A stretch of 64,000 bases of DNA, from positions 1-64,000 of the forward strand of contig NZ_QMIG01000010.1 of the NCBI RefSeq assembly GCF_003287285.1, given 5' to 3'. Source of the stretch: Phytoactinopolyspora halophila (GTDB taxonomy: Bacteria; Actinomycetota; Actinomycetes; Jiangellales; Jiangellaceae). The notes under the pieces were generated by a model, which was not told the origin of the DNA, ran no database searches, and was given only the letters and a program-made list of their open reading frames with translations. Positions 1-64,000 of the stretch are shown in pieces. Numbering within the stretch: position 1 is the stretch's first letter; every line of letters begins with the position of its first letter. Position numbers and translations under genes: made by a program.

Positions 1-48
1 GAAACCTCGACATCTGATCAGTCTCGCAGGACGAGCGCTCCATATTTG

Positions 49-483
49 TCAGACATGCCCTAGATGTACACCTGCCGCCCTGAGCGCGGGTAGGACCGTC
101 GCGCCGTCGCAGCGCTTGAAGGCCTTGTTCCGACCAAGAAGGTCCAGAAGGTCCCCGTGATACTCGTGGCCGACTCCGGCCACCATGGCCGCGAAGTTCG
201 TGTTGTCGATCGCCGAAAAGAACCGCGCCACCGCACTACAGATTTGGGGAATCCGCTCCTTGGCTTGGTTGCGTTCCTCTTCGGTGAATGCGTTCGGGAG
301 GAGCCCATGTTCGAGGTACTGCTGCACGTTATGAAGCTCAATGATGTCCGCTATGTTCGTCGGGACATTCGCAGGGTCGAACCGATCAACCAGTTCGGCC
401 ACACGCTCGGCGTACCAGCCTGCCGCCAAGTCATGGACCCCGAAGAACCGGACCCGTCGCGCGGCCACATCCTCATCGCTCAC
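49..483 (-). CDS. Hypothetical protein, 144 aa
   Basis: I do not recognise this protein. It starts at a GTG (481-483) with a purine-rich stretch upstream (GAGGTCAGCAG) and reads as a real soluble protein: a helical N-terminal half with many acidic and hydrophobic residues, then a segment with EEERNQAKERIP and FFSAID. The end is abrupt (VHLGHV then TGA), so it may be the N-terminal part of a longer abortive-infection or phage-type protein cut by insertion of the neighbouring IS110 element. It faces away from the transposase gene. There is no signal peptide and no membrane segment. Codon use is less GC3-biased than in the chromosomal part of the window, which fits transferred DNA. Confidence 0.5.
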   Translation of the reverse strand: MSDEDVAARRVRFFGVHDLAAGWYAERVAELVDRFDPANVPTNIADIIELHNVQQYLEHGLLPNAFTEEERNQAKERIPQICSAVARFFSAIDNTNFAAMVAGVGHEYHGDLLDLLGRNKAFKRCDGATVLPALRAAGVHLGHV

Positions 484-1020
484 CTGCTGACCTCACTCCT
501 CGCCTTACGCAATCTGTAACAACGACATCTTGACGCACCGGTACGACAGAAGAGGGTCCACGAGAGGGCTAGCCTCCTCGCAGGGAGCGCTCGGGCGTGG
601 TCCTGTAGCTCTGACGCAGATAGTTCTGGAGCGGCTGAGGCAGGGAACTCGCCGTTCAACGGCCGATGGGTTGGCTCCGCAGCGCAGCACGTGCACTGGA
701 CAGGACCAGATCCACATGGGTTCGCACACCCCAAGCGGAAGAATCTCCGCGTCTGCACGTACAAGTCCCCTCTCTCGCTTTGCGTCATTCTGGGCTACTA
801 GAGACTTCCCACAGGATCGGTGTCTGGCCAGACTCGGTCCAGGTGCCCGGCGGGACGCTCTCTTTTGGGCTGCCCACTCGCTAGCGGGTGTGGCTCACTT
901 TCGGTCTGCATCCCGTCGAGCGCCGCGACGAGGCGTGGCTCAAGAAGGGACTGCCCTGCTCGTAGTAGCACTGCCCACCTCGCCATCCACATCCGGTACG
1001 AGCACAGGCGGGAGCAGCGC
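484..1020 (+). ncRNA. Non-coding left end of IS110 element; candidate bridge-RNA locus
   Basis: This 537-bp stretch between the hypothetical gene and the transposase start carries no credible protein gene; the open frames in it are short and compositionally odd. In IS110-group elements the non-coding end 5' of the transposase encodes the bridge RNA that specifies target and donor DNA (established for IS621 and relatives). A stable small hairpin is visible at 875-890 (CACTCG, loop CTAG, CGGGTG). The rest of the fold and the element end cannot be fixed by eye, so the boundary is unknown. Confidence 0.35.
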
Positions 1021-2244
1021 ATGGAACAGGTCATGATCGGAGTCGATCCCCACAAGCTGTCGGCCACAATCGAGGTTGTCGACAGTAACGAGAGGCTGCT
1101 CGGTTCGGGTAGGTTCACCACCGACCAGGCCGGCTACACCGCTATGCGTACGTATGTGAAGAACTGGCCGAACCGGGTCTGGGCTGTCGAGGGTGCCAAC
1201 GGCGCCGGGCGACCCTTCGCACAGCGGCTCCTAGAAGCCGGCCAGAACGTCGTTGATGTCCCGGCCAAGCTTGCCGCCCGGGTCCGGTTGTTCGACACCG
1301 GCCACAACCGCAAGACCGATGCGGTCGACGCGCACTCGATCGCGATCGTCGCGGTCCGCACTCACGGCCTGCGCGTGTTGAGCATCGATGGTGGACTCGA
1401 AGCGCTGCGGATGCTCACCGACCGCCGCGAAGCGCTCACCCGGCGCCGAGTCCAGACCGTGAACCGGCTCCAAGCACTTCTGGCCGAGCTGCTCCCCGGA
1501 CAGGGCAAGCGTGACATCACCACCGGGCAGGCCAAGGCGATGCTCACCGCCGTGCGCCCCCGAGACATTGCCGGGAAGACTCGCCGCCGTATCGCCGCGG
1601 AAGAACTCGCTGAGCTGATCTCGATCGAAACCAAGACCAAGAAGGCGACCGCGGAGCTTAAAGCCATGGTCCTTGCCCGCGATTCGAGGCTGATGAACCT
1701 CGCCGGCATCGGACCAGTCGTAGCGGCCCGAATCCTCGCCGACGTCGGCGACGTCACCCGCTTCGTTGACCGGAACCGCTTCACGTCCTGGACCGGCACC
1801 GCACCCCTGGACGCCTCCTCCGGTGAGCACAACCGCCACCGGCTCTCGCGGGCAGGGAACCGGCGGATGAACCACATGATCCACATCGCCGCGGTCACCC
1901 AAATCCGCCTCGACACCGACGGCCGGACCTACTACCGACGCAAACGCGCCGAGGGCAAGAAGCCGATGGAAGCCATGCGGTGTTTGAAGCGGCGAATCTC
2001 CGATGCCGTCTACCGGCAGCTCGTCGTCGATGCACAGCGGGCCGCCCTCACCTGCCCGCCCGAGGCGGCTGACGCGAGCCCGGGAGGGCACTGCGGGGCG
2101 TCTCAAGAATCCAGCGCGGTCGACCTTCCCCCGCCCATCGACACTTCGGATCAGCCACTTCCCGGACCCGCAACACCGACGCTACGCCCGCCGCACAAAA
2201 ACGGGAAGACCACGACGAGGTCAGCGCTCAGGGCGGCCCCTTGA
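1021..2244 (+). CDS. IS110-family transposase (DEDD recombinase), 407 aa
   Basis: Cut-and-paste or circle-forming recombinase of the IS110 family. The N-terminal RuvC-like domain shows the DEDD tetrad: D9 in GVDPHK, E57 in WAVEGANG, and D100 and D103 in KTDAVDAHS. The C-terminal Transposase_20 domain carries GIGPVVAARILADVGD and then the serine motif around DASSGEHNR with the basic run after it. Length is near the family norm. The frame is open upstream to 820, but only the ATG at 1021 gives the canonical IS110 N-terminus. The last ~60 residues are proline- and threonine-rich and may be an extension of the usual end. The gene looks intact, so the element may be active. Its long 5' leader fits an IS110-group (not IS1111-group) layout. 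Confidence 0.93.
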   Translation: MEQVMIGVDPHKLSATIEVVDSNERLLGSGRFTTDQAGYTAMRTYVKNWPNRVWAVEGANGAGRPFAQRLLEAGQNVVDVPAKLAARVRLFDTGHNRKTDAVDAHSIAIVAVRTHGLRVLSIDGGLEALRMLTDRREALTRRRVQTVNRLQALLAELLPGQGKRDITTGQAKAMLTAVRPRDIAGKTRRRIAAEELAELISIETKTKKATAELKAMVLARDSRLMNLAGIGPVVAARILADVGDVTRFVDRNRFTSWTGTAPLDASSGEHNRHRLSRAGNRRMNHMIHIAAVTQIRLDTDGRTYYRRKRAEGKKPMEAMRCLKRRISDAVYRQLVVDAQRAALTCPPEAADASPGGHCGASQESSAVDLPPPIDTSDQPLPGPATPTLRPPHKNGKTTTRSALRAAP

Positions 2245-2321
2245 CAACAGAAGGGAGCCGATGTGACGTACGTGGTGGCGCCACGTTGGCACCACCGTGT
2301 GGGCTGGTCGAACTCCCGGCT

Positions 2322-2576
2322 TCACCGGTCTTCGCTGTTGCGTGCCTCATTGACGAAGTCGTGGATGTCGCGGTGATCGTAGAGGACGCGTCGGCCAATT
2401 TTGAATGAGCGTGGTCCTTTACCGATGTGGCGCCAGTACCGGATAGTTTCAACCGGTGTCCGTAGTAGTTCGGCTACCTCGGCGGTGGTTAGGTACGCGT
2501 GCCTCTCGCCGTCCGTGGCGGGATGCACTTCCTGTTCGATCGGCACCGCGACGGCAGTCTTCTCGACGCTGGTCAT
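2322..2576 (-). CDS. Excisionase/MerR-like helix-turn-helix DNA-binding protein, 84 aa
   Basis: A small HTH_17-type protein. Residues 28-80 form a winged helix-turn-helix: YLTTAEVAELLRTPVETIRY is the HTH, followed by WRHIGKGPRSFKIGRRVLY, a typical excisionase (Xis) wing. The ATG at 2576 is preceded by AGAGGT at good spacing; the frame is open further upstream but without a better start. In actinobacterial integrative elements such proteins direct excision and sit between integrase and replication or transfer genes. Here it lies beside a broken relaxase, but no integrase is visible in the window, so the element is incomplete or continues to the left. Confidence 0.85.
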   Translation of the reverse strand: MTSVEKTAVAVPIEQEVHPATDGERHAYLTTAEVAELLRTPVETIRYWRHIGKGPRSFKIGRRVLYDHRDIHDFVNEARNSEDR

Positions 2577-3075
2577 GGGGTTTACCTCTATGGCTTGCTC
2601 GTTACACGGGTTGGCCTTGTAGAGACGAGGTGCGCAACGCCGACCAGAACTGCGGCGCCGTCGATTCGACGGAGCCGTCATCCTTGCTGTCGAGCCGGTG
2701 CCGCCATAATGGCGGGTCCGTGTAACCTGCGCTGATGCAGCCCTGCGGGGAACCTGACTTCGACGGTCATCTGGTCTAAACGCTCCCACGAGCCCGCTTC
2801 CAAGAATTACATGTTACTGGATATTACGGACGTTGTCATGACTGTCGGTCGTGCCCGTGTTCCCGTGTCAATATCCGTCGCCCGCCATGGCCACTCCCAC
2901 GTCAGCCCTGATGCCGGTGCGCCCTGTGTTGGCGCCGCCGTCAGCCGGCCGTGCTCGCTGTTCCTGCCGGATGCCCCCGTCGTAGCGATCTTTAGACGCG
3001 TCTTGCAGATCGAGGACCGCTGGGTTGTAGCGCGCACCTGTCCGGCATGGAAGCGGTGCGAGGCGGGGCGATGCG
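2577..3075. other. Intergenic region without a convincing gene
   Basis: This 499-bp stretch separates the divergent HTH gene and the relaxase remnant. It contains an open frame from 2811 running into the relaxase start, but its translation has no recognisable domain and overlaps the relaxase in another frame. It is relatively AT-rich around 2800-2870, which may hold promoters. I see no repeat or strong palindrome. Confidence 0.5.
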
Positions 3076-6000
3076 GTGACGGTGTCGATGCGGGTGATGT
3101 CGGCTGGCGCTGGGTATGCCTACTTGCTCAAGTCCGTCGCCGCGGGTGACGGTGACCGGAAGCTGAGGACGCCGTTGAACCGGTACTACGGGGAGAAGGG
3201 CACGCCGCCGGGGCGTTGGCTCGGGTCAGGGATGGCTGATCTGGGCGATGGTCGTCTAGCTCCTGGCGATGTGGTGGGTGAGGAGCAGTTGCGTCTGCTG
3301 CTGGGCGAGGGCCGTGATCCTGTGACCAGTGGAGCGTTGGGCCGCGCGTACCCGCAGTACGCGGCAGCAAGTGGACATGCCCCCTCCCAAACAGCCCAGC
3401 CCGCCGACGGGTCGTCGGCACGTGAGCGTGCCGGCCCGCCCAGGTCGAGTGGCGGCGACGAAGTCGGGCATAGTCGGCGGCGTGCGGTGGTCGGCTATGA
3501 CTTCACGTTCTCGGTTCCGAAGAGCGTGAGCGTGCTCTGGGCGCTGGCGGACGCGGACACGCAGAAGGTGATCGCGGCGGAGCACCATGCCGCCATCAAT
3601 GACGTTATGGCGCTGGTCGAGCGTGACATCGCGGCGACGCGGGCCGGTCATGCCGGGCCGGATGGTGCGGTGGCGCAGATGGACGTCACTGGTGTGATCG
3701 CCACGGCCTAGGATCATTTCGACTCGCGCAGCGGTGATCCGCAGCTGCACACGCACGTGGTGATCTCGAACAAGGTACGCACTGTGCGCGACGGCGTGTG
3801 GCGCTCGCTGGACGGGCGACCATTGCACGCATCCGTTGTCGCGCTCTCCGAGCACTACCGCGCGGTCCTGGCGGATCGGTTGACGCGTGCGCTCGGCGTG
3901 CAATGGGTGCAACGCCAGCGCGGGCCCGGATCGCAACCCCGCCTGGGACATCGCGGGCGTGCCGGATGAGCTGATGAGGGAGTTCTCCACTCGCTCGACG
4001 CAGATCGGGCAGGCCAAGGACGATCTCATTGCGCGGTATGTCGCGGCGCATGGCCGACAACCGAGCGCTGAGACGGTGATCCGGCTACGTGCGCAAGCAA
4101 CACTGGCGACGCGGCCGGAGAAGACCGTGTGTTCGCTGGCCGAGCTCACCGACGAGTGGCGACGCCGAGCCGGGACGGTGCTGGGTGAGGATGCGACAGC
4201 GTGGACGCGTCGCATCGTCGCATCGCGACACCCCTCGGCGACAGTGCTGCGCGAGCGCGACGTCGCACCGGGCGATGTTGCGACACTCGCCGACGCCGTC
4301 GTGCCGGCCGTTGGGGAGAAGCGGTCGACGTGGCGACGGTGGAACCTGCACGCCGAGGCCTCCCGGCAGATGATGGGCATCCGGTTCGCCTCGACAGCGG
4401 ATCGAGACGCGACGATCACCCGGGTGGTCGACGCCGCCGAGCGGCGTTCGCTGCAGCTGACCCCACCCGAGACCGCCGCAACGCCGGAGGAGTTTCGCCG
4501 TGCCGACGGCAGCTCGGTGTTCCGGCCCAGGCCTGGCTCGGTGTTCACCTCGGCCGAGCTGCTCGACGCCGAGGATCGCCTGCTCGCGCACGCCCGCACC
4601 TCGACCGCGCCAGTCATCGACGAGGAAGCGGCCGCTGTCCTGCTGCGCCGTGGTCGGGGTCGGCGGCTGGCGGGTGACCAGCGGCGCGCCGTCGCCCGGG
4701 TGGTCGCGTCCGGGCGGGTCGTGGATGTGCTGGTCGGTCCGGCAGGGGCGGGGAAGACCAGCACGATGACCGCGCTACGCACAATGTGGGAACAGGTCCA
4801 CGGCCACGGGACGGTCGTCGGGCTGGCTCCATCGGCAGCCGCCGCGCAGGTTCTCGCCGAGGATTTGAGCATCGCGTGTGAGAACACCGCGAAATGGCTG
4901 CACGAACACCGCCACGGGCGCGCCACGCTGTGTTGCAACCAGCTCGTCATCGTCGACGAGGCATCGCTGGCCGGCACGTTCACGCTGGATGCGATCGCTA
5001 CTCATGCCGCCGATGCCGGAGCGAAGATCCTGCTGGTGGGTGACTGGGCGCAGCTCGGCGCGGTCGGGGCCGGCGGCGCCTTCGCCCTGCTCGCCCGCGA
5101 CCGTGATGACATCGCCGAGCTGAGCGAGGTGCGACGATTCCGCCACGGCTGGGAGAAACACGCCTCGCTACGGCTGCGCTCGGGCGACCCGGACGTGATC
5201 GACACCTACCAGGCCCACGGCCGCATCATCGACACCAGTACCGACCATGCGCTAGATGCCGCATACGCGGCCTGGCGCGCCGACGTCGCGGCCGGTAAGG
5301 CGAGCATCATGGTCACCGACACCCACGAGACCGTGGCCGCGTTGAACACCCGCGCCCGCTCCGACCGCATCGCGGCCGGGCAGGTGAAGTCGGGTAGTGA
5401 TGTGGCGTTGCACGACGGCACCAGAGCTGGCGTCGGCGACCACGTGATCACACGCAGAAACGAGCGCCGCCTCACCACCGGTACGCGGTGGGTGAAGAAC
5501 GGCGACCGATGGTCCGTGACCGCCGCTCACGCCGACGGCTCGCTCACGGTTCGCCGGGCCGGACGTCGATACGGCGCCACCATCACGCTGCCCGCCGCGT
5601 ACGTGTCCGAACAGGTCGAGTTGGCCTATGCCATCACCGCTCACCGCGCGCAGGGAGCCACCGTGGACACCGCCCACACCATCGTGACCTCGGCATCCAC
5701 GACCCGCGAGGCGCTGTATGTCGGGATGACCCGCGGACGCGACCGCAATACCGTCTACGTCGCCACCGACCAGCCCGAACTCGAAGCCCACCTCACAATC
5801 CCGGACAGCACGCTTACCGCCCGTCACGTGCTGCACGCGGTCCTCCAGAACGTCGGCGCGGAGGCGTCCGCGCACGAGACCATCACCGCCGAGCAGGACC
5901 GCTACACGAGTATCGCGCAGCTGGCCGCCGAATACGACACCATCGCCGCAGCCGCCCAACGTGAACACTGGATCGCCCAGCTCACTCACGCGGGCTTTAC

Positions 6001-6637
6001 CTCCGTCCAGGCCGAGACCCTGTACCGATCACCGGCTCTCGGCCCGCTCACAGCCGCTCTGCGGCGTGCCGAGGCCCACAACATCGACCTCGACCGCGCG
6101 CTCCCGCAGCTGGTCAGCCAGCACAGCCTCGCCGACGCCCACGACGTCGCCGCCGTGCTGCACAAGCGGCTCACCACCGCGCTCGTACGCCACCAGCCAC
6201 GCACGGATGGCCACGCTCGCGCGAGTTTCGTCGCCGGGCTCATCCCGCGAGCCACCGGAGCGATGACCGACGAGATGCGCACCGCGCTACGCGAACGCGA
6301 ACACCTCATCGAACAACGCGCCCGTTCCCTTGCCGAGAACGCCATCCGTCGCCGCGAACCCTGGACACGCCACCTCGGCCCGCCCCCGCGCGGCGGCCAG
6401 CAGCGCAGCGTGTGGCTGGAAGCCGTCACAACGATCGCGGCCTACCGAGACCGACACGCATTCACCGGACCACGTCCCCTCGGCTCGACCGGAACCGGCG
6501 ACGACCGGCACATCGACACCGTATACGCGCGAGCAGCACTCGACGATGCACGCCGACTCGCCAGCACCCATGAACCGATATCTCCCGTTCCGATTGCCCG
6601 GCCGCAGCCTGACCGAGTAGTCGGGCCAAGCCTGTGA
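3076..6637 (+). pseudogene. MobF/TrwC-type conjugative relaxase-helicase, broken by amber codon and frameshift
   Basis: Remnant of a ~1187-residue relaxase that would nick and transfer plasmid or ICE DNA. It starts at a GTG (3076) with the family N-terminus (MSAGAGYAYLL, candidate nicking tyrosines, then LNRYYGEKGTPPGRWLG). A TAG at 3709-3711 interrupts the frame directly before DHFDSRSGDPQLHTH, whose last histidines (3748-3756) are part of the HUH metal site; homologues have an aromatic residue there, so a TAC/TAT to TAG change is likely. About 215 nt later one extra G near 3928 shifts the frame, after which NPAWDIAGVPDELMREFS continues to 6637. The C-terminal part keeps a RecD-like helicase: Walker A GPAGAGKTS, Walker B VIVDEAS and AITAHRAQGAT. 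Two independent lesions make this a pseudogene. Confidence 0.88.
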
Positions 6638-6734
6638 TCAAGGCGCGGCGCTTCGCGGACCGCCGGCACCCGCATTGGAAGCACTCGGAAGCGTCTTGTG
6701 GTCATCGGCATTCGTTGTGGGGCAGACTAGAGCC

Positions 6735-7058
6735 ATGAGCCAGGCCACGAGATGGTTCGCGCGGCCATACGTTGCCGCGGAATCGCTGGATGAGCTGCGC
6801 GGGCCGACGCGTGGCACGCTCACCCTGCCTCGCCGTTTGGACTGGGGACCACGGCGTCCGTTCGATCTCAACAACGACCGCCATCTGGTGATCATGTACG
6901 AGACTGTGCTGAACGAGGCACGTCAGATCGAAGACGTCCGGCAGTACATCAACAAGCAGATCCTGGTGCGCCTCTGGGACCGCCTGACGCTTCCGCCGGA
7001 CGTTCGCCGTCTGTGGGAAGAACGTATCCCTGAGCTGCGCAAGCGCTCCGCCGCATAA
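6735..7058 (+). CDS. Putative antitoxin of an AbiEii-type toxin-antitoxin pair, 107 aa
   Basis: A short soluble protein starting at ATG 6735, ending one nucleotide before the next reading frame begins. Its middle contains LDWGPRRPFDLNNDRHLVIMYETVLNEA in pieces and ends with LWEERIPELRKRSAA. I do not recognise a DNA-binding motif. Its role is inferred from position: it lies directly upstream of, and overlaps, a gene for an AbiEii-family nucleotidyltransferase toxin, and small ORFs of this size and place in actinobacteria are the partner proteins. Start choice rests on the good N-terminus (MSQATRWFARPYVAAESLDE). It belongs to the mobile region left of the tRNA genes. Confidence 0.65.
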   Translation: MSQATRWFARPYVAAESLDELRGPTRGTLTLPRRLDWGPRRPFDLNNDRHLVIMYETVLNEARQIEDVRQYINKQILVRLWDRLTLPPDVRRLWEERIPELRKRSAA

Positions 7059-7930
7059 CGGACGCGTTCCATCGCAGGCTGATCGAGATCGGTCTGAACG
7101 CCGCCGCCCAACATGGCTTTGCCCTGGCCGGCGGATACGCCGTGCAAGCGCATGACGTCGTCGATCGGGTCAGCGAAGACGTCGATCTCTTCGCTCCATA
7201 CGAGCGCCGCGCAGAGATGAACGAGGCGGCCGAGCACACGATCCAGGCGTATCGTGCTGCCGGATTTGCAGTGGCGACGGAGGTCAGCACCGATACGTAC
7301 GTCAGGATGTGGGTATCGGACCCGGCAACGAATCCTACGGGCGATCAGGAGTACGCGACCAAGGTGGAGCTTGTTGCCACACCGTTGGCTCATGCGCCCG
7401 TGCAGTTGAGTATCGGCCCGGTTCTTCACCGCGACGACATCGCCGCTGGGAAGATGGGCGCGCTCTACACGCGGGCTGCAGCTCGCGACTACATCGACGT
7501 TGCATCGTTGCTGATCGGCAGGCACTATACCCGAGAAGAGCTGATCGATCTCGCCACCGCTGACGACGCCGGCTTCGACAAGACGTGCTTCGCCCAGATG
7601 CTGGCACGCATCACACGCTTCGACGACGAAGACTTCCTCCGGTACCAGATCACACCCGAATACTTGCGCGACGTACGGATTCAGATCGCGGCATGGCACC
7701 GAGAGCTGGTGGACGGCAATCGCGACCCTCGGGGTCCCACGCGGCAGGTACGGCGCGACGTCGCACCAGCGCCCAGCCAACTGAACACCCACCGCCGTCC
7801 ATGCCCGGGCCGAGCCTGGCTTGATGCGAGCACGCCAGCAGATCGTAATCGGCTTCAGCGCGCCCTGCCTTCAACGATCTGCTGGACCCTGTTGCGATGC
7901 AAACCGAGCGCCTGCCCGATCTTGCTGTAA
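7055..7930 (+). CDS. AbiEii/AbiGii-family nucleotidyltransferase toxin, start codon apparently mutated
   Basis: The AbiEii signature is clear: LAGGYAVQAHDVV followed by SEDVDLF (acidic pair of the nucleotidyltransferase), then a region with KMGALYTRAAARDYIDVASL typical of the family. No ATG, GTG or TTG exists in frame upstream of GTG 7142, which lies after the essential GGYAV motif. The natural start is where ATA at 7055-7057 overlaps the antitoxin stop TAA (GCATAACGG). One G-to-A change from GCATGACGG would explain both, removing an ATGA start/stop overlap. Translation from 7055 gives ITDAFHRRLIEIGLNAAAQ. The tail after about 7735 (RDPRGPTRQVRR onward) does not look like the family and probably reflects loss of the native stop. 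The toxin is probably silent unless ATA or CTG 7079 is used. Confidence 0.6.
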   Translation: MTDAFHRRLIEIGLNAAAQHGFALAGGYAVQAHDVVDRVSEDVDLFAPYERRAEMNEAAEHTIQAYRAAGFAVATEVSTDTYVRMWVSDPATNPTGDQEYATKVELVATPLAHAPVQLSIGPVLHRDDIAAGKMGALYTRAAARDYIDVASLLIGRHYTREELIDLATADDAGFDKTCFAQMLARITRFDDEDFLRYQITPEYLRDVRIQIAAWHRELVDGNRDPRGPTRQVRRDVAPAPSQLNTHRRPCPGRAWLDASTPADRNRLQRALPSTICWTLLRCKPSACPILL

Positions 7931-7935
7931 GAGTC

Positions 7936-8094
7936 TCAGCGTTCACGTAGCTGGAGCACGGCCTCGCGGCGCAACCGGAGAAGCTCGTCCTGGAGGCCAA
8001 CGACGTCGCTGAGCATCTTTGCGATCTCAACAGCGCGCTCCAGCGGGTCCTCAACTGCCTTGACACGTTCGAGGTCGGACTCCGGATTCTCCAC
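7936..8094 (-). CDS. Small HTH protein gene cut by an in-frame stop, 52 aa remaining
   Basis: Reading from GTG 8094 gives MENPESDLERVKAVEDPLER and then a helical stretch with DELLRLRREAVLQLRER, ending at a TGA (7936-7938). In the same frame the sequence continues DSYSKIGQALGLHRNRVQQIVEG, which is a classical sigma-70 region 4-like or replication-control HTH. The stop therefore falls between the helical N-terminus and the DNA-recognition helices, which suggests a nonsense mutation (for example GGA or TGG to TGA). Homologous small proteins with this layout are common in actinobacterial mobile elements. It lies just downstream of the tRNA terminator, on the same strand as the tRNAs. Confidence 0.5.
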   Translation of the reverse strand: MENPESDLERVKAVEDPLERAVEIAKMLSDVVGLQDELLRLRREAVLQLRER

Positions 8095-8112
8095 GCGGCG
8101 AGCCTAATCTCC

Positions 8113-8150
8113 GGAAAAACAAGAAGGACGGCTCCTGAGGAACCGTCCTT
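8113..8150 (-). terminator. Rho-independent terminator of the tRNA-Glu/tRNA-Asp unit
   Basis: On the minus strand AAGGACGG pairs with CCGTCCTT (8-bp stem, plus three more pairs after one mismatch), followed by CTTGTTTTT. It lies 15-50 nt past the tRNA-Asp 3' end, so it ends the two-tRNA transcript. Confidence 0.8.
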
Positions 8151-8165
8151 GACCTGCGGTGATGC

Positions 8166-8243
8166 TGGCGGTCCTGACGGGACTTGAACCCGCGACCTCC
8201 GCCTTGACAGGGCGGCGAGCACTCCTCACTGCTCCACAGGACC
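8166..8243 (-). tRNA. tRNA-Asp (anticodon GTC)
   Basis: Full cloverleaf on the minus strand: acceptor GGTCCTG pairs with CAGGACC, anticodon stem CCGCC/GGCGG with loop CTGTCAA (anticodon GTC), and T arm with GGTTCAAGTCC. The discriminator is G and CCA is encoded. The coordinates include the CCA (8166-8168). Its 3' end faces the mobile region on the left, making it a candidate integration site. Confidence 0.96.
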
Positions 8244-8289
8244 TTGCATAATCGACCTGCCTCAGTATGCCACAGAGGCAGGTCCATTG

Positions 8290-8362
8290 TATCCCCAACG
8301 GGATTCGAACCCGCGTTGCCGCCTTGAAAGGGCGGAGTCCTAGGCCGCTAGACGATGGGGAC
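8290..8362 (-). tRNA. tRNA-Glu (anticodon TTC)
   Basis: Minus-strand cloverleaf: acceptor GTCCCCA/TGGGGAT, D arm with AGCGGCCTAGG, anticodon stem CCGCC/GGCGG with loop CTTTCAA (anticodon TTC), T arm GGTTCGAATCC. CCA is not encoded. It lies 46 nt upstream of tRNA-Asp and is probably co-transcribed with it. Confidence 0.96.
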
Positions 8363-8507
8363 TCAACCTTGACGGTTTGGCTCTCGGCTCGTTGCCGTCG
8401 GAGACCAGGAAATCATAGGACGAGGGTGCTCCGTTCTCCAAATCAGGTGCTGGGAAGGGACGGGCCTATCCTCGGCCATGATCACGAATGCGGGACCTAC
8501 TGGAGAA

Positions 8508-10157
8508 CTAGCGACCCGCCCCGGCGCCGAGACCGTAGGCCTCCTCTTCTCCTTCGATCTCCTCGGGTTCGTCGCCGTTGTCGGAGTCGTCACTCGCGGC
8601 GTCTTCGCTTTCCTCCGCGTGGTGGCGCTCGATCTGTGCCGAGCTGAGTCCCAGCCCGCCGAGTGTGATGTCGTCCCAGGCCACGAGCCTGCTCGTCTCC
8701 GGATCGAGATAGAGCACGCTCAGCATGATCGGAGTTGGCTCCTCCCCGTCGAGCGCGCGTAGTCCCGCTCCGCCCGTGGAGCCTTGCATCATCACCCGAG
8801 TACCGCCTTCGAGGAGGTACGTGTTCCGCCGGTGCCCGTGGCCGGAGAGCACCAACGGCGCGGCTCCGTCGAGGTGCTCGGCGTGGGACGGATCGTGGAA
8901 GACGAGAATGTCTGCGGGTGGGTCGAGAGCACGACCAAGTTCACCGATCTCTATCGATCCGTTGAGGATCTCCTCGTCGGACGTTCCCCGGGTGGTCCGG
9001 TCGGGGGTGAAGCGGGGGTCAGGGCCACCGAAGAACCGAATACCTTTGACTTCGACGGGCTCCTTGTCCAGGATGACGGAGTTGGGCTGAGCTTCGACGG
9101 CTGCGACCGTGGCCACCGAGTCATGGTTGCCCTTGACGAAGACGTAGGGGCGGTCGAGCGTGCCGATCGGCCGGACATAGTTGCTTTCGAGCGGGGTGCC
9201 GTGGTCGGCGATGTCGCCGGAATCGACGATGACGTCGACGTCGTATTGCGTGGCCACCGCGTCGATGATCTCCCAAGCGGCTGGGTTGAGATGGAGATCG
9301 GAGACGTGGAGCACCCGAGTCAGGTCGTCGTCAGGGCTGAAGGTCGGCAGCGACAGCGTGGTGTTGTACAGGGCGCCGACGTTGGTGACGATCCCCGCGA
9401 GCTGTTCGGCATACGCGTCGAAGTTGGTGGCGATCTCCTCGGCCTCGCCGACGAGCTGCGGTGCGGCCTCGAACAGGCCGGTATACGTCGGGCTGCGGAC
9501 GGCTTCGGCATCGTAGGTCAGCGCCGCCGAACCGTACGAGCCAGCGATGCCGACGAGGGCCAGGCCGGCGGCCAGAAACGTGTACCGTACCGAACGCAGC
9601 ACCAGTGCCGCGCCGATCGCGGCGCCGAGCACAGCCACGATGGCGCCGCGCACCCCGGCTGCGACGATGACGTCTTGCAGGTCCGAAACGATGCGATCGT
9701 CCAGCTCGGTGAGCATCGTCGGGTTGTCGGCGATCTGGTTGAGGCCTTCTTCCTCGACCGAGCGAACGTTGACCTGAAGCGAGACCGGCGCGGTGTGGGA
9801 GTCGACGAGGAGTGTGCCGATCGGGTCCACCTGCACGATCGACTGCCCTCCCCAGGACGGCCGCACGGAGGCGTCGACCACGAGCGGCCCGGCGACCTCC
9901 CGCGTCGTGCCGGCGACCAGCAGCGCGACCCAGGCACCGAGAAGCGCGAGGATGACGGTGGCCACGACGGGAACGAAACGCTGGAGGGCGGGGGGCAGAG
10001 ATGGGCGCCGGACGTGCGGCCAGAACCTGGACCATGTGGCGCGCCAGCCTCGGGCGGCACCTGTCGGGAGATCGTCCCGCGTCTCGTCTTCAGTGGACAC
10101 TCCCACGGTAACGTTGGTAGCACAGATCGTGCCCATTCTCATATCCGCGCAGTTCAC
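8508..10157 (-). CDS. Membrane-anchored metallophosphoesterase, 549 aa
   Basis: Calcineurin-like phosphoesterase domain at the C-terminal half with all metal-site motifs in order: VSDLHLN, DSGDIADHG, VKGNHDS, FHDPSHAEHL and LSGHGHRRN. The N-terminal half has one hydrophobic segment near residues 62-83, an extracytoplasmic-looking stretch, and two more hydrophobic segments around 165-225. The catalytic domain is thus membrane tethered. The substrate cannot be told. The tail after the domain is very acidic (EESEDAASDDSDNGDEPEE). The start is uncertain: ATG 10157 gives the longest frame, but ATG 10136 or a GTG near 10100 (VSTEDETRDD) would also serve. It sits alone, divergent from the zincin-like gene. 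Confidence 0.85.
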   Translation of the reverse strand: MNCADMRMGTICATNVTVGVSTEDETRDDLPTGAARGWRATWSRFWPHVRRPSLPPALQRFVPVVATVILALLGAWVALLVAGTTREVAGPLVVDASVRPSWGGQSIVQVDPIGTLLVDSHTAPVSLQVNVRSVEEEGLNQIADNPTMLTELDDRIVSDLQDVIVAAGVRGAIVAVLGAAIGAALVLRSVRYTFLAAGLALVGIAGSYGSAALTYDAEAVRSPTYTGLFEAAPQLVGEAEEIATNFDAYAEQLAGIVTNVGALYNTTLSLPTFSPDDDLTRVLHVSDLHLNPAAWEIIDAVATQYDVDVIVDSGDIADHGTPLESNYVRPIGTLDRPYVFVKGNHDSVATVAAVEAQPNSVILDKEPVEVKGIRFFGGPDPRFTPDRTTRGTSDEEILNGSIEIGELGRALDPPADILVFHDPSHAEHLDGAAPLVLSGHGHRRNTYLLEGGTRVMMQGSTGGAGLRALDGEEPTPIMLSVLYLDPETSRLVAWDDITLGGLGLSSAQIERHHAEESEDAASDDSDNGDEPEEIEGEEEAYGLGAGAGR

Positions 10158-10217
10158 TATCTGAAGATCAGGTCGTGCGCTTCACGAGGAGGGCTAGCCA
10201 ACGTTGAGAGCGGAAGC

Positions 10218-10565
10218 GTGCTGGAACTGACGGAGACGGAGTTCGAGGAGCTGGTGGCCGACGCGCTGGACCAGATCCCGCCCGAACTCGCCGACATGAT
10301 CGACAACGTGGTGATTCTCGTTGAGGACGAGCCACCAGCGGATGCTCCGGAACTGCTCGGGCTGTACGAGGGAACGCCGCTGACCGAGCGCGGTGACTAC
10401 AGCGGTGTGCTGCCAGACACGGTGCGCCTCTTCCGGCTGCCGATCGTGCGGCTTTGTGAGACGCGCGAGGAGGTGGTCGACGAGGTTTTGGTCACCGTCG
10501 TCCACGAGATCGCGCATCATTTCGGCATCGACGACGATCGGCTACACGAACTCGGCTGGGCATGA
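10218..10565 (+). CDS. Zincin-like metallopeptidase family protein, 115 aa
   Basis: A small single-domain protein of the DUF1025/zincin-like family common in actinobacteria. The zinc motif HEIAHHFGIDD lies near residues 96-106. The N-terminus (ELTETEFEELVADALDQIP) is the usual family opening, and GLYEGTPLTERG and LPDTVRLFR are further family stretches. Length is normal. GTG 10218 is chosen because the alignable part begins there. Whether these proteins cut substrates is not known. The neighbours give no clue. Confidence 0.85.
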   Translation: MLELTETEFEELVADALDQIPPELADMIDNVVILVEDEPPADAPELLGLYEGTPLTERGDYSGVLPDTVRLFRLPIVRLCETREEVVDEVLVTVVHEIAHHFGIDDDRLHELGWA

Positions 10566-10783
10566 CCTGACCTGGATGGCTCGGGCCGGTCGCATGCAGA
10601 GCCAGGTCTTCGACACTGGCGGAAGTTGAGGAAAGGACGCCGGACCGGGAACGCCTCTCGGCGCAACGGCCGCTCGTAGCGGCGAAAAAGTGGGACCCGG
10701 GGTTACCGCGGTCCGACGCCCAGCGAGGGCCCGAAGGCTGTCGCCAACCATGACGGTACCCGATGAGGGGTGAGAACGAAAAA

Positions 10784-11410
10784 TCAGTGCAGCTCGCCCT
10801 TGCGCCACAGGCCGGCGGCCTGTTCGAGTTCGTCGGCCATCCTGAGGTTGCCGCGAGCCAGCCTGATCTGCCGATCGCTCTCGTCGGGCGGGGTGTCGTC
10901 GGCGACGTGCGCCCGGCCGACAGCGACGACGCGGCAGAAGGCCGCGGCGCGTTCCAGGGCAATCGCGAAGTCGCTGTCGAAGGCGCGGGTGAGGATCGCG
11001 TTGCCGAGTTCGGCCACTTCGTCCGGGCCCGGCGGCTGTCGCAGACCCGCGACGGCCGTCGACACTTCGGCCGTGCGCTCACCGGCGGTGAACAGGCGGG
11101 AGGCTTCCGCGCCGTTGCGCTGCAGCCAGCTCCGGAGCAGGTACAGCGACCACAACGTCCCCGGCAGCGTGCCGGGGCCCGACTCGCGCCACAGTTCGGC
11201 GAGCTCGTCGAGGCCGACCTCGTCGGCGAGGTGCACGAGCCGCTCGGTGGTATCCGGGTTCTGGTCGTCGCCGTGTCCCGCCTTCAGCACGGCCGCGGCC
11301 GTGGCATGTGCCAGGGCGATCCGATCGGCCGGATCCGGATCGCCGGGAAAGTCAGGCAGGTCGGCCCGAAGTGCAGGCCGGCGTGGCGGACGCTCGTCGC
11401 GGGACATCAC
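10784..11410 (-). CDS. Hypothetical helical protein, 208 aa
   Basis: I cannot name this family. The protein is soluble, rich in alanine and charged residues, with several predicted helices (LHYL-type repeats of LAELWRESG, LWSLYLLRSWLQRNG, FAIALERAAAFCRVV). Its ATG overlaps the stop of the upstream MBL-fold gene by 4 nt, so the two are translationally coupled and probably act together. The N-terminus PRRPALRADLPDFPGDPDPADR is proline-rich. No signal peptide or metal motif is visible. Confidence 0.7.
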   Translation of the reverse strand: MMSRDERPPRRPALRADLPDFPGDPDPADRIALAHATAAAVLKAGHGDDQNPDTTERLVHLADEVGLDELAELWRESGPGTLPGTLWSLYLLRSWLQRNGAEASRLFTAGERTAEVSTAVAGLRQPPGPDEVAELGNAILTRAFDSDFAIALERAAAFCRVVAVGRAHVADDTPPDESDRQIRLARGNLRMADELEQAAGLWRKGELH

Positions 11411-12036
11411 AGCGTGAGCGTCTCGCCTGGGCTGAGTATCCGCAGCTCGGTATGCTTGGGACCGAGCCGTTCGAAGTGCCCGTAGTACAGCTCCGGCTTG
11501 GCCAGGATCGCCTGGTGGATCGGGATGGCGATCGACGGGTTGACCTCGCGGAGGAAGTCGACCGCTTCAGAGAGCTTCTGCCACGGTGCGGCCGTGGGCA
11601 GGCCGAGGACCTCGATGTCGGCATCCGGGGGATGGAACGAGTCGCCGGGGTGGAAGAACCGGCCGCCGATCAGGTAGCCGACGTTCGCGACGACGGGAAT
11701 GTCGGGATGGATGATGGCGTGCTGTTCACCGTAGACGTGGACGCTGAGACCGAGATCCAGTTTGTCTCCAGATCGCACGATCGATGCTTCGACACCTGCG
11801 TCCCCGAGTAGCCCGGCGGTCCCGGGGTCGGTGTATACCGACACGCCGGGATTCCGCTCGATCAGCTGAGGCAGGCGTTCGAGATCGACGTGGTCGGGGT
11901 GTTGATGGGTGACGAGCACAGCACGCACGCCGGTGAGCGTCTCGAAGCCGGGGGTGAAACTGCCGGGGTCGATCAGGATTCGCGTATCGCCATCCTCGAC
12001 CAACATGCACGAATGGTCGAACTTCGTCAGCTTCAT
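11407..12036 (-). CDS. MBL-fold metal-dependent hydrolase, 209 aa
   Basis: A single-domain metallo-beta-lactamase-fold protein of the UlaG-like group. It opens with FDHSCMLVEDGDTRILIDPG, then carries the metal motif THQHPDHVD, GYLIGGRFFHPGDSFHPP and a C-terminal IPIHQAILAKPE histidine. ATG 12036 is chosen over 12060 because GACAGG lies upstream and the domain begins at once. The substrate is unknown. The neighbour downstream overlaps by 4 nt. Confidence 0.85.
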   Translation of the reverse strand: MKLTKFDHSCMLVEDGDTRILIDPGSFTPGFETLTGVRAVLVTHQHPDHVDLERLPQLIERNPGVSVYTDPGTAGLLGDAGVEASIVRSGDKLDLGLSVHVYGEQHAIIHPDIPVVANVGYLIGGRFFHPGDSFHPPDADIEVLGLPTAAPWQKLSEAVDFLREVNPSIAIPIHQAILAKPELYYGHFERLGPKHTELRILSPGETLTL

Positions 12037-12100
12037 CCTGTCGAGGATATCCAGCTGCACGGATCTCTGCCGATGGGTGGCAGCAGGTTGTCGCGAGGTC

Positions 12101-12709
12101 TCACGTGCGGCCGCCGCCTGGTTGCCACAGCACGTCGCCGTCGTGCCGATTGGCGTACCTGGAGAGGACGAACAACAGGTCTGACAGCCGGTTGAGGTAT
12201 GTCGCTGTCAGCGGATTGACGCCACCGTCGGTTCCGTCGCCGTAGGACTCGAGTGCTTGCCAGGCGGAACGCTCGGCCCGGCGTACCGTCGTGGTCGCGA
12301 CATGCAGGTGTGCCGCGGTGAGGCTGCCGCCGGGCAGGACGAACGAACGCAGCTTCGGCAGGTCGGCGTTGTAGGTGTCGCAATGCTGTTCGAGCTCGTC
12401 GATCCACTCGGCCTGCACGCGTAGCGGCGGATGTTCGTAGCTCGGCTGGAGCGGCACGCACAGATCGGCGCCGACGTCGAACATGTCGTTCTGGACCCGG
12501 GTCAGAATCTCCAGTACGTCGTCGCCGAGATCACCGCCTCCGGAGCCGGACCGCTCGGTGGCGATGACGACCCCGATGGTGGCGTTGGCCTCGTTGACGT
12601 CGGCATATGCCACGAGCCGGGGATCCGTCTTCGTCGTACGGGTGAAGTCTCCGAGCGCCGTGGTGCCGTCGTCGCCGGTGCGGGTGTAGATCTTCGTCAG
12701 GTTGACCAC
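12101..12709 (-). CDS. pduO: Cob(I)yrinic acid a,c-diamide adenosyltransferase, PduO type, 202 aa
   Basis: Transfers the adenosyl group of ATP to cob(I)alamin to make coenzyme B12. Family motifs: KIYTRTGDDGTTALGD at the N-terminus (ATP site), ADVNEANATIG, QNDMFDVGADLCVP, FVLPGGS and RRAERSAWQ, ending with YLNRLSDLLFVLSRYAN. GTG 12709 is chosen because it gives VVNLTKIYTRTGD with GGTGG upstream. Length fits the family. It is the first gene of a minus-strand run with the MBL hydrolase and its partner, and diverges from the membrane protein gene. Confidence 0.95.
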   Translation of the reverse strand: MVNLTKIYTRTGDDGTTALGDFTRTTKTDPRLVAYADVNEANATIGVVIATERSGSGGGDLGDDVLEILTRVQNDMFDVGADLCVPLQPSYEHPPLRVQAEWIDELEQHCDTYNADLPKLRSFVLPGGSLTAAHLHVATTTVRRAERSAWQALESYGDGTDGGVNPLTATYLNRLSDLLFVLSRYANRHDGDVLWQPGGGRT

Positions 12710-12777
12710 ACCACCTACCCTATGGCGATCCCGGGATGCCCGCCGAAGCCGTGGCCCGGGTGGTACGCTCGCGAGCC

Positions 12778-13326
12778 GTGAAGGATCCCGGCCGGGGCAT
12801 GGCGCGCGTGGTTCGCGGCTTGATCCTGGCCACGACGTGCCTGGGTATGTCGCTGGCGGCACACGTAGCCGCTGGCGGTGTCGTACACCTTTCCGTAGAT
12901 GTCGTCGCCGGTGGGCTGGCGCTGTCGGCGATGTGCGTGGCTGCCGCAGACACGCGCCGCTCGTTCGGTGGCATTCTCGGTGTCGTCGTGCTCTCACAGC
13001 TCGTCTTGCACCTGTTCGCCGGGGCCGGTGGTCACCATGGTGAGGTGTCTAGCTATGGCTGGACACCGACGATGCTCGCGTCTCACGTGATCGCGGCGGT
13101 CGTGCTGAGCGCGCTGCTCGCGCATGGCGAGCGGCTCGTCTGGGCGTTGTGGGGCCTGACGAGACTGCTGCCCCGCGTTCCACCGGTTCAGGACGTCTCG
13201 CCACCTGCTGGCCCCGCTCCCTCTGTTCTCCAGAGTTACCGGCCGATCTGCCGTAACCTGCGTGATCTCTGTCTGAGTGGACCGGGTACTCGAGCTCCTC
13301 CCGCTGGCCTCCCCAACGTCCGATGA
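12778..13326 (+). CDS. Integral membrane protein, probably copper related, 182 aa
   Basis: Four hydrophobic segments are visible (GLILATTCLGMSLAAHVA; GGLALSAMCVAA; ILGVVVLSQLVLHLFAG; SHVIAAVVLSALLAHGERLVWAL). HLFAGAGGHHGE after the third gives a histidine cluster that could bind metal. The likely start is GTG 12778. It lies 100 bp upstream of a YcnI/DUF1775 gene, and small membrane proteins of this type commonly flank YcnI and CopC genes. The function is inferred from that pairing. Its stop codon lies inside the left arm of the dispersed hairpin element, so the last residues may not be ancestral. Confidence 0.7.
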   Translation: MKDPGRGMARVVRGLILATTCLGMSLAAHVAAGGVVHLSVDVVAGGLALSAMCVAAADTRRSFGGILGVVVLSQLVLHLFAGAGGHHGEVSSYGWTPTMLASHVIAAVVLSALLAHGERLVWALWGLTRLLPRVPPVQDVSPPAGPAPSVLQSYRPICRNLRDLCLSGPGTRAPPAGLPNVR

Positions 13327-13374
13327 TCATGAACTCAAGCCGCTCACATAGAACGGTTTGTGTTCATGATCACG
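13321..13374. repeat. Dispersed hairpin element, copy A
   Basis: Left arm CGATGATCATGAAC, 27-nt centre (13335-13361), right arm GTTCATGATCA. The centre itself pairs (CAAGCCG with CGGTTTG, one G-T wobble), giving one long imperfect stem. It lies between the membrane protein and the YcnI-like gene. Copies B and C share the arms and the 27-nt spacing but not the centre sequence. Confidence 0.85.
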
Positions 13375-13426
13375 GGTGCTTTGGGGGTGCGTCGTGCATC
13401 GATACCAGCGTTGAAGGAGTAAACCC

Positions 13427-14215
13427 ATGCCGTTGTCTCGTCATGTTCAGAACCGCCAGCATCGCAAGCACCGCCGACACCGGACACGCGCCGTGGTACG
13501 CGCCGCCGCCTCCGTGGCGGGCGCCGCCACACTCGTGACCGTCGGGGCGACACTCGCCTCCGCGCATGTCACCGTGTCACCAGAGGAAACGACGGCCGGT
13601 TCGTACGAACTGCTCACCTTCTCCGTGCCGCACGGGTGCGAGGGCTCTCCCACCACCGAGGTGGCCATCGACATTCCGGAGGAGGTCAAGTCCGTGACGC
13701 CGAGCGTGAATCCGAACTGGGACGTCGAGGTACTCGACGCTGACGGCGAACCGGTCGAGGGTGGTCCGGTGGATCGTGTCGTCTACACGGCCCGGACTCC
13801 ACTGCCCGGCGATCTCCGCGACGCGTTCGAAATTTCGGCGCTCATGCCGGAGGAACCCGTCGACGCGCTCGCCTTCCCCGTCCTGCAGGACTGCGAAGAG
13901 GGCGAGACCGCCTGGGATCAGATCGCTGACGAGGGCGAGGATCCGCACGAGCTGGATGCGCCGGCCCCGGTGGTCGAGGTGATCGAATCTGCTGACGGGC
14001 AGAGCCATGGCGGGCAGAGCGACGATGCGGACGTCGAGGGTGATGCTGCTGCCGACGGTGAGGGTCCGGCGGACGACGACGCGGCTGCGCTCTCCGACGA
14101 CGACTCGGGAGTGACGGCTGTCAATGCCGCGGCGCTGGGCCTCGGCATCCTCGGAACCCTTCTCGGCGGCGGCGCGCTCGTGTATGCGCGTCGACGTGCG
14201 GGCATACAGTCCTGA
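13427..14215 (+). CDS. YcnI-like copper-binding DUF1775 protein, 262 aa
   Basis: Secreted, membrane-anchored copper-site protein. The N-terminus is basic with a hydrophobic segment (AAASVAGAATLVTVGATL) ending in ASAHVTVSPEE; the histidine right after the cleavage site is the copper ligand of YcnI proteins, which bind Cu(II) through that histidine and a glutamate. The DUF1775 beta domain follows to about residue 160 (FSVPHGCEGSPTTEVAIDIP, PVLQDCEEG). Then comes a long acidic linker and a C-terminal transmembrane helix (LGLGILGTLLGGGALVYA) with RRR behind it. The upstream membrane protein is probably its partner. Confidence 0.9.
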   Translation: MPLSRHVQNRQHRKHRRHRTRAVVRAAASVAGAATLVTVGATLASAHVTVSPEETTAGSYELLTFSVPHGCEGSPTTEVAIDIPEEVKSVTPSVNPNWDVEVLDADGEPVEGGPVDRVVYTARTPLPGDLRDAFEISALMPEEPVDALAFPVLQDCEEGETAWDQIADEGEDPHELDAPAPVVEVIESADGQSHGGQSDDADVEGDAAADGEGPADDDAAALSDDDSGVTAVNAAALGLGILGTLLGGGALVYARRRAGIQS

Positions 14216-14225
14216 CTCGTCGGCT

Positions 14226-14295
14226 GACTTCGATGCCGAGACGTGCAACTATTCGCCGATCTGGTGGCTTTTTCGCACGTTTCGGCATCGAAGTC
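14226..14295. repeat. 21-bp inverted repeat between convergent genes
   Basis: Left arm 14226-14246 (GACTTCGATGCCGAGACGTGC in two parts: GACTTCGATGCC and GAGACGTGC) and right arm 14275-14295 match at 20 of 21 positions, the single difference being a G-T pair in RNA. The 28-nt loop ends in a run of five T. It lies exactly between the converging YcnI-like and NIS synthetase genes and could act as a terminator in both directions. Confidence 0.8.
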
Positions 14296-14340
14296 GCCAT
14301 TGCAGACCGACGTCAGGATCCCGGGACCGCGTCGTCGCCC

Positions 14341-16188
14341 TCACGCGTGTTCTTCACTCGGCGCCGTATCTCGGCGCCGGGCCAGCGGGTTCCAGACCTC
14401 ACCGGCCGCCGCGATGACGGGGCGTTCCGGATCGTCGGCGTAGCCGCGCTCGAACAGCCGCAGCCGGTTGAGGCAGAGCTTGGGGAACGTCGGCGTTTCC
14501 AGATCGAACAGCGCGAACCGATCGGACAGCTCGGCGCCGAAGCGCTGCTGGTAAGCGGCCAGCTCGGCGCGGGCCGACGCCCAGAAGTTGCCCTCCGGCA
14601 GCCCCAGGGCGTCGTCCATGATCTCGGCGAGGTACCGGTAGACGCAGATCAACAGCCCGTTCTGCAGGTACTTCACCAGGGTCTTCGCTTCGATCGTCAC
14701 GTCTTCCAGGGCGTCGTGCACGTGTGCGTCGATCCCATCGTGCTCGGGTAGCCGCTCGGAGCAGATCGCGAGATCGTCCACGAAGTCCTTGACGACGAGC
14801 CGCACCGGCACCCCGTCCCGGTGCACGAGCATGCAGTTCTGCCCGTGTGGTGAGAACATCACGCCGTACTGGTAGAGCATGTGCAGCAGTGGCGGGAGCA
14901 CGATGCCGTGCAGCCGGCTGGCCCACTCGTTTGCTTGCAGGCCGCTACGCCGGATCAGCTCCTGCACGAACGGTTTGCCCTCGGGATCGACGTGCAGCAA
15001 GGCGGCCAGCGATACCGCCTGCTCGCCAGCACGCACGTACGGGTCCACCGGTTCGCGCCAGATCGCGCCCAGCATCTCGGTGTGCTGGTAGGGCACGTCC
15101 GGCACGGCCTCGTACGTGGGATGGGCCACGCTGACCGATGCCACCTCGCCCAGCAACACGATCCCGGTTTCCTGCAGGAATCCATCGGTGGCGACCACCT
15201 GCGCCAGCCACTCGGTCAGCGCGGGAGCGGCCAGCGCGCGCTCGCGCGGCAGTCCCCGGTAGACCGACGTGTTCAGTACGGACAGCGGCAGCTTGAGGTA
15301 GCGCCGCTCGGGGTGTTCCACATCTGTCAGGGTGCGGATGGCCAGCTGGGGACGGTAGCGGGCACCGCTCTCACCGAGCGGGACCAGGGATCGCCGGGCC
15401 AGCTCTCCGGCGTGCAGCGCCAGGATGCGGTGACTCCACTGCCACGGATGTACGGGCAGGTAAACACACGTGTCCGGGTCGAGCCCGGCCTGTGCGGCGC
15501 GCTCGCGCATCCGGGCGAACTCGTGCTCTCCGACCTGCTCACGCACGACGCCCTGATGGTCGAGCCCGGCAGCGTTCCGGACATCGGCGATCTGTGGATC
15601 CGCCGCCAGCCAGAGCAGGGTGACGTCCGTGCCGGCTTCTGGCCCGTATGACAGCACGTCGTCGGCGCCGAAGCCGATCCGTCCCTTGTTGGCGATGATC
15701 CAGGGATGTCCGCGCAGCTCGGACTCCACGAACACCGGTGGCAGGTCCAGCAGTTTCGCCGCCGCCTGCCCGCGCGCGAGCTGCCACGCGTCGGACATCA
15801 GTGTCGCGGCCAGCTCGGCGACGACGCCGGCGACGGTGGATGCTCCGACTCCGTGCCGGGCCAGGATGCGCGCGACGAGATCGGCGGCGTCGGGAACGTC
15901 CTGCGGAGTACGCCCTGCGCCCGTCGTGGCATCCGAGCCGGTTCCGCTCGGCGTCCATGCCAGCGACCCCGGCCATACGCGCCACCAGCCCAGCGTCCGG
16001 TATGTTGCTCGCCCGGTCAGGGTGCCGCCCGGAAGCTCGACGGCGAGCTGACCGGCATCGTCGATGTCGGGCGTGATGACCTCTTCGTACATGAGCTCGG
16101 TGAGCGCCTTGGCGACGAGCTCGCGGTTGGCGCGTGTCCAGGTCGTGGAGTCGAGCCAGCCGGAGATGTCTCGCGCAGGGTCGTCCAT
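14341..16188 (-). CDS. rhbF: NIS siderophore synthetase (IucA/IucC family, RhbF-like), 615 aa
   Basis: ATP-dependent synthetase that condenses a carboxylate (citrate or a citrate half-amide) with a hydroxamate-bearing diamine to finish the siderophore. Family motifs: ELRGHPWIIANKGRIGF near residue 170 (ATP site), LPVHPWQWSH, a long middle with RTLTDVEHPERRYLKLPLS, GLQANEWAS, and the C-terminal FhuF-like part with FSPHGQNCMLVHRDGVP and VKDFVDDL. ATG 16188 has GGAGG 6 nt upstream. It is the last gene of the operon, 87 nt after the monooxygenase. By order it corresponds to rhbF of the rhizobactin 1021 cluster. Confidence 0.93.
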   Translation of the reverse strand: MDDPARDISGWLDSTTWTRANRELVAKALTELMYEEVITPDIDDAGQLAVELPGGTLTGRATYRTLGWWRVWPGSLAWTPSGTGSDATTGAGRTPQDVPDAADLVARILARHGVGASTVAGVVAELAATLMSDAWQLARGQAAAKLLDLPPVFVESELRGHPWIIANKGRIGFGADDVLSYGPEAGTDVTLLWLAADPQIADVRNAAGLDHQGVVREQVGEHEFARMRERAAQAGLDPDTCVYLPVHPWQWSHRILALHAGELARRSLVPLGESGARYRPQLAIRTLTDVEHPERRYLKLPLSVLNTSVYRGLPRERALAAPALTEWLAQVVATDGFLQETGIVLLGEVASVSVAHPTYEAVPDVPYQHTEMLGAIWREPVDPYVRAGEQAVSLAALLHVDPEGKPFVQELIRRSGLQANEWASRLHGIVLPPLLHMLYQYGVMFSPHGQNCMLVHRDGVPVRLVVKDFVDDLAICSERLPEHDGIDAHVHDALEDVTIEAKTLVKYLQNGLLICVYRYLAEIMDDALGLPEGNFWASARAELAAYQQRFGAELSDRFALFDLETPTFPKLCLNRLRLFERGYADDPERPVIAAAGEVWNPLARRRDTAPSEEHA

Positions 16189-16275
16189 GGTTCCTCCGTA
16201 AGTTGTTGGGCGGCCCGGGAGGGCCGGATGTGGCTGATGGTTCGAGGCGGGGAGGCACGGCCCCGGCCCGTGCCG

Positions 16276-17655
16276 TCAGTGGCGCGTCTCGTCATCGAGT
16301 GCGGCCGTTCCGAAGCGCTGGAAAACCGTGCGCTCGGGCACGTGGTAGATCTCGCGTCCGGCGAGGGCGTTTACGATGACGGAGTTGCGGTAGGCACCGA
16401 GGCCGAGGTCCGGCGTGCCGACGCCGTGGGTGTGCAGCTCGGCGTTCTGGGTGAACAGCGACGACGGGTGCGGCGGCTGGCCGTCGAGGCGTAGCCGGTA
16501 GTCCCGGCTCACGTCGGGCCGTCCGTACTCGTCCCGCTGGATCAGGCCATCCGGTACGGGTAGCGGCGCGGGCCGGTACCCCGTGGCGAAGATCACCACG
16601 TCGGTGTCCCGCGCCACGGTGCGGTCTTCGTCGACGTGGTGCCAGGTCAGCCGCCATTGCCGTCCCGGTGTCGGCGACGGCTGCACGTCCTGCAGCTCGC
16701 ACCCGGCGACGTACGTGACGGGCGGGTCGGGCCGGTCGATCGTCGCCGTGTACAGCAGGTCGTAGATGCGCTCGCTGGTCTGTTCGGACAGGCCCTTGTA
16801 AAGCAGGTCCTGTCCGGCACGCACGCGGTCGCGGGTCGAGGCTGGCAGGGAGTGGAAGTACGTCGTGTATTCGGGGGAGAAGTGTTCCAGTCCCAGCTTC
16901 GAGTACTCCATGGGAAAGAATCCGGAGCTTCGCGTGAACCAGTCGAGCCGCTGCCCGGTGTGGATGCCGGTTTCCAGGAGGTCGGCCACGATCTCTCCGG
17001 CGCTCTGTCCCGATCCGACGACGGTGACCGCCTCGGCCTCGATGGCCTTGCCGCGCATCGTGAGGTAGTCGGCGGCATGGAAGAGGTCGTCGCCGAGCAG
17101 GTCCTGGCCCACCGGCGGAACGTAGGGGCGGCTGCCGACTCCGAAGACGACCGAACGGGCACGGTACGTGTGGGCACCGTGAGCGGAGCGCACCCGTACG
17201 GTCCACGCTCCGGAGCCGTCCGGCGTCACGCTCTCCACCCGGTGCCCGAACCGGCACGTCGGGAGGCCGTGCGCCACCCAGCGGGCGTAGGCGTCGTACT
17301 CCTGGCGCGGGACGTGGAAGCGCTCGTAGAAGTAGAACCGGTAAAGCCGGTCGTGTTCGTGCAGGTAGTTGAGGAACGAGTACCGGCTGGTCGGATCGGC
17401 CAGCGTGACGAGATCGGCCAGGAACGGCACCTGGAGCGTGGTGCCGGTCAGCATGAGACCGGGATGCCACGCGAAGTCCGGCTCGGCCTCGAAGAAGATC
17501 GCGGAGACGTCCTCCACCGGTTCGAGCAGGGCGGCGAGCCCCAAGTTGAACGGGCCAAGCCCGACGCCGACGACGTCGACGTTGGCCGTGCCGTCCGACT
17601 TGTTGGCCAGATCCGTACGGGTCACGCGTACCGGCCCCTCCTCGGTGTCACGCAT
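16276..17655 (-). CDS. rhbE: Siderophore N-hydroxylase (lysine/ornithine/diamine monooxygenase family), 459 aa
   Basis: FAD- and NADPH-dependent enzyme that hydroxylates the terminal amine of the siderophore diamine before acylation. Visible motifs: FAD site VGVGLGPFNLGLAAL (near residue 30), LQVPFLADLVTLADPTS, NADPH site VTVVGSGQSAGEIVADLL and the ATGY-type VVIFATGYRPAP. In a cluster with diaminobutyrate aminotransferase and decarboxylase the substrate should be 1,3-diaminopropane rather than lysine or cadaverine. The gene overlaps the acyltransferase stop by 8 nt, so it is translationally coupled. Confidence 0.92.
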   Translation of the reverse strand: MRDTEEGPVRVTRTDLANKSDGTANVDVVGVGLGPFNLGLAALLEPVEDVSAIFFEAEPDFAWHPGLMLTGTTLQVPFLADLVTLADPTSRYSFLNYLHEHDRLYRFYFYERFHVPRQEYDAYARWVAHGLPTCRFGHRVESVTPDGSGAWTVRVRSAHGAHTYRARSVVFGVGSRPYVPPVGQDLLGDDLFHAADYLTMRGKAIEAEAVTVVGSGQSAGEIVADLLETGIHTGQRLDWFTRSSGFFPMEYSKLGLEHFSPEYTTYFHSLPASTRDRVRAGQDLLYKGLSEQTSERIYDLLYTATIDRPDPPVTYVAGCELQDVQPSPTPGRQWRLTWHHVDEDRTVARDTDVVIFATGYRPAPLPVPDGLIQRDEYGRPDVSRDYRLRLDGQPPHPSSLFTQNAELHTHGVGTPDLGLGAYRNSVIVNALAGREIYHVPERTVFQRFGTAALDDETRH

Positions 17656-18337
17656 CGGTGTTCACCCCCTGACCGTTCCACTGGCCGTGCGCGTTACCGA
17701 TCACGGCGGTGCCGGCCGGGAAGAGTTCTGCGTATGCCTGCCGGGAGCAGCTCATGAGCAGGGCGCGCTTGTCCGGAAGGCCGATCTCGGCCATGGCTTC
17801 GAACCCGAGGCGGCGGCAGAAAGCGTGCATCCGCGCGTTGCGCACGTCGGGCTCGCAGACCACCCGGTCTCCGCGCGTGAACAGGTAGGCGAGAAAGGCG
17901 TGCCCGAGCAGCCGGGCCAGTCCGGAACCGAGCACGTCTTCCGGGCCGATGAGCAGGTGCCACCCGACGTCGCCCGGGCGTGCCGCGTAGTACGACGCGA
18001 GATCGTCCTCCACGGCGCGGTAGGTCTCGACGTAGCCGAACGGGCGGCCGTCGGCGTAGACGATCCAGGGCTGCAGGTGTGTGAGCCCCGTCAGATAGGC
18101 ACGGATCTCGTCGAGCGAACGGTCGAGTTGCCACCAGGGCGCGACGTGTGCACGGTTCATCCAGTCGTGGACGAGCTCGCCGTGTTCGTCGGCGCGGGCT
18201 GGAAGGGCAGCCAGCGTCACGGCCGAGCCGGCAACGGTGGCCGTCCACGGCGCCGGCCCGGTGCGTACTGCCGGGTCGTCATGCGCCGGGACGCGGGGAA
18301 GGGGAGCGGACGGATCGGCAGGGGTGTGCGTCGTCAT
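17648..18337 (-). CDS. rhbD: Siderophore hydroxylamine N-acyltransferase (GNAT), 229 aa
   Basis: Acyl-CoA-dependent acetyl or succinyl transfer onto the N-hydroxylated diamine to give the hydroxamate. The GNAT fold of the IucB/RhbD/DesC group is shown by HDWMNRAHVAPWWQLDRS, GYVETYRAVEDDLASYYAARPGD in pieces, HLLIGPEDVLGSGLARLLG (CoA loop) and EPDVRNARMHAFCRRLGF. The open frame extends upstream through the next gene, but ATG 18337 is the true start, overlapping the NIS synthetase stop by 4 nt. A proline-rich 30-residue leader precedes the domain. Confidence 0.9.
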   Translation of the reverse strand: MTTHTPADPSAPLPRVPAHDDPAVRTGPAPWTATVAGSAVTLAALPARADEHGELVHDWMNRAHVAPWWQLDRSLDEIRAYLTGLTHLQPWIVYADGRPFGYVETYRAVEDDLASYYAARPGDVGWHLLIGPEDVLGSGLARLLGHAFLAYLFTRGDRVVCEPDVRNARMHAFCRRLGFEAMAEIGLPDKRALLMSCSRQAYAELFPAGTAVIGNAHGQWNGQGVNTDA

Positions 18338-20151
18338 GGGCTCTCCCTCAACGGATTGGGAAGCGTCACGTAGACGGACTGCTGGGATATGTCGCCGACC
18401 AGCTCGTCCATGCCGTTCACCCGGGTGAGCAGGTTGGCCTTGCAGGGCCACTGCGCATCGTCGAGTAGCCGGTCCAGCAGCGTCGCCGGGTACCGTCCAC
18501 CACGTTTGCGTTCCCCGATCAGCAGATCTCGCAGGTCGGCCAGCAGGACCTCCTCGCCGACGCGAGGACCGAGAGCGTTGATCACGCCCAGTGCCGCGTT
18601 GACGAACATGTAATAGGCCAGCCGCTCGTCGGCGAGCGACTCGGGAAAGATCGACTCCGTGGCCTCGCCCAGGCCGGGAAGCAGCCGGGTGACGTCGTCG
18701 TGAGCCGCCTCGCGGTGGAAGTAGCCCTGGCTGTCGCGATAGACCCCGTGCACCGGCCAGCCACGATCGAGCTCGACGAGCGTGTTCTGCTGGTGCGCCT
18801 CGACGCACAGCCCGGCATCGAGGTAGAGCCGGATCAGGGAACGGATGACGACGTCGCCATAGCGAGCGAACCACTCGCGTGCTACGTCGCTCGCGCTGCG
18901 CCGCTCGCGTCGCGCGATCGCGTCGACGATGGCGATCAGACGGCTGTCGCCACCGGCGGGATGATCCTGGCACAGCGTGGTCAGCGCGCTGACGTCGCCG
19001 GGACCGTCGCGTGTCCACCGGTTCTCTCGCAACAGCACGGAGAATCCGTCCTGGACGTCCCCGCCGGACGTGACGGTCAGATACGCGGGATCCTGCAGCA
19101 GGGTGAAGTGCGGTGCGAGGGCGGCCACCTGCTCGCCGAGTGAGGTGCGTGCCAGCATCGCCGATTCGACCGCGCGGTCCAGCTCCTTCGGCAGGGTCAC
19201 CCGCATCGAGTTGGTGACGCGCACGTGCAGCGAGAACTTCAGCTGCCAGGCCGCGTCCGGCCGGTAGACCGTGCGTACCGACGTGGTCGGAAGGTAGGGC
19301 GAACCGAAGGTGCCGAGATCGACGACGGCTTCGGTCGCGAACAGGTGCGCCGTGGCCGGATCGGCGGCGAGCCGGTCGGCCTCGAAGGGATGCGCCGGGA
19401 GGATGATCCGCTCGCCGACGGCTCCGGTCATGGCGTCGAGGGCGGCCACGTCGGTCGACGGATCGGTACGCAGGAGCTGCTTGGCCAGTTCGGGAGCGGG
19501 GGTGCCAGTGGCGCTGGCATGCCGGACGAGATCGGGTTCGACGGCGAGCCAACGCAACGGGAACCGTCCCGCGAGCTCCGGCGAGTAGAGCTGGCGCTGC
19601 GTCTCGGTCATCTCACCACGACTCTTGGGCGTCGGGTGGCACATGTGCCCGAGCAACAGCGCCTGCTCGCTGGCGCCGAAGGGGAGCGGGTCGGCGCTCC
19701 ACAGCCGGTCGATCTCGCCGGCGCGGGCGTGCAGGTGCCCGGAGATGGCGGCCGAACTGTCGAGGATCCGGCGCAGCAAGGCGTTGCCCCCATCAGGCTC
19801 GTCGGCGCTGTCAGGCTCGCCGCCCCCGTCAGCGCTGTCGCTCCCGCCGGCCCCGTCGCTCCCGGAAACCGTGCCGTCGAGCTCGTCTGCCAGCAGCGTG
19901 GCGAGCGTGGCCAGGGTGACTGGCCGGGCCTGCTGGCCGGCCACGATGAGCCACGCCGGTAGGGCGAGCTCGTGCCGGAACGTGGCCGAGACCCGCGACA
20001 CCGGCGCCTCGATGTGCGCGTTCCAGCGGGGCAGGGGAACGGTGAGAACGGTGCCCTCATCGGGCCGGGTTTCTAGCGACCAGCGCGGTGTTTCACGTAT
20101 CCAGCAGTTGAGCAGGGCGCGGATGCTGGCGTGCTCGGCAGCGTGTCTCAT
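18334..20151 (-). CDS. rhbC: NIS siderophore synthetase (IucA/IucC family, RhbC-like), 605 aa
   Basis: Second NIS synthetase of the cluster, expected to make the first amide bond to citrate. Motifs: GHMCHPTPKSRGEMTE, ILPAHPFEADRL, LKFSLHVRVTNSMRVT, and the C-terminal EAHQQNTLVELDRGWP and FHREAAHDDV. The serine-, aspartate- and glycine-rich stretch around residue 110 (GSDGAGGSDSADGGGEPDS) is an unusual low-complexity insert in the N-terminal region. ATG 20151 overlaps the decarboxylase stop by 4 nt and is followed by 4-nt overlap with the acyltransferase. Two NIS synthetases per operon fit an asymmetric or stepwise citrate siderophore such as schizokinen. Confidence 0.92.
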   Translation of the reverse strand: MRHAAEHASIRALLNCWIRETPRWSLETRPDEGTVLTVPLPRWNAHIEAPVSRVSATFRHELALPAWLIVAGQQARPVTLATLATLLADELDGTVSGSDGAGGSDSADGGGEPDSADEPDGGNALLRRILDSSAAISGHLHARAGEIDRLWSADPLPFGASEQALLLGHMCHPTPKSRGEMTETQRQLYSPELAGRFPLRWLAVEPDLVRHASATGTPAPELAKQLLRTDPSTDVAALDAMTGAVGERIILPAHPFEADRLAADPATAHLFATEAVVDLGTFGSPYLPTTSVRTVYRPDAAWQLKFSLHVRVTNSMRVTLPKELDRAVESAMLARTSLGEQVAALAPHFTLLQDPAYLTVTSGGDVQDGFSVLLRENRWTRDGPGDVSALTTLCQDHPAGGDSRLIAIVDAIARRERRSASDVAREWFARYGDVVIRSLIRLYLDAGLCVEAHQQNTLVELDRGWPVHGVYRDSQGYFHREAAHDDVTRLLPGLGEATESIFPESLADERLAYYMFVNAALGVINALGPRVGEEVLLADLRDLLIGERKRGGRYPATLLDRLLDDAQWPCKANLLTRVNGMDELVGDISQQSVYVTLPNPLRESP

Positions 20152-21713
20152 CCGGCGACCTCCTCGTGTTCGGCGAGCTGGCTGCTGCGTCCCGCCGCGG
20201 CCACGGTGTCGAGCAGGGCGGCGATGTCGGCAGTGGTTGCCAGTGGATTGACCAGCGTGAGTTTGAGAGCGACCCGGCCGCGCCACCGGGTTCGGCCGAT
20301 CACCGCGCGCCCGCGCGCGAGGAGGTCACGCTGTACGCGGGTGTTGAGGGCGTCCACGTGCTCGTCGTCGCTGGCGTCCTGGATGTGCCCGCCGTCGAGG
20401 GAGGCCGTACTTGCGGGCCGGCAGCGGAACAGCACCGTCACCGTCTGGGGCGCGGCGACGAGCTCCAGATCCGGGTGGGTGTCGACGAGCGTGCCTGCCT
20501 GCGTGGCCAGATCGACGAGGTGGTCGACGTAGCCTCCGAGCGTGCGCCGTCCCGTGGCGCGGACCGACACGAGCACCTTGAGCGCGTCGAATCTCCGGGA
20601 CGTGTCCAGCGAGCGTTCCACGAGGTTGAGCACGTCACCGTCGTCGTGCCGGTTGAGGTAGTCGGCGGGCTCGCGCACGCCGCGCAGGCTGGCGGCATCG
20701 CGCACGAGCAGCGCGCTGGCGCCGATCGGCTGCCACCACAGCTTGTGCAGATCGGCGGTGATGGAGTCGGCCCGCTCGATGCCTCGCAGCCGGGAACGTT
20801 GCCGGTCGCTGAGGGCGAGTCCGGCACCGACGGCAGCATCGACGTGGAACCAGGCCCCGTGAGCCGTGGTGCGGTCAGCGAGCTCGTCGAGCGGGTCGAT
20901 CGCGCCGGAGTCGGTGGTTCCCGCCGTCCCGACGACGGCGATCGCCGATTGCCCGGCGTCGGTGAGCCGCCGCCAGGCATCGTCGAGAGCGTCGATATCC
21001 ATCGCGCCGGTGGGGCCGGTGGCCACGGGCACGACGGCGTCGCGGCCCAGCCCGAGAACTGCCGTGGCCTGGCGCACGCTGGCGTGTGCCCCGTCGGAGG
21101 CGAGGACGCGCCAGGCTCCGGCGTTTTCCGGCAGGCCGCGGGAGCTGACGCCGACGGCGCTTCCCGCCGCTTCCCGGTGGGCGTGTTCGCGCGCCAGCAG
21201 CAGCCCGAGGAGGTTGGACGATGTGCCGCCGGCGGTCAGCACGCCGCTCGGTTCCGGCGACGATCCGGCCAGGCCCAGCAGGCGGGCGAGCGAGTGGACG
21301 AGATGGTCCTCGGCGAATGTCGCGGCTGGAGCCTGGTCGTAGGAGTCCATCGACTGGTTCGACACACCGATGGCGAGTTCGGTGGCCGCGGCCGGAATCA
21401 GCACGGGCGGGTGCAGGTGCGCTGCGCACCACGGGTCGGCGAGCCGCACTCCGTGGGCCAGCAGCACCTCGCCCACGTCGGCGAGCACGTCGGCGAGCGG
21501 GGCGCCGTCCTCGGGGATCGGGTCGATTGCGGTTACCCGCGCGCGTAGCTCGTCCGGGCTCCGTGCGGGACATGGCCGGCGCCCCTCGTGTGTGGCGAGC
21601 GTGTCGAGCATCAGGGCGACGGCTTCGCTCAGCGCGGCGTTGGCTGCGGCGCTGCCGTCGAGGAAATCGGCCGTCGCGCGGGCGTGCGCGGTTGCCTCGT
21701 TCGCTGCCGTCAT
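20148..21713 (-). CDS. rhbB: L-2,4-diaminobutyrate decarboxylase (PLP, group II), 521 aa
   Basis: Removes CO2 from 2,4-diaminobutyrate to give 1,3-diaminopropane, the siderophore backbone amine. The group II PLP fold is clear: ANLHPPVLIPA-type entry (AHLHPPVLIPAAATELAIG), GVLTAGGTSSNLLGLLLARE, VVGTAGTTDSGAIDP, WFHVDAAVGAG and the cofactor lysine in ADLHKLWWQPIGAS. Substrate assignment rests on the aminotransferase immediately upstream, which makes diaminobutyrate. The gene overlaps that gene by 4 nt. ATG 21713 is preceded by the aminotransferase end; the frame continuing beyond it is an out-of-frame shadow. Confidence 0.92.
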   Translation of the reverse strand: MTAANEATAHARATADFLDGSAAANAALSEAVALMLDTLATHEGRRPCPARSPDELRARVTAIDPIPEDGAPLADVLADVGEVLLAHGVRLADPWCAAHLHPPVLIPAAATELAIGVSNQSMDSYDQAPAATFAEDHLVHSLARLLGLAGSSPEPSGVLTAGGTSSNLLGLLLAREHAHREAAGSAVGVSSRGLPENAGAWRVLASDGAHASVRQATAVLGLGRDAVVPVATGPTGAMDIDALDDAWRRLTDAGQSAIAVVGTAGTTDSGAIDPLDELADRTTAHGAWFHVDAAVGAGLALSDRQRSRLRGIERADSITADLHKLWWQPIGASALLVRDAASLRGVREPADYLNRHDDGDVLNLVERSLDTSRRFDALKVLVSVRATGRRTLGGYVDHLVDLATQAGTLVDTHPDLELVAAPQTVTVLFRCRPASTASLDGGHIQDASDDEHVDALNTRVQRDLLARGRAVIGRTRWRGRVALKLTLVNPLATTADIAALLDTVAAAGRSSQLAEHEEVAG

Positions 21714-23098
21714 GCCGTGCCGCCTTTCGGTACGGCAGCGAGTGCGGCCACGAACGTGTCGACGACGCGGTCGATCTCCTCGTCGCTGATTACGAGCGGG
21801 GGAAGGAACCGCACGACGGCATCGCGTGTCCCGCCCGCCTCGGTGATCACGCCGCGGCGGAGCATCTCGCTCTGCACGGCGGCGGCGAGATCGCCATCGG
21901 GTACGGGAACGCCGTCCTCGGTCACCTCCGGGTCGACCAGCTCGACACCCACCATCAGGCCGCGACCGCGCACGTCGCCGACACGCGGATCGTCGGCGGC
22001 AGCGCGCAGGCCCGCGGTCAACCGCTCGCCGAGTTCGGCCGCCCGTTGGTGCAGGCCGCCCTGCACCACCTCGCGGATCGTGGCTGCACCGGCGGCGAGC
22101 GCGAGTGTCGAGCCGCGGAACGTGCCGGCGTGTGCGCCGGGCTGCCACGCGTCCAGGGCACCACGGTGAACGATCACCGCGAGCGGCATGCCACCGCCCA
22201 CGGCCTTGGACAGGACGAGGATGTCCGGATCGAGCCCGATCGGTTCGCTCGCCCACAGCGTGCCCGTGCGCCCGAGACCGGTCTGCACTTCGTCCGCGAC
22301 GAGCACCGTGCCGGCCTGCCGGCAGTGGGCTCGCAGGGCGGTGGCGAACGACGCGGGCATGGGATGTACCCCGCCTTCGCCCTGGACCGGTTCGGCCACG
22401 GCGGCGGCCGGCGCGGCGATGCCGCTGTAGTCGTCGTGCAGGGCCCAGGCGACGAGGCGTGCGGCCAGATCGGCATCGGTGGCGGCATCGACCGGTCCGA
22501 ACGGTGAGCGATACGGCCTCGGGAACGGCAGGTGATGAACTTCCGGTAGCAGGGCTCCGAGGGGCTCCTTGGCGGATCGGCGGCCGGTGAGTGCCAGCGT
22601 GGCCTGAGTCATGCCGTGGTACCCGCCTCCGAAGGCGACGACTCCGCTGCGCCCGGTGGCGGTGCGGGCGAGTTTGACGGCGGCTTCGACGGCATCGGCG
22701 CCGCTGGGGCCGCAGAACAGGACCCGCCCCTCGGCGCGTAGGGGCGCGGGCAACACGCTGAACAGTTGCTCGATGAACCGTTCCCGCACGGGTGTGGCGA
22801 GGTCGAGGGTGGAGAGGGGCGAGCCGCTGTCGAGGGCGGCACGTATGGCTTCGTCCACGGCAGGGTGATGGTGGCCGAGGGCGAGCGCACCGGCTCCGGC
22901 CAGGCAGTCGATGTATTCGTCTCCCCCGGTGTCGCGGACGCGTGCGCCGCGGCCCCACGTAAGGGTGATCGGTAATCGGGCGGGGTAGGAGCGTGCCGAC
23001 GACTCCCGGGTGGGCGCGTCGGGTGCTAGTGGATCGTGCGTGGGCAGGTTCTCTGCGGCCGGAGTTCCGGTCGGCGCGAGTGCTTCGAGCTGTGTCAC
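21710..23098 (-). CDS. rhbA: Diaminobutyrate-2-oxoglutarate aminotransferase, 462 aa
   Basis: Class III PLP aminotransferase converting aspartate semialdehyde to 2,4-diaminobutyrate. Motifs: CLAGAGALALGHHHPAV, FCGPSGADAVEAAVKLAR, GGYHGMTQATLALTG, VLVADEVQTGLGRTG and the PLP lysine in DILVLSKAVGGGMPLA. GTG 23098 is chosen because GAAGGAAG lies 3-10 nt upstream and the family N-terminus follows; the longer frame from ATG 23146 would place the start inside the iron box. First gene of the six-gene operon, so iron control at 23139-23152 governs the whole pathway. Confidence 0.92.
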   Translation of the reverse strand: MTQLEALAPTGTPAAENLPTHDPLAPDAPTRESSARSYPARLPITLTWGRGARVRDTGGDEYIDCLAGAGALALGHHHPAVDEAIRAALDSGSPLSTLDLATPVRERFIEQLFSVLPAPLRAEGRVLFCGPSGADAVEAAVKLARTATGRSGVVAFGGGYHGMTQATLALTGRRSAKEPLGALLPEVHHLPFPRPYRSPFGPVDAATDADLAARLVAWALHDDYSGIAAPAAAVAEPVQGEGGVHPMPASFATALRAHCRQAGTVLVADEVQTGLGRTGTLWASEPIGLDPDILVLSKAVGGGMPLAVIVHRGALDAWQPGAHAGTFRGSTLALAAGAATIREVVQGGLHQRAAELGERLTAGLRAAADDPRVGDVRGRGLMVGVELVDPEVTEDGVPVPDGDLAAAVQSEMLRRGVITEAGGTRDAVVRFLPPLVISDEEIDRVVDTFVAALAAVPKGGTA

Positions 23099-23138
23099 GG
23101 GCTTCCTTCGTGATACTGGGAATAGGTGCTGACTTTGA

Positions 23139-23152
23139 TTAGGCATGCCTAA
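23139..23152. promoter_or_regulatory. Iron box (IdeR/DmdR-like) of the siderophore operon
   Basis: TTAGGCATGCCTAA is a perfect 14-bp palindrome containing both half-sites of the actinobacterial iron box (TTAGG...CCTAA). It lies about 41 bp upstream of the GTG of the aminotransferase. Expected effect: repression by iron-loaded IdeR/DmdR1. Confidence 0.85.
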
Positions 23153-23158
23153 TGAAGC

Positions 23159-23172
23159 TGAGGCTAGCCTTA
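23159..23172. promoter_or_regulatory. Second, weaker iron-box-like palindrome
   Basis: TGAGGCTAGCCTTA keeps the AGGCTAGCCT core of the IdeR/DmdR consensus and lies 6 bp from the first box (20-bp centre-to-centre), a spacing suited to two dimers on one face of the helix. It is nearer the divergent pca promoter. Confidence 0.6.
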
Positions 23173-23219
23173 CTCACTGAGGGGTGCCGCCGCAAGTGAT
23201 TCGGCGCGATCCATGAGGT

Positions 23220-23251
23220 TTGACACGCTCATCGGGCGAACGGTACGTTCG
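23220..23251 (+). promoter_or_regulatory. Promoter and candidate operator of the pca operon
   Basis: TTGACA at 23220-23225 is followed after 18 bp by TACGTT (23244-23249). The inverted repeat CGAACG-GTA-CGTTCG (23237-23251) overlaps the -10 region, a good position for a pathway regulator such as an IclR-type PcaR. No regulator gene is in the window. Confidence 0.5.
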
Positions 23252-23265
23252 AATAAAGAACAGAA

Positions 23266-24102
23266 GTGCGTAATGCGAACAACGTGGCGGGAGTTTCGGT
23301 GGCAGAGCTGGTTTCGTTGGGTGAGGCCGTCCAGGAGGCGGTCCACGACGGCGATACCGTGGCGCTGGAGGGGTTTACGCACCTGATTCCGGTCGCGGCG
23401 GGACGCGAGATCATCCGTCGAGGGCTGCGCGACCTCACGCTCGTGCGGATGACACCGGACATCGTGTACGACCAGCTGATCGGCGCCGGATGCGCGCGCA
23501 AGTTGGTCTTTTCCTGGGGAGGCAATCCCGGCGTCGGGTCGCTGCACCGGTTCCGCGATGCGGTGGAAAACGGCTGGCCGGTACCGCTCGAGCTGGAGGA
23601 GCACAGCCATGCCGGCATGGCCAACCGCTACGTGGCGGGTGCCTCGGGCCTGCCGTTCGCGGTCCTGCGTGGCTATGCCGGAACCGATCTGCCCAGCGTG
23701 ACGTCAACCATCAAACAGGTCACCTGCCCGTTCACGGGCGAGCAGCTCGCGGCGGTCCCGGCTTTGAATCCCGATGTCGCGATCGTCCATGCGCAGCGGG
23801 CCGACCGGTCCGGGAACGTCCAGCTCTGGGGCCTGATCGGCGTGCAAAAGGAAGCGGTCCTGGCGGCATCGCGCAGCATCGTGACGGTCGAGGAGGTCGT
23901 CGACGAGCTGACGCCGATGCCAGGCGCCGTGGTCTTGCCGGGGTGGGCGCTCGGGTACGTCGCGGAGGTTCCTGGCGGCGCGCACCCGTCGTATGCGCAG
24001 GGCTATTCGGAGCGGGACAATGCCCACTACCAGAGCTGGGATGCCATCAGCCGGGATCGTGAGAGTTTTGACGCCTGGCTGAGGCAAAAGGTGTTCGCAT
24101 GA
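23266..24102 (+). CDS. pcaI: 3-oxoadipate CoA-transferase, alpha subunit, 278 aa
   Basis: Moves CoA from succinyl-CoA to 3-oxoadipate together with the beta subunit. Family I CoA-transferase signatures: GDTVALEGFTHLIPVAAGRE near residue 30 (glycine-rich entry), MTPDIVYDQLIGAG, FTGEQLAAVPALNPDVAIVHAQRAD, and GNVQLWG. GTG 23266 has GAACAG a few bases upstream. The subunit looks like the glutaconate/3-oxoadipate transferase group of actinobacteria. It overlaps the beta subunit by 4 nt (ATGA). The assignment to 3-oxoadipate rests on the genes behind it. Confidence 0.88.
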   Translation: MRNANNVAGVSVAELVSLGEAVQEAVHDGDTVALEGFTHLIPVAAGREIIRRGLRDLTLVRMTPDIVYDQLIGAGCARKLVFSWGGNPGVGSLHRFRDAVENGWPVPLELEEHSHAGMANRYVAGASGLPFAVLRGYAGTDLPSVTSTIKQVTCPFTGEQLAAVPALNPDVAIVHAQRADRSGNVQLWGLIGVQKEAVLAASRSIVTVEEVVDELTPMPGAVVLPGWALGYVAEVPGGAHPSYAQGYSERDNAHYQSWDAISRDRESFDAWLRQKVFA

Positions 24103-24878
24103 CGTGCGACGGTCTCTCATACAGCACGCAGGAGATGATGGCGGTCGCGGCGGCACGTGTCCTGCGTGACGGCACGTCCTGTTTCGTGGGCATCGGACTT
24201 CCCTCCACGGCGGCGAACCTCGCTCGCCGGATCCACGCGCCACACCTCGCATTGATCTACGAATCCGGGGCGGTGGGGGCGAGACCGGAGCATCTGCCCC
24301 TCTCGATCGGTGACGGTGTCCTGGCGGAAACCGCCGAGGCGGTCATCAGCGTCCCGGAGGTGTTCAACTATTGGCTGCAACCCGGCAGGATCGACATCGG
24401 CTTCCTGGGAGCGGCTCAGATCGACCGGTTCGCCAATATCAACACCACGGTGATTGGCGATTACGCGGAGCCCAAGGTCCGGCTTCCGGGCGCCGGTGGT
24501 GCGCCGGAAATCGCGGCGTCCTGCCGCGAGGTGTTCGTGGTGGTGTCACAGAACACGCGCACGTTCGTGGAGCAGCTGGATTTCGTCACGTCGGTCGGAC
24601 ATGGCACCGGCCCAGGTGCGCGCGCGACTCTGGGCCTGAGGGGAGCCGGCCCGACCAAGGTCATCACTGACCTCGGGGTGCTGTGTCCCGATCCCGACAC
24701 GGGCGAGCTGGTCCTCACCGAGGTGCATCCGGGCGTCGACATCGACGACGTTCGCGCCGCCACCGGCTGGGAGGTAGCCGTCGCCGCCGATCTTCGTACC
24801 ACCCCGGCGCCCAGCGACGTCGAGCTGGGCATGCTGCGCCAGCTCGAGAACGCGACAGGGAAGCCGAGCGATGCCTGA
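24099..24878 (+). CDS. pcaJ: 3-oxoadipate CoA-transferase, beta subunit, 259 aa
   Basis: Partner of the alpha subunit; carries the catalytic glutamate, seen in LIYESGAVGA, which forms the CoA thioester. Other motifs: SCFVGIGLPSTAANLARR and GFLGAAQIDRFANINTT. C-terminal segment VITDLGVLCPDPDTGELVLTEVHPG in pieces is typical. The gene is followed by a 42-nt gap and the dioxygenase genes. A pcaF thiolase for the last step is not in the window. Confidence 0.88.
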   Translation: MTCDGLSYSTQEMMAVAAARVLRDGTSCFVGIGLPSTAANLARRIHAPHLALIYESGAVGARPEHLPLSIGDGVLAETAEAVISVPEVFNYWLQPGRIDIGFLGAAQIDRFANINTTVIGDYAEPKVRLPGAGGAPEIAASCREVFVVVSQNTRTFVEQLDFVTSVGHGTGPGARATLGLRGAGPTKVITDLGVLCPDPDTGELVLTEVHPGVDIDDVRAATGWEVAVAADLRTTPAPSDVELGMLRQLENATGKPSDA

Positions 24879-24920
24879 TGTGTCGATCGGGGGATTGGCC
24901 GTGGTCTTGGAAGGAGTGTC

Positions 24921-25652
24921 ATGACGCGAACGTGGAGCGGCGCCACCGTGCCGTGGTATCCGCCGCCGGAAGGTGTCCATCCGCCACTCGACAGTCCGGA
25001 GTACCGCTCCACGGCGCGGCGGCATCCGCACGAGCCCCTGGTGCTGCTGCCCCAGCGGTTGACCGAGATCACCGGTCCGGTGCTGGGCGACGGCCGGGTC
25101 GGACCGCTCGACCACGACCTGACCCGCCAGCATGCCGCGGAACCACTAGGTCAGCGAATCATCGTGCATGGCCAGGTCCTCGAAGAGGACGGTCGCGCGG
25201 TGCCGCAGACGCTCGTCGAAATATGGCAGGCCAACGCGAGCGGGCGATACCGGCATGCGCGGGACAACTGGCCCGCTCCGCTGGACCCGAACTTCACGGG
25301 CGTCGGCCGCTGCCTCACCGACGCCGACGGGTACTACCGGTTCGTCACCATCAAGCCGGGCGCGTACCCGTGGCGTAATCACGACAATGCCTGGCGCCCG
25401 GCGCACATCCACTTCTCGCTGTTCGGGCGGGCATTCACCCAGCGGCTGGTCACCCAGATGTACTTTCCCGACGACCCGCTGTTCTCCCGGGACCCGATCT
25501 TCAACTCGGTGCGTGACGAGAAGGCGCGCGAGCGGATGATAGCTGGCTACGATCATGACGCGACGCAGTCGCAATGGGCCCTGGGCTTCCGGTTCGACAT
25601 TATCCTGCGTGGGCAGCATGCCAGCGTCTTCGAGGAGGACGACGATGACTGA
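24921..25652 (+). CDS. pcaH: Protocatechuate 3,4-dioxygenase, beta subunit, 243 aa
   Basis: Intradiol ring cleavage of protocatechuate to 3-carboxy-cis,cis-muconate by an Fe(III) centre. The beta subunit holds the iron: ligand tyrosines lie in RYRHARDNWP and in YYRFVTIKPGAYPW, and histidines in WRPAHIHFSLFG. The N-terminal RRHPHEPLVLLPQRLTEITG is the PcaH hallmark. ATG 24921 has GGAGTG upstream (AAGGAGTGTC). Its stop overlaps the alpha-subunit start by 8 nt. Iron dependence is of note because the siderophore operon is divergent. Confidence 0.95.
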   Translation: MTRTWSGATVPWYPPPEGVHPPLDSPEYRSTARRHPHEPLVLLPQRLTEITGPVLGDGRVGPLDHDLTRQHAAEPLGQRIIVHGQVLEEDGRAVPQTLVEIWQANASGRYRHARDNWPAPLDPNFTGVGRCLTDADGYYRFVTIKPGAYPWRNHDNAWRPAHIHFSLFGRAFTQRLVTQMYFPDDPLFSRDPIFNSVRDEKARERMIAGYDHDATQSQWALGFRFDIILRGQHASVFEEDDDD

Positions 25653-26235
25653 ACCACGCGCCATGGTGCCGGAACGCCGGGGCCTGACGCCCTCCCAGAC
25701 GGTCGGCCCGTTCCTGCACGTTGGCCTGCCGTGGCCGGACGGTCCGCACGTCGTTCCCGAAGGCACGCCAGGAGCCGTGTGGATCACCGGGACCGTGTAC
25801 GACGGTGACGGAGTGCCGATCCCGGACGCCGTGGTGGAAACCTGGCAAGCCGACCCGGAGGGACGGTTCGACCACCCGGACGATCCGCGCGGTTCGGCTC
25901 GTAGCCAGGTGGAAGGCTTCCGGGGATTCGGGCGATGCCCGACGGATGAGGACGGCCGCTACGCCGTGCACACCGTCCGGCCGGGCTCGCTACCCTGCCC
26001 GGACGGCAGCACCGAGGCGCCACACGTGAACGTGTCCGTGCTCGGACGTGGCTTGCTGGATCGCGTCGTCACCCGGATCTACTTTCCCGGTGATGATGCC
26101 AACCACACCGATCCGGTGCTGTGCGCCGTGCCGGAGGAGCGCCGGCACACCTTGATCGCGGCGCCGGACGGTGACGGCTTCCGGTTCGACATCTGGCTGC
26201 AAGGTGATCGTGAAACGGTGTTCTTCGCGCTATGA
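25645..26235 (+). CDS. pcaG: Protocatechuate 3,4-dioxygenase, alpha subunit, 196 aa
   Basis: Structural alpha subunit of the dioxygenase. It starts with the family motif LTPSQTVGPFLHVGL, then ITGTVYDGDGVPIPDAVVETWQ, and ends with DGFRFDIWLQGDRETVFF. The iron ligands of the beta subunit are not conserved here, as expected (APHVNVSVLGRG replaces the HIHF motif). ATG 25645 lies inside the end of pcaH and its stop overlaps pcaB by 4 nt. Confidence 0.94.
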   Translation: MTEPRAMVPERRGLTPSQTVGPFLHVGLPWPDGPHVVPEGTPGAVWITGTVYDGDGVPIPDAVVETWQADPEGRFDHPDDPRGSARSQVEGFRGFGRCPTDEDGRYAVHTVRPGSLPCPDGSTEAPHVNVSVLGRGLLDRVVTRIYFPGDDANHTDPVLCAVPEERRHTLIAAPDGDGFRFDIWLQGDRETVFFAL

Positions 26236-27611
26236 CCGGCAACGGGATGCTCGAATGGCTCGACGGCGCGCCGTCGGTCGACACCGAGCTCGGGGATGCC
26301 GCACTCGTCCGGGCGATGCTCGACGTCGAGGTCGCACTTGCCCGGGCCGCCTCGGGGGCGGGCCTCGTGTCCCCGGAGGCCGCCGAGGCGGTGGCACGCG
26401 CGGCTGCCGAACTCGACATCGACGCCGGTGATCTGGGCCGCGAGTCCGTGCAGGCCGGTAATCCGGTCGTTCCGCTGGTCCGCGAGCTGGCCGCATCCGT
26501 GCCGCTCGCGGCGCAGCCCGCCGTGCACCCGGGGGCGACGAGCCAGGATGTCCTGGACACCGCGTTGATGCTGCTGGTGCGTCGCGCCCTGATACCGCTG
26601 CGCGCACACCTGGCACGCGCGGGAGATGCGGCCGCCGCGTGGGCGGAGTCTCACCGGGACACTCTCATGCTCGCCCGCACTCTGGGCCAGCCCGCACAAC
26701 CGACGACGTTCGGCCTGCGTGCAGCATGTTGGCTAGCCGGAATCGACGCGGCGTATGCTGGCCTGGAGCGGTTGCACGACGACGTGCTGGCGGTCCAGCT
26801 CGGCGGGGCAGCCGGAACGCTTGCGGGCCAGGCCGGCCGGGGGCTCGACATGATGGATCATGTTGCCAGCGAACTGGGTCTGGCCGCGCCGGCGACGCCC
26901 TGGCATACCGAGCGGTCCCGCATACACGCGCTGGGGACGGCGCTCGCCACGACAGTGACCGCCTGCGGGAAGGTGGCCGCCGACGTCGTCGGGCAGTCAT
27001 CGGGCCCGGGTGCCGAGCTCGCCGAGGGTGGCCGTGGCGGTTCGTCGGCCATGCCGCACAAGCAGAACCCGGTCACGTCGGTGCTCGTGCTGGCGGCCGC
27101 GCGCCGAGCTCCCGGCCTCGTGGCGACGCTTCTCGGCAGCGGGGTCCACGAGCAGGAGCGGGCTACGGGCTCGTGGCATGCGGAATGGCCGGCGTTGCGG
27201 GAGCTGGTCCGGCTCGCTGGGGGAGCGGCCGCCGGTGTCGCGTCGATCCTGGCGGAGTTGTCGGTCGATACGGCTGCCATGCGGCAGCACGTGCGGGCGG
27301 CCGGGCCGGGGGTGATGTCCGAGGCGCTGGCCTCCGTGCTCGTCCCAGTGCTGGGACGCGCGGGTGCGCACGAGGCGGTGCGGGAGGCTCTGGCCGAGGC
27401 GCCGGCGGGTGGCCGGGATCTCGTCGTGGCGCTGCGGCGGGATCCGGCCATAGCGGACGCGCTGAGCGAGGAGGAGCTGGTCGCTCGCCTGGACCCGGCG
27501 AGCTGGCTCGGCTCCGCTGGAGCTCTCGTCGACCGCCATCTCCATCGCCACGCCTCCCATGCCGCTGGCCCCTCCCGCCGCTCCGACCCCTCCGATGATC
27601 ATGAACACTAA
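26232..27611 (+). CDS. pcaB: 3-carboxy-cis,cis-muconate cycloisomerase, 459 aa
   Basis: Fumarase/aspartase-superfamily enzyme forming gamma-carboxymuconolactone. The superfamily signature GGSSAMPHKQNPV carries the catalytic serine loop; other blocks are HPGATSQDVLDTALML and ARTLGQPAQPTTFGLR. The last ~25 residues (AAGPSRRSDPSDDHEH) are odd. They are encoded by the left arm of hairpin element copy B, which supplies the TAA stop at 27609-27611. The ancestral C-terminus was probably different. The gene overlaps pcaG by 4 nt. Confidence 0.93.
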   Translation: MTGNGMLEWLDGAPSVDTELGDAALVRAMLDVEVALARAASGAGLVSPEAAEAVARAAAELDIDAGDLGRESVQAGNPVVPLVRELAASVPLAAQPAVHPGATSQDVLDTALMLLVRRALIPLRAHLARAGDAAAAWAESHRDTLMLARTLGQPAQPTTFGLRAACWLAGIDAAYAGLERLHDDVLAVQLGGAAGTLAGQAGRGLDMMDHVASELGLAAPATPWHTERSRIHALGTALATTVTACGKVAADVVGQSSGPGAELAEGGRGGSSAMPHKQNPVTSVLVLAAARRAPGLVATLLGSGVHEQERATGSWHAEWPALRELVRLAGGAAAGVASILAELSVDTAAMRQHVRAAGPGVMSEALASVLVPVLGRAGAHEAVREALAEAPAGGRDLVVALRRDPAIADALSEEELVARLDPASWLGSAGALVDRHLHRHASHAAGPSRRSDPSDDHEH

Positions 27612-27659
27612 TCGACCTATGAGGACGAGTAGTGTTCATGATCATCGGAGGGGTCGGAG
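27581..27659. repeat. Dispersed hairpin element, copy B, with 30-bp perfect arms
   Basis: Arms 27581-27610 and 27630-27659 are perfect inverted repeats of 30 bp, including the shared core GATGATCATGAAC / GTTCATGATCATC around a 27-nt centre (27607-27633). The element sits at the pcaB-pcaD junction: it contains the pcaB stop and both ATG candidates of pcaD (27601, 27619). The mRNA hairpin would bury the pcaD start. Confidence 0.9.
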
Positions 27660-28434
27660 GGGCGGGCTCGCCTACGACGTGCACGGGCCCGACGATGCGC
27701 CGGTGCTGGTCCTGGGCAGTTCCCTCGGAACGACCCGGCACATGTGGGAGCCCCAGCTGCGCACGTTCTGCGAGTCGTTTCGGGTTGTGCGTTACGACCA
27801 CCTCGGTCACGGTTCGTCGGCCGTTCCGCCCGGGCCGTACACGCTCGACCAGCTCACTGCCGAGCTCGTTGCGCTGCTTGACGAGCTGCAGGTGGACCGG
27901 GCCCACCTCGCGGGCCTGTCACTGGGTGGCATGCTCGCCTTGCACTGCGCCGCCACGCTGCCCGAACGGGTCGAGCGCCTGGCCGTGGTCTGTTCCTCGG
28001 CACACATGCCACCTGCCGACGCGTGGTACGAACGCGCGTCGATGGTCCGTGCCCGTGGAACGGACGCGGCCTTGCCAGCTGCCCGGTCGCGTTGGTTCAC
28101 GCCTGCCTTTTCGTCGACGTCGCAGGCGAACACCCTGTACACGCAGCTGCTGGAGACCCCCGCCGAGGGGTATGCCGGGTGTTGCGCGGCGATAGCGACG
28201 ATGGATCTGCGGCCACTCCTGCCGCGGATCGCGGCACCGACTCTGGTGATCGCGGGAGCCGAGGATCCGGCGACACCGGTCGATCATGCACGCACGATCA
28301 GCGAGGGCATCGCGAACGCGGGCACGCCCGCCCGCCTGGAGGTCGTCGAGGGCGCGGCTCACCTGGCAAGCGTGGAACGTCCCGACCGGGTGGGGCAGCT
28401 GATACTCGATCACCTTCGATCCGAGCCGAACTGA
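27601..28434 (+). CDS. pcaD: 3-oxoadipate enol-lactonase, 277 aa
   Basis: Alpha/beta hydrolase opening 3-oxoadipate enol-lactone. Motifs: LAYDVHGPDDAPVLVLGSSL at the true domain start, RYDHLGHGSS, nucleophile elbow GLSLGGM, acid in AGAEDPATPVDH and a histidine in EGAAHLASVERP. The normal PcaD N-terminus begins about at LAYDVHGP (nt 27667); all in-frame ATG codons lie upstream in the hairpin element (27601 overlapping the pcaB stop, and 27619), adding ~20 basic residues (RPMRTSSVHDHRRGRRGG). The element has replaced the original start. It is followed after 6 nt by pcaC. Confidence 0.9.
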   Translation: MNTNRPMRTSSVHDHRRGRRGGLAYDVHGPDDAPVLVLGSSLGTTRHMWEPQLRTFCESFRVVRYDHLGHGSSAVPPGPYTLDQLTAELVALLDELQVDRAHLAGLSLGGMLALHCAATLPERVERLAVVCSSAHMPPADAWYERASMVRARGTDAALPAARSRWFTPAFSSTSQANTLYTQLLETPAEGYAGCCAAIATMDLRPLLPRIAAPTLVIAGAEDPATPVDHARTISEGIANAGTPARLEVVEGAAHLASVERPDRVGQLILDHLRSEPN

Positions 28435-28440
28435 GGAGCG

Positions 28441-28830
28441 ATGGACGAGCAGAACAGATACGACTCCGGGATGCAGGTGCGCCGTGCCGTCCTGGGTGAT
28501 GCGCACGTCGACCGGGCGACCCGGCAGGCGAGCGAGTTCACGGCCGACTTCCAGGATCTGATCACCCGCTACGCCTGGGGCGAGATCTGGGCACGTCCCG
28601 GGCTCGATCGGCGGGCACGTAGCTGCATCACGGTGGCGATGTTGGCTACCTTGCACCATGACGCCGAGCTGGCCATGCACGTCCGGGCCGCACTTCGGAA
28701 TGGCCTGACGGTGGACGAGATTCGCGAGGTGCTGCTCCAGGTGGCCATCTACGCGGGCGTGCCGGCGGCCAATCGGGCGTTCGCGGTCGCCCGGGACGTT
28801 CTGGTGGACGAGGGCCGCATCGACGCGTAA
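28441..28830 (+). CDS. pcaC: 4-carboxymuconolactone decarboxylase, 129 aa
   Basis: Decarboxylates gamma-carboxymuconolactone to 3-oxoadipate enol-lactone. A CMD-family single domain with RRAVLGDAHVDRA at the N-terminus, ITRYAWGEIWARPGLDRRAR, the catalytic area MLATLHHDAELAMHVRAALRNG in pieces, and VAIYAGVPAANRAFAVA. Length is normal for stand-alone PcaC (many actinobacteria fuse it to PcaD; here they are separate). ATG 28441 lies 6 nt after the pcaD stop with GAGGAG upstream. Last gene of the operon. Confidence 0.95.
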   Translation: MDEQNRYDSGMQVRRAVLGDAHVDRATRQASEFTADFQDLITRYAWGEIWARPGLDRRARSCITVAMLATLHHDAELAMHVRAALRNGLTVDEIREVLLQVAIYAGVPAANRAFAVARDVLVDEGRIDA

Positions 28831-28894
28831 CGGCCGCAACACTTCGGCAGAATGCCACACGGGATCGATCGCGGCGTGGCATGATGGCGCCTGA

Positions 28895-28909
28895 TGAACA
28901 TGAATCTCA
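28895..28909. promoter_or_regulatory. Zur-box-like site upstream of the NAS/ATP-grasp operon
   Basis: TGAACATGAATCTCA agrees at 12 of 15 positions with the 7-1-7 zinc-regulator (Zur) box I recall for Streptomyces (TGAAAATGATTTTCA). It stands in an unusually AT-rich patch (28890-28920) of an otherwise GC-rich gap, about 113 bp before the chosen start. Binding is inferred only. Confidence 0.5.
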
Positions 28910-29021
28910 TAATCGAAATTGCGTGGTTTGCCCGGATTGGTGTGGCTGCGGGGCCACGACGTGATCGCTCCGGTGCTGCCCTGTCGCAATGGCGCCTTGG
29001 ATACGCGGGCCGGGTGGTCGT

Positions 29022-29930
29022 GTGACGCTCCTGGAAACCGCCGAATCCGCGTCCATCGCCGCGCCCCGGGACGTGTCCCTGGCGGCTCCCGCCGTCGACG
29101 ACGTCGCCAGGCGCCTGAGCGCCATCTACCACGGTCTTGAGGCGCGCGCTGATCTGCGTCCGGGCGCGCATGTCGATGCCCTGTTCCATCAGCTTGTCCA
29201 TCTCGTACTGAGTACGCCCGACGAGCTGGCCGTTCGGGCGTTCGACGACGTCCGGGTGAGTTCCCTGGCGCCCCGGTTGCGCGAGCTGTGTGCCACCGGC
29301 GAGACCGAGCTCGAGCTGGCCTGGGCGCGCCGCATCGGCGGCAGCGACGATCCGAGCCTGACGTTGTCCCAGTTCCCGTACCTGAGCAACTATCGGCTAC
29401 TCGCCCGGATGGAAGCCGGCGCCGTGGCGCGGGCCGTCGACCACCCCGTGCGTTCTCTGGCCTTCGTCGGATCCGGGCCGCTGCCGATGAGTGCGTTCCT
29501 GCTGGCCCGCGAGCTCGGTGCGGCCGTCGACGGCATCGATCGAGATCCGGTCGCGGTCACGACAGCACGTCGGCTGGCGCGCGCGTTGGGCCTGTCCCAC
29601 CTGCGCATCGTGCATGAGGGCGCCGGCCGGGTGGACCTGTCGGGCTACGACGTCGTCGTCCTCGCTGCGCTGGTCGGCGCGACGGGGGAGGAGAAGGCCG
29701 GTGTCCTCGCGCATCTCGCGCGTTCGATGGCTCCCGGCGCGACGCTGTTGATCCGCAGCGCCCGCGGGATGCGAATGCTGCTCTACCCGGAGGTCGAACG
29801 CACGCTGCTCGACGAGTTCGACGTGCGGACCGTCATCCATCCCGACGGCGAGGTGATCAACTCCGTGATCGTGGCGCAGATTCCCCGTCGTGGTGCCGTT
29901 CCCGTACCTCGCCCCGGATCGGAGGCGTGA
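29022..29930 (+). CDS. Nicotianamine-synthase-like aminobutanoyltransferase, 302 aa
   Basis: Member of the nicotianamine synthase family (CntL in staphylopine synthesis), which transfers the aminobutyrate part of S-adenosylmethionine to an amine. Visible family blocks: LSQFPYLSNYRLLARME at residues 115-131, SAM-site FVGSGPLPMSAFLLA at 148-162, the acidic loop DGIDRDPVAVT at 170-180 and VVVLAALVGATGEEK. The N-terminal ~30 residues are alanine-rich. GTG 29022 with GGTGG upstream is chosen; the frame is open to 28989. The stop overlaps the ATP-grasp start by 4 nt (GTGA). No opine dehydrogenase or racemase gene, the usual CntM/CntK partners, is nearby. The acceptor amino acid is unknown. Confidence 0.88.
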   Translation: MTLLETAESASIAAPRDVSLAAPAVDDVARRLSAIYHGLEARADLRPGAHVDALFHQLVHLVLSTPDELAVRAFDDVRVSSLAPRLRELCATGETELELAWARRIGGSDDPSLTLSQFPYLSNYRLLARMEAGAVARAVDHPVRSLAFVGSGPLPMSAFLLARELGAAVDGIDRDPVAVTTARRLARALGLSHLRIVHEGAGRVDLSGYDVVVLAALVGATGEEKAGVLAHLARSMAPGATLLIRSARGMRMLLYPEVERTLLDEFDVRTVIHPDGEVINSVIVAQIPRRGAVPVPRPGSEA

Positions 29931-31237
29931 GGGTGGCGACGCTGCTTATGATCGAAAGCTGGCTGCGCTCGACCGGGATATGCTTGCCGCCGATCATTCG
30001 AGACATGGGGCACGAGTACGTGCTGCTCACCAGGGATCCGTCGATCTACGCCCCGCTCGACGGCGATCGGCCGCATCCGGTCGTCGAGAACGCGGCCGAG
30101 ATCGTCGTGGCGGACACCAACGATCTTGATGCCGTCAGGCATGCGGCACGCACCGTCGACCAGCGTCTGCGCGTGGACGGCGCCCTCACGACCTGCGACT
30201 ACTATCTGGAGGCAGCCGCCGCGGCCGCGAACGATCTGGGGCTTCCCGGTGCCCCTGCCGAGGTGATGCGCACGGCCACGCAGAAGCATCGTGTTCGGGC
30301 GGCGCTCGCGGCTGCCGGCCTGCCGAACCCGGCGTTCGCGGCCGTCGACAGCTGGCAGGATGCTCGCGGCGCGGCGGCCCGTCTCGGACTACCGCTGATC
30401 GGCAAGCCGGTTGATCTGAACGCCGGAACGGCCGTCGAGCTGATCGAGAGCGAGGGTGCGCTGAAAGATGCGTTCTGGCATGTCGCTGGCATCGAACGCA
30501 ACACGCGGGGTCAACCACTGCAGCGCCTTCTGCTGCTCGAAGAACCGCTGAAGGGGCAAGAGGTCAGTGTCGAGGCCGTCACGTACGAGGGCACGACGTC
30601 CGTCATCGGCATCACGGACAAGAGCGTCACGGCGGCCCCGGCGCGAGTGGAGTCGGGACACATGTTTCCCGCGCGGCTCGATCCGAGCCGCGCACGCGAG
30701 ATCGAGGCGCTGGTTGCCGACGCGCTCGCGGCCATCGGCTACACGTACGGACTCAGCCACACCGAGGTGGCACTTACCGCCGACGGCCCCCGGATCATAG
30801 AGATCAACCCGCGCCAGGGTGGCGGTTATATCTTCGATCTCGTTCACCTGGTGGCCGGCGTGCATCCCCTTGACATGCTCGTTGACCTGGCACTCGGCCG
30901 CATGCCCGATCTCGCGGCGGCTGCATCCGCGGCCGACGGTACGGCGGGCAGCGCCGCGGTGTTCTTCGTGATGTCACCGCGCGACGGGGTAGTCGAGTAC
31001 GTTGCGGGTTCGGACCGGCTGCAGACGGACCCGCGGGTGTGGCGGTGGTCCATGCTTCGCTCCGGGCCGGTGCGCAGGCCCCAGGACAATGACGCCTACC
31101 TCGGCCACGTCCTCACCGTCGACCCGGACGGGCGGCGAGCGCGGGCCTATGCCGAGCAGGCGGTGCGCGGGCTGGAATTGCACTTCGACGACGGGGCGAC
31201 GGCCTCGCCCCTCGGCATCCCGAGCGGTCTGGCCTAG
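29927..31237 (+). CDS. ATP-grasp amino-acid/peptide ligase, 436 aa
   Basis: ATP-dependent carboxylate-amine ligase of the L-amino-acid-ligase type. An N-terminal Rossmann-like part (to ~110) precedes the ATP-grasp fold: TQKHRVRAALAAAGLPNP, the lysine strand LGLPLIGKPVDLNAGTAV (~residue 155), EPLKGQEVSVEAVTYEG, and the magnesium site HTEVALTADGPRIIEINPRQ with GGGY behind it. The tail (to 436) is the usual lid and BL00235-like cap. Coupled translationally to the NAS-like gene, it most likely ligates an amino acid to the aminobutyrylated product or to its precursor. That product is not known to me. Confidence 0.88.
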   Translation: MRVATLLMIESWLRSTGICLPPIIRDMGHEYVLLTRDPSIYAPLDGDRPHPVVENAAEIVVADTNDLDAVRHAARTVDQRLRVDGALTTCDYYLEAAAAAANDLGLPGAPAEVMRTATQKHRVRAALAAAGLPNPAFAAVDSWQDARGAAARLGLPLIGKPVDLNAGTAVELIESEGALKDAFWHVAGIERNTRGQPLQRLLLLEEPLKGQEVSVEAVTYEGTTSVIGITDKSVTAAPARVESGHMFPARLDPSRAREIEALVADALAAIGYTYGLSHTEVALTADGPRIIEINPRQGGGYIFDLVHLVAGVHPLDMLVDLALGRMPDLAAAASAADGTAGSAAVFFVMSPRDGVVEYVAGSDRLQTDPRVWRWSMLRSGPVRRPQDNDAYLGHVLTVDPDGRRARAYAEQAVRGLELHFDDGATASPLGIPSGLA

Positions 31238-31258
31238 GGCACGTACTGTGATCCCCCA

Positions 31259-31576
31259 TCACGTCACGCAGAACTCGTTGCCTTCGACGTCGCGCAGGAC
31301 GAGATGTGACGTGCCGTCGGGGGTGTCCACCCGGCCGATCAGCGTCGCACCGGCAGCGACGAGTCGCCGTGCCTCGGCGTCCTGACGGGCGTGCCGTTCC
31401 TCGCGTGGAAAGGCACGCCCGACCCGGACGTCCAGATGTACCCGGTTCTTCACTGTCTTCGTCTCGGGCACGGCCAGGAAGGAGATGTCGGGACGGCTGC
31501 CCTTGGTGTCGATGATGGTGCGTGCCTGATACCGCAGCTCTGCGGGGATGTCGTGGGCATCCGTGCTCGGTGACAC
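31259..31576 (-). pseudogene. VOC (glyoxalase-like) protein fragment
   Basis: The minus-strand frame ends with a good VOC/glyoxalase-like C-terminus: ISFLAVPETKTVKNRVHLDV, RRLVAAGATLIGRVD and HLVLRDVEGNEFCVT. The part before about TIIDTKGSRPD does not match the family and no start codon in a sensible place gives the missing first ~35 residues. This is a 5'-truncated remnant. Confidence 0.6.
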
Positions 31577-32075
31577 CGTTCTGTCACTGTTTCGGCACTC
31601 GCCGCGCGCCGGAGGTGAACCGGGCGATGAATCGCACCGACCGCCGGTATGCGCTAACCGAGGACCTGCGCCGAGCGGGGCCACGAGGCCGGACCGCGTC
31701 CGGTCAACTTCACCCCGTCGCTGGCGATCGCCGTCGCGGTGGCGCTCGGATCGATTCAGGACGTGCCGTTCGCGGCCGATGGAAGGGCAGCGCTGGCCAA
31801 GGTGTTCGACGGCTGATCGACAAGGGGCGGCGATCAGCGCGTCGCCCGGGTGAGATGCAAGACGATCCCGTAGCCCGCGAGGGCTGTCAACGTGTACGCG
31901 TCGATTGGCACGTGGTCGCGGTCGTGCGCGACTCGGTGATCCGGAGGGCAGGAGTGCCGGTCTCGACACTGTATGCCGGATCGTCGGAGTTCAGGGTGAC
32001 CCGGAGGCCAAATCCGGGATCGACCATGCGCAAGTGGGACGCGTCGAGGCCTGTCGCGGGCGTAACGTGAGGCTC
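31577..32075. other. Gene debris between the ATP-grasp gene and pspC
   Basis: About 500 bp with no intact gene. On the plus strand one frame (31667-31816) gives a protein-like end, RPVNFTPSLAIAVAVALGSI then QDVPFAADGRAALAKVFDG and a stop. It has no start and its frame is closed by TAA at 31655. I do not recognise the family. The remainder (31817-32075) shows nothing. Confidence 0.4.
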
Positions 32076-32288
32076 ATGAGCACTTATGGATACGGACGCA
32101 GCGGTCGGAGCGGTCTGGCGCGGCCGCGAGAAGGACGGATCATCGCGGGTGTCTGCGCGGGGTTGGCCAGGCGTTTCGGCACGTCGGTGATGGCCTTCCG
32201 CCTCCTGTTTATCGTGCTGGCAATCTTGCCGCCATCCAGCCTCCTCGTGTACATCGTCTTGTGGGTCGTCATGCCAAACGAGAGCTGA
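32076..32288 (+). CDS. PspC-domain membrane protein, 70 aa
   Basis: Short PspC-family protein: an N-terminal glycine/arginine segment, the PspC motif LARPREGRIIAGVCAGLARRFG, then one transmembrane helix (MAFRLLFIVLAILPPSSLLVYIVLWVVMP in two parts). ATG 32076 follows GTGAGG. It ends one base before the SDR gene, so the two are likely co-transcribed. The role is likely envelope-stress related as for other PspC proteins, but for such short forms this is only inferred. Confidence 0.9.
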   Translation: MSTYGYGRSGRSGLARPREGRIIAGVCAGLARRFGTSVMAFRLLFIVLAILPPSSLLVYIVLWVVMPNES

Positions 32289-32289
32289 G

Positions 32290-33075
32290 ATGACTCGCGC
32301 GGTCCTTGTTACCGGCGCTGCTCATGGCATCGGGGCGGCCATCGCCACGACGTTCGCGGACGAGGGCGCGACCGTGTTCCTCGCCGATGTCGACGCAGAC
32401 GGGGTCGAGAAGCACGCGGATGGGCTCCGGTCAGCGGGAGCATTGACGACCTCGCTGGTCGTCGACGTGGCAAGCCACTCGTCGGTGGCGGCGATGGCCG
32501 AGCAGATCCACAGCCGGACCGGGGCGCTGGACGTGGTCGTGAACAATGCGGGAATCGGGTATCCAGCGCCGTTCTTCGACATGGCCGAAGGCGAGTGGGA
32601 GCGCGTCGTCGACGTCGATCTCAAAGGCCCGTTTCTCGTCAGCCAGGTGTGCTGGCCGCTGCTGCACAAGCCGGGTGGCGCCATCGTCAACGTCACATCG
32701 ATCCATGGCACGCGCCTGCTTCCGGGGCATGCCGCCTATGGCGCGGCCAAGGGCGGGTTGACCGCGATGACGAAAGCGATGGCGCTCGATGCCGCCGATC
32801 ACGGTGTGCGGGTCAACGCGGTGGCGCCAGGGTTCATCCAGACGTCACCTGGGTGGCCAGCCGGAGCCGATGAGCAGGAGGCCATGCAGCGGGAAATCGC
32901 CGCACGAGTGCCGGCCAGCGGGTGCGGCGATCCCCACCACGTTGCCCGGGCCGTTCAATGGTTGTGCAGCGCCGACGCCGCGTACGTCACCGGAACGGTG
33001 CTCGAGGTCGACGGGGGATTGGCGGCGCAGGCGTATCCGCCGATCCGTCTGAGCCGGGAGAGTGAACAAGGCTAG
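32290..33075 (+). CDS. Short-chain dehydrogenase/reductase, 261 aa
   Basis: Classical SDR with the cofactor motif VTGAAHGIGAAIA at the N-terminus, D-x-D acidic turn (LADVDADG) that points to NAD(H), NNAGIGYP, and the catalytic serine and YxxxK in VNVTSIHG and AAYGAAKGG. The end matches family consensus (TGTVLEVDGGLAAQ). The substrate cannot be told from the sequence. Its stop overlaps the converging Xre gene by 4 nt. Confidence 0.92.
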   Translation: MTRAVLVTGAAHGIGAAIATTFADEGATVFLADVDADGVEKHADGLRSAGALTTSLVVDVASHSSVAAMAEQIHSRTGALDVVVNNAGIGYPAPFFDMAEGEWERVVDVDLKGPFLVSQVCWPLLHKPGGAIVNVTSIHGTRLLPGHAAYGAAKGGLTAMTKAMALDAADHGVRVNAVAPGFIQTSPGWPAGADEQEAMQREIAARVPASGCGDPHHVARAVQWLCSADAAYVTGTVLEVDGGLAAQAYPPIRLSRESEQG

Positions 33076-33311
33076 GCCGAGCGCTCGGCCGAACCCAGCC
33101 GGGGAAATGGCCGCGTGGAGAAGACGACCTCGACCGGGACCTCGAAATACTCGGCGATTCGCAGCGCCAGGTACAGGCTGGGACTGTATTCGCCGCGTTC
33201 CAGGTAACCTACCGTCTGGTAGTGCACGCCCAGCGCGTCGGCGAGCTCTCGCCGGGAGATTCCCCGCTCGGCGCGCAACATCGTGATCCGGTTGTAGACG
33301 GTTTCGCTCAA
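33072..33311 (-). CDS. Xre-type HTH transcriptional regulator, 79 aa
   Basis: A single Cro/C1-type HTH: VYNRITMLRAERGISRRELA then LGVHYQTVGYLERGEYSPSL and the dimerisation stretch LALRIAEYFEVPVEVVFS. TTG 33311 is chosen with GAGGACAG upstream; no ATG exists that keeps the first helix. It closes the ABC transporter operon (13 nt after the permease) and probably controls that operon. Members of this Xre group often accompany drug or lantibiotic ABC-2 exporters. Confidence 0.9.
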   Translation of the reverse strand: MSETVYNRITMLRAERGISRRELADALGVHYQTVGYLERGEYSPSLYLALRIAEYFEVPVEVVFSTRPFPRLGSAERSA

Positions 33312-33324
33312 TGCTGTCCTCTCG

Positions 33325-34176
33325 TCAGCTGTATCGCTGCATGGCTGCATGGCGGCGCTCCTCGACCGCCGAACCGGACTCCCGACGCGCCATGCGGCGC
33401 AGGATGGGAGGCGCGAGGAGCAGCCCCACGATCGTCCAGGCGCCGAGGACGCCGAGCATCTCCACATACCTCCAGGATCCTCCGATCTCGGCCGCTTCGG
33501 CCTCTGGTACCAGCGCGGCCCGCATCCCGTGGCCGAGCCAATACACCGGGAAAGCCTGGGCGATCGCCTGAACCCAGCCGGCAAGGGCCGTGATCGGGTA
33601 GAAGATACCGGAAATCGCGGCGAGCCCGCCGACCGGCAGGGCACTGAGCCCGAAGGCCATCTGTGGACTCTTGACCAACGACCCGATGACCGCTCCCCAG
33701 GGCAGTGTCGCGAGCAAGCCGAGTATGAGAATTCCGGCCGCCATCAGCCAGCCGACCGTGCTGGTCGACAAGATCTCCGGTACCAAGATCAGGCCAGCCA
33801 CTAAGACGACCGTGATGGTGACGACCATCAGGCCGGCGGAGTGCATGATCTTGGATATGAGGTAGCCGACCATGCCGTGGGGCACGGCTTTCGCGCGCAG
33901 CAAGGTGCCGTCCTCGCGTTCGAAGGCGAGTATGCTGGCGGTCCCGCTGACTCCGCCGAGGACCACCATCGTTCCGAGCATGCTGGGTAGCGCGACAGTG
34001 GCGAGGGCGACCGTGGCCTCGTCGAGGATGGTGTCTCGCTGGAAGTAGAGGACGACGGCGAACGCGAGCGCGACGAAGATGTTGTTGCCCCACTCGTCCC
34101 AGGTTCGCAGGGAGTTCCGGAGCTCGATCACGCCTCGTAGGAAGCCGAGCTGAATCCCGTGGACCGTAGCGTTCAT
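33325..34176 (-). CDS. ABC-2 type transporter permease, 283 aa
   Basis: Six hydrophobic segments of the ABC-2 permease fold, for example NIFVALAFAVVLYF, LPSMLGTMVVLGGVSGTASIL, AGLMVVTITVVLVAGLILV, LMAAGILILGLLATLPWG, and GLAAISGIFYPITALAGWVQ, in which FYPITAL is the usual conserved loop. C-terminal tail basic (RRMARRESGSAVEERR). Start and the ATPase stop overlap by one base. With the ATPase it forms an exporter; the substrate is unknown (drug or lipid/peptide). Confidence 0.92.
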   Translation of the reverse strand: MNATVHGIQLGFLRGVIELRNSLRTWDEWGNNIFVALAFAVVLYFQRDTILDEATVALATVALPSMLGTMVVLGGVSGTASILAFEREDGTLLRAKAVPHGMVGYLISKIMHSAGLMVVTITVVLVAGLILVPEILSTSTVGWLMAAGILILGLLATLPWGAVIGSLVKSPQMAFGLSALPVGGLAAISGIFYPITALAGWVQAIAQAFPVYWLGHGMRAALVPEAEAAEIGGSWRYVEMLGVLGAWTIVGLLLAPPILRRMARRESGSAVEERRHAAMQRYS

Positions 34177-35135
34177 CAGGCCGTCCTTTTGAAGGGGACC
34201 ACGTCCCCGCCGCTCTGCCCCGTCTCGAGCCGATGCACCAGAGCCATGTACGTGTCTTCCAGGCTCGTGCGCCGCACCTCGAGATCGCCGATTTCGTCGC
34301 CGTGCTCGGCGAACAACTCCCGGACGAACGCGGTGGCGTCGTCGGTGGAGTGCACGAGGAACTCGCCGTCCTGACTCCAGCGCACTTCGGCCTGTCCGGA
34401 TACGCGCCGGGCGAGCTGCTCGGCGCTGCCGTCGGCGACGATCCGGCCGTCGGCGAGGATCAGGATCCGATCCGCCATCTTCTCGGCCTCGTTGAGATCG
34501 TGCGTGGTGAACAGGATGGTCGTGTCGTCGAAGTCGGACAGCCGATGTAAGAGATCGTGGAAGTCGTGGCGGGCGTGCGGGTCGAGCCCTGCGGTCGGCT
34601 CGTCGAGGAATAGCACGTCGGGCCGGCCGACGATGCCGATCGCGACGTCGAGACGCCGGCGCTGCCCGCCCGAGAGCGTGGAGATCCGCCTGTTGGCGTG
34701 TTCCGTCAGGCCCACCATGGCGATCAGCTTGTCGGTCTCTATCGGACGTGGCCGGCCCGGCGTGGCGAACGGGGCATAGTACCGGCCCAGGTGATCAAGG
34801 AGATCACGCACGCGCCAGCGGGCGTGATCACGCCAGGATTGGAGCACGATGCCGAGCCGGGCGCGCCATCGTTCATCTCCCGTGGCGGGTTCGGTGCCGA
34901 GGACGCGGACGTCGCCGGCCGACCGGATCCGGAAGCCTTCCAGGATCTCGATGGTGGTGGTCTTGCCAGCGCCGTTCGGGCCGAGGAGGGCGATGACCTC
35001 GCCGCGATGGACCGAGAAGTTCACTCCCGTGATCACATCCATGGTGCCGTACCGCATCCGGAGCCCGCGAACGTCGATGACGGCCCCGCCGTCGGGGGTC
35101 TCTGCCGCCGGAGCGGGGGCTGTCGCCGCAGTCAT
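34176..35135 (-). CDS. ABC transporter ATP-binding protein, 319 aa
   Basis: ABC-2 exporter ATPase with Walker A GPNGAGKTTTIEIL, Q-loop VLQSW, signature LSGGQRRRLDVAIG, Walker B VLFLDEPTAGLDP and switch histidine FTTHDLNEAEKM. The ~95-residue tail after the domain is normal for drug-type exporters. ATG 35135 has AAGGAG 8-10 nt upstream. The upstream leader is conspicuously AT-rich (35150-35200) and probably holds the promoter and operator of the operon ATPase-permease-Xre. Confidence 0.93.
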   Translation of the reverse strand: MTAATAPAPAAETPDGGAVIDVRGLRMRYGTMDVITGVNFSVHRGEVIALLGPNGAGKTTTIEILEGFRIRSAGDVRVLGTEPATGDERWRARLGIVLQSWRDHARWRVRDLLDHLGRYYAPFATPGRPRPIETDKLIAMVGLTEHANRRISTLSGGQRRRLDVAIGIVGRPDVLFLDEPTAGLDPHARHDFHDLLHRLSDFDDTTILFTTHDLNEAEKMADRILILADGRIVADGSAEQLARRVSGQAEVRWSQDGEFLVHSTDDATAFVRELFAEHGDEIGDLEVRRTSLEDTYMALVHRLETGQSGGDVVPFKRTA

Positions 35136-35360
35136 CTGAACAAAGCTCCTTGTATTGAAGAAATATCGTTGACTACGAAAAATAGCACAAGTACTACATC
35201 TACGCGAGAGCGGCTTCGCTCGCCTGGGCATATGGCACAGATCTGCACGTGAGTAGGATGTCGTCACGTGGCCGCACGGTAGAGGTGGGCCATCAGCCCG
35301 GCCCGGTCATGGCTGGGCCGTGCCCTATTGCTCGGGCTAGCCTCAGGTAGCCTGTTTTCA

Positions 35361-35432
35361 GGGCCTCTAGCTCAATGGCAGAGCTGCGGACTTTTAATCC
35401 GTAGGTTCAGGGTTCGAGTCCCTGGGGGCCCA
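35361..35432 (+). tRNA. tRNA-Lys (anticodon TTT)
   Basis: Cloverleaf: acceptor GGGCCTC/GGGGCCC, D arm GCTCAATGGCAGAGC, anticodon stem GCGGA/TCCGT around CTTTTAA (anticodon TTT), T arm with GGTTCGAGTCC, discriminator A. The next bases are CC but not CCA in the tRNA sense. It stands alone between the ABC operon and a membrane-anchored unknown. Confidence 0.96.
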
Positions 35433-35546
35433 CCGCTCTGAACTGCATGTTCAGCCCCGTAAGTCCAGCGTTCGCATACCGGCAGGGCGGAAGACCCACC
35501 GAGGCCCAGATCTCACGTCGGAGGATGCTCGATTTATCTTTCCAGT

Positions 35547-36200
35547 ATGGCGTTGAGTCGCAAGCAGGGTTACTGCGCAGCCGCTGGCCTCTTCGCAGCA
35601 ATCGTGTTGGGATCCCTAGCTGTCATGACCCTGACGGCGAACACGGGCGACACGCGGGCGGATGCCAAGGCAGCGGGCGACGTGCAGGCGGCTGCCAAGG
35701 TAGCGGCTGAGCAAGGCGTTCATGGCCCGGCGCAGTGGTCGCTTGAAGAGTTTCCGATCTCCGCCTTGTTGTCAGCGCAGAAATCCCAGGACGAGTTGCC
35801 AGGGTCACATGCCGAAGGCATCGAGACCAGCACGTCACGCCTGGTGGGACGAACTGAAGATGCCACGCACTGGGTCACGATCGACAAAGAGGGAAGCATC
35901 TGCCTGATTACGGCGCTGGACACCGCCACGCCCAAAGGCGGGCAAACGTGCACGACGAGCGAGCGGTTCGAACGCCGCGGGTTGACTCTATGGACCGCGG
36001 GTCGCGCGGATGAGCCGAGCAGCGAAGCTCACCTCGTTCCCGACGGGTTCGCCGACGCTGTCGCCGAGAGCACAGGCTGGCAACGCAAATCGCAGAATCT
36101 CGTGGTCAGTGATCCGAACGCGCCGCCGATACCTCGATCCGCGGCAACCGTCGAAACTCGCGCCGGGAAGCTGACTGTTGACGATTTTCCACCCCGATAG
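35547..36200 (+). CDS. Hypothetical membrane-anchored secreted protein, 217 aa
   Basis: I do not recognise the family. One N-terminal helix (GLFAAIVLGSLAVMTLTA, residues 15-32) anchors the protein; the rest should be outside the membrane. The region just after it repeats imperfectly (RADAKAAGDVQAAAKVAAE, from a duplicated GCCAAGG-AGCGG unit). The outer part contains HWVTIDKEGSICLITALDT, CTTSERFERRGLTLW and HLVPDGFADAVAE. Two cysteines (near residues 120 and 133) could form a disulfide. ATG 35547 lies 115 nt after tRNA-Lys with no obvious partner. Confidence 0.75.
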   Translation: MALSRKQGYCAAAGLFAAIVLGSLAVMTLTANTGDTRADAKAAGDVQAAAKVAAEQGVHGPAQWSLEEFPISALLSAQKSQDELPGSHAEGIETSTSRLVGRTEDATHWVTIDKEGSICLITALDTATPKGGQTCTTSERFERRGLTLWTAGRADEPSSEAHLVPDGFADAVAESTGWQRKSQNLVVSDPNAPPIPRSAATVETRAGKLTVDDFPPR

Positions 36201-36314
36201 CAATGACGACGAACCCACCCGGCCTTCAAAGCGGACGGCAGGCAAGAATGCTGGTGGAGGACCGATGCCGGCGGCGATGATTCGTCACCAGGCAGATGTG
36301 GTTTGGGAGCGCGG

Positions 36315-36971
36315 CTACGCCGTCGCCACGGGTAGCTCGGCCAGGCGCCATTCGAGCATCCCGTCGGCCAGGCGGCGAGCGTCGCGCCCGTGCGCGGTCA
36401 GCAGGCGAACCGCCTCGTGTGCCATGACGCAGTAGGCGCCGCGGCAGTACGCGACGATCTCTTGATCGACGGGCAGCTCGGCGAGCTTGTCGGCCAGTTG
36501 GTCCACCGGTACGGAGATCGCGCCGGGGATGTGGCCCGCCACATACTCTTCGTGTGGGCGCACATCGAGCACCATGACGTCCCCGTCGCGGGCGCGGCGC
36601 AGCAGGTCCTCGCGGCTGACCTGCTCGGTGTCCGGGCCGAGATAGGCGGCCCGGGCATTTTCGACGTCGGAGAGATGCGCGTTGGCCACCTGGCGCAGCA
36701 GCGTGTAGAGCGCCGCGACGTCGGTGCCCGCCAGGCGGTAGTACACCTTGGTGCCCTCCTTGCGGGTGGCCACCAGATTGGCTTGTTTGAGGGTTTGCAG
36801 GTGCGCTGACGCCGTGGTCAGCCCGAGCTCCGCGGCGCGCGCCAGCGACTCGACGGTCCGCTCGCCCTGCGCCAGGAGGTCCAGCAGCTCCAGGCGTTTC
36901 CCGCTACCCAGTGCCTTGCCCACGCGGGCGAACTGGTCGAACAACGCTGCCTTGGCATCTCGGTCACCCAT
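36315..36971 (-). CDS. ArsR-type regulator fused to a rhodanese domain, 218 aa
   Basis: A winged-helix ArsR/SmtB domain (residues ~10-95: GKRLELLDLLAQGERTVESLA then TTASAHLQTLKQANLVATRK) is joined to a rhodanese domain (~120-215) with DVRPHEEYVAGHIPGAISVP and the active-site loop AYCRGAYC. The cysteine is present, so the rhodanese can carry persulfide. Family logic: sense reactive sulfur and control the divergent sulfur operon. ATG 36971 faces the divergent gene at 37052 with an inverted repeat between them. Confidence 0.92.
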   Translation of the reverse strand: MGDRDAKAALFDQFARVGKALGSGKRLELLDLLAQGERTVESLARAAELGLTTASAHLQTLKQANLVATRKEGTKVYYRLAGTDVAALYTLLRQVANAHLSDVENARAAYLGPDTEQVSREDLLRRARDGDVMVLDVRPHEEYVAGHIPGAISVPVDQLADKLAELPVDQEIVAYCRGAYCVMAHEAVRLLTAHGRDARRLADGMLEWRLAELPVATA

Positions 36972-36994
36972 CGATTTCTCCAATCTTCTATGGA

Positions 36995-37012
36995 ATAGTG
37001 TATAGGAACTAT
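36995..37012. promoter_or_regulatory. Candidate operator between the divergent sulfur genes
   Basis: ATAGT (36995-36999) and ACTAT (37008-37012) form an inverted repeat with 8-nt spacing in an AT-rich patch of the 80-bp divergent gap. It is the obvious binding place for the ArsR-rhodanese protein. Confidence 0.5.
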
Positions 37013-37051
37013 GAAGAAGTCGTACCCGATCGACGCCAGGAAGGCGGAAAC

Positions 37052-38413
37052 ATGGCTGCGGTAGATGTCGTCCCGCTGGTCGACGAAGGACTCGGAAACT
37101 CCGCCTATCTCGTGGACCTCGGCGACGGGCGTGCACTCGTGGTGGACGTCAGCCTCGACCTGCGTGCTGCCTGGAACGCGGCGCAGCGGCGTGGACTTGC
37201 GCTGGGATTCGCGGCGGACACGCACCTGCATGCCGATTTCCTCTCCGGCGCCCGTCAGCTGGCCGCGACAGAGGGTACGCGGGTGCTGGCGGCAGCGGAG
37301 GGACACCGGGAGTTCGCGCACACCGGCCTGCGCGACGGCGACGACGTCGATCTCGGTGGGCTGCGGCTGCAAGCGCTGGCCACGCCGGGGCATACGCACG
37401 AGCACCTCTCGTTCCTGCTGCTCGATGACGACAAACCGATCGGGGTGTTCACGGGAGGCTCGCTGCTGGTGGGGGCCGCCGCACGCACCGACCTGGTTTC
37501 GCCGGAGCAGACCGAGGCGCTGGCACGTCAGCAGTATGCATCGTTGCAGCGCCTGGCGTCGCTCCCGGACGAGGTGCCGGTATGGCCGACGCACGGCGCC
37601 GGCTCGTTTTGCTCCGCGCCACCAGGTACGCAGCGCACCAGCACCATCGGGCAGGAGAAGGCCACGAACCCGTTGCTGCGTGCCAGCGATGAGGATTCTT
37701 TCGTCGCCACGTTGCTGGACTCGCTGGGCAGCTTCCCGCCGTACTTCTTGCGCCTGTCCGAGATCAACCGCCGGGGCCCGGCAGTATTCGACGCGGAGCC
37801 GGGCCTGCCGGCGCTGGACGTGGCGACGGTGCGCGCATTGCTGGACGACGGCGCCCAGATCATCGATACGCGCCCGGTGCCGGAGTTCGCCGCGGGTCAC
37901 GTGCCGGGAGCGGTTTCGATCCCACTACGCCCGGCATTCGTCTCCTGGCTCGGATGGCTCGCTTCGCACGAGCGCCCGCTCGTCGTCGTGCGCGGGGCCG
38001 ATCAAGATCCGGCCGAGATCGCGTGGCAAGCCGCCAAGATCGGTTACACCAACCTCGCGGGCGAGCTGGACGGTGCAGTCGGCGCCTGGACCGCCGCAGG
38101 ATTATCCACGTCCAGTACTCGGGTGGTGTGGCCGGAGCACGTCGGCCAGGGCCAGGTGCTTGACGTTCGCCAGACATCCGAGTTCGCGGCCGGGCACCTG
38201 CCCGGTGCCCGGCACGTCGAACTCGGTTCGCTCGCCGACCGTGCCGGCGAGGTGCCGCGCGAGCCGACCGTGATCATGTGCGGGCACGGCGAGCGTGCCA
38301 TGGGCGCGGCGAGCCTGCTCGAACGAGCCGGCCACCGCGACCTCGCCGTCATGGTCGGTGGTCCCGACGACTGGGCGCGCACCACCGGTCGGGGACTGGA
38401 AACGGGAACGTGA
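37052..38413 (+). CDS. MBL-fold persulfide dioxygenase-like protein with two rhodanese domains, 453 aa
   Basis: N-terminal metallo-beta-lactamase domain with THLHADFLSGA (metal site of the HADF variant found in CstB/Blh-type persulfide dioxygenases) and TPGHTHEHLSFLL. Two rhodanese domains follow (about 265-355 and 365-450). The second has the active loop MCGHGERAMGA with a cysteine; the first has VVRGADQDPA at that place and no cysteine, so it is inactive. Expected role: oxidise glutathione/low-molecular-weight persulfide to sulfite. ATG 37052 has AGGAAGG upstream. Overlaps the MFS gene by 4 nt. Confidence 0.9.
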   Translation: MAAVDVVPLVDEGLGNSAYLVDLGDGRALVVDVSLDLRAAWNAAQRRGLALGFAADTHLHADFLSGARQLAATEGTRVLAAAEGHREFAHTGLRDGDDVDLGGLRLQALATPGHTHEHLSFLLLDDDKPIGVFTGGSLLVGAAARTDLVSPEQTEALARQQYASLQRLASLPDEVPVWPTHGAGSFCSAPPGTQRTSTIGQEKATNPLLRASDEDSFVATLLDSLGSFPPYFLRLSEINRRGPAVFDAEPGLPALDVATVRALLDDGAQIIDTRPVPEFAAGHVPGAVSIPLRPAFVSWLGWLASHERPLVVVRGADQDPAEIAWQAAKIGYTNLAGELDGAVGAWTAAGLSTSSTRVVWPEHVGQGQVLDVRQTSEFAAGHLPGARHVELGSLADRAGEVPREPTVIMCGHGERAMGAASLLERAGHRDLAVMVGGPDDWARTTGRGLETGT

Positions 38414-39693
38414 CCGGGACGAAACGGCCGACGCGGCTGGGGCTGCGCGCCAACCTCGCCCAGTTCAGCCTTCTCGTGGCGGTCAATGCCCTGGTAGGAG
38501 GCATGGTGGGGCAGCAGCAAGGCGTCCTGCCGCTGCTGGCCGAGCGGGAGTTTCACCTCACCGGTTACACGTTCTTGCTGACCTACGTATTCGTCTTCGG
38601 GGTGACGAAAGCCGCCACCAACTACTTTGCCGGCACGTGGTCGGATCGATTCGGCCGCAAGCCCGTGCTGCTCGTCGGGTGGCTGATCGCGTTGCCGGTG
38701 CCGCTCATGCTGATTTGGGCGCCAAGCTGGGGCTGGGTCGTCGCGGCGAACCTGCTGCTCGGTATCAACCAGGGCCTGACCTGGTCCACCACGGTGATCA
38801 TGAAGATCGATATCGTCGGGCCACGGAAGCGCGGCATGGCCATGGGATTCAACGAGGCCGCCGGGTACGGGGCGCTCGCCGTCACCGCCGTGCTCGCCGG
38901 TTACCTCGGCGCCCGCTACGGGCTACGCCCCGCACCATTCCTGCTCGGCTTGTCCTATGCCGCACTCGGACTCGGCCTGTCCACCTTCTTCGTGCGGGAA
39001 ACCCGCGAGCATGCCCGCCTGGAGGCCGGCGAGGACGCCCGCGCCAGCGGCCACGCACGAGTGGAGTCCGACATCACGAACCGGCAGGTCTTCGGCCGCA
39101 CGACGGTCGGCGAACCCGCGCTTTCCTCGGCCAGCCAAGCTGGCATGGTCAACAACCTCAACTTCGGGCTGTCCTGGGGATTGTTCCCGCTCCTGTTTGC
39201 CTCCGCTGGCGTATCCGCGGAACGAATCGGCGTCCTCATCGCCCTCTACCCGGCGGTTTGGGGCACCGGGCAACTCGTGACGGGGGCTCTCTCCGACCGG
39301 TGGGGCCGCAAGCACCTCATCACGTCCGGGATGCTGGCGCAGGCTGCCGGGCTTGCGGTGCTCGCCGCCGTGGACACGTTCTCGTGGTGGGTGGTCGCCG
39401 CCGTGCTGCTCGGAGCGGGCACTGCCATGGTCTACCCCACCTTGCTCGCCACCATCGGCGACGTCGCCCGGCCGAGCTGGCGGGGGCGCGCTGTGGGGGT
39501 ATACCGGCTCTGGCGCGACAGCGGCTATGCGGCCGGCGCGCTCGTCGGCGGCGTGGTCGCCGACGTGTGGGGACTGCGCCCGGCCGTCTGGGCGGCGGCG
39601 GTCATCAGCGTCGTGTCCGGCATCGTCGTCGCCGTGCGCATGTACGAAACGCACCCTCGAGCCGGCAGCAACCTCATCGAGGACACACCATGA
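38410..39693 (+). CDS. MFS transporter of the sulfur operon, 427 aa
   Basis: Twelve-helix major facilitator protein. Loop 2-3 motif FAGTWSDRFGRKPVLL and its C-terminal twin VTGALSDRWGRKHLIT mark the two halves. The start is GTG 38410, overlapping the stop of the MBL-rhodanese gene. Position between a persulfide-oxidising enzyme and a cysteine desulfurase suggests movement of a sulfur compound (sulfite, thiosulfate or a thiol), which is inferred only. A stop-free frame in another phase runs across the gene but is a shadow. Confidence 0.92.
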   Translation: MTGTKRPTRLGLRANLAQFSLLVAVNALVGGMVGQQQGVLPLLAEREFHLTGYTFLLTYVFVFGVTKAATNYFAGTWSDRFGRKPVLLVGWLIALPVPLMLIWAPSWGWVVAANLLLGINQGLTWSTTVIMKIDIVGPRKRGMAMGFNEAAGYGALAVTAVLAGYLGARYGLRPAPFLLGLSYAALGLGLSTFFVRETREHARLEAGEDARASGHARVESDITNRQVFGRTTVGEPALSSASQAGMVNNLNFGLSWGLFPLLFASAGVSAERIGVLIALYPAVWGTGQLVTGALSDRWGRKHLITSGMLAQAAGLAVLAAVDTFSWWVVAAVLLGAGTAMVYPTLLATIGDVARPSWRGRAVGVYRLWRDSGYAAGALVGGVVADVWGLRPAVWAAAVISVVSGIVVAVRMYETHPRAGSNLIEDTP

Positions 39694-40868
39694 CCGTCCC
39701 CACCACACTCCGTCGCGGACCCGTCTATATGGACTACAACGCCACCACACCGGTCGATCCGCGGGTGGTCGAGGCATGCTTGCCGTATCTGACCGACCAC
39801 TTCGGCAACCCATCCAGCGGCCACGCCTATGGGAAGGCTGCACACGAGGCCGTGATCACAGCACGGGGATCGGTCGCCGGGCTCCTTGACTGCGCACCGG
39901 ATGATGTCGTGTTCACCGGCGGTGGCTCCGAGTCGGACACCCTGGCCATCCGGGGCGCGGCGCTCGCTCACCGCGCTCGTGGCAGCCACATCATCACGCA
40001 AGCCACCGAACACCCCGCCGTCCTCGCCGCCTGCGACAGCCTCGCCCGGTTACACGGATTCCGGATCACCCGCCTGCCCGTGGATGACACCGGGAAGGTC
40101 GATCCCGCCGAGCTCGATGCCGCCATCACCCCGGACACCGTGCTGGTCTCGATCATGCACGCCAACAACGAAACCGGCACGGTGCAACCCATCGAAGACC
40201 TCGCCGATCGGGCCCATGCTCACGGTGTCGTGTTCCACACGGACGCCTCCCAAACCGCCGGAAAGGCAGGGATCTCGGTACGCCGACTCGGCGTCGATCT
40301 GATGACGGTCACCGGGCACAAGATGTATGCACCAAAAGGCATCGGCGTGCTCTACGTTCGACCAGGACTTCAGCTCGAACCAGCCATCTACGGTGGCGGG
40401 CAGGAGCGCGGCCTGCGCGCCGGCACCGAAAACGTCGCTCTCATCGTCGCCTTCGGCCATGCTGCTCGGCTTGCGCGGGACAACCACATCGCTGAAGGAC
40501 GGCACTTTCGTCACCTGCGCGACACGCTCCACCAGCAACTCGACCAGCAACTACCCGGCCGCGTGCACCTCAACGGTCACCCCACCAGCCGCCTGCCCAA
40601 CACCCTCAACATCAGCATCGACGGCGTCCCAGGAGCCCGGGCCCTCGACGCCACGCCAGACGTCGCCGCTTCCTCTGGTTCTGCCTGCCATGAAGGCGAA
40701 ACGCAGCCCTCGATGGTGCTCACCGCCATGAGCCTCCCTGCCGAGCGCGCCCGGTGCGCACTTCGCCTCACACTTGGTCGATGGAGCACCCATGACGACA
40801 TCAGCCGAGCTGCCACGTCGCTCAGCGAGACCGCGCACGCCATCGAGCGGGAGAGCCGTGCACGCTGA
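39690..40868 (+). CDS. Cysteine desulfurase (NifS/IscS family), 392 aa
   Basis: PLP enzyme making alanine and enzyme-bound persulfide from cysteine. The N-terminus VYMDYNATTPVDPRV, cofactor lysine in TVTGHKMYAPKGIG, GGGQERGLRAGTEN and the persulfide cysteine in ASSGSACHEGE are all present. The short active loop after the cysteine is group-I like but compact. Overlaps the MFS stop by 4 nt. In this operon it is more likely a dedicated sulfane-sulfur enzyme than the general Fe-S cluster protein, because no Fe-S scaffold gene is present. Confidence 0.93.
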   Translation: MTVPTTLRRGPVYMDYNATTPVDPRVVEACLPYLTDHFGNPSSGHAYGKAAHEAVITARGSVAGLLDCAPDDVVFTGGGSESDTLAIRGAALAHRARGSHIITQATEHPAVLAACDSLARLHGFRITRLPVDDTGKVDPAELDAAITPDTVLVSIMHANNETGTVQPIEDLADRAHAHGVVFHTDASQTAGKAGISVRRLGVDLMTVTGHKMYAPKGIGVLYVRPGLQLEPAIYGGGQERGLRAGTENVALIVAFGHAARLARDNHIAEGRHFRHLRDTLHQQLDQQLPGRVHLNGHPTSRLPNTLNISIDGVPGARALDATPDVAASSGSACHEGETQPSMVLTAMSLPAERARCALRLTLGRWSTHDDISRAATSLSETAHAIERESRAR

Positions 40869-40923
40869 ATCCACGTCGAAAAGCGCTTTCCGCGATCGAT
40901 TGACGTGATCTCAGCGTGCACGG
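40856..40923. terminator. Long hairpin after the sulfur operon
   Basis: CCGTGCACGCTGA (40856-40868) and TCAGCGTGCACGG (40911-40923) are perfect 13-nt arms. They extend inwards to 22 nt with three mismatches (ACGTC / GACGT), around a loop containing AAAGCGCTTT. The left arm ends exactly with the TGA of the desulfurase gene. No T-run follows, so it may stall or stabilise rather than terminate. Confidence 0.6.
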
Positions 40924-41004
40924 GGCGCCGCGCCCGATGTCCGGCATGCCCGGTGGCTGACCCCGCGGCCCGCGGCGGCGGGCCACGATGGTAAAAGTGC
41001 AAGC

Positions 41005-42807
41005 GTGACTTCTGCCGCGAAGCCGACGATCACCGATCTTCTCGAACTCCACGCCTGGACCGTCTTCGACGTCGATCCCGAGGGCAGGGTGCTGGCCGGC
41101 TCGGACGCGAATGGTTCGATGCAGCTGGTCGAGCTCGATCCGCAGGGTGCCCGCACGCCGTTGACCGCGCTACCGGGGGCGTGCTCCGGACGGTACCTGC
41201 CGGGGCGGCGCACCGTTGTGGTGCAACACGACAATGGTGGCGACGAGTGTTTACAGCTCTCGCTTCTCGACGTCGAACCGCCGCCGTCCACGCCCGCAGG
41301 ATTGGACGATCTCGAACCCCTGGTGCACGATCCCGCATACGTTCACGCGCTGGTGGACGTCCAGCCCGGTCGCGTGGTGTATCGCACCAACCGCCGCAAC
41401 GAGATCGACTTCGACGTCATCGTCCGGGAACTCGACAGCGGAGCCGAGCGGGTTCTCTACGACGACGGCGGTTACGTGTCCGAGGTGGATGTTGACGGGG
41501 ACACGGCTGCGGTCACACTGTTCTCGCTGCAGCCGGCGTCGACGCAGGTGAGGCTGGCCCGAGGCGGTCAGGTGACGGACGTCACGGCCGCCGACGACCA
41601 CGCCTTGCACACGCCGGTGAGGCTGATCTCCGGCACGGACACCCTCGTGATGTCGTCCAACCACGGGCGGGACTTCCGTGCTGTGGTGAAGGTGGACGGG
41701 GCGCAGAATTGGACGACGCTGCTCGCCTCCGACGAGCATGACGTGAGCGCGCGGCCGTCGCCCGACGGTTCCCGGTTGCTGATCATCCGGAATGTCGACG
41801 GTGGCGACGAGCTGGCGATCCACGGCCCGGACGGCGAATGGCAGGCCGACATACCGCTCGTCCGGAATGGCGTGGTGACGGCCGCGTGGTCGCAAGATTC
41901 CGCGTTTCTTGCCATCGGTGTGGACTCGCCGACGAGCCCGGGTGATGTCTTGCTGTTCGACACCTCCACGGGAGAGCTGCGGACGCTGGTGGACGGGACC
42001 GAGCAGATGACGCCGGAGCTGCGCGATGCGCTGATCGATCCCACGAGCGTGCTGGTTCCCGCCCGGGATGGCGAGATGATCCCGTGCTACGTGTACTCTC
42101 CGCCCGAGCCGGTGCCCGGCATGTCCGGCTCGGTGGTGATGAACATCCACGGTGGTCCGGAGGCGCAGGCCCGGCGCCAGTTCAGCCCGATCAACCAGGC
42201 GCTGGCCGCGGCAGGACACGTCGTGCTCGTGCCGAACGTGCGCGGCTCCACCGGTTACGGCAAGCGCTGGTACTCGATGGACGACGTCCGGCTGCGGCTG
42301 GAGGCGGTGCTGGACATCGTCGACATCCGCTCGTGGGTGCCGTCCGTCGGTGGTGATCCGGACCGGATCGCGCTCTATGGGGGCAGCTACGGCGGGTACC
42401 TGGTGCTCGCTTGCTTGACGATGCATCCGGGCCTCTGGGCGGCAGGCGTCGACATCGTCGGCATCTCGTCGCTGGTCAGCTTCCTGGAAAACACCTCGCC
42501 CTACCGGCGCGCGATTCGCGAGCGGGAATACGGAAGCCTCGAACACGACCGGGAGTTCCTCGTCGAAGCTTCCCCGCTGACGTACCTGCATGCGATGGAT
42601 ACGCCCCTGCTCGTGGTGCACGGCGCGAACGACCCCCGGGTGCCGCTGAGCGAATCCGAGCAGATCAAGGCGGCGCTGGACGAGAAGGGCGTGCCGTGCA
42701 CGCTGATCGTCTACGACGATGAAGGCCACGGGCTGGCCAAGCGAGCCAACCGGCTCGACGCTTACCCGGCCGCGATGTCTTTCATCGCCGAGCAGGTACG
42801 CGCCTGA
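41005..42807 (+). CDS. S9-family serine peptidase (prolyl oligopeptidase-like), 600 aa
   Basis: Cytoplasmic acylaminoacyl-peptidase-like enzyme. An N-terminal beta-propeller (to ~370) is followed by the alpha/beta hydrolase domain: nucleophile GGSYGGYLVLA, acid in HGANDPRVPLS and catalytic histidine in DEGHGLAKRANR. NIHGGPEAQARRQFSPINQA in pieces and PNVRGSTGYGKRW are further S9C blocks. GTG 41005 is chosen; no signal peptide is present. Stands alone. Confidence 0.93.
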   Translation: MTSAAKPTITDLLELHAWTVFDVDPEGRVLAGSDANGSMQLVELDPQGARTPLTALPGACSGRYLPGRRTVVVQHDNGGDECLQLSLLDVEPPPSTPAGLDDLEPLVHDPAYVHALVDVQPGRVVYRTNRRNEIDFDVIVRELDSGAERVLYDDGGYVSEVDVDGDTAAVTLFSLQPASTQVRLARGGQVTDVTAADDHALHTPVRLISGTDTLVMSSNHGRDFRAVVKVDGAQNWTTLLASDEHDVSARPSPDGSRLLIIRNVDGGDELAIHGPDGEWQADIPLVRNGVVTAAWSQDSAFLAIGVDSPTSPGDVLLFDTSTGELRTLVDGTEQMTPELRDALIDPTSVLVPARDGEMIPCYVYSPPEPVPGMSGSVVMNIHGGPEAQARRQFSPINQALAAAGHVVLVPNVRGSTGYGKRWYSMDDVRLRLEAVLDIVDIRSWVPSVGGDPDRIALYGGSYGGYLVLACLTMHPGLWAAGVDIVGISSLVSFLENTSPYRRAIREREYGSLEHDREFLVEASPLTYLHAMDTPLLVVHGANDPRVPLSESEQIKAALDEKGVPCTLIVYDDEGHGLAKRANRLDAYPAAMSFIAEQVRA

Positions 42808-42900
42808 CGACCACCTCGCGCGACAGCACCGGGCACCACCAGCGACGCGCGACGGCGTGGCCACGTGTGGCCGAGCATGGCCGTTCGTGGCAAATTATGG

Positions 42901-42912
42901 GAACATGTGTTC
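42901..42912. promoter_or_regulatory. LexA (SOS) box overlapping the dinB start
   Basis: GAACATGTGTTC is a perfect GAAC-N4-GTTC LexA box of the actinobacterial/Gram-positive type. It ends one base before GTG 42913, so bound LexA would cover the start region itself. Confidence 0.8.
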
Positions 42913-44100
42913 GTGTCCGGTGCGAGCATCTTGCATGCTGACCTCGACGCGTTCTACGCGTCGGTCGAGCAGCGAGACGAGCCGTCGCTACGGAACCGGC
43001 CGGTCATCGTCGGGCACGGCGTCGTGCTCGCGGCGAGCTATGAGGCGAAGGCGTGTGGCGTTCGTACGGCAATGAGCGGGGCTCAGGCTCGCTGGTTGTG
43101 CCCGCAGGCGATGGTTGTCGAGCCGAGGATGGCCGCCTACGCGGCCGCGAGCCGGGCCGTTTTCGCGCTCTTTGAACAAGTGACGCCGCTGGTCGAGGGA
43201 ATCTCGATCGATGAGGCGTTTCTCGACGTGGGTGGATTGCGGCGGATTTCCGGAGCACCCCTCGACATCGCGCGCCAGCTGCGACGACGCGTGCGCGACG
43301 AGCTCGGATTGCCGATCACGGTGGGGATCGCCGCGACGAAGTTCCTCGCCAAGGTCGCCAGCGCCGTGGCAAAGCCGGACGGACTGCTGGTCGTCTCACC
43401 CGGGCAGGAGCTCGACTTCTTGCACCCGTTGCCGGTAGAGCGGCTCTGGGGTGTCGGCCCGGCGACGGCACGCAAGCTGCGCGCGAAGGGCATGGCAACG
43501 GTGGGCGACGTGGCGGCGATGCCCCGCCGGACCCTCGTGTCGGCACTCGGGAGAGCTGCTGGCGACCATCTGCATCGGCTCGCGCAGGGCCAGGACGCAC
43601 GCCCGGTCCAGACGGGGCGTCGGCGGCGATCGGTGGGTGCGCAGTGCGCCCTGGGCCAACGGCCGCGGCCGTACGACGACGTCGACGCCATCCTGGCAAC
43701 CCTGCTCGATCGTGTCGGCCGCCGCCTGCGGGCAGGCCGGCGCGTCGGGCACACGGTGATGGTGCGGATGCGTTTCGCCGACTTCTCCCGGGCCACGCGT
43801 TCGTCCACGATGTCGCAGGCGACGGACGAGACCGAGTACCTTCTCGCGACGGCGCGGTGGCTCCTCGCGCGGTCGTGGCCGATGGTCGAGGAGAAGGGAC
43901 TCACGTTGATCGGGGTGGCGGTGACCAATCTTGACGACGCCCGGAACGTCCAGCTGGCGCTGCCGCTGGAGTGTGGCCCCGCGCGTCCTCTCGATGCCGC
44001 CCTGGACGAATTGCGTGGTCGCTACGGAGGCGCGGCGGTCACGCGAGCGTCTGGCCTCGGGAGGTCGATGTATGAATCCCCACCGCAGCTGTATGAATGA
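42913..44100 (+). CDS. dinB: DNA polymerase IV (Y family), 395 aa
   Basis: Translesion polymerase. Catalytic blocks: HADLDAFYASVEQ near the start, YEAKACGVRTAM, and SIDEAFLDVGG; then helix-hairpin-helix LWGVGPATARKLRAKGM and the little finger from ~245. GTG 42913 gives VSGASILHADLDAF; GTG 42907 is also in frame. With the LexA box immediately in front and no ribosome site, the mRNA is probably leaderless. No beta-clamp QLxLF motif is obvious, but NVQLALPLE near residue 353 resembles one. Confidence 0.93.
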   Translation: MSGASILHADLDAFYASVEQRDEPSLRNRPVIVGHGVVLAASYEAKACGVRTAMSGAQARWLCPQAMVVEPRMAAYAAASRAVFALFEQVTPLVEGISIDEAFLDVGGLRRISGAPLDIARQLRRRVRDELGLPITVGIAATKFLAKVASAVAKPDGLLVVSPGQELDFLHPLPVERLWGVGPATARKLRAKGMATVGDVAAMPRRTLVSALGRAAGDHLHRLAQGQDARPVQTGRRRRSVGAQCALGQRPRPYDDVDAILATLLDRVGRRLRAGRRVGHTVMVRMRFADFSRATRSSTMSQATDETEYLLATARWLLARSWPMVEEKGLTLIGVAVTNLDDARNVQLALPLECGPARPLDAALDELRGRYGGAAVTRASGLGRSMYESPPQLYE

Positions 44101-44173
44101 GCGCGCGTAGTTCCGATTTGCGGCATTTTCGACTATTGTTCCGATCGCTGTTCCGTGAGGGGGTCGGAGCTTG

Positions 44174-45904
44174 ATGAGAGGACGCCACGCACAACGGGGT
44201 CGGACGAGGCGGCGTTGGCCGGCTCGCACGGGCGGGACCATCATCGTGCTCGGTTTGCTCGCAGGCGCCGGGTATCTGGTTCGCGATTTCGTATCCGGCG
44301 ACGAGCAACGGCCGGGCGGCCCGGGCGGCGAGGCCCAGGCGTCCTGTGACGACACCCTGGCGCTCGCAGTGGCGGCGGCGCCCGATATCTTTCCGGCGAT
44401 CAGCGAGATCGTGCGCGCGTACGAAGCCGAGGACGGACCGTCCGTCGACGGCAGGTGCGTCTCGGTGGACGTGACACCGGTGCCCTCGGCCGAAGCCGTC
44501 GAGAGCCTGGACGGCGACGATGCTCCCGACCTGTGGCTGCCCGAGTCGAGCATCTGGCTGCAACGGGCATCGGAGACCGGTGCGCAGCTGGGAGAGAGCC
44601 GGTCGATAGCGACGTCCCCGCTCGTGATGGTGGCGCCGCAAGGGGTTGCGGAGGAGCAGCTGGGCTGGCCGGATGCCGAGGTCGCGTGGAGCAACGCGCT
44701 GTCGGATGACGTGGCCATGACTATCACCGATCCGATGAGCACGTCCGAAGGCTTGGCGACGTTGCTCGCGGTACAGGCAGCCACCGGTGAGTCTGGGGAA
44801 TCTCAGACGCAGCTAGTCGAAGCCATGACGACGGTGTCTGACAATACCGTGGCCGACGTCGACGAAGCCTACGGACAGGTCGTGGATGATCCCGCAGCCG
44901 CGCCGTTGTTCACGGCCACGGAGCAGTCCGTGGTGGCGCACAACGTGGAACACCCCGACAGCCCGGTGGTCGCCCTGTATCCGGAGGACGGGACGGCCGT
45001 CTTCGACTATCCGGCCGCGCTGGTGGGCGCGGACGATGCGGATGCGGCAACGGCGGAAGCGGTCGACGGCGTCGTCGACGCCCTGCGCGACGACGCGGCT
45101 GCGGCGGCGTTGGACGATGCCGGATTCCGCGCTCCGGACGGGACCGCAGGTGAGGTGGTCGGCGCCGTGGAGGGTGTCCAGCCACGAATGCCTGACGTGA
45201 TGGCGAGCCCGGAGCCCGAGACAGTGACCGCAGCGCTTCGGCAATGGGCAGCGTTGTCCCTGGAGATGCGGATGCTGGCGGTCATCGACGTCTCCGGCTC
45301 GATGTGGGAGACCGATGGCGGCGAGCAGACCCGCATCGAGCTGGTACGCGACGCCAACCTGGCCGCGCTCGACCTGATACCTCCCACCAGCGATCTCGGC
45401 CTGTGGGCGTTCTCCACCGAGGAGGATCCGCCGAACCACTGGCGCGAGCTGGTCGGCATCGGTCCCCTCGACGAGGAGCTCGGCGAGGGGACCCGCCTGG
45501 ACGCGCTCACCGAGGAGGTGACGGCACTTCCGGACTCCGAGGTCCGCGGCTGGACGGCCCTGTACGAGACCGCGTGGGCGGCGTACCAGGAGGTCAAGGA
45601 GAACTACGACCCCAACAAGGTCAACTCGGTGGTCCTGCTCACCGACGGCGAAGACGAGTGGGGGCCGGACCTGTCTCCCGAGATGGACCTCGACACGTTG
45701 CTGACGCAGCTCCGCGCGCAGCACGATCCCGCTCGTCCCGTCTTGCTGATCACTATCGGGATCGGGCCGGACGCGGACATGGACGCACTCCGGCAGATAT
45801 CGGAGGCCACCGGCGCGTCGGCGTATCAGGCCGAGGATCCCGAAGACATCCAGGACATCTTCTTCCGTGCCATGCTCGAACGCCAGTGCCGCCCGAACTG
45901 CTGA
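44174..45904 (+). CDS. Membrane-anchored substrate-binding/VWA protein, 576 aa
   Basis: An N-terminal basic stretch and helix (TIIVLGLLAGAGYLV) anchor the protein outside. Residues ~60-330 resemble a periplasmic binding protein (VAAAPDIFPAISEIVRAYE, WLPESSIWLQRA, TSPLVMVAPQGVAEEQLGWP in pieces). The C-terminal von Willebrand A domain (~375-575) has the complete MIDAS DVSGSMW and TDGEDEWGPD. This hybrid is common in actinobacteria but its ligand is unknown. ATG 44174 is chosen; TTG 44171 is also possible. Confidence 0.88.
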   Translation: MRGRHAQRGRTRRRWPARTGGTIIVLGLLAGAGYLVRDFVSGDEQRPGGPGGEAQASCDDTLALAVAAAPDIFPAISEIVRAYEAEDGPSVDGRCVSVDVTPVPSAEAVESLDGDDAPDLWLPESSIWLQRASETGAQLGESRSIATSPLVMVAPQGVAEEQLGWPDAEVAWSNALSDDVAMTITDPMSTSEGLATLLAVQAATGESGESQTQLVEAMTTVSDNTVADVDEAYGQVVDDPAAAPLFTATEQSVVAHNVEHPDSPVVALYPEDGTAVFDYPAALVGADDADAATAEAVDGVVDALRDDAAAAALDDAGFRAPDGTAGEVVGAVEGVQPRMPDVMASPEPETVTAALRQWAALSLEMRMLAVIDVSGSMWETDGGEQTRIELVRDANLAALDLIPPTSDLGLWAFSTEEDPPNHWRELVGIGPLDEELGEGTRLDALTEEVTALPDSEVRGWTALYETAWAAYQEVKENYDPNKVNSVVLLTDGEDEWGPDLSPEMDLDTLLTQLRAQHDPARPVLLITIGIGPDADMDALRQISEATGASAYQAEDPEDIQDIFFRAMLERQCRPNC

Positions 45905-45962
45905 CCCCCGCCGTGATTGGCGGCCGGGACGCCGATCGGTCGAAGCCGAGCCCGCGTCGTCC

Positions 45963-47396
45963 TTACGGCGTGCGGGGCTGATGCCCGAAGCGCGCCGGCT
46001 TCCAGGAGGAGGTGTGGACATAGGGATCGACGTGGCGTCGGGCGTCCGGCTGGGCGGGCGCGGCCTCGATGGCCGGCGCGGCCTCGCCGGCCTCGACCAT
46101 CCGCTGGATGAGGCGTTCGCGTAGCTCGTCGGCGATGGCGCGATGAGATGGCAGCCCGGCCAGATTGTCCAGCTCGTGGGGGTCGTTCACGACGTCGTAG
46201 AGCTCGGTTTCCACATAGCGCGAGGCGCTCGCATCGTGCCAGGGGTCGGCGTCCGGCGCGGTCACGTGGTACTTCCACCGCGACGTCCGGATCACCCGGC
46301 CCACCTCGGACTCGCTCACCTGCAGGAACACGTCGTCGGGCCATTCGGCTGCGGGATCTTGTACGAGCGGCAGGAACGAGCGGCCCTGCATGTCGGAGGG
46401 GACGTCCAGGCCGGCGGCGTCGAGCAACGTCGGTGGCAGGTCGATGGTGCTCACCGGCTGTTCGATGCGGCGGCCTCCGTCGAACCCGGGCCCGCACAAC
46501 GCCATCGGCACCCGGATGGATCCGTCGTGACACGAGCGCTTGTACTCGTCATTGCGGGTCTTGAAGTGACAACCATGATCGGACGTGAACGCCACGATGG
46601 TGTTGTCCAGGAGGTCCATACTGCGCAGCGCGTCGAGCAGTCGGGCAAATCCCTCGTCGACTCGTCGCACCTGCCCCCAGTAGCCGCCGATGTGGCGATG
46701 CGCGGTCCCGCCCTCGGCAGAGAGAGCCGCGAGATCGGGCGGCATCCAGCGTCCCCGGTAGCGTTCCTCGTACCCCACCGGTGCCGGATAGGCGTCGATC
46801 TCGTTCTGGTGGTGGGGCTCCACGAGCGAACAGAACAGGAAGAACGGCTCGGGAGGCGACGCGTCGACGCCCGGAGTGCCCGCGTGGTCAGCGACGAACC
46901 GGATCGCGGCGTCGTACAGCGCGTCAGTCCGATAACCGGGCAACATGACGGCCTCGCCGTCCTCATCGAAGACGACGGTCCGGTAAGCGTCCGAGGTGAA
47001 CTCGAGGATGTTCGCGCCCAGCCAGGTGTGGTATCCGCCTCGCTGGTGGGCTGGTACTGGATCGGAGTCGGCTAGATGCCACTTGCCGATGTAGCCGGTG
47101 GTGTAGCCCGCGTCGCCGAAGCAGGACGCCAGCGTCCGGCTTTCTTCGGGCAGCGGAATGCCGTTGCGGAAACAGCCCGTCGTCGTGGGATATTGACCGG
47201 TCTGCATCGCCGCACGGGCCGGCGCGCACACGGGCTGCGGTGTGAATGCCTGTGCGGCGTGCGTACCGGTCTGCGCCACGTCATCGAACGTTGGCGTGAG
47301 ATCGAGCGGGTTCCCGTGCGCTCCCGTGCTGTCCCACCGCTGCTGATCGGTGAAGATGACGATGACGTTCGGATGTTGGGGACGGGCCCTGGACAT
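45963..47396 (-). CDS. Sulfatase (type I, formylglycine-dependent), 477 aa
   Basis: Arylsulfatase-family hydrolase. N-terminal metal motif VIVIFTDQQRWDSTG, formylglycine site QPVCAPARAAMQTGQYP (Cys form, so needs FGE-type or anSME maturation elsewhere), KWHLADSD and the second metal site FTSDHGCHFKT. No signal peptide is present, so it acts in the cytoplasm on imported sugar. Being the last gene of a LacI-SBP-permease operon, it should desulfate an imported sulfated oligosaccharide or choline-type compound; the glycan is not known. Confidence 0.92.
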   Translation of the reverse strand: MSRARPQHPNVIVIFTDQQRWDSTGAHGNPLDLTPTFDDVAQTGTHAAQAFTPQPVCAPARAAMQTGQYPTTTGCFRNGIPLPEESRTLASCFGDAGYTTGYIGKWHLADSDPVPAHQRGGYHTWLGANILEFTSDAYRTVVFDEDGEAVMLPGYRTDALYDAAIRFVADHAGTPGVDASPPEPFFLFCSLVEPHHQNEIDAYPAPVGYEERYRGRWMPPDLAALSAEGGTAHRHIGGYWGQVRRVDEGFARLLDALRSMDLLDNTIVAFTSDHGCHFKTRNDEYKRSCHDGSIRVPMALCGPGFDGGRRIEQPVSTIDLPPTLLDAAGLDVPSDMQGRSFLPLVQDPAAEWPDDVFLQVSESEVGRVIRTSRWKYHVTAPDADPWHDASASRYVETELYDVVNDPHELDNLAGLPSHRAIADELRERLIQRMVEAGEAAPAIEAAPAQPDARRHVDPYVHTSSWKPARFGHQPRTP

Positions 47397-47405
47397 GTAT
47401 CTCCC

Positions 47406-48233
47406 TTACTTGAGTCCACTCAATGTGATACCCCGAACGAAGTACCGCTGGGTCAACAGGAACAGCACAACGGTGGGGATGAAGAGAAGGACCGATCCCG
47501 CCGCCGTGAGATGCCAGAGCGTGAAGTACTCCTGGTTGAACAGCGTGAGGCCGACGGGGATGGTGCGCATGTCTTCCGTGGTGGTTGCTACGAGTGGCCA
47601 GATGAATTCGTTCCACTGGTAGACGAACGTGAAGACTCCTAGCACTGCCATCGCTGGCTTGACCTGGGGCAGGATCACCCTGGCGTAGATCCGCAGCTCG
47701 GAGGCCCCGTCGATACGTGCTGCCTGGATGAGATCGTCCGGAATCGGCTGGATGAACTGGCGCATCAGGAAGATGCCGAACGCGTCCATGAGGAACGGCG
47801 TGATCAGCGCCTGGTAGGTGTTCAGCCAGCCGAGGTCCGCCATCATCGTGTACAGCGGGATCATCCGCACGAACAGCGGCACCATGAGGGTGGCCAGCAG
47901 CAGCATGAACAGGATGTTCTTCAGCGGGAACTGGAACTTGGCGAAGACGTAGCCGACGAGCGGGTCGAACAGCAGGTGCGCGATGGTGATGCCGCCGGTC
48001 ACGATGGCGCTGTTGAGGATGAAGTTGCCGAACGGTGCGCGCTCGAAGAGTTCCAGGTAGTTGCCGAACTGTGGCTCCTCGGGCAACAGCACCGGATCGG
48101 CGGAGAGCGTTTCGGCCTCCGTCTGCAGGGACAGCAGTCCCATGTAGATCAGCGGCACCACGGTGATCGCGGCGGCGAATCCGAGTATCAGGTAGCTTCT
48201 GATTCGGGCGCCTGTCGTCATGTGGCGAAGCAT
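47406..48233 (-). CDS. Carbohydrate ABC permease (MalG type), 275 aa
   Basis: CUT1-family permease with six hydrophobic segments (LILGFAAAITVVPLIYMGLL; FILNSAIVTGGITIAHLLFD; ILFMLLLATLMVPLFVRM and others) and the coupling EAA loop EA-like IQAARIDGASELRIYARVILPQ. ATG 48233 shares a base with the stop of the upstream permease; ATG 48221 (MTTGARIRS) is an alternative start. Imports with the MalF-type partner and the binding protein. Confidence 0.93.
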   Translation of the reverse strand: MLRHMTTGARIRSYLILGFAAAITVVPLIYMGLLSLQTEAETLSADPVLLPEEPQFGNYLELFERAPFGNFILNSAIVTGGITIAHLLFDPLVGYVFAKFQFPLKNILFMLLLATLMVPLFVRMIPLYTMMADLGWLNTYQALITPFLMDAFGIFLMRQFIQPIPDDLIQAARIDGASELRIYARVILPQVKPAMAVLGVFTFVYQWNEFIWPLVATTTEDMRTIPVGLTLFNQEYFTLWHLTAAGSVLLFIPTVVLFLLTQRYFVRGITLSGLK

Positions 48234-49174
48234 CAGTACTGCACCTCTCCCCGGCGGCCGATCCGCAGCTGCACCATCGTGAATGCGACGATCACGATGA
48301 GCAGCAAGAAGGACAGCGCCGACGCGTAGCCGAAGTCTCGGGCGGTGAAGGCCACGTTGAACAGATGAAAGACGAATAGGTCCGTGCTGTTCCCCGGTCC
48401 GCCGCCGGTGATGATGTACGCCTGGGCGAATGCCTGCAATCCGGTGATCACCATCATGACGGAGACGAACAGGGTGGTCGGTGCCAGCAGCGGCAGCGTG
48501 ATTCGCCAGAACCGCTGGCGCGGGCTAGCCCCGTCGATGATCGCGGCCTCGTAGTAGACCTCCGGTATGCCCTGCAGCCCGGCCAGGAACAGCACCATCG
48601 TGTACCCGACGTTCATCCAGAGGGTGACCCCGATGATGGTCGCCAGGGGGTGCGTGTTGAGCCAGGCCTGGGTCGGCAGTCCCAGGCTGTCCAGTACGCG
48701 GTTGAGGATCCCCAGCTGCGGATCGAGGATGTTGCGCCACAACAGGCCCACGATCGCCACCGACGTGAGATACGGAACCAGCAGCGCCGCGCGGAACACC
48801 ACGCGTCCGCGCAGCGGCTGGTCCACCAGCAGGGCCAGGCCCAGTCCGATGACGATGGCCCCGATCGTTGTTCCGGCGCCGAAGATCAGCGTGATGATGA
48901 AGGAGTTCTGTACGGCCTGATCCTGAAACGCCTGGATGTAGTTGTCTAAGCCGGTAAAGGTATCCGCCTGCGGACCGGTCCGTAAGGAGTTCCCGAAGAT
49001 GTTGATGATCGGGCCGTAAAACATCAGCCCGAAGAAGGCGAACGCCGGCAACAGGAACAGGTAGGCCGTCAGCGCGTACCGGCGAGACATCGACAGCCGC
49101 CAGCGGGGCCGGGCGGGTGGCGGAGAGTCGTCGGTGACGGCCGCGTCCGCGTCGCGTAGGTCGGAGTAGCTCAT
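48233..49174 (-). CDS. Carbohydrate ABC permease (MalF type), 313 aa
   Basis: Six transmembrane segments after a cytoplasmic leader; EAA loop YYEAAIIDGASPRQRFWRITLP. FLLPAFAFFGLMFYGPIINIF and ITGGGPGNSTDLFVFHLF are MalF hallmarks. No ATPase gene is in the cluster, as usual for actinobacterial CUT1 systems that share an MsiK-type ATPase. Confidence 0.93.
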   Translation of the reverse strand: MSYSDLRDADAAVTDDSPPPARPRWRLSMSRRYALTAYLFLLPAFAFFGLMFYGPIINIFGNSLRTGPQADTFTGLDNYIQAFQDQAVQNSFIITLIFGAGTTIGAIVIGLGLALLVDQPLRGRVVFRAALLVPYLTSVAIVGLLWRNILDPQLGILNRVLDSLGLPTQAWLNTHPLATIIGVTLWMNVGYTMVLFLAGLQGIPEVYYEAAIIDGASPRQRFWRITLPLLAPTTLFVSVMMVITGLQAFAQAYIITGGGPGNSTDLFVFHLFNVAFTARDFGYASALSFLLLIVIVAFTMVQLRIGRRGEVQY

Positions 49175-49177
49175 GGC

Positions 49178-50485
49178 TCAGTCCGCCAGCACCTGCTCCG
49201 CCTCGGAGAGGAACGCGTCCAGCGCGTCGTCGGCGGGCGTGTTGTTCATGACGACGTCCTGGTAGAGCGTGTCGAACAGTTCGTCGATCTCGCCGCTCTT
49301 GCCCGTCAGGCGCAGGTCCTCCTTGTAGTCGACCGCGTACGGGAAGGCCTTGGCGAATACGGAGTACTGGTCGTTGTCCTGCACCGCAGACGACTCCGCC
49401 CACGAGACCCGGGGCATCAGCATTCCGGCCTCGTCGGTGGCTTGCTCTTCCACGTCGAGTGCGGTGAGCCGCTTGATGAGGTCCCACGCGAGGTCCGGAT
49501 GGGACGCCTGAGCCGGGATGAAGACGCTCGTACCAGCCTGGACCGCGGCCTGTTTCTCCCGGCGGAGTGCGGGCGCGATGCCGAGTTCCAGATCGGGGCT
49601 GGTCTCGCGGATCGGAAGGAGGTCCCACGGCCCGGACAGGATCATCGCGGCCCGTTCGGCGGACAACAGCTTCTGCGGACCGGAGTAGTCGGTACCGGGC
49701 GTCGGAACGGGCGCAACCTTGTGCTTGTGCACCAGATCGGCCTGGAACTGGAGCGCCTCGACCGCTGCGTCGCGCGGGGTCATCAGCTCCTCGGTCTCCG
49801 GATCGTAGTAGCGGACGCCGTTCTGGAGCATCCAGGACCACGCGTAGCTGGCGTCCTGGTTCAACGCGATGCCGTGCACGTCGTCTCCGGTGAGTTCCTT
49901 CGCCACCTCCAGCAGGTCGTCCCACGTCTCGGGTGGCTCCAGGCCGGCCGCATCGAACATCGCCTTGTTGTAGAACGGCAGGACGCAGGTCAGGTGCAGC
50001 TGGATGCCGTACACCTCGCCCTCGTAGGAGTTCCGGTCGATGGTGGTGGGCTGCCAGTCGTCGGGGAAGCCCATCTCGGCGCCGTCCTCGTCGATGTAGG
50101 GCTGCAGCGAGAGCGCGTCGCCACTAATGGCGAACTCCTGCGCCCAACCCGCGTCCTCGACCAGGTCGGGAACGTTCCCGGCTGCGAAGTCGGAGAGCAA
50201 CCGGGTTCGCATGTCGTCCCATTGGTACTTCTGGAAGTTGACCGTGAGGCCGTGTTCCTCTTCGAACTCCTTGATGACCTCCTCGTAAGCCTCGTACGCG
50301 TGCCCGGCGTTCCAGTAGATGGTGAACGTGCCGTCGTCGCCGCCGCTGTCGGCGGCGTCGGCGGTGGTCTCGTCGTCGGGTGCGCCGGCGCCACAACTGG
50401 TGGCGAACGATCCGGCCACGCCGGCGAGAGCCCCGGCACCGGTCCAGCGGAGAAGTTGGCGGCGCGTCGGTTGTTGGGTAGCCAT
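49178..50485 (-). CDS. Sugar ABC substrate-binding lipoprotein, 435 aa
   Basis: Extracellular solute-binding protein family 1. The N-terminus has a twin-arginine-like RRQLLRWTGAGALAGVAGS and a lipobox ending at Cys31 (ATSC), so it is a Tat- or Sec-exported lipoprotein. Body motifs: IYWNAGHAYEAYEEVIKEFE, GQAAMIL-type SAERAAMILSGPWDL. ATG 50485 has GAAAGGAGC upstream. Ligand probably a sulfated sugar, inferred from the sulfatase. Confidence 0.92.
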   Translation of the reverse strand: MATQQPTRRQLLRWTGAGALAGVAGSFATSCGAGAPDDETTADAADSGGDDGTFTIYWNAGHAYEAYEEVIKEFEEEHGLTVNFQKYQWDDMRTRLLSDFAAGNVPDLVEDAGWAQEFAISGDALSLQPYIDEDGAEMGFPDDWQPTTIDRNSYEGEVYGIQLHLTCVLPFYNKAMFDAAGLEPPETWDDLLEVAKELTGDDVHGIALNQDASYAWSWMLQNGVRYYDPETEELMTPRDAAVEALQFQADLVHKHKVAPVPTPGTDYSGPQKLLSAERAAMILSGPWDLLPIRETSPDLELGIAPALRREKQAAVQAGTSVFIPAQASHPDLAWDLIKRLTALDVEEQATDEAGMLMPRVSWAESSAVQDNDQYSVFAKAFPYAVDYKEDLRLTGKSGEIDELFDTLYQDVVMNNTPADDALDAFLSEAEQVLAD

Positions 50486-50521
50486 GGTGGTGCTCCTTTC
50501 GCGACGGTGCGGCGTCGCAGG

Positions 50522-51550
50522 TCAGGATGTTCCGCGAGGGGCGAAGACCCATGGGGTCGTGAGCTCGCGGCCTGGCGGTGGATCGGATGCCAGGACGCGG
50601 TCGAACAGCAACCGGGAGACGTCGGTGAAGTCGTCCGCGGACGGCGGGCCGACGGTGCTCAGCGGCGGCCGGGTGATACGGGTTTCGGGAAGGTTGCCGC
50701 AGCCGACGATCGCGACGTCGTCGGGAATGCCGAGGCCGGCATCGCGCGCGGCCCAGACCGAGCTGATGGCCGACCGCGCCGAGGCGGCGAAGATGGCGTC
50801 CGGCCTGTCGGGCCGGTTGAGCAACTCGGTGACGGCCTGGTAGGCGGCGACCCGGTCGTCAGCGCCTTCGACGACGAGGCTGTCATCGAACGCGGCGTCA
50901 TGCCGTTCCCGCGCGGCACGATAGGCACCGAACCGCTCGGATCGCTCGCGAGCGGTGGGATCGTTGACCTCCTCGCGGTGTCCGACGAATGCGATCCGGC
51001 GGCGCCCGTTCGCATACAGGTGGTCGAGGGCCTCGCCGCACGCTCCGGCTTCCGGGGCGCGAACGACGTCGAACCCGTTCGGCCGTACCGAGTTGTTCAT
51101 GGCGACCAGCGGAAGCCCGCCGCGGGCCAGCTCGATGAGCATCTCTTCGGAGAACCACGGCACCTTGGCCGGTCCGATGACGGCGGCGTCGGCGATGCGC
51201 TGCTGCAGGAGAGTTGCCGTCTTGGCGGCGCGCTCGGCCGAGTCGACCACCATGGTGATGACGCCGTAGCCGGCTTCGTCAGCCGTGGCGTGCAGGTCGC
51301 GAGCGAGCTGGTCGTTCGTCGGGACGCCGATGGAGTCGACGATGAGGCAAATCTGCTCGGTCTTGCGACGGCGCAAGCTCTGGGCCGCCCGGTTGGGCGA
51401 GTAGTCCAGCTGCCGGGCTGCGGCCAGGACCCGATCCCGGGTGGTGGCCGGTATCCGATCGCTCATGCGGCCGTTCATGACGTAGGACACCGTCGCCACC
51501 GAAACCCCGGCCAACGCGGCGACGTCCCGGGACGTCCATCGACGAGACAT
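50522..51550 (-). CDS. LacI-family transcriptional regulator, 342 aa
   Basis: The N-terminal LacI HTH (TSRDVAALAGVSVATVSYVM) is intact with the hinge YSPNRAAQSLRRRKTEQI, followed by a periplasmic-binding-like sensor. The first gene of the operon; genes downstream start 37 bp later. Start: ATG 51550 (MSRRWTSRD); ATG 51568 lies within the operator. Likely binds the imported sugar or its desulfated product and controls its own operon through 51549-51568. Confidence 0.93.
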   Translation of the reverse strand: MSRRWTSRDVAALAGVSVATVSYVMNGRMSDRIPATTRDRVLAAARQLDYSPNRAAQSLRRRKTEQICLIVDSIGVPTNDQLARDLHATADEAGYGVITMVVDSAERAAKTATLLQQRIADAAVIGPAKVPWFSEEMLIELARGGLPLVAMNNSVRPNGFDVVRAPEAGACGEALDHLYANGRRRIAFVGHREEVNDPTARERSERFGAYRAARERHDAAFDDSLVVEGADDRVAAYQAVTELLNRPDRPDAIFAASARSAISSVWAARDAGLGIPDDVAIVGCGNLPETRITRPPLSTVGPPSADDFTDVSRLLFDRVLASDPPPGRELTTPWVFAPRGTS

Positions 51551-51568
51551 GCTTATACGTTTATGCAT
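51549..51568. promoter_or_regulatory. LacI-type operator at the regulator's own start
   Basis: ATGCTTATACGTTTATGCAT is a 20-bp near-perfect palindrome with the central CG typical of LacI/GalR operators (ATGC-TA--ACGT--TA-GCAT). A -35 TTGACA (complement, 51580-51585) lies just upstream, so the operator covers the -10 region and the ATG. It predicts autoregulation of the whole LacI-to-sulfatase operon. Confidence 0.75.
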
Positions 51569-51787
51569 AGATAGCTCTCTGTCAATAGTTTGCTATATCT
51601 ATGCTGTTCACCTGCGGAGTCACATGATCGCTGGGTGAGTTTAATCGAATCAACATGCGGTTGGCTTGAAGGCGCGGGGCCGCCGGAATAATGAGCTCGG
51701 TGGCGGTTGATCCGGCTGGCCGCCGCGTGATCCTCACCCGAACGGGTATCGCAAACGGCATGTGCCCGTGCAGGTTTGGGAGGAAGC

Positions 51788-53595
51788 ATGGCTGGAACGG
51801 TTGGCGACTACGTCCTGCAGCGACTCCGCGAATGGGGTGTGGAGTACGTTTTCGGCTACCCCGGTGACGGCGTAAACGACATCGTGGCCGCGTTCGGCCG
51901 GGCCGACGACGATCCCGATTCATCCAGTCGCGACACGAGGAGATGTCGGCGTTTCAGGCGGTGGGTCACGCGAAGTTCAGCGGCACGGTCGGTGTGTGCC
52001 TCTCGACGTCCGGGCCCGGGGCAGTGCACCTGCTGAACGGGCTGTACGACGCCAAACTCGACCACGTGCCCGTCGTCGCCGTGGTCGGACAGACCGCGCG
52101 CACCGCGATGGGCGGGAGCTACCAGCAAGAAGTAGATCTGCAGACCCTGTTCAAGGACGTGGCGTCGGAGTACCTGGTCGAGGTCAACGTTCCCGAACAA
52201 TTGCCCAACGCCCTCGACCGTGCCATCCGCACTGCCCAGTCCCGGCAGGCGCCGACGGTGGTGATCATCCCCTCCGACGTTCAGGAGGAGCCATACGTCT
52301 CACCCCAGCATGAGTTCGCTCACGTCCCATCGAGCCCACCGAGCTCCTCCAGGTCGGTCATGGTTCCACCGGACGACGAGGTGGCTGCGGCGGCCGAGGT
52401 GCTGAACGCGGGTGAGAAGGTGGCGATCCTGGTCGGCCAGGGTGCCCGCAACGCAGCCGAGGAAGTCGTGCTCGTCGCCGACACGACGGGAGCAGGCGTG
52501 GCGAAGGCACTGCTGGGCAAGGACGTGCTGTCGGACACCCTCCCGTACGTGACCGGTGCCATCGGCCTGCTGGGAACGCGCCCCAGCTACGAGCTGATGC
52601 GAGATTGCGACACCCTGCTCATCGTCGGGTCCAATCTTCCGTACTCGCAGTACCTGCCGGAGTTCGGCCAGGCGCGTGCCGTTCAGATCGACATTGACGG
52701 AAGCATGATCGGGCTGCGGTACCCCACGGAGGTGAACCTCGTCGGCGAGGCCAAGGCAACGCTGCGCATGCTGCTGCCGTTGCTGGAGCGCAAGGAGGAT
52801 CGCTCGTGGCGCACCTTCGTCGAGGGCGAAGTGGCTTCCTGGTGGTCGACGCTAGAGCAGCAAGCCATGCTCGAAGCGCGCCCGGTGAACCCCATGCGCG
52901 TGGTGCACGAGCTGTCCGAGCAGGTCCCGGACGACGCGGTCGTCACGGCAGATTCGGGCTCCTCGACGAACTGGTACGCGCGCAACCTGCGGATGCGTGG
53001 GAGGATGCGCGGCTCGCTGTCCGGGACGCTTGCCAGCATGGGCGCCGGCGTGCCGTATGCCATCGGGGCCAAGTTCGCCTACCCGGAGCGGCCGGTCATC
53101 GCGCTGGTGGGAGACGGCGCGATGCAGATGAACGGCCTGGCCGAGCTGCTCACCATCGCCAGCTACCGGGGCCGATGGGAAGATCCGCGGCTGGTGGTGT
53201 GTGTCTTCCACAACAACGATCTCAACCAGGTGACGTGGGAATTGCGCGCGTTGGGTGGCGCTCCCAAGTTCGAGGAGTCGCAGAACCTCCCGGACGTGTC
53301 GTATGCCCAGTTCGCTACGGAGCTCGGCTTGGAGGGCCTCACCGTCGACGCGCCGGACCAGCTGGCCAGCGCGTGGGATCGGGTGCTGACGGCGGACCGC
53401 CCGGCCGTGCTGGATGTCGCGTGTGACCCGGCGGTGCCCCCGATTCCGCCGTCGGCCACGTTCGATCAGATGACGTCGACCACACAGGCGCTCCTGAAGG
53501 GCGATCCTGAAGCCTGGCGTGTCCTGGTGCAGGGAACGAAGACCAAACTGCAGGAGGCGGTTCCCTCCATCAGGAAGCCGGGCAGTTCCCGATAG
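51788..53595 (+). pseudogene. TPP-dependent pyruvate oxidase/dehydrogenase-like enzyme, frameshifted
   Basis: Thiamine-pyrophosphate enzyme of the PoxB type, ~602 residues. The N-terminal part (GDYVLQRLREWGVEYVFGYP then GVNDIVAAFGRADDDP) is in one frame and the rest (FIQSRHEEMSAFQAVGHAKF onwards) is in another; one base is missing near 51921. The lost join includes the glutamate that activates TPP (in SRHEE). Downstream all is intact: TPP site GDGAMQMNG and NNDLNQVTWE. ATG 51788 has GGGAGGAAG upstream. Either a recent pseudogene or a base-calling error. Confidence 0.82.
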
Positions 53596-53698
53596 GTGCA
53601 GCTGGCCCAGGCCACTTTTGTCGAACTGGCACTGTTACCGGGCCAGTCGATAGCTCACGATAGTCCTCGGATCATCACGCCCTGACGAGAGGACGATC

Positions 53699-53983
53699 AT
53701 GTGGCTGCACGCGGGCGCGCTGCACGAGCTCGCCCACCGGCTTGCCGAGCGCGGACCGGCCGCCGTCGAAGACGAGCTCGCCGAGCTGGAAGCCGTGGCC
53801 TCGGCGGCAGGGGTCAGCTCGGTATTGCTCGCGATCATGGGGGACGGGCGCGAGCCCGCCATCGCCCGGCAGCGTGCCTTCGCGCAGGTTGTCGCGCGGC
53901 TGAACTGGCCGCGGGAGATAACTCTGCCCGGCAGCAGCCAGGTACCGGAGCGCCCCGCAGGTGGTAGGGTCGCCACCCCATGA
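53699..53983 (+). CDS. Small hypothetical protein, 94 aa
   Basis: Unknown family. Good start: ATG 53699 behind GAGAGGACG. Mostly helical with acid-rich middle (HELAHRLAERGPAAVEDELA) and a tail PREITLPGSSQVPERPAGG. Its stop overlaps the racemase ATG by 4 nt, so the two proteins are coupled. Confidence 0.7.
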   Translation: MWLHAGALHELAHRLAERGPAAVEDELAELEAVASAAGVSSVLLAIMGDGREPAIARQRAFAQVVARLNWPREITLPGSSQVPERPAGGRVATP

Positions 53984-54702
53984 AGCATCTCGGCATCCTC
54001 GCGCACAGCATCGAGGGGGCGGCGCTGTGCATGCGGGCGTTCTGCCAGCATGGATCCTCCGAGATTGGAACGCACCTCCACCCGGACGTCACCCTTGACT
54101 GCATCGCAATGGGGCACAGCATGCCGGCATGGGACGCCGGAGATCATGCCAGCATCCGCACGACGCTCGCGACCAGTGTGGAACGTCTCGCAGCCGCCGG
54201 TGCCGACTTCTTTGCCTGCCCGGACAACACCGCGCACCTGGCGCTGGAGGCCGACGGGAACACCCTCGCGCTGCCAGGACTGCACATCGCCGACGTCGTC
54301 GCGGCACGGGCGGCACGAACGGGATGCCACAAGGTGGGCGTGCTCGGAACGACGTACACGATGGATGGTGATCTGTATCCGCGTGCACTGTCCCGGCACG
54401 GTATCGAGGCGATGGTCCCCGGAGCCCGCGACAGGGAAACCATCAACGGCATCATCTTCGACGAACTGGTAGAGGGAATCTTTACCGACGCGTCGCGGGC
54501 GCGCTATGTCGAGATCATCGCCGAGCTCGAACAGCGGGGATGCGACGCGGTAGCGCTCGTCTGTACGGAGATCCCGTTGCTCGTCGACGCCGCGTCGTCA
54601 CCGCTTCCAATCCTGGATTCGACCCGGCTGCTCGCGCGGGCCGCGTTCGACGTCGCGGTGGGCAATCGACCGATGCCGGAATGGCGCGGAGGCCCCGCGT
54701 GA
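53980..54702 (+). CDS. Aspartate/glutamate racemase family protein, 240 aa
   Basis: PLP-independent racemase fold with two catalytic cysteines: FACPDNTAH (~residue 80) and VCTEIPLLVD (~187). The N-terminus LGILAHSIEGAALCMRAF is typical of YgeA/aspartate-racemase-like proteins. Substrate may be Asp, Glu or a hydantoin-type compound; not resolvable. Coupled to the 94-aa protein upstream. Confidence 0.9.
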   Translation: MKHLGILAHSIEGAALCMRAFCQHGSSEIGTHLHPDVTLDCIAMGHSMPAWDAGDHASIRTTLATSVERLAAAGADFFACPDNTAHLALEADGNTLALPGLHIADVVAARAARTGCHKVGVLGTTYTMDGDLYPRALSRHGIEAMVPGARDRETINGIIFDELVEGIFTDASRARYVEIIAELEQRGCDAVALVCTEIPLLVDAASSPLPILDSTRLLARAAFDVAVGNRPMPEWRGGPA

Positions 54703-54705
54703 GTG

Positions 54706-55302
54706 TCATCTCGTCGCTGGCGCCATGCTGATCTCGGCGAGCAGCGATTCGGGGTCACGGGCCAACGCCAGGTCACCGAGGGACACCACGCCGAGCGGGC
54801 GGCCGTTCTCGTCGACGACGGGTAGCCTGCGTACGGCCCGCCCGCGCATGAGGTTGATGGCCTCGTCGAACGGTGTCACCGGCGTCACGACGGCGATCGC
54901 CTCGCTGCAGATGCCGCCGATCGTGGTCTCGTTCGGATCGGCACGCTCGGCGAGGACGCGAATCGCGATGTCCCGATCGGTGACGATGCCGTGGAGCACG
55001 TCCTGCTCGACCACGAGGACGTCGCCGACGTTCGCGTCGCGCATGGCCCGCGCGGCGTCGACGATGGATGTGGCCCCAGGAAGCGCGACGATGTCCGTGG
55101 CCATGACGTCACCTACCGTCTGGTCCCCGACGCCCGCGGCCAGTTCTCCCGCGTAAGACTCGGGATCGTCATCGGCCGGTGGCTCGGGTGCGCGCCATTC
55201 CTCGGCACGGACCAGCCGATCCGCCTGTTCCAGACCGTGCAGCTCATGCTTGAGTTCTTGATCCTGCCGGGGACCGTGCTTGTCGCTTCCACGCTCGGCC
55301 AT
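54706..55302 (-). CDS. CBS-domain protein, 198 aa
   Basis: Two CBS motifs: VGDVMATDIVALPGATSIVD then VGDVLVVEQDVLHGIVTDRD, and GICSEAIAVVTPVTPFDEA with RAVRRLPVVDENGRPLGVVS. The N-terminal ~60 residues are hydrophilic (GPRQDQELKHELHGLEQADR). Likely nucleotide-sensing. The stop faces the racemase stop with a 3-bp gap. ATG 55302 has GGGAGATCC upstream. Confidence 0.93.
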   Translation of the reverse strand: MAERGSDKHGPRQDQELKHELHGLEQADRLVRAEEWRAPEPPADDDPESYAGELAAGVGDQTVGDVMATDIVALPGATSIVDAARAMRDANVGDVLVVEQDVLHGIVTDRDIAIRVLAERADPNETTIGGICSEAIAVVTPVTPFDEAINLMRGRAVRRLPVVDENGRPLGVVSLGDLALARDPESLLAEISMAPATR

Positions 55303-55401
55303 CGGATCTCCCTTCCGTCCTGTTTCCCGGCGAGGTGGGCCTCGTCGGAAGCCGTCGTGTGCTAGATACCCAGGACGGGCAGGACGAATCGAGCGTGACC
55401 C

Positions 55402-55965
55402 TCACAAATCCAGCCGCATCCGCGGACGTGCCGGGTAGGGGCGGGCGACCTCGGTGAATCCGGCGCTCGTGTACACGGACAGCGGGCCGAAGTACAGCTC
55501 GGCTGCGGAGACGGATGTGCGGGCGGACGGGTCGACGGCATAGGCCTCGATCGTTCTGGCGTCGTGGGCACGAGCCAGGTCGATCGCGCCCTGCAAGAGC
55601 GCCGAGGTCATGCCACGGCGGCGATGGCCGACGGTGACGACGAAACACGTCACCGACCACACCCCGTCGTCATCGCCGGATCCCGCGAGCGGGGAACGAC
55701 GCAGACGCGGGTACGAGCTCTTCCGAGCGATCGCGCACCACCCGACGGGCGTGCCGTCCGTGTAGGCGAGAACACCGGGCGGTACGTCTTGTCGGCACAC
55801 CTGCTCGCGCAGCATCTCCCGCCGCGTGTCGACCGTCGACGCGTGCCAGTCTTTCCTGCGCATCATAAAGTACTGGCACCAGCATCGCGACGGGTCGCCG
55901 CGGGTACCCATGACGGCGGCGACGTCCTCCCACCGGTCCGCCGTCGCCGGTTGCACCGTATACAT
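55402..55965 (-). CDS. GNAT N-acetyltransferase, 187 aa
   Basis: GNAT fold: acceptor side WCQYFMMRRKDWHASTVDTR, CoA loop VTVGHRRRGMTSALLQGAID, and C-terminal GFTEVARPYPARPRMRLDL. Belongs to the group often annotated as GNAT with an N-terminal WCxYF motif; substrate unknown. Divergent from rtcB. Confidence 0.9.
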   Translation of the reverse strand: MYTVQPATADRWEDVAAVMGTRGDPSRCWCQYFMMRRKDWHASTVDTRREMLREQVCRQDVPPGVLAYTDGTPVGWCAIARKSSYPRLRRSPLAGSGDDDGVWSVTCFVVTVGHRRRGMTSALLQGAIDLARAHDARTIEAYAVDPSARTSVSAAELYFGPLSVYTSAGFTEVARPYPARPRMRLDL

Positions 55966-55981
55966 CGTCGCTCCTCAAAAT

Positions 55982-56004
55982 CCGATGGGAATTCCCCACA
56001 TCGG
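55982..56004. promoter_or_regulatory. Nested palindrome between GNAT and rtcB
   Basis: CCGATG (55982-55987) and CATCGG (55999-56004) flank GGGAATTCCC, itself a perfect palindrome, in the 81-bp divergent gap. Candidate operator for rtcB or the GNAT gene; the binding protein is unknown. Confidence 0.45.
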
Positions 56005-56046
56005 TCGATCAGACTGTGATGAGCGGTCATGCGTCAAGGAGGTTCC

Positions 56047-57468
56047 GTGCACGTCGAGGAGGAAAGCCCGTACCGGCTCCGGATCGAACGTCGAGAAGGC
56101 ATGCGCGTTCCGGGTATCGTCTTCGCGTCGCGGGCGCTCATTCCCGAACCGGCGCAGGACAAGTCGCTCACGCAGGTGGCCGCGGTGGCGACGTTGCCTG
56201 GCATCGTCGGTGCATCGTACGCGATGCCGGACGTGCACTGGGGGTATGGCTTTCCCATCGGCGGTGTCGCCGCTACCGATGTTGCGGAGGGTGGGGTCGT
56301 CTCCCCGGGCGGCGTGGGGTTCGACATCTCCTGCGGAGTGCGGTTGCTCGCGGCCGACGTGGATCGCGCTCGGATCGCCCCGGTCATTGACACCTTGATG
56401 GATCGCCTCGACGAGTCCACGCCACGCGGGCTCGGCCGGGGAGCGGTCTGGCACGTGCGCGATCCGGAGAAGGAGCTTCGGGCCGTATTACGTGACGGCG
56501 CGGGCTACCTCGTCGATCGCGGGTACGGAGTCCAGCGTGATCTCGACCGCTGCGAGGATCGCGGCGGTGTCGCCGACGCGGCGCCGGAGCACGTGAGTTC
56601 CCGGGCCATCGAGCGGGGTCGTGATCAGCTCGGCAGCCTCGGGTCCGGCAACCACTTTCTCGAGGTGCAGGCCGTGGACGAGATCTACGACGAGTCGGCT
56701 GCGGCAGCGTTTGGCCTGCGCATGGGCCAGGTATGCGTGATGATCCACTGCGGTTCCCGGGGTCTCGGACACCAGGTGTGCACCGATCACGTGCGGACCA
56801 TGGAGAAGGCGATGCGTCGGTACGGCATCCAGGTGCCGGATCGGCAGCTCGCGTGTGTTCCCGTCGAGTCGCCGGAAGGCGAGGCGTACATGGGAGCCAT
56901 GGCCGCGGCGGCCAACTACGGCCGGGCCAACCGGCACCTGCTCGGTAATGCCGTGCGGCACGCGTTCGAATCAGTCGTCGGTGCCGGCGTGGACCTGGTC
57001 TATGACATCTCGCACAATCTCGCCAAGCTCGAGAACCACGAGGTCGACGGCTCCCGGCGCAGCCTGTGCGTGCACCGCAAGGGAGCGACCCGGGCGCTGC
57101 CGCCCGGACACGCCGAACTTCCCGACGATCTCGATCCGGTCGGCCAGCCGGTGCTGATCCCCGGGACGATGGGTACGTCGTCGTACGTGCTGGCCGGTGT
57201 GCCGGGCGGGGACGCCTTCTTTTCCACCTGTCATGGCGCGGGGCGTGCGCAGAGCCGGCACCAGGCTGCACGCGGCACCAGCGGGCGGTTGCTTCGCGAC
57301 CAGCTACAGGACCGGGGGATCAGGGTGCGCGGAGCGTCGTGGCGCGGGCTCGCCGAGGAGACCCCGACGGCGTACAAGGACGTTTCCGAGGTCGTGGCGG
57401 CCAGCGAGGGCGCGGGCCTGTGCCGCACCGTGGCGCGGCTGGTGCCGCTGGGCGTCGTCAAGGGATAG
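56047..57468 (+). CDS. rtcB: RtcB-family RNA-splicing ligase, 473 aa
   Basis: GTP- and Mn2+-dependent ligase joining 2',3'-cyclic-phosphate or 3'-phosphate RNA ends to 5'-OH. Motifs: [33 protein letters not shown] (metal-binding cysteine), [34 protein letters not shown] and the guanylylated histidine in [16 protein letters not shown] 56047 behind AAGGAGG is preferred to ATG 56029. Converges on the archease gene, its known activator. Confidence 0.95.
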
Positions 57469-57504
57469 GTCGTCGTGGGCGGTGGCGTGGGATCGCTGGC
57501 TGCG

Positions 57505-57954
57505 TCAGATGTCGATGGTGACCGAGCAGATCCATTGATCGTCCTGCTTTGCCACGCTCAGTTCGTGTAACGCCACCGCCTTCGGAACGGCACCCATGGT
57601 GGCGACCGCTTCCGTCCGGACCATCGACAGCCGTGCCAGCAGACCCGATGAGTCCTCGTGGACGGCCACGTTTCGGGGTATCTCACCGTGGGCGTCCATG
57701 CGGTAGATGATCTCGTCGAGAAGGGCGACGAGCTGGTCCTCGGCGGGGCCGCTGGGAATCGCGAATTCGCGTACCCCCGCCGCCTCTGCCCGTGTCAGGT
57801 CGGCAAAGCTCCCCACCAGGGCGTGTGCGGCTTCGCCGAGGCACCCGGTGAGGGCGGGCGACCACGCCTCGATTCGAAGATCGGCGGTGTGTGGCACGAC
57901 GTGATGTCCGCTCGGCGGCGCTGGCTGGCTCTCGCGGGTCCTGTCGTTCCTCAC
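57505..57954 (-). CDS. Archease, 149 aa
   Basis: Activator of RtcB that speeds guanylylation and turnover. The family opening VVPHTADLRIEAWSPALTG, the middle LVALLDEIIYRMDAHGEIP and the C-terminal KAVALHELSVAKQDDQWICS then VTIDI carry the conserved histidine and aspartates of the metal site. GTG 57954 is the likely start, although the spacing to GGAGG is poor. Converges on rtcB with 36 bp between. Confidence 0.9.
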   Translation of the reverse strand: MRNDRTRESQPAPPSGHHVVPHTADLRIEAWSPALTGCLGEAAHALVGSFADLTRAEAAGVREFAIPSGPAEDQLVALLDEIIYRMDAHGEIPRNVAVHEDSSGLLARLSMVRTEAVATMGAVPKAVALHELSVAKQDDQWICSVTIDI

Positions 57955-58056
57955 GCCTCCATTGTGTACGCATGCTGTGCAGGGGTGCCGGTTGTGGCGC
58001 TCGACGGCCGTCGTGTAGGGCCACCGGTACGGGGACGGGAATGGCACACTGAAGGC

Positions 58057-58593
58057 ATGCAGGATGACGGCACGTCTGGTCCGCGCATCGTCCTGGAGCG
58101 CGGCGACATCACGGAACAGCAGGTGGACGCCGTGGTGAACGCGGCGAACAGCGGCCTGATGGGCGGCGGTGGTGTGGATGGTGCGATCTTGCGAGCCGGT
58201 GGCGCACCACAACGCGAGGCACGCAAGGCGCTGGTCGAGCGGATCGGTTCGCTTCCCACGGGCCGGGCGGCGGCTTCGGACGCCGGTGACATGCCAGCCC
58301 GGTGGGTTATCCACGTCGTCGGGCCGGTCTGGTCGAAGCAGGAGGATCGCTCGGAGCTACTGGCGTCGTGCTACCGCAATGCGCTCGCCGTGGCAGACGA
58401 GCTGGGGGCACGCTCCGTGGCCTTTCCGGCGGTCTCGGCCGGCGTCTACGGTTGGCCCCTGGACTCGGCGGCGGAGATCGCGGTAACGACGGTGACGTCG
58501 ACGCCCACCCACGTCTCCGAGGCCCGTTTCGTACTGTTCGACGACGCTGCTTACGCCGCCTTCACCCGCGCGGCGGGGAGCCTGCCTGGCTGA
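58057..58593 (+). CDS. Macrodomain protein (ADP-ribose-binding), 178 aa
   Basis: MacroD/YmdB-like fold: VLERGDITEQQVDAVVNAAN, GGGGVDGAILRAGG (ADP-ribose loop), VIHVVGPVWSK and PAVSAGVYGWPLDSA. Predicted to hydrolyse ADP-ribose adducts or ADP-ribose-1''-phosphate. It diverges from archease with 100 bp between. Next to RNA-repair genes it may clean ADP-ribose cyclic phosphates left by 2'-phosphotransferase; inferred. Confidence 0.94.
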   Translation: MQDDGTSGPRIVLERGDITEQQVDAVVNAANSGLMGGGGVDGAILRAGGAPQREARKALVERIGSLPTGRAAASDAGDMPARWVIHVVGPVWSKQEDRSELLASCYRNALAVADELGARSVAFPAVSAGVYGWPLDSAAEIAVTTVTSTPTHVSEARFVLFDDAAYAAFTRAAGSLPG

Positions 58594-58642
58594 CCGTCGG
58601 TGGAATCCGGACCGGTTCGCCGAGGCAGGCCCCGACGCGGCG

Positions 58643-60232
58643 CTACGGGGCGACGTACTCTTCCGCACCGTGCGCGTGCGTGTCCGTGTCCATGTCGGTG
58701 TCAATGTCCGTGTGCGTTCGCGGCGTCCGCAGCAGCCGCAGAGCCAGGACCGTGACGATGGCCGCGACGGCGGCACCGACGCCAGCGACGACGTTCAGAC
58801 CGTTCGTGAACGCTTCGCGCGCCGGTCCGAGCAGCTGGTCGGCCAGCTCCGCGGGCAGGTGATCGGCAACGGTCACGGCTCCGGCGAGCGTGTCGCGGGC
58901 GGTGTCTGCCGCCCCGGCGGGGACGGCCTCGGGCACGGTCACCTGGCGGCGGTAGACCGCCGTGCCGAGGCTTCCCAGGAGCGCTACGCCCATGGCGATG
59001 CCGAACTCGCCACTCGTTTCCGACATCGATGCTGCCTGGCCGGCCTTCTGGGGTGGCACGGAACCGACGACGATGTCGGTGACCAGCGCGGCGCCCGGTC
59101 CCAGCCCGATGGTGGCAATCACCAGGCCAGCAAGAACAGTCGCGGTCCCGCTCGTCGCACCGACCTGGGTCAGCAGGGTGAACGCGATCGCGGCCAGTGC
59201 CATGCCGCCGCCGATCACGTAGCCGCGCCCGATCCGCTGTGCCAACGGCGGCCCGAGCATGGTTCCGACGATCATGCCGAGTGCCGGGGGGATCAGCAGC
59301 AGCCCGGCATTCAACGGAGAACGGCCGTCGACAAGCTGCAGGAACTGGCTGATGAACAGGAACATGCCGCCCATGGCCAGGGCACCGGCGGACATGACAC
59401 CGAGCGCGGCTCCGAACGAGGGATTGCGAAAGAGACGCAGGTCCAGCAGGGGGTCGGGCAGGCGGAGCTGGCGTCGTGCGAACCCCACGCCGACGACGAC
59501 ACCAGCGGCGATGGCGGCGAGCGGTCCCGTGGCGAGGCCGTCCTTGGCGAGCTCCTTCAGCCCGAAGATGATCGGCAGGATGCTCGCCAGCGACAGGGCA
59601 ACGCTGGTGAGGTCGAGCTTTCCGGCGGACGGGTCGCGGAACTCGGGGAGGAGCAGGGGGCCCGTCACCAAGAGGATGAGCATCACGGGGACGCCCAGCA
59701 GGAACGCTGAACCCCACCAGAACGACTGGAGCATGATGCCGCCGATCGCGGGCCCGATCGCCGTGCCGCCCATGAAGCAGCTCATCCACGTGGCGATGGC
59801 CATGGCGCGCTGTTTCGGATCCGTGAACATGTTGCTGATCAGGGCAAGTGTCGACGGCATGAGGGTCGCGCCGGCGACGCCCAGGAGCGTGCGCGCGATG
59901 ATCAGCATCTCGGCGCTGGTCGAGTACGCGGCGAACACGGAGGCGATGCCGAAGGCGGTGGCGCCGATCAGCAACAGGCGGCGGCGCCCGATCCGGTCAC
60001 CGAGCGTGCCCATCGTGATCAGGAAACCGGCGAGCATGAACCCGTAGATGTCCGTGATCCACAGCAGCTGGCTGCTGCTGGGTTGCAGGTCGGCGGCGAT
60101 GTGCGGCAGCGCCAAGTACAAGACGCTCATGTCGAGCGACAGGAGCAGTGTCGGGAGGGCGAGCACCGCCAGGCCGATCCATTCGCGTCGGCCGGCTCGG
60201 GTTTCCCTCGCCGTAGAGATGTCCATGTGCAT
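58643..60232 (-). CDS. DHA2-type MFS drug efflux transporter, 529 aa
   Basis: Fourteen-helix proton-drug antiporter of the QacA/SmvA type. N-terminal motif LDMSVLYLALPHIAADL and loop GTLGDRIGRRRLLL; motif C LLGVAGATLMPSTLALIS. The C-terminal tail HTDIDTDMDTDTHAHGAEE alternates histidine/threonine with aspartate and could bind metal. ATG 60232 has AAAGGAC upstream. Upstream lies hairpin copy C and a 23-bp palindrome. Confidence 0.93.
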   Translation of the reverse strand: MHMDISTARETRAGRREWIGLAVLALPTLLLSLDMSVLYLALPHIAADLQPSSSQLLWITDIYGFMLAGFLITMGTLGDRIGRRRLLLIGATAFGIASVFAAYSTSAEMLIIARTLLGVAGATLMPSTLALISNMFTDPKQRAMAIATWMSCFMGGTAIGPAIGGIMLQSFWWGSAFLLGVPVMLILLVTGPLLLPEFRDPSAGKLDLTSVALSLASILPIIFGLKELAKDGLATGPLAAIAAGVVVGVGFARRQLRLPDPLLDLRLFRNPSFGAALGVMSAGALAMGGMFLFISQFLQLVDGRSPLNAGLLLIPPALGMIVGTMLGPPLAQRIGRGYVIGGGMALAAIAFTLLTQVGATSGTATVLAGLVIATIGLGPGAALVTDIVVGSVPPQKAGQAASMSETSGEFGIAMGVALLGSLGTAVYRRQVTVPEAVPAGAADTARDTLAGAVTVADHLPAELADQLLGPAREAFTNGLNVVAGVGAAVAAIVTVLALRLLRTPRTHTDIDTDMDTDTHAHGAEEYVAP

Positions 60233-60258
60233 CGGGTGCGGTCCTTTCACGAATCCAC

Positions 60259-60315
60259 CCGATGATCATGAACAGAAACGGTCCGGTGAGAACCACGAGT
60301 GTTCATGATCATCGG
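60259..60315. repeat. Dispersed hairpin element, copy C
   Basis: Arms CCGATGATCATGAACA (60259-60274) and TGTTCATGATCATCGG (60300-60315) are perfect over 16 bp; the core spacing is again 27 nt (60274-60300), with partial internal pairing (GGT/ACC). It lies between the MFS gene and the VOC operon, in the divergent gap. Confidence 0.88.
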
Positions 60316-60353
60316 AAGGGGGTGGTCGATGAGGCAGACCCCCGGCGGACGCG

Positions 60354-60376
60354 AAACTCATCGCGGCGATGAGTTT
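60354..60376. promoter_or_regulatory. 23-bp perfect palindrome, candidate operator
   Basis: AAACTCATCGC-G-GCGATGAGTTT is symmetric over 11-bp arms. It lies in the gap between the divergent MFS pump and the VOC/sigma genes, which suits a TetR- or MarR-type operator or the site of another regulator. No regulator gene is adjacent. Confidence 0.65.
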
Positions 60377-60467
60377 TCGGTCGCGGCCCTGTCTGTACTC
60401 GGTGACAGGCACCTACGGCGCAAGTTCGCCGGCAGCAAGCTCGCCGGCACAGAACAGGAGACGCGAG

Positions 60468-60860
60468 ATGAAGAAACCGAGCCTGGACAGCATCCTGCTG
60501 GCAAGCACCGACCCGGAACGGCTCCGTGCCTGGTACGCGGCTGCATTCGACCCGGCAGAAGACACGGTCGTCGACCAGTATCGGGTACTCACGTTCGGCG
60601 GGTTCCACATGCTGATCGATCAGCGGGACGATGTCGAGCCGACGAATCCCGAACCGGGACGGGTGATCCTGAACTTCGACGTCGCCGATGCCCGCACCGT
60701 GGTCGCGCGCCTCGAACAGGCGGGAACGCAATGGCTCGCCGAGCTGGAAGACCGCCACGGCAGCCTGTTCGCGACGGCGATCGACCCGGACGGCAACTAC
60801 GTCCAGATCATCCAGCTCAGCGAGGAGCACCGGCAGGCCATGGAAGCGGCGACGGTATAG
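60468..60860 (+). CDS. VOC-family protein, 130 aa
   Basis: Single vicinal-oxygen-chelate domain: LDSILLASTDPERLRAWYAA, GGFHMLIDQRDDV, and IDPDGNYVQIIQLSEEH at the end. ATG 60468 has AGGAGACG upstream. First gene of a plus-strand unit with the second VOC gene and the ECF sigma factor. Likely enzymatic (dioxygenase or isomerase) function unknown. Confidence 0.9.
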   Translation: MKKPSLDSILLASTDPERLRAWYAAAFDPAEDTVVDQYRVLTFGGFHMLIDQRDDVEPTNPEPGRVILNFDVADARTVVARLEQAGTQWLAELEDRHGSLFATAIDPDGNYVQIIQLSEEHRQAMEAATV

Positions 60861-60866
60861 GGGACG

Positions 60867-61256
60867 ATGATGTTCGATACGACGAAAGCATTCAGTGGCT
60901 TTTCCGTAGACGACGTTTACGCGGCAAAGGAGTTCTACGGCCAGACGCTTGGCCTGCCGGTGATCGAGATGGACATGGCCGGATACGTGCTTCTCACGTT
61001 GAAGCTGGGTGAGGGGCGCGAGATCCTGGTCTACCCGAAGCCGGATCACACGCCGGCGACGTTCACCATCCTCAACTTCCCCGTGGACGACATCGACGCG
61101 ACAGTGGACGAGCTGACCCGCCGCGGTGTCGAGTTCCTCCGCTACGACGTCTTCGACCAGGACGATAAGGGTGTCGAACGGTCAGGCGAGGGGCCACTGA
61201 TCGCCTGGTTCGCCGATCCTGCGGGAAATGTGCTCTCGGTTCTTCAGGAGGAGTAG
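60867..61256 (+). CDS. VOC-family protein, 129 aa
   Basis: Glyoxalase-like domain with AFSGFSVDDVYAAKEFYGQT, VLLTLKLGEGREILVYPKPD and FADPAGNVLSVLQEE. Two adjacent ATGs (60867, 60870). Six bases after the first VOC gene. Such proteins are often near ECF41-type sigma genes. Confidence 0.9.
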   Translation: MMFDTTKAFSGFSVDDVYAAKEFYGQTLGLPVIEMDMAGYVLLTLKLGEGREILVYPKPDHTPATFTILNFPVDDIDATVDELTRRGVEFLRYDVFDQDDKGVERSGEGPLIAWFADPAGNVLSVLQEE

Positions 61257-61260
61257 TCTC

Positions 61261-62271
61261 ATGGTCGTGGTTGAGAAGCCGGTCGAGGATGACTTCTCGA
61301 GCCAAGCCGATCCCTATCGACGGGAACTGCTGGCTCACTGCTATCGCATGCTGGGCTCGGTGCACGATGCGGAGGATCTCGTCCAGGAGACGTACCTGCG
61401 AGCGTGGCGTGCTTACGAGCGCTTCGAAGGCCGCTCGTCGTTGCGGACCTGGCTCTACCGGATCGCCACAAGTGCCTGCTTGACGGCGCTGGAGAGCCGC
61501 AAGCGGCGGCCGTTGCCCACGGGCATGAGCGGGCCCGCCGACGATCCCGGAGGCGAGCTGGTCGAACGATCCGAAGTGCCGTGGCTCGAGCCCGTACCCG
61601 ATGTCCTGGTCGGAGCCGACGAGGACGGCGACCCGGCGACGGTGGCCGTGTCGCGGGAGAGCATCAGGCTGGCGTTCATCGCGGCCTTGCAGCATCTGCC
61701 GCCGCGGCAGCGGGCCGTGCTGATCCTGCGCGACGTGCTGAAGTTCCGGGCTGCGGAGGTCGCGGAGGCTCTCGGAGTCACGACGGCAGCGGCGAACAGC
61801 CTCCTGCAACGCGCTCGTGCGCAGCTGGACGACGTCGCTCCCCGTGAGGAGCAGCTCACCGAGCCGGAGGTGACCGAACAGCGCGAGCTGCTCGATCAGT
61901 ACATGGCGGCGTTCGAGAACTACGATGTCTCTGCCCTCGTGGATCTGTTCACGAAGGATGCGGTGTGGGAGATGCCACCGTTCCTCAACTGGGTCCGAGG
62001 GGCAGCGAACATCGGCCAGCTCGTCCGTTTCAACTGCCCGGCACAAGCTGCGGGCGACCAGATGCTCGTGCCGGCCGCAGCCAACGGCCAGCCGGCGTTC
62101 GGCCTGTACATGCGCGACAGCAACGGCGACTACCAGGCGTTCCACTTGCAGGTGCTGGATGTCACGCCGGCGGGCGTCTCGCACGTCGCGGCGTTCTTCG
62201 ACCCCAGCTTGTTCCGGGTCTTCGGCCTTCCAGAGACGTGGCCAGCGGGGTTGCGGCCGCCGCGGCGGTGA
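61261..62271 (+). CDS. ECF sigma factor with SnoaL-like C-terminal domain (ECF41-type), 336 aa
   Basis: Sigma-70 regions 2 and 4 are visible: PYRRELLAHCYRMLGSVHDA then EDLVQETYLRAWRAYERFEG, and LPPRQRAVLILRDVLKFRAA with EVAEALGVTTAAANSLLQRA. After ~205 comes a SnoaL-like tail (EQRELLDQYMAAFENYDVSA, FLNWVRGAANI) that in ECF41 factors acts in place of an anti-sigma. ATG 61261 has AGGAGGAG upstream. The gene follows the VOC gene by 4 bp. Confidence 0.92.
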   Translation: MVVVEKPVEDDFSSQADPYRRELLAHCYRMLGSVHDAEDLVQETYLRAWRAYERFEGRSSLRTWLYRIATSACLTALESRKRRPLPTGMSGPADDPGGELVERSEVPWLEPVPDVLVGADEDGDPATVAVSRESIRLAFIAALQHLPPRQRAVLILRDVLKFRAAEVAEALGVTTAAANSLLQRARAQLDDVAPREEQLTEPEVTEQRELLDQYMAAFENYDVSALVDLFTKDAVWEMPPFLNWVRGAANIGQLVRFNCPAQAAGDQMLVPAAANGQPAFGLYMRDSNGDYQAFHLQVLDVTPAGVSHVAAFFDPSLFRVFGLPETWPAGLRPPRR

Positions 62272-62280
62272 GGGGCGGAT

Positions 62281-62886
62281 ATGACCAGCCACACTGCCGT
62301 GACCGAGGGCGTAGCCCTGCTGGAACGCGCGATGAGCTACGCCCTCGGTGTACTGTCCCGGGTCGGCCCCGAGCACATGGGCTCGTCCACGCCGTGCAGG
62401 AGCTGGGATCTTCGTGACCTTCTCCTCCATGTGGACGATTCGCTGGCGGCGCTGGGTGAGGCCGTGGACGGCGGCGCCACGAATGCGACCGGCGGGAAGG
62501 CCGGAGCCGTGGCGACACCCGGCGGCACGGTCACGGCCGTACGTGAGCGTGCCTGCACGTTGCTTGGTACGTTGAGCGCTCCGGAGCGCTCAACGTACGC
62601 GGTCGTCGGCGATCAGCCCGTGAGTTCCGGGCTCGTCGCCGTCACCGGCGCGGTCGAGGTGGCGGTCCACGGATGGGACGTGGCCCGCACCTGCGGGGTC
62701 GATCATCCTGTCCCCGTGGCATTGTCCGAAGAACTCTGCGAGTTCGTGCCATCGCTGGTCAGCCGGGCCGATCGGGTCACCCGTTTCGCGCCGCCGGTCG
62801 AGCTGCCGCCGGGGGCGGATCCGTGTGCACGCCTGGTGGCGTTCCTGGGCCGGAATCCGTCGTGGCCGGATCGGGCTCGTCGCTAG
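62281..62886 (+). CDS. Maleylpyruvate isomerase-type (DinB-superfamily) protein, TIGR03086-like, 201 aa
   Basis: The N-terminal MDMPI motif SSTPCRSWDLRDLLLHVDDS and AVEVAVHGWDVARTCG place it in the mycothiol-dependent family; the histidines in LLHVDDS and VHGWD are candidate metal ligands. Length is typical of the short family. It contains a 32-bp perfect palindrome at 62567-62598 inside the coding sequence. Overlaps the converging MFS gene by about 110 bp. Confidence 0.9.
   Translation: MTSHTAVTEGVALLERAMSYALGVLSRVGPEHMGSSTPCRSWDLRDLLLHVDDSLAALGEAVDGGATNATGGKAGAVATPGGTVTAVRERACTLLGTLSAPERSTYAVVGDQPVSSGLVAVTGAVEVAVHGWDVARTCGVDHPVPVALSEELCEFVPSLVSRADRVTRFAPPVELPPGADPCARLVAFLGRNPSWPDRARR
62567..62598. 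repeat. 32-bp perfect palindrome inside a coding sequence
   Basis: GTACGTTGAGCGCTCC is followed immediately by its reverse complement (GGAGCGCTCAACGTAC). It encodes GTLSAPERSTYA in the MDMPI-type gene. No spacer. It could form a cruciform or a strong mRNA hairpin. Confidence 0.85.
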
Positions 62887-64000
62887 ACCCGTCGTGACCG
62901 GAACCGGGACGAGACGAACGCGATGTGCGCAGGGCCATCACGGTGGCGCTCGCCAGGGTGGCGAGCGCCACCAGGAGGAGGGCCCCGGTGCGCAGGGCGG
63001 TGGTCCCGCCACCGGACAGCGACCACGCCAGGGCACCGAGCGCGGGGCCGAGGGAGAACCCCAGCGTCCGGAAGAGCGACGACACCCCGCCAGCGGTGCC
63101 GGCCATCGATCGGGACGCGGACGCCAGGATGGCTGCCGAGATCGGACCCGCGAACAGACCTTGACCGGTGCCGATCAGCGCTAGCCGCCATGCGACGTCG
63201 AGCGGGTGCGGATCGGTCCCGAGGAGGAAGATTCCCATCGCTCCGGACAGCGTGATCATGCCGCCGGTGAGCAACACCGGCCAGTACCCGTACCGATCGG
63301 CGAGAACTCCGGCCAGGGGAGAGATCGTGGCCATCGCGAGTCCGAGAGCCAGCAGGACGAGCCCGGCCATGGTGGCACTGCGCTGGAATATCTCGATGAA
63401 GAAGTACGGCATCAGGAAGTTGGTCGCGGCAAAGCCAGATGTCATGAACATCAACGAGACGACCATGAGTCCCACCCGTGGCTGCCGGAGGAAGGCGGTG
63501 ACCGGCCTCGACGCGGGCAGGCGTGTCCACGCGGCGGCGGCGAGCACGGTGAACGCGCCCAGTGCCGCCGGGAAGGCAGCCTGGCCGGGATTCTCGCCCA
63601 GGAGCGTGAGTCCCAGCATGAGCGCTCCGACGGCGCCGCCGAGAACGAGCGCTTCGCTCACGAGGTGCCGGTCGGGAATCGGCAGGGCTACCTGCCCGCG
63701 CGCTCCGGAAGGTATGGCGCGATGGCCCAGCCACATGGCGAGCAGGACGATCGGCAAGCTGACGGCGAAGATCGGACGCCAGCCATAGTTCTCCGCGAGC
63801 GTGCCCCCGAGTGCGGGCCCGACCATGCCGGAAAGCGGGATGAAAGTCAGGATCACGCCCATCGCCCGGCCCCGGTGTTCGGCCCGGACGCTCGTGGCGA
63901 TCACCGGGAATCCCAGCACCGCCACCAGGGCCGCGAAGATCCCTTGGAGAGCACGGCTCCCGATCAGCGTCTCGATCGTGGGCGCGACCATGACCACCAG
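62777..64000 (-). CDS. MFS transporter, partial (5' end beyond the window)
   Basis: Fourteen-helix MFS drug transporter, 407 residues visible. ALQGIFAALVAVLGFPVIAT, PLSGMVGPALGGTLAENYGW and PLAGVLADRYGYWPVLLTGG are present. The N-terminus lies past 64000. The tail is proline/aspartate rich (SSDEPDPATTDSGPGTPPG) and runs ~110 bp into the 3' end of the oppositely oriented MDMPI gene. Confidence 0.88.
   Translation of the reverse strand: MVVMVAPTIETLIGSRALQGIFAALVAVLGFPVIATSVRAEHRGRAMGVILTFIPLSGMVGPALGGTLAENYGWRPIFAVSLPIVLLAMWLGHRAIPSGARGQVALPIPDRHLVSEALVLGGAVGALMLGLTLLGENPGQAAFPAALGAFTVLAAAAWTRLPASRPVTAFLRQPRVGLMVVSLMFMTSGFAATNFLMPYFFIEIFQRSATMAGLVLLALGLAMATISPLAGVLADRYGYWPVLLTGGMITLSGAMGIFLLGTDPHPLDVAWRLALIGTGQGLFAGPISAAILASASRSMAGTAGGVSSLFRTLGFSLGPALGALAWSLSGGGTTALRTGALLLVALATLASATVMALRTSRSSRPGSGHDGSSDEPDPATTDSGPGTPPGVHTDPPPAAARPAARNG

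Follow-up and report, generated by a model that had tools for sequence, protein, structure and literature searches.

Several kinds of short dispersed palindromes have been described. REP/REPIN sequences carry a GTAG/GTGG foot and symmetric conserved ends around a variable middle, and they occur as many intergenic copies with subfamilies per genome (PMC6006769). Rickettsia palindromic elements are short dispersed palindromes of several families which are found in frame within protein genes, adding a peptide, while CIR, ERIC and MITE-like repeats are small, non-autonomous and mostly intergenic inverted-repeat DNA (PMC10969869). A literature search for the TGATCA hairpin motif described here found nothing relevant. 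We analysed a stretch of 64,000 nucleotides of Phytoactinopolyspora halophila (the window), in which a strong hairpin lies at the pcaB–pcaD junction. This hairpin is probably one copy of a dispersed repeat which sits at the stop/start overlap of the two genes, has rewritten both termini, contains a translationally coupled pcaD start and has spread by a route other than a Y1 transposase.

Based on NCBIfam, the genes around the hairpin (a pcaIJ-like CoA transferase, pcaHG, pcaB, pcaD and pcaC) form a protocatechuate operon, with the pcaB score (350.6) just below the curated cut-off of 355.75 and the CoA transferase subunits far below theirs. The features are listed in Table 1. The perfect 30-bp arms reported at the junction in the preliminary description lie within the inverted repeat and were recovered by the RNA fold, which shows 30 consecutive pairs (27581–27610 with 27630–27659), a minimum free energy of -94 kcal/mol and z = -12.6 against shuffles. 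The outer arms of the pca copy (22 nt) are the longest among the 91 copies measured. The element supplies the end of PcaB, whose last codons in the left arm read DDHEH* as had been claimed. The claimed onset of PcaD homology at 27667 also agrees with our analysis, in which TIGR02427, the PcaD profile, matches from residue 23 of the frame opened at 27601 (LAYDV). There are four in-frame pcaD ATGs (27559, 27595, 27601 and 27619) and an in-frame GTG at 27679. The view that all usable ATGs lie in the element holds for 27601 and 27619, as well as 27595, but not for 27559, which is outside the arms and within pcaB. The element very probably supplies the start of PcaD, and the start codon is most likely inside the hairpin, at ATG 27619 or 27601.

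Table 1. Coordinates of the pca junction, its hairpin and other copies of the element (window positions unless a contig is given)
Feature	Coordinates	Strand	Remarks
Whole inverted repeat	27574..27666	.	45-nt arms 27574-27618 / 27622-27666, 93% complementary
Left 30-bp perfect arm	27581..27610	+	translated as pcaB end
Right 30-bp perfect arm	27630..27659	+	open in pcaD frame
49-nt core of dispersed element	27596..27644	.	TGATCATGAAC...GTTCATGATCA
pcaB	26232..27611	+	last codons GAT GAT CAT GAA CAC and stop TAA (27609-27611) within element
pcaD frame	27601..28434	+	conserved protein from 27667
Candidate pcaD start ATG in hairpin loop	27619..27621	+	7 nt past pcaB stop
Second window copy	13324..13372	.	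first TGA is the stop of the upstream gene
Third window copy	60263..60311	.	between divergent genes
82-nt class, window genome (G000)	C12:51644-51725, C12:167328-167409, C77:120751-120832		
82-nt class, G010	C10:35713-35794, 61056-61137		

The palindrome GATCATGAAC-N-GTTCATGATC is found in 133 copies in the 5.04-Mb genome, whereas the reversed control pattern is not found at all, and thus the palindrome is not due to chance. With exact arms (GATCATGAAC...GTTCATGATC) it is present in 35–109 copies in each of four genomes of the genus g5. The broader pattern TGATCA-N37/38-TGATCA occurs 159 times in this genome and 20–195 times in most genomes of the bacterial family, again with no hits for the reversed control. 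Low counts are seen in G005 (2) and in the incomplete G003 (9) and G002 (0). G005 belongs to the same genus as G008, which has 79 pairs, a useful contrast for finding the spreading gene. Outside the family the counts are mostly 0–5; they reach 11–23 in G026, G048, G050 and G109, where not all pairs are hairpins. G050, of another actinobacterial family, contains repeated TGATCATGCAATCCCGCCACCC...TGATCA stretches which are mostly non-palindromic inside.

The unit is about 57 nt long. Four paired outer bases are followed by TGATCA, by 5 nt that differ between subfamilies and by a middle part that is variable and partly palindromic; the TGATCA-bounded core measures 49 or 50 nt. TGATCA pairs spaced by 43 nt number 33 and those spaced by 44 nt number 18, where 0.34 would be expected for each spacing. 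Outer pairing is about 80% over the four bases and then about 45–50% up to about 12 nt. Pairing across the variable columns, scored in 40 copies of this genome, was seen in 550 of 800 cases, compared with 477±11 when the arms are shuffled, an excess which kinship of the copies can inflate. The subfamilies are TGATCATGAAC, -TCAAC, -TCGGC, -CCGACC and -GGTGAC, plus an 82-nt form of near-perfect palindromes (TGATCATGTTTGGTACG...CATGATCA), which likewise lie at gene ends and mostly have AA/TT flanks. The interiors are genome-specific, the nearest neighbour of a copy being in the same genome at 0.95 (0.61 when shuffled). Concerning coding capacity, two frames of the element are closed, one immediately by TGA and the other after a few codons by TAA or TAG (GAT CAT GAA CAC TAA), and the third is open (ATC ATG AAC ...). 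G007 (L122 873–1445) has inverted CGATCAGATGC repeats, nested and separated by about 500 nt, which are unlike the main element.

The copies are strongly placed directly past stop codons. By a custom codon-usage gene caller, on which all stop-placement counts rest, 73 of the 87 intergenic copies lie within 35 nt of a stop, compared with 15.7±3.6 by chance. Among tandem copies the number is 45 of 50, compared with 30.3±2.6 for random placement inside their own gaps, a test to which the short convergent gaps contribute no information. Some genes end inside the element, its first TGA serving as the stop of 25 genes and the TAA at position +16 as that of 13. The trend recurs in another genus, where a different subfamily dominates (21/29). 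The hairpins could therefore be bidirectional 3'-end structures, either transcription terminators or protectors of mRNA 3' ends, with the pca copy as an operon terminator or attenuator. Copies are enriched in convergent gaps (28/87, 10.9 expected) and depleted in divergent ones (9, 29.5 expected), and of the 26 in long tandem gaps, 25 lie closer to the 3' end of the upstream gene, just as intrinsic terminators form hairpins 3' of stop codons. Unlike intrinsic terminators, however, the TGATCA hairpins have no T-run, a terminator scan gave no match at the pca copy, and the mismatches of tandem copies (54 G-U vs 64 A-C) show no sense-strand G-U excess; moreover, copies within open genes and in the pca operon would truncate the transcripts in which they lie. 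The missing T-run and G-U excess speak against selection for an RNA terminator, with which the 3'-end placement would nevertheless agree, and we regard this explanation as rather doubtful. The copies are probably kept at the 3' ends of genes as palindromes at the DNA level. In Rfam the strong hairpin gave only sub-threshold miRNA-shape matches and none at gathering score.

Comparison with relatives bears on how the junction arose. In G012 there is no hairpin: pcaB ends in ...VDRHLRSHDRKERR*, the two genes share an ATGA overlap and PcaD begins with MTHRLGYDVHGP. G007 likewise has no hairpin, with a GTGA overlap. Overlap-coupled pcaB–pcaD thus appears to be the usual state and the termini in the window appear to be made by the element, which would have come to occupy the 4-nt stop/start overlap. 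In G010 the same junction carries a degenerate TGATCGTCAAC...GTTGATGATCA TGATCA hairpin of 50 nt, of another subfamily, with ATGA in the loop, and different subfamilies therefore seem to have taken up this site in two genera. The earlier proposal that an insertion changed two proteins is upheld in that both termini differ from those of the element-free G012 and would have been rewritten by the element; because of the G010 hairpin, a single clean insertion is not proven, and the empty state of G012 might be a loss. Switches of this type are also seen at C77:96160 and C12:484705. At the end of a purine nucleoside phosphorylase-like gene a copy is present in G000, G004 and G007, and none was found there in G010, G012 and G014.

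At the junction pcaB would have come to read into a closed frame of the element, now ending DDHEH*, and pcaD through its open frame, gaining an element-encoded N-terminal tail. The left arm belongs to the coding sequence of pcaB and would be opened by ribosomes completing that gene, so that the stem could not form ahead of them. After the TAA at 27609 they could re-initiate at the loop ATG, or at 27601 by overlap, and coupling would be kept despite the loss of the old ATGA. Because translation of pcaB covers the left arm and terminates 7 nt ahead of the loop ATG, coupled re-initiation is plausible, at least as much so as the lowered PcaD supply suggested in the preliminary description; either effect on PcaD is predicted from the DNA. 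A mainly repressive role of the hairpin, through masking of the pcaD start codon, would fit the position of the nearby ATGs, which, all but one, sit in the -94 kcal/mol structure. This is nevertheless unlikely, since translation of the left arm up to that stop would keep the hairpin open; once the left arm is removed the long stem is gone, and 27612–27700 folds at -31.7 kcal/mol.

Two further codons in the pcaD frame, GTG 27679 and ATG 27559 (the latter within pcaB), would place the start outside the element, which is quite improbable: a start at the GTG would drop LAYD, which has a counterpart in the relatives and in the profile, and the closest GGAGG lies about 18 nt from this codon, while the ATG has no visible ribosome-binding site upstream.

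The pcaD frame is the same open frame that is used by copies inside genes. In G010 (C10:21727) a copy adds 18 residues (the MIMNSNRAHSTESVHDH region), which are absent in the otherwise closely aligned G012 ortholog. A MenE-like ligase, so called on the basis of its sequence without a profile (loci include L135 and L129), contains an in-frame copy at the same protein loop in G000 (C12:181787-181835), G010 and G012, and no copy in G007, G004 and G014. In this gene the third positions of conserved codons agree in 53–61% of cases outside the element and in 14/16, 7/9 and 8/10 inside it, small numbers in which re-copying would look like selection. A CydD-like gene of this genome contains another internal copy. 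The G008 genes with internal copies look in frame; they are not counted as proof, as they are judged from the sequence of G008 alone.

The copies have probably been re-copied or re-inserted over evolution by a non-Y1 route. The proteins of G010 and G012 are 81% identical at the median and several copies are shared at orthologous sites, which shows that much of the family is old and not freshly mobile. An ordinary RAYT/REPIN system, with which the conserved symmetric ends, variable middle, high copy number and subfamilies per genome would agree, is extremely unlikely, as the Y1 transposase (PF01797) was found in none of the 22 family genomes, with five control genomes positive, and the hairpin foot, CC(G/C)(A/C)-TGATCA, lacks the GTAG/GTGG tetranucleotide. 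Reverse transcriptase was considered as mobiliser and rejected, being present in only 3 of the 22 genomes and not tracking copy number. The genes between close copy pairs look ordinary by eye in the stretches of the window genome that were read. Phages, plasmids and IMG/VR viral contigs gave no match for the main subfamily. No target-site duplication was seen at the aligned empty sites, where the flanks have diverged.

The novelty lies in the TGATCA family and not in the single pca junction. High-GC actinobacteria provide a second, unrelated setting for palindromes entering proteins in frame, known chiefly from Rickettsia. As many species differ in their filled sites, movement and survival of the repeats are open to direct comparison. 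Such repeats recur at gene ends and sometimes in frame within genes, and gene starts or ends called beside TGATCA hairpins may be element-encoded. We tentatively suggest, as one possibility, an actinobacterial class of TGATCA hairpins, similar to REPINs and Rickettsia palindromic elements, long kept at stop codons and in frame, which would be copied or rewritten by an enzyme other than a Y1 transposase or a reverse transcriptase.

Compared with known systems, the family resembles CIR, ERIC and MITE-like repeats in being small, mostly intergenic inverted repeats, but no parent transposon was found in the stretches read, nor a target duplication at the empty sites with their diverged flanks. Its nearest kinds are REPINs and Rickettsia palindromic elements. 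With REP/REPIN–RAYT systems it shares a large number of dispersed palindromes, mostly between genes, whose ends are conserved; it differs from them in its outer end, TGATCA, in the foot and in lacking the Y1 transposase, and is thus not a standard system of this kind. With Rickettsia palindromic elements, to which it is likened by description and not by sequence, it shares in-frame insertion via an open frame, as in the G010 gene and in the MenE-like gene of three genomes. It differs from them in its length (about 57 nt instead of about 150), in its actinobacterial hosts and in its distribution, most TGATCA copies being at stop codons and few in genes.
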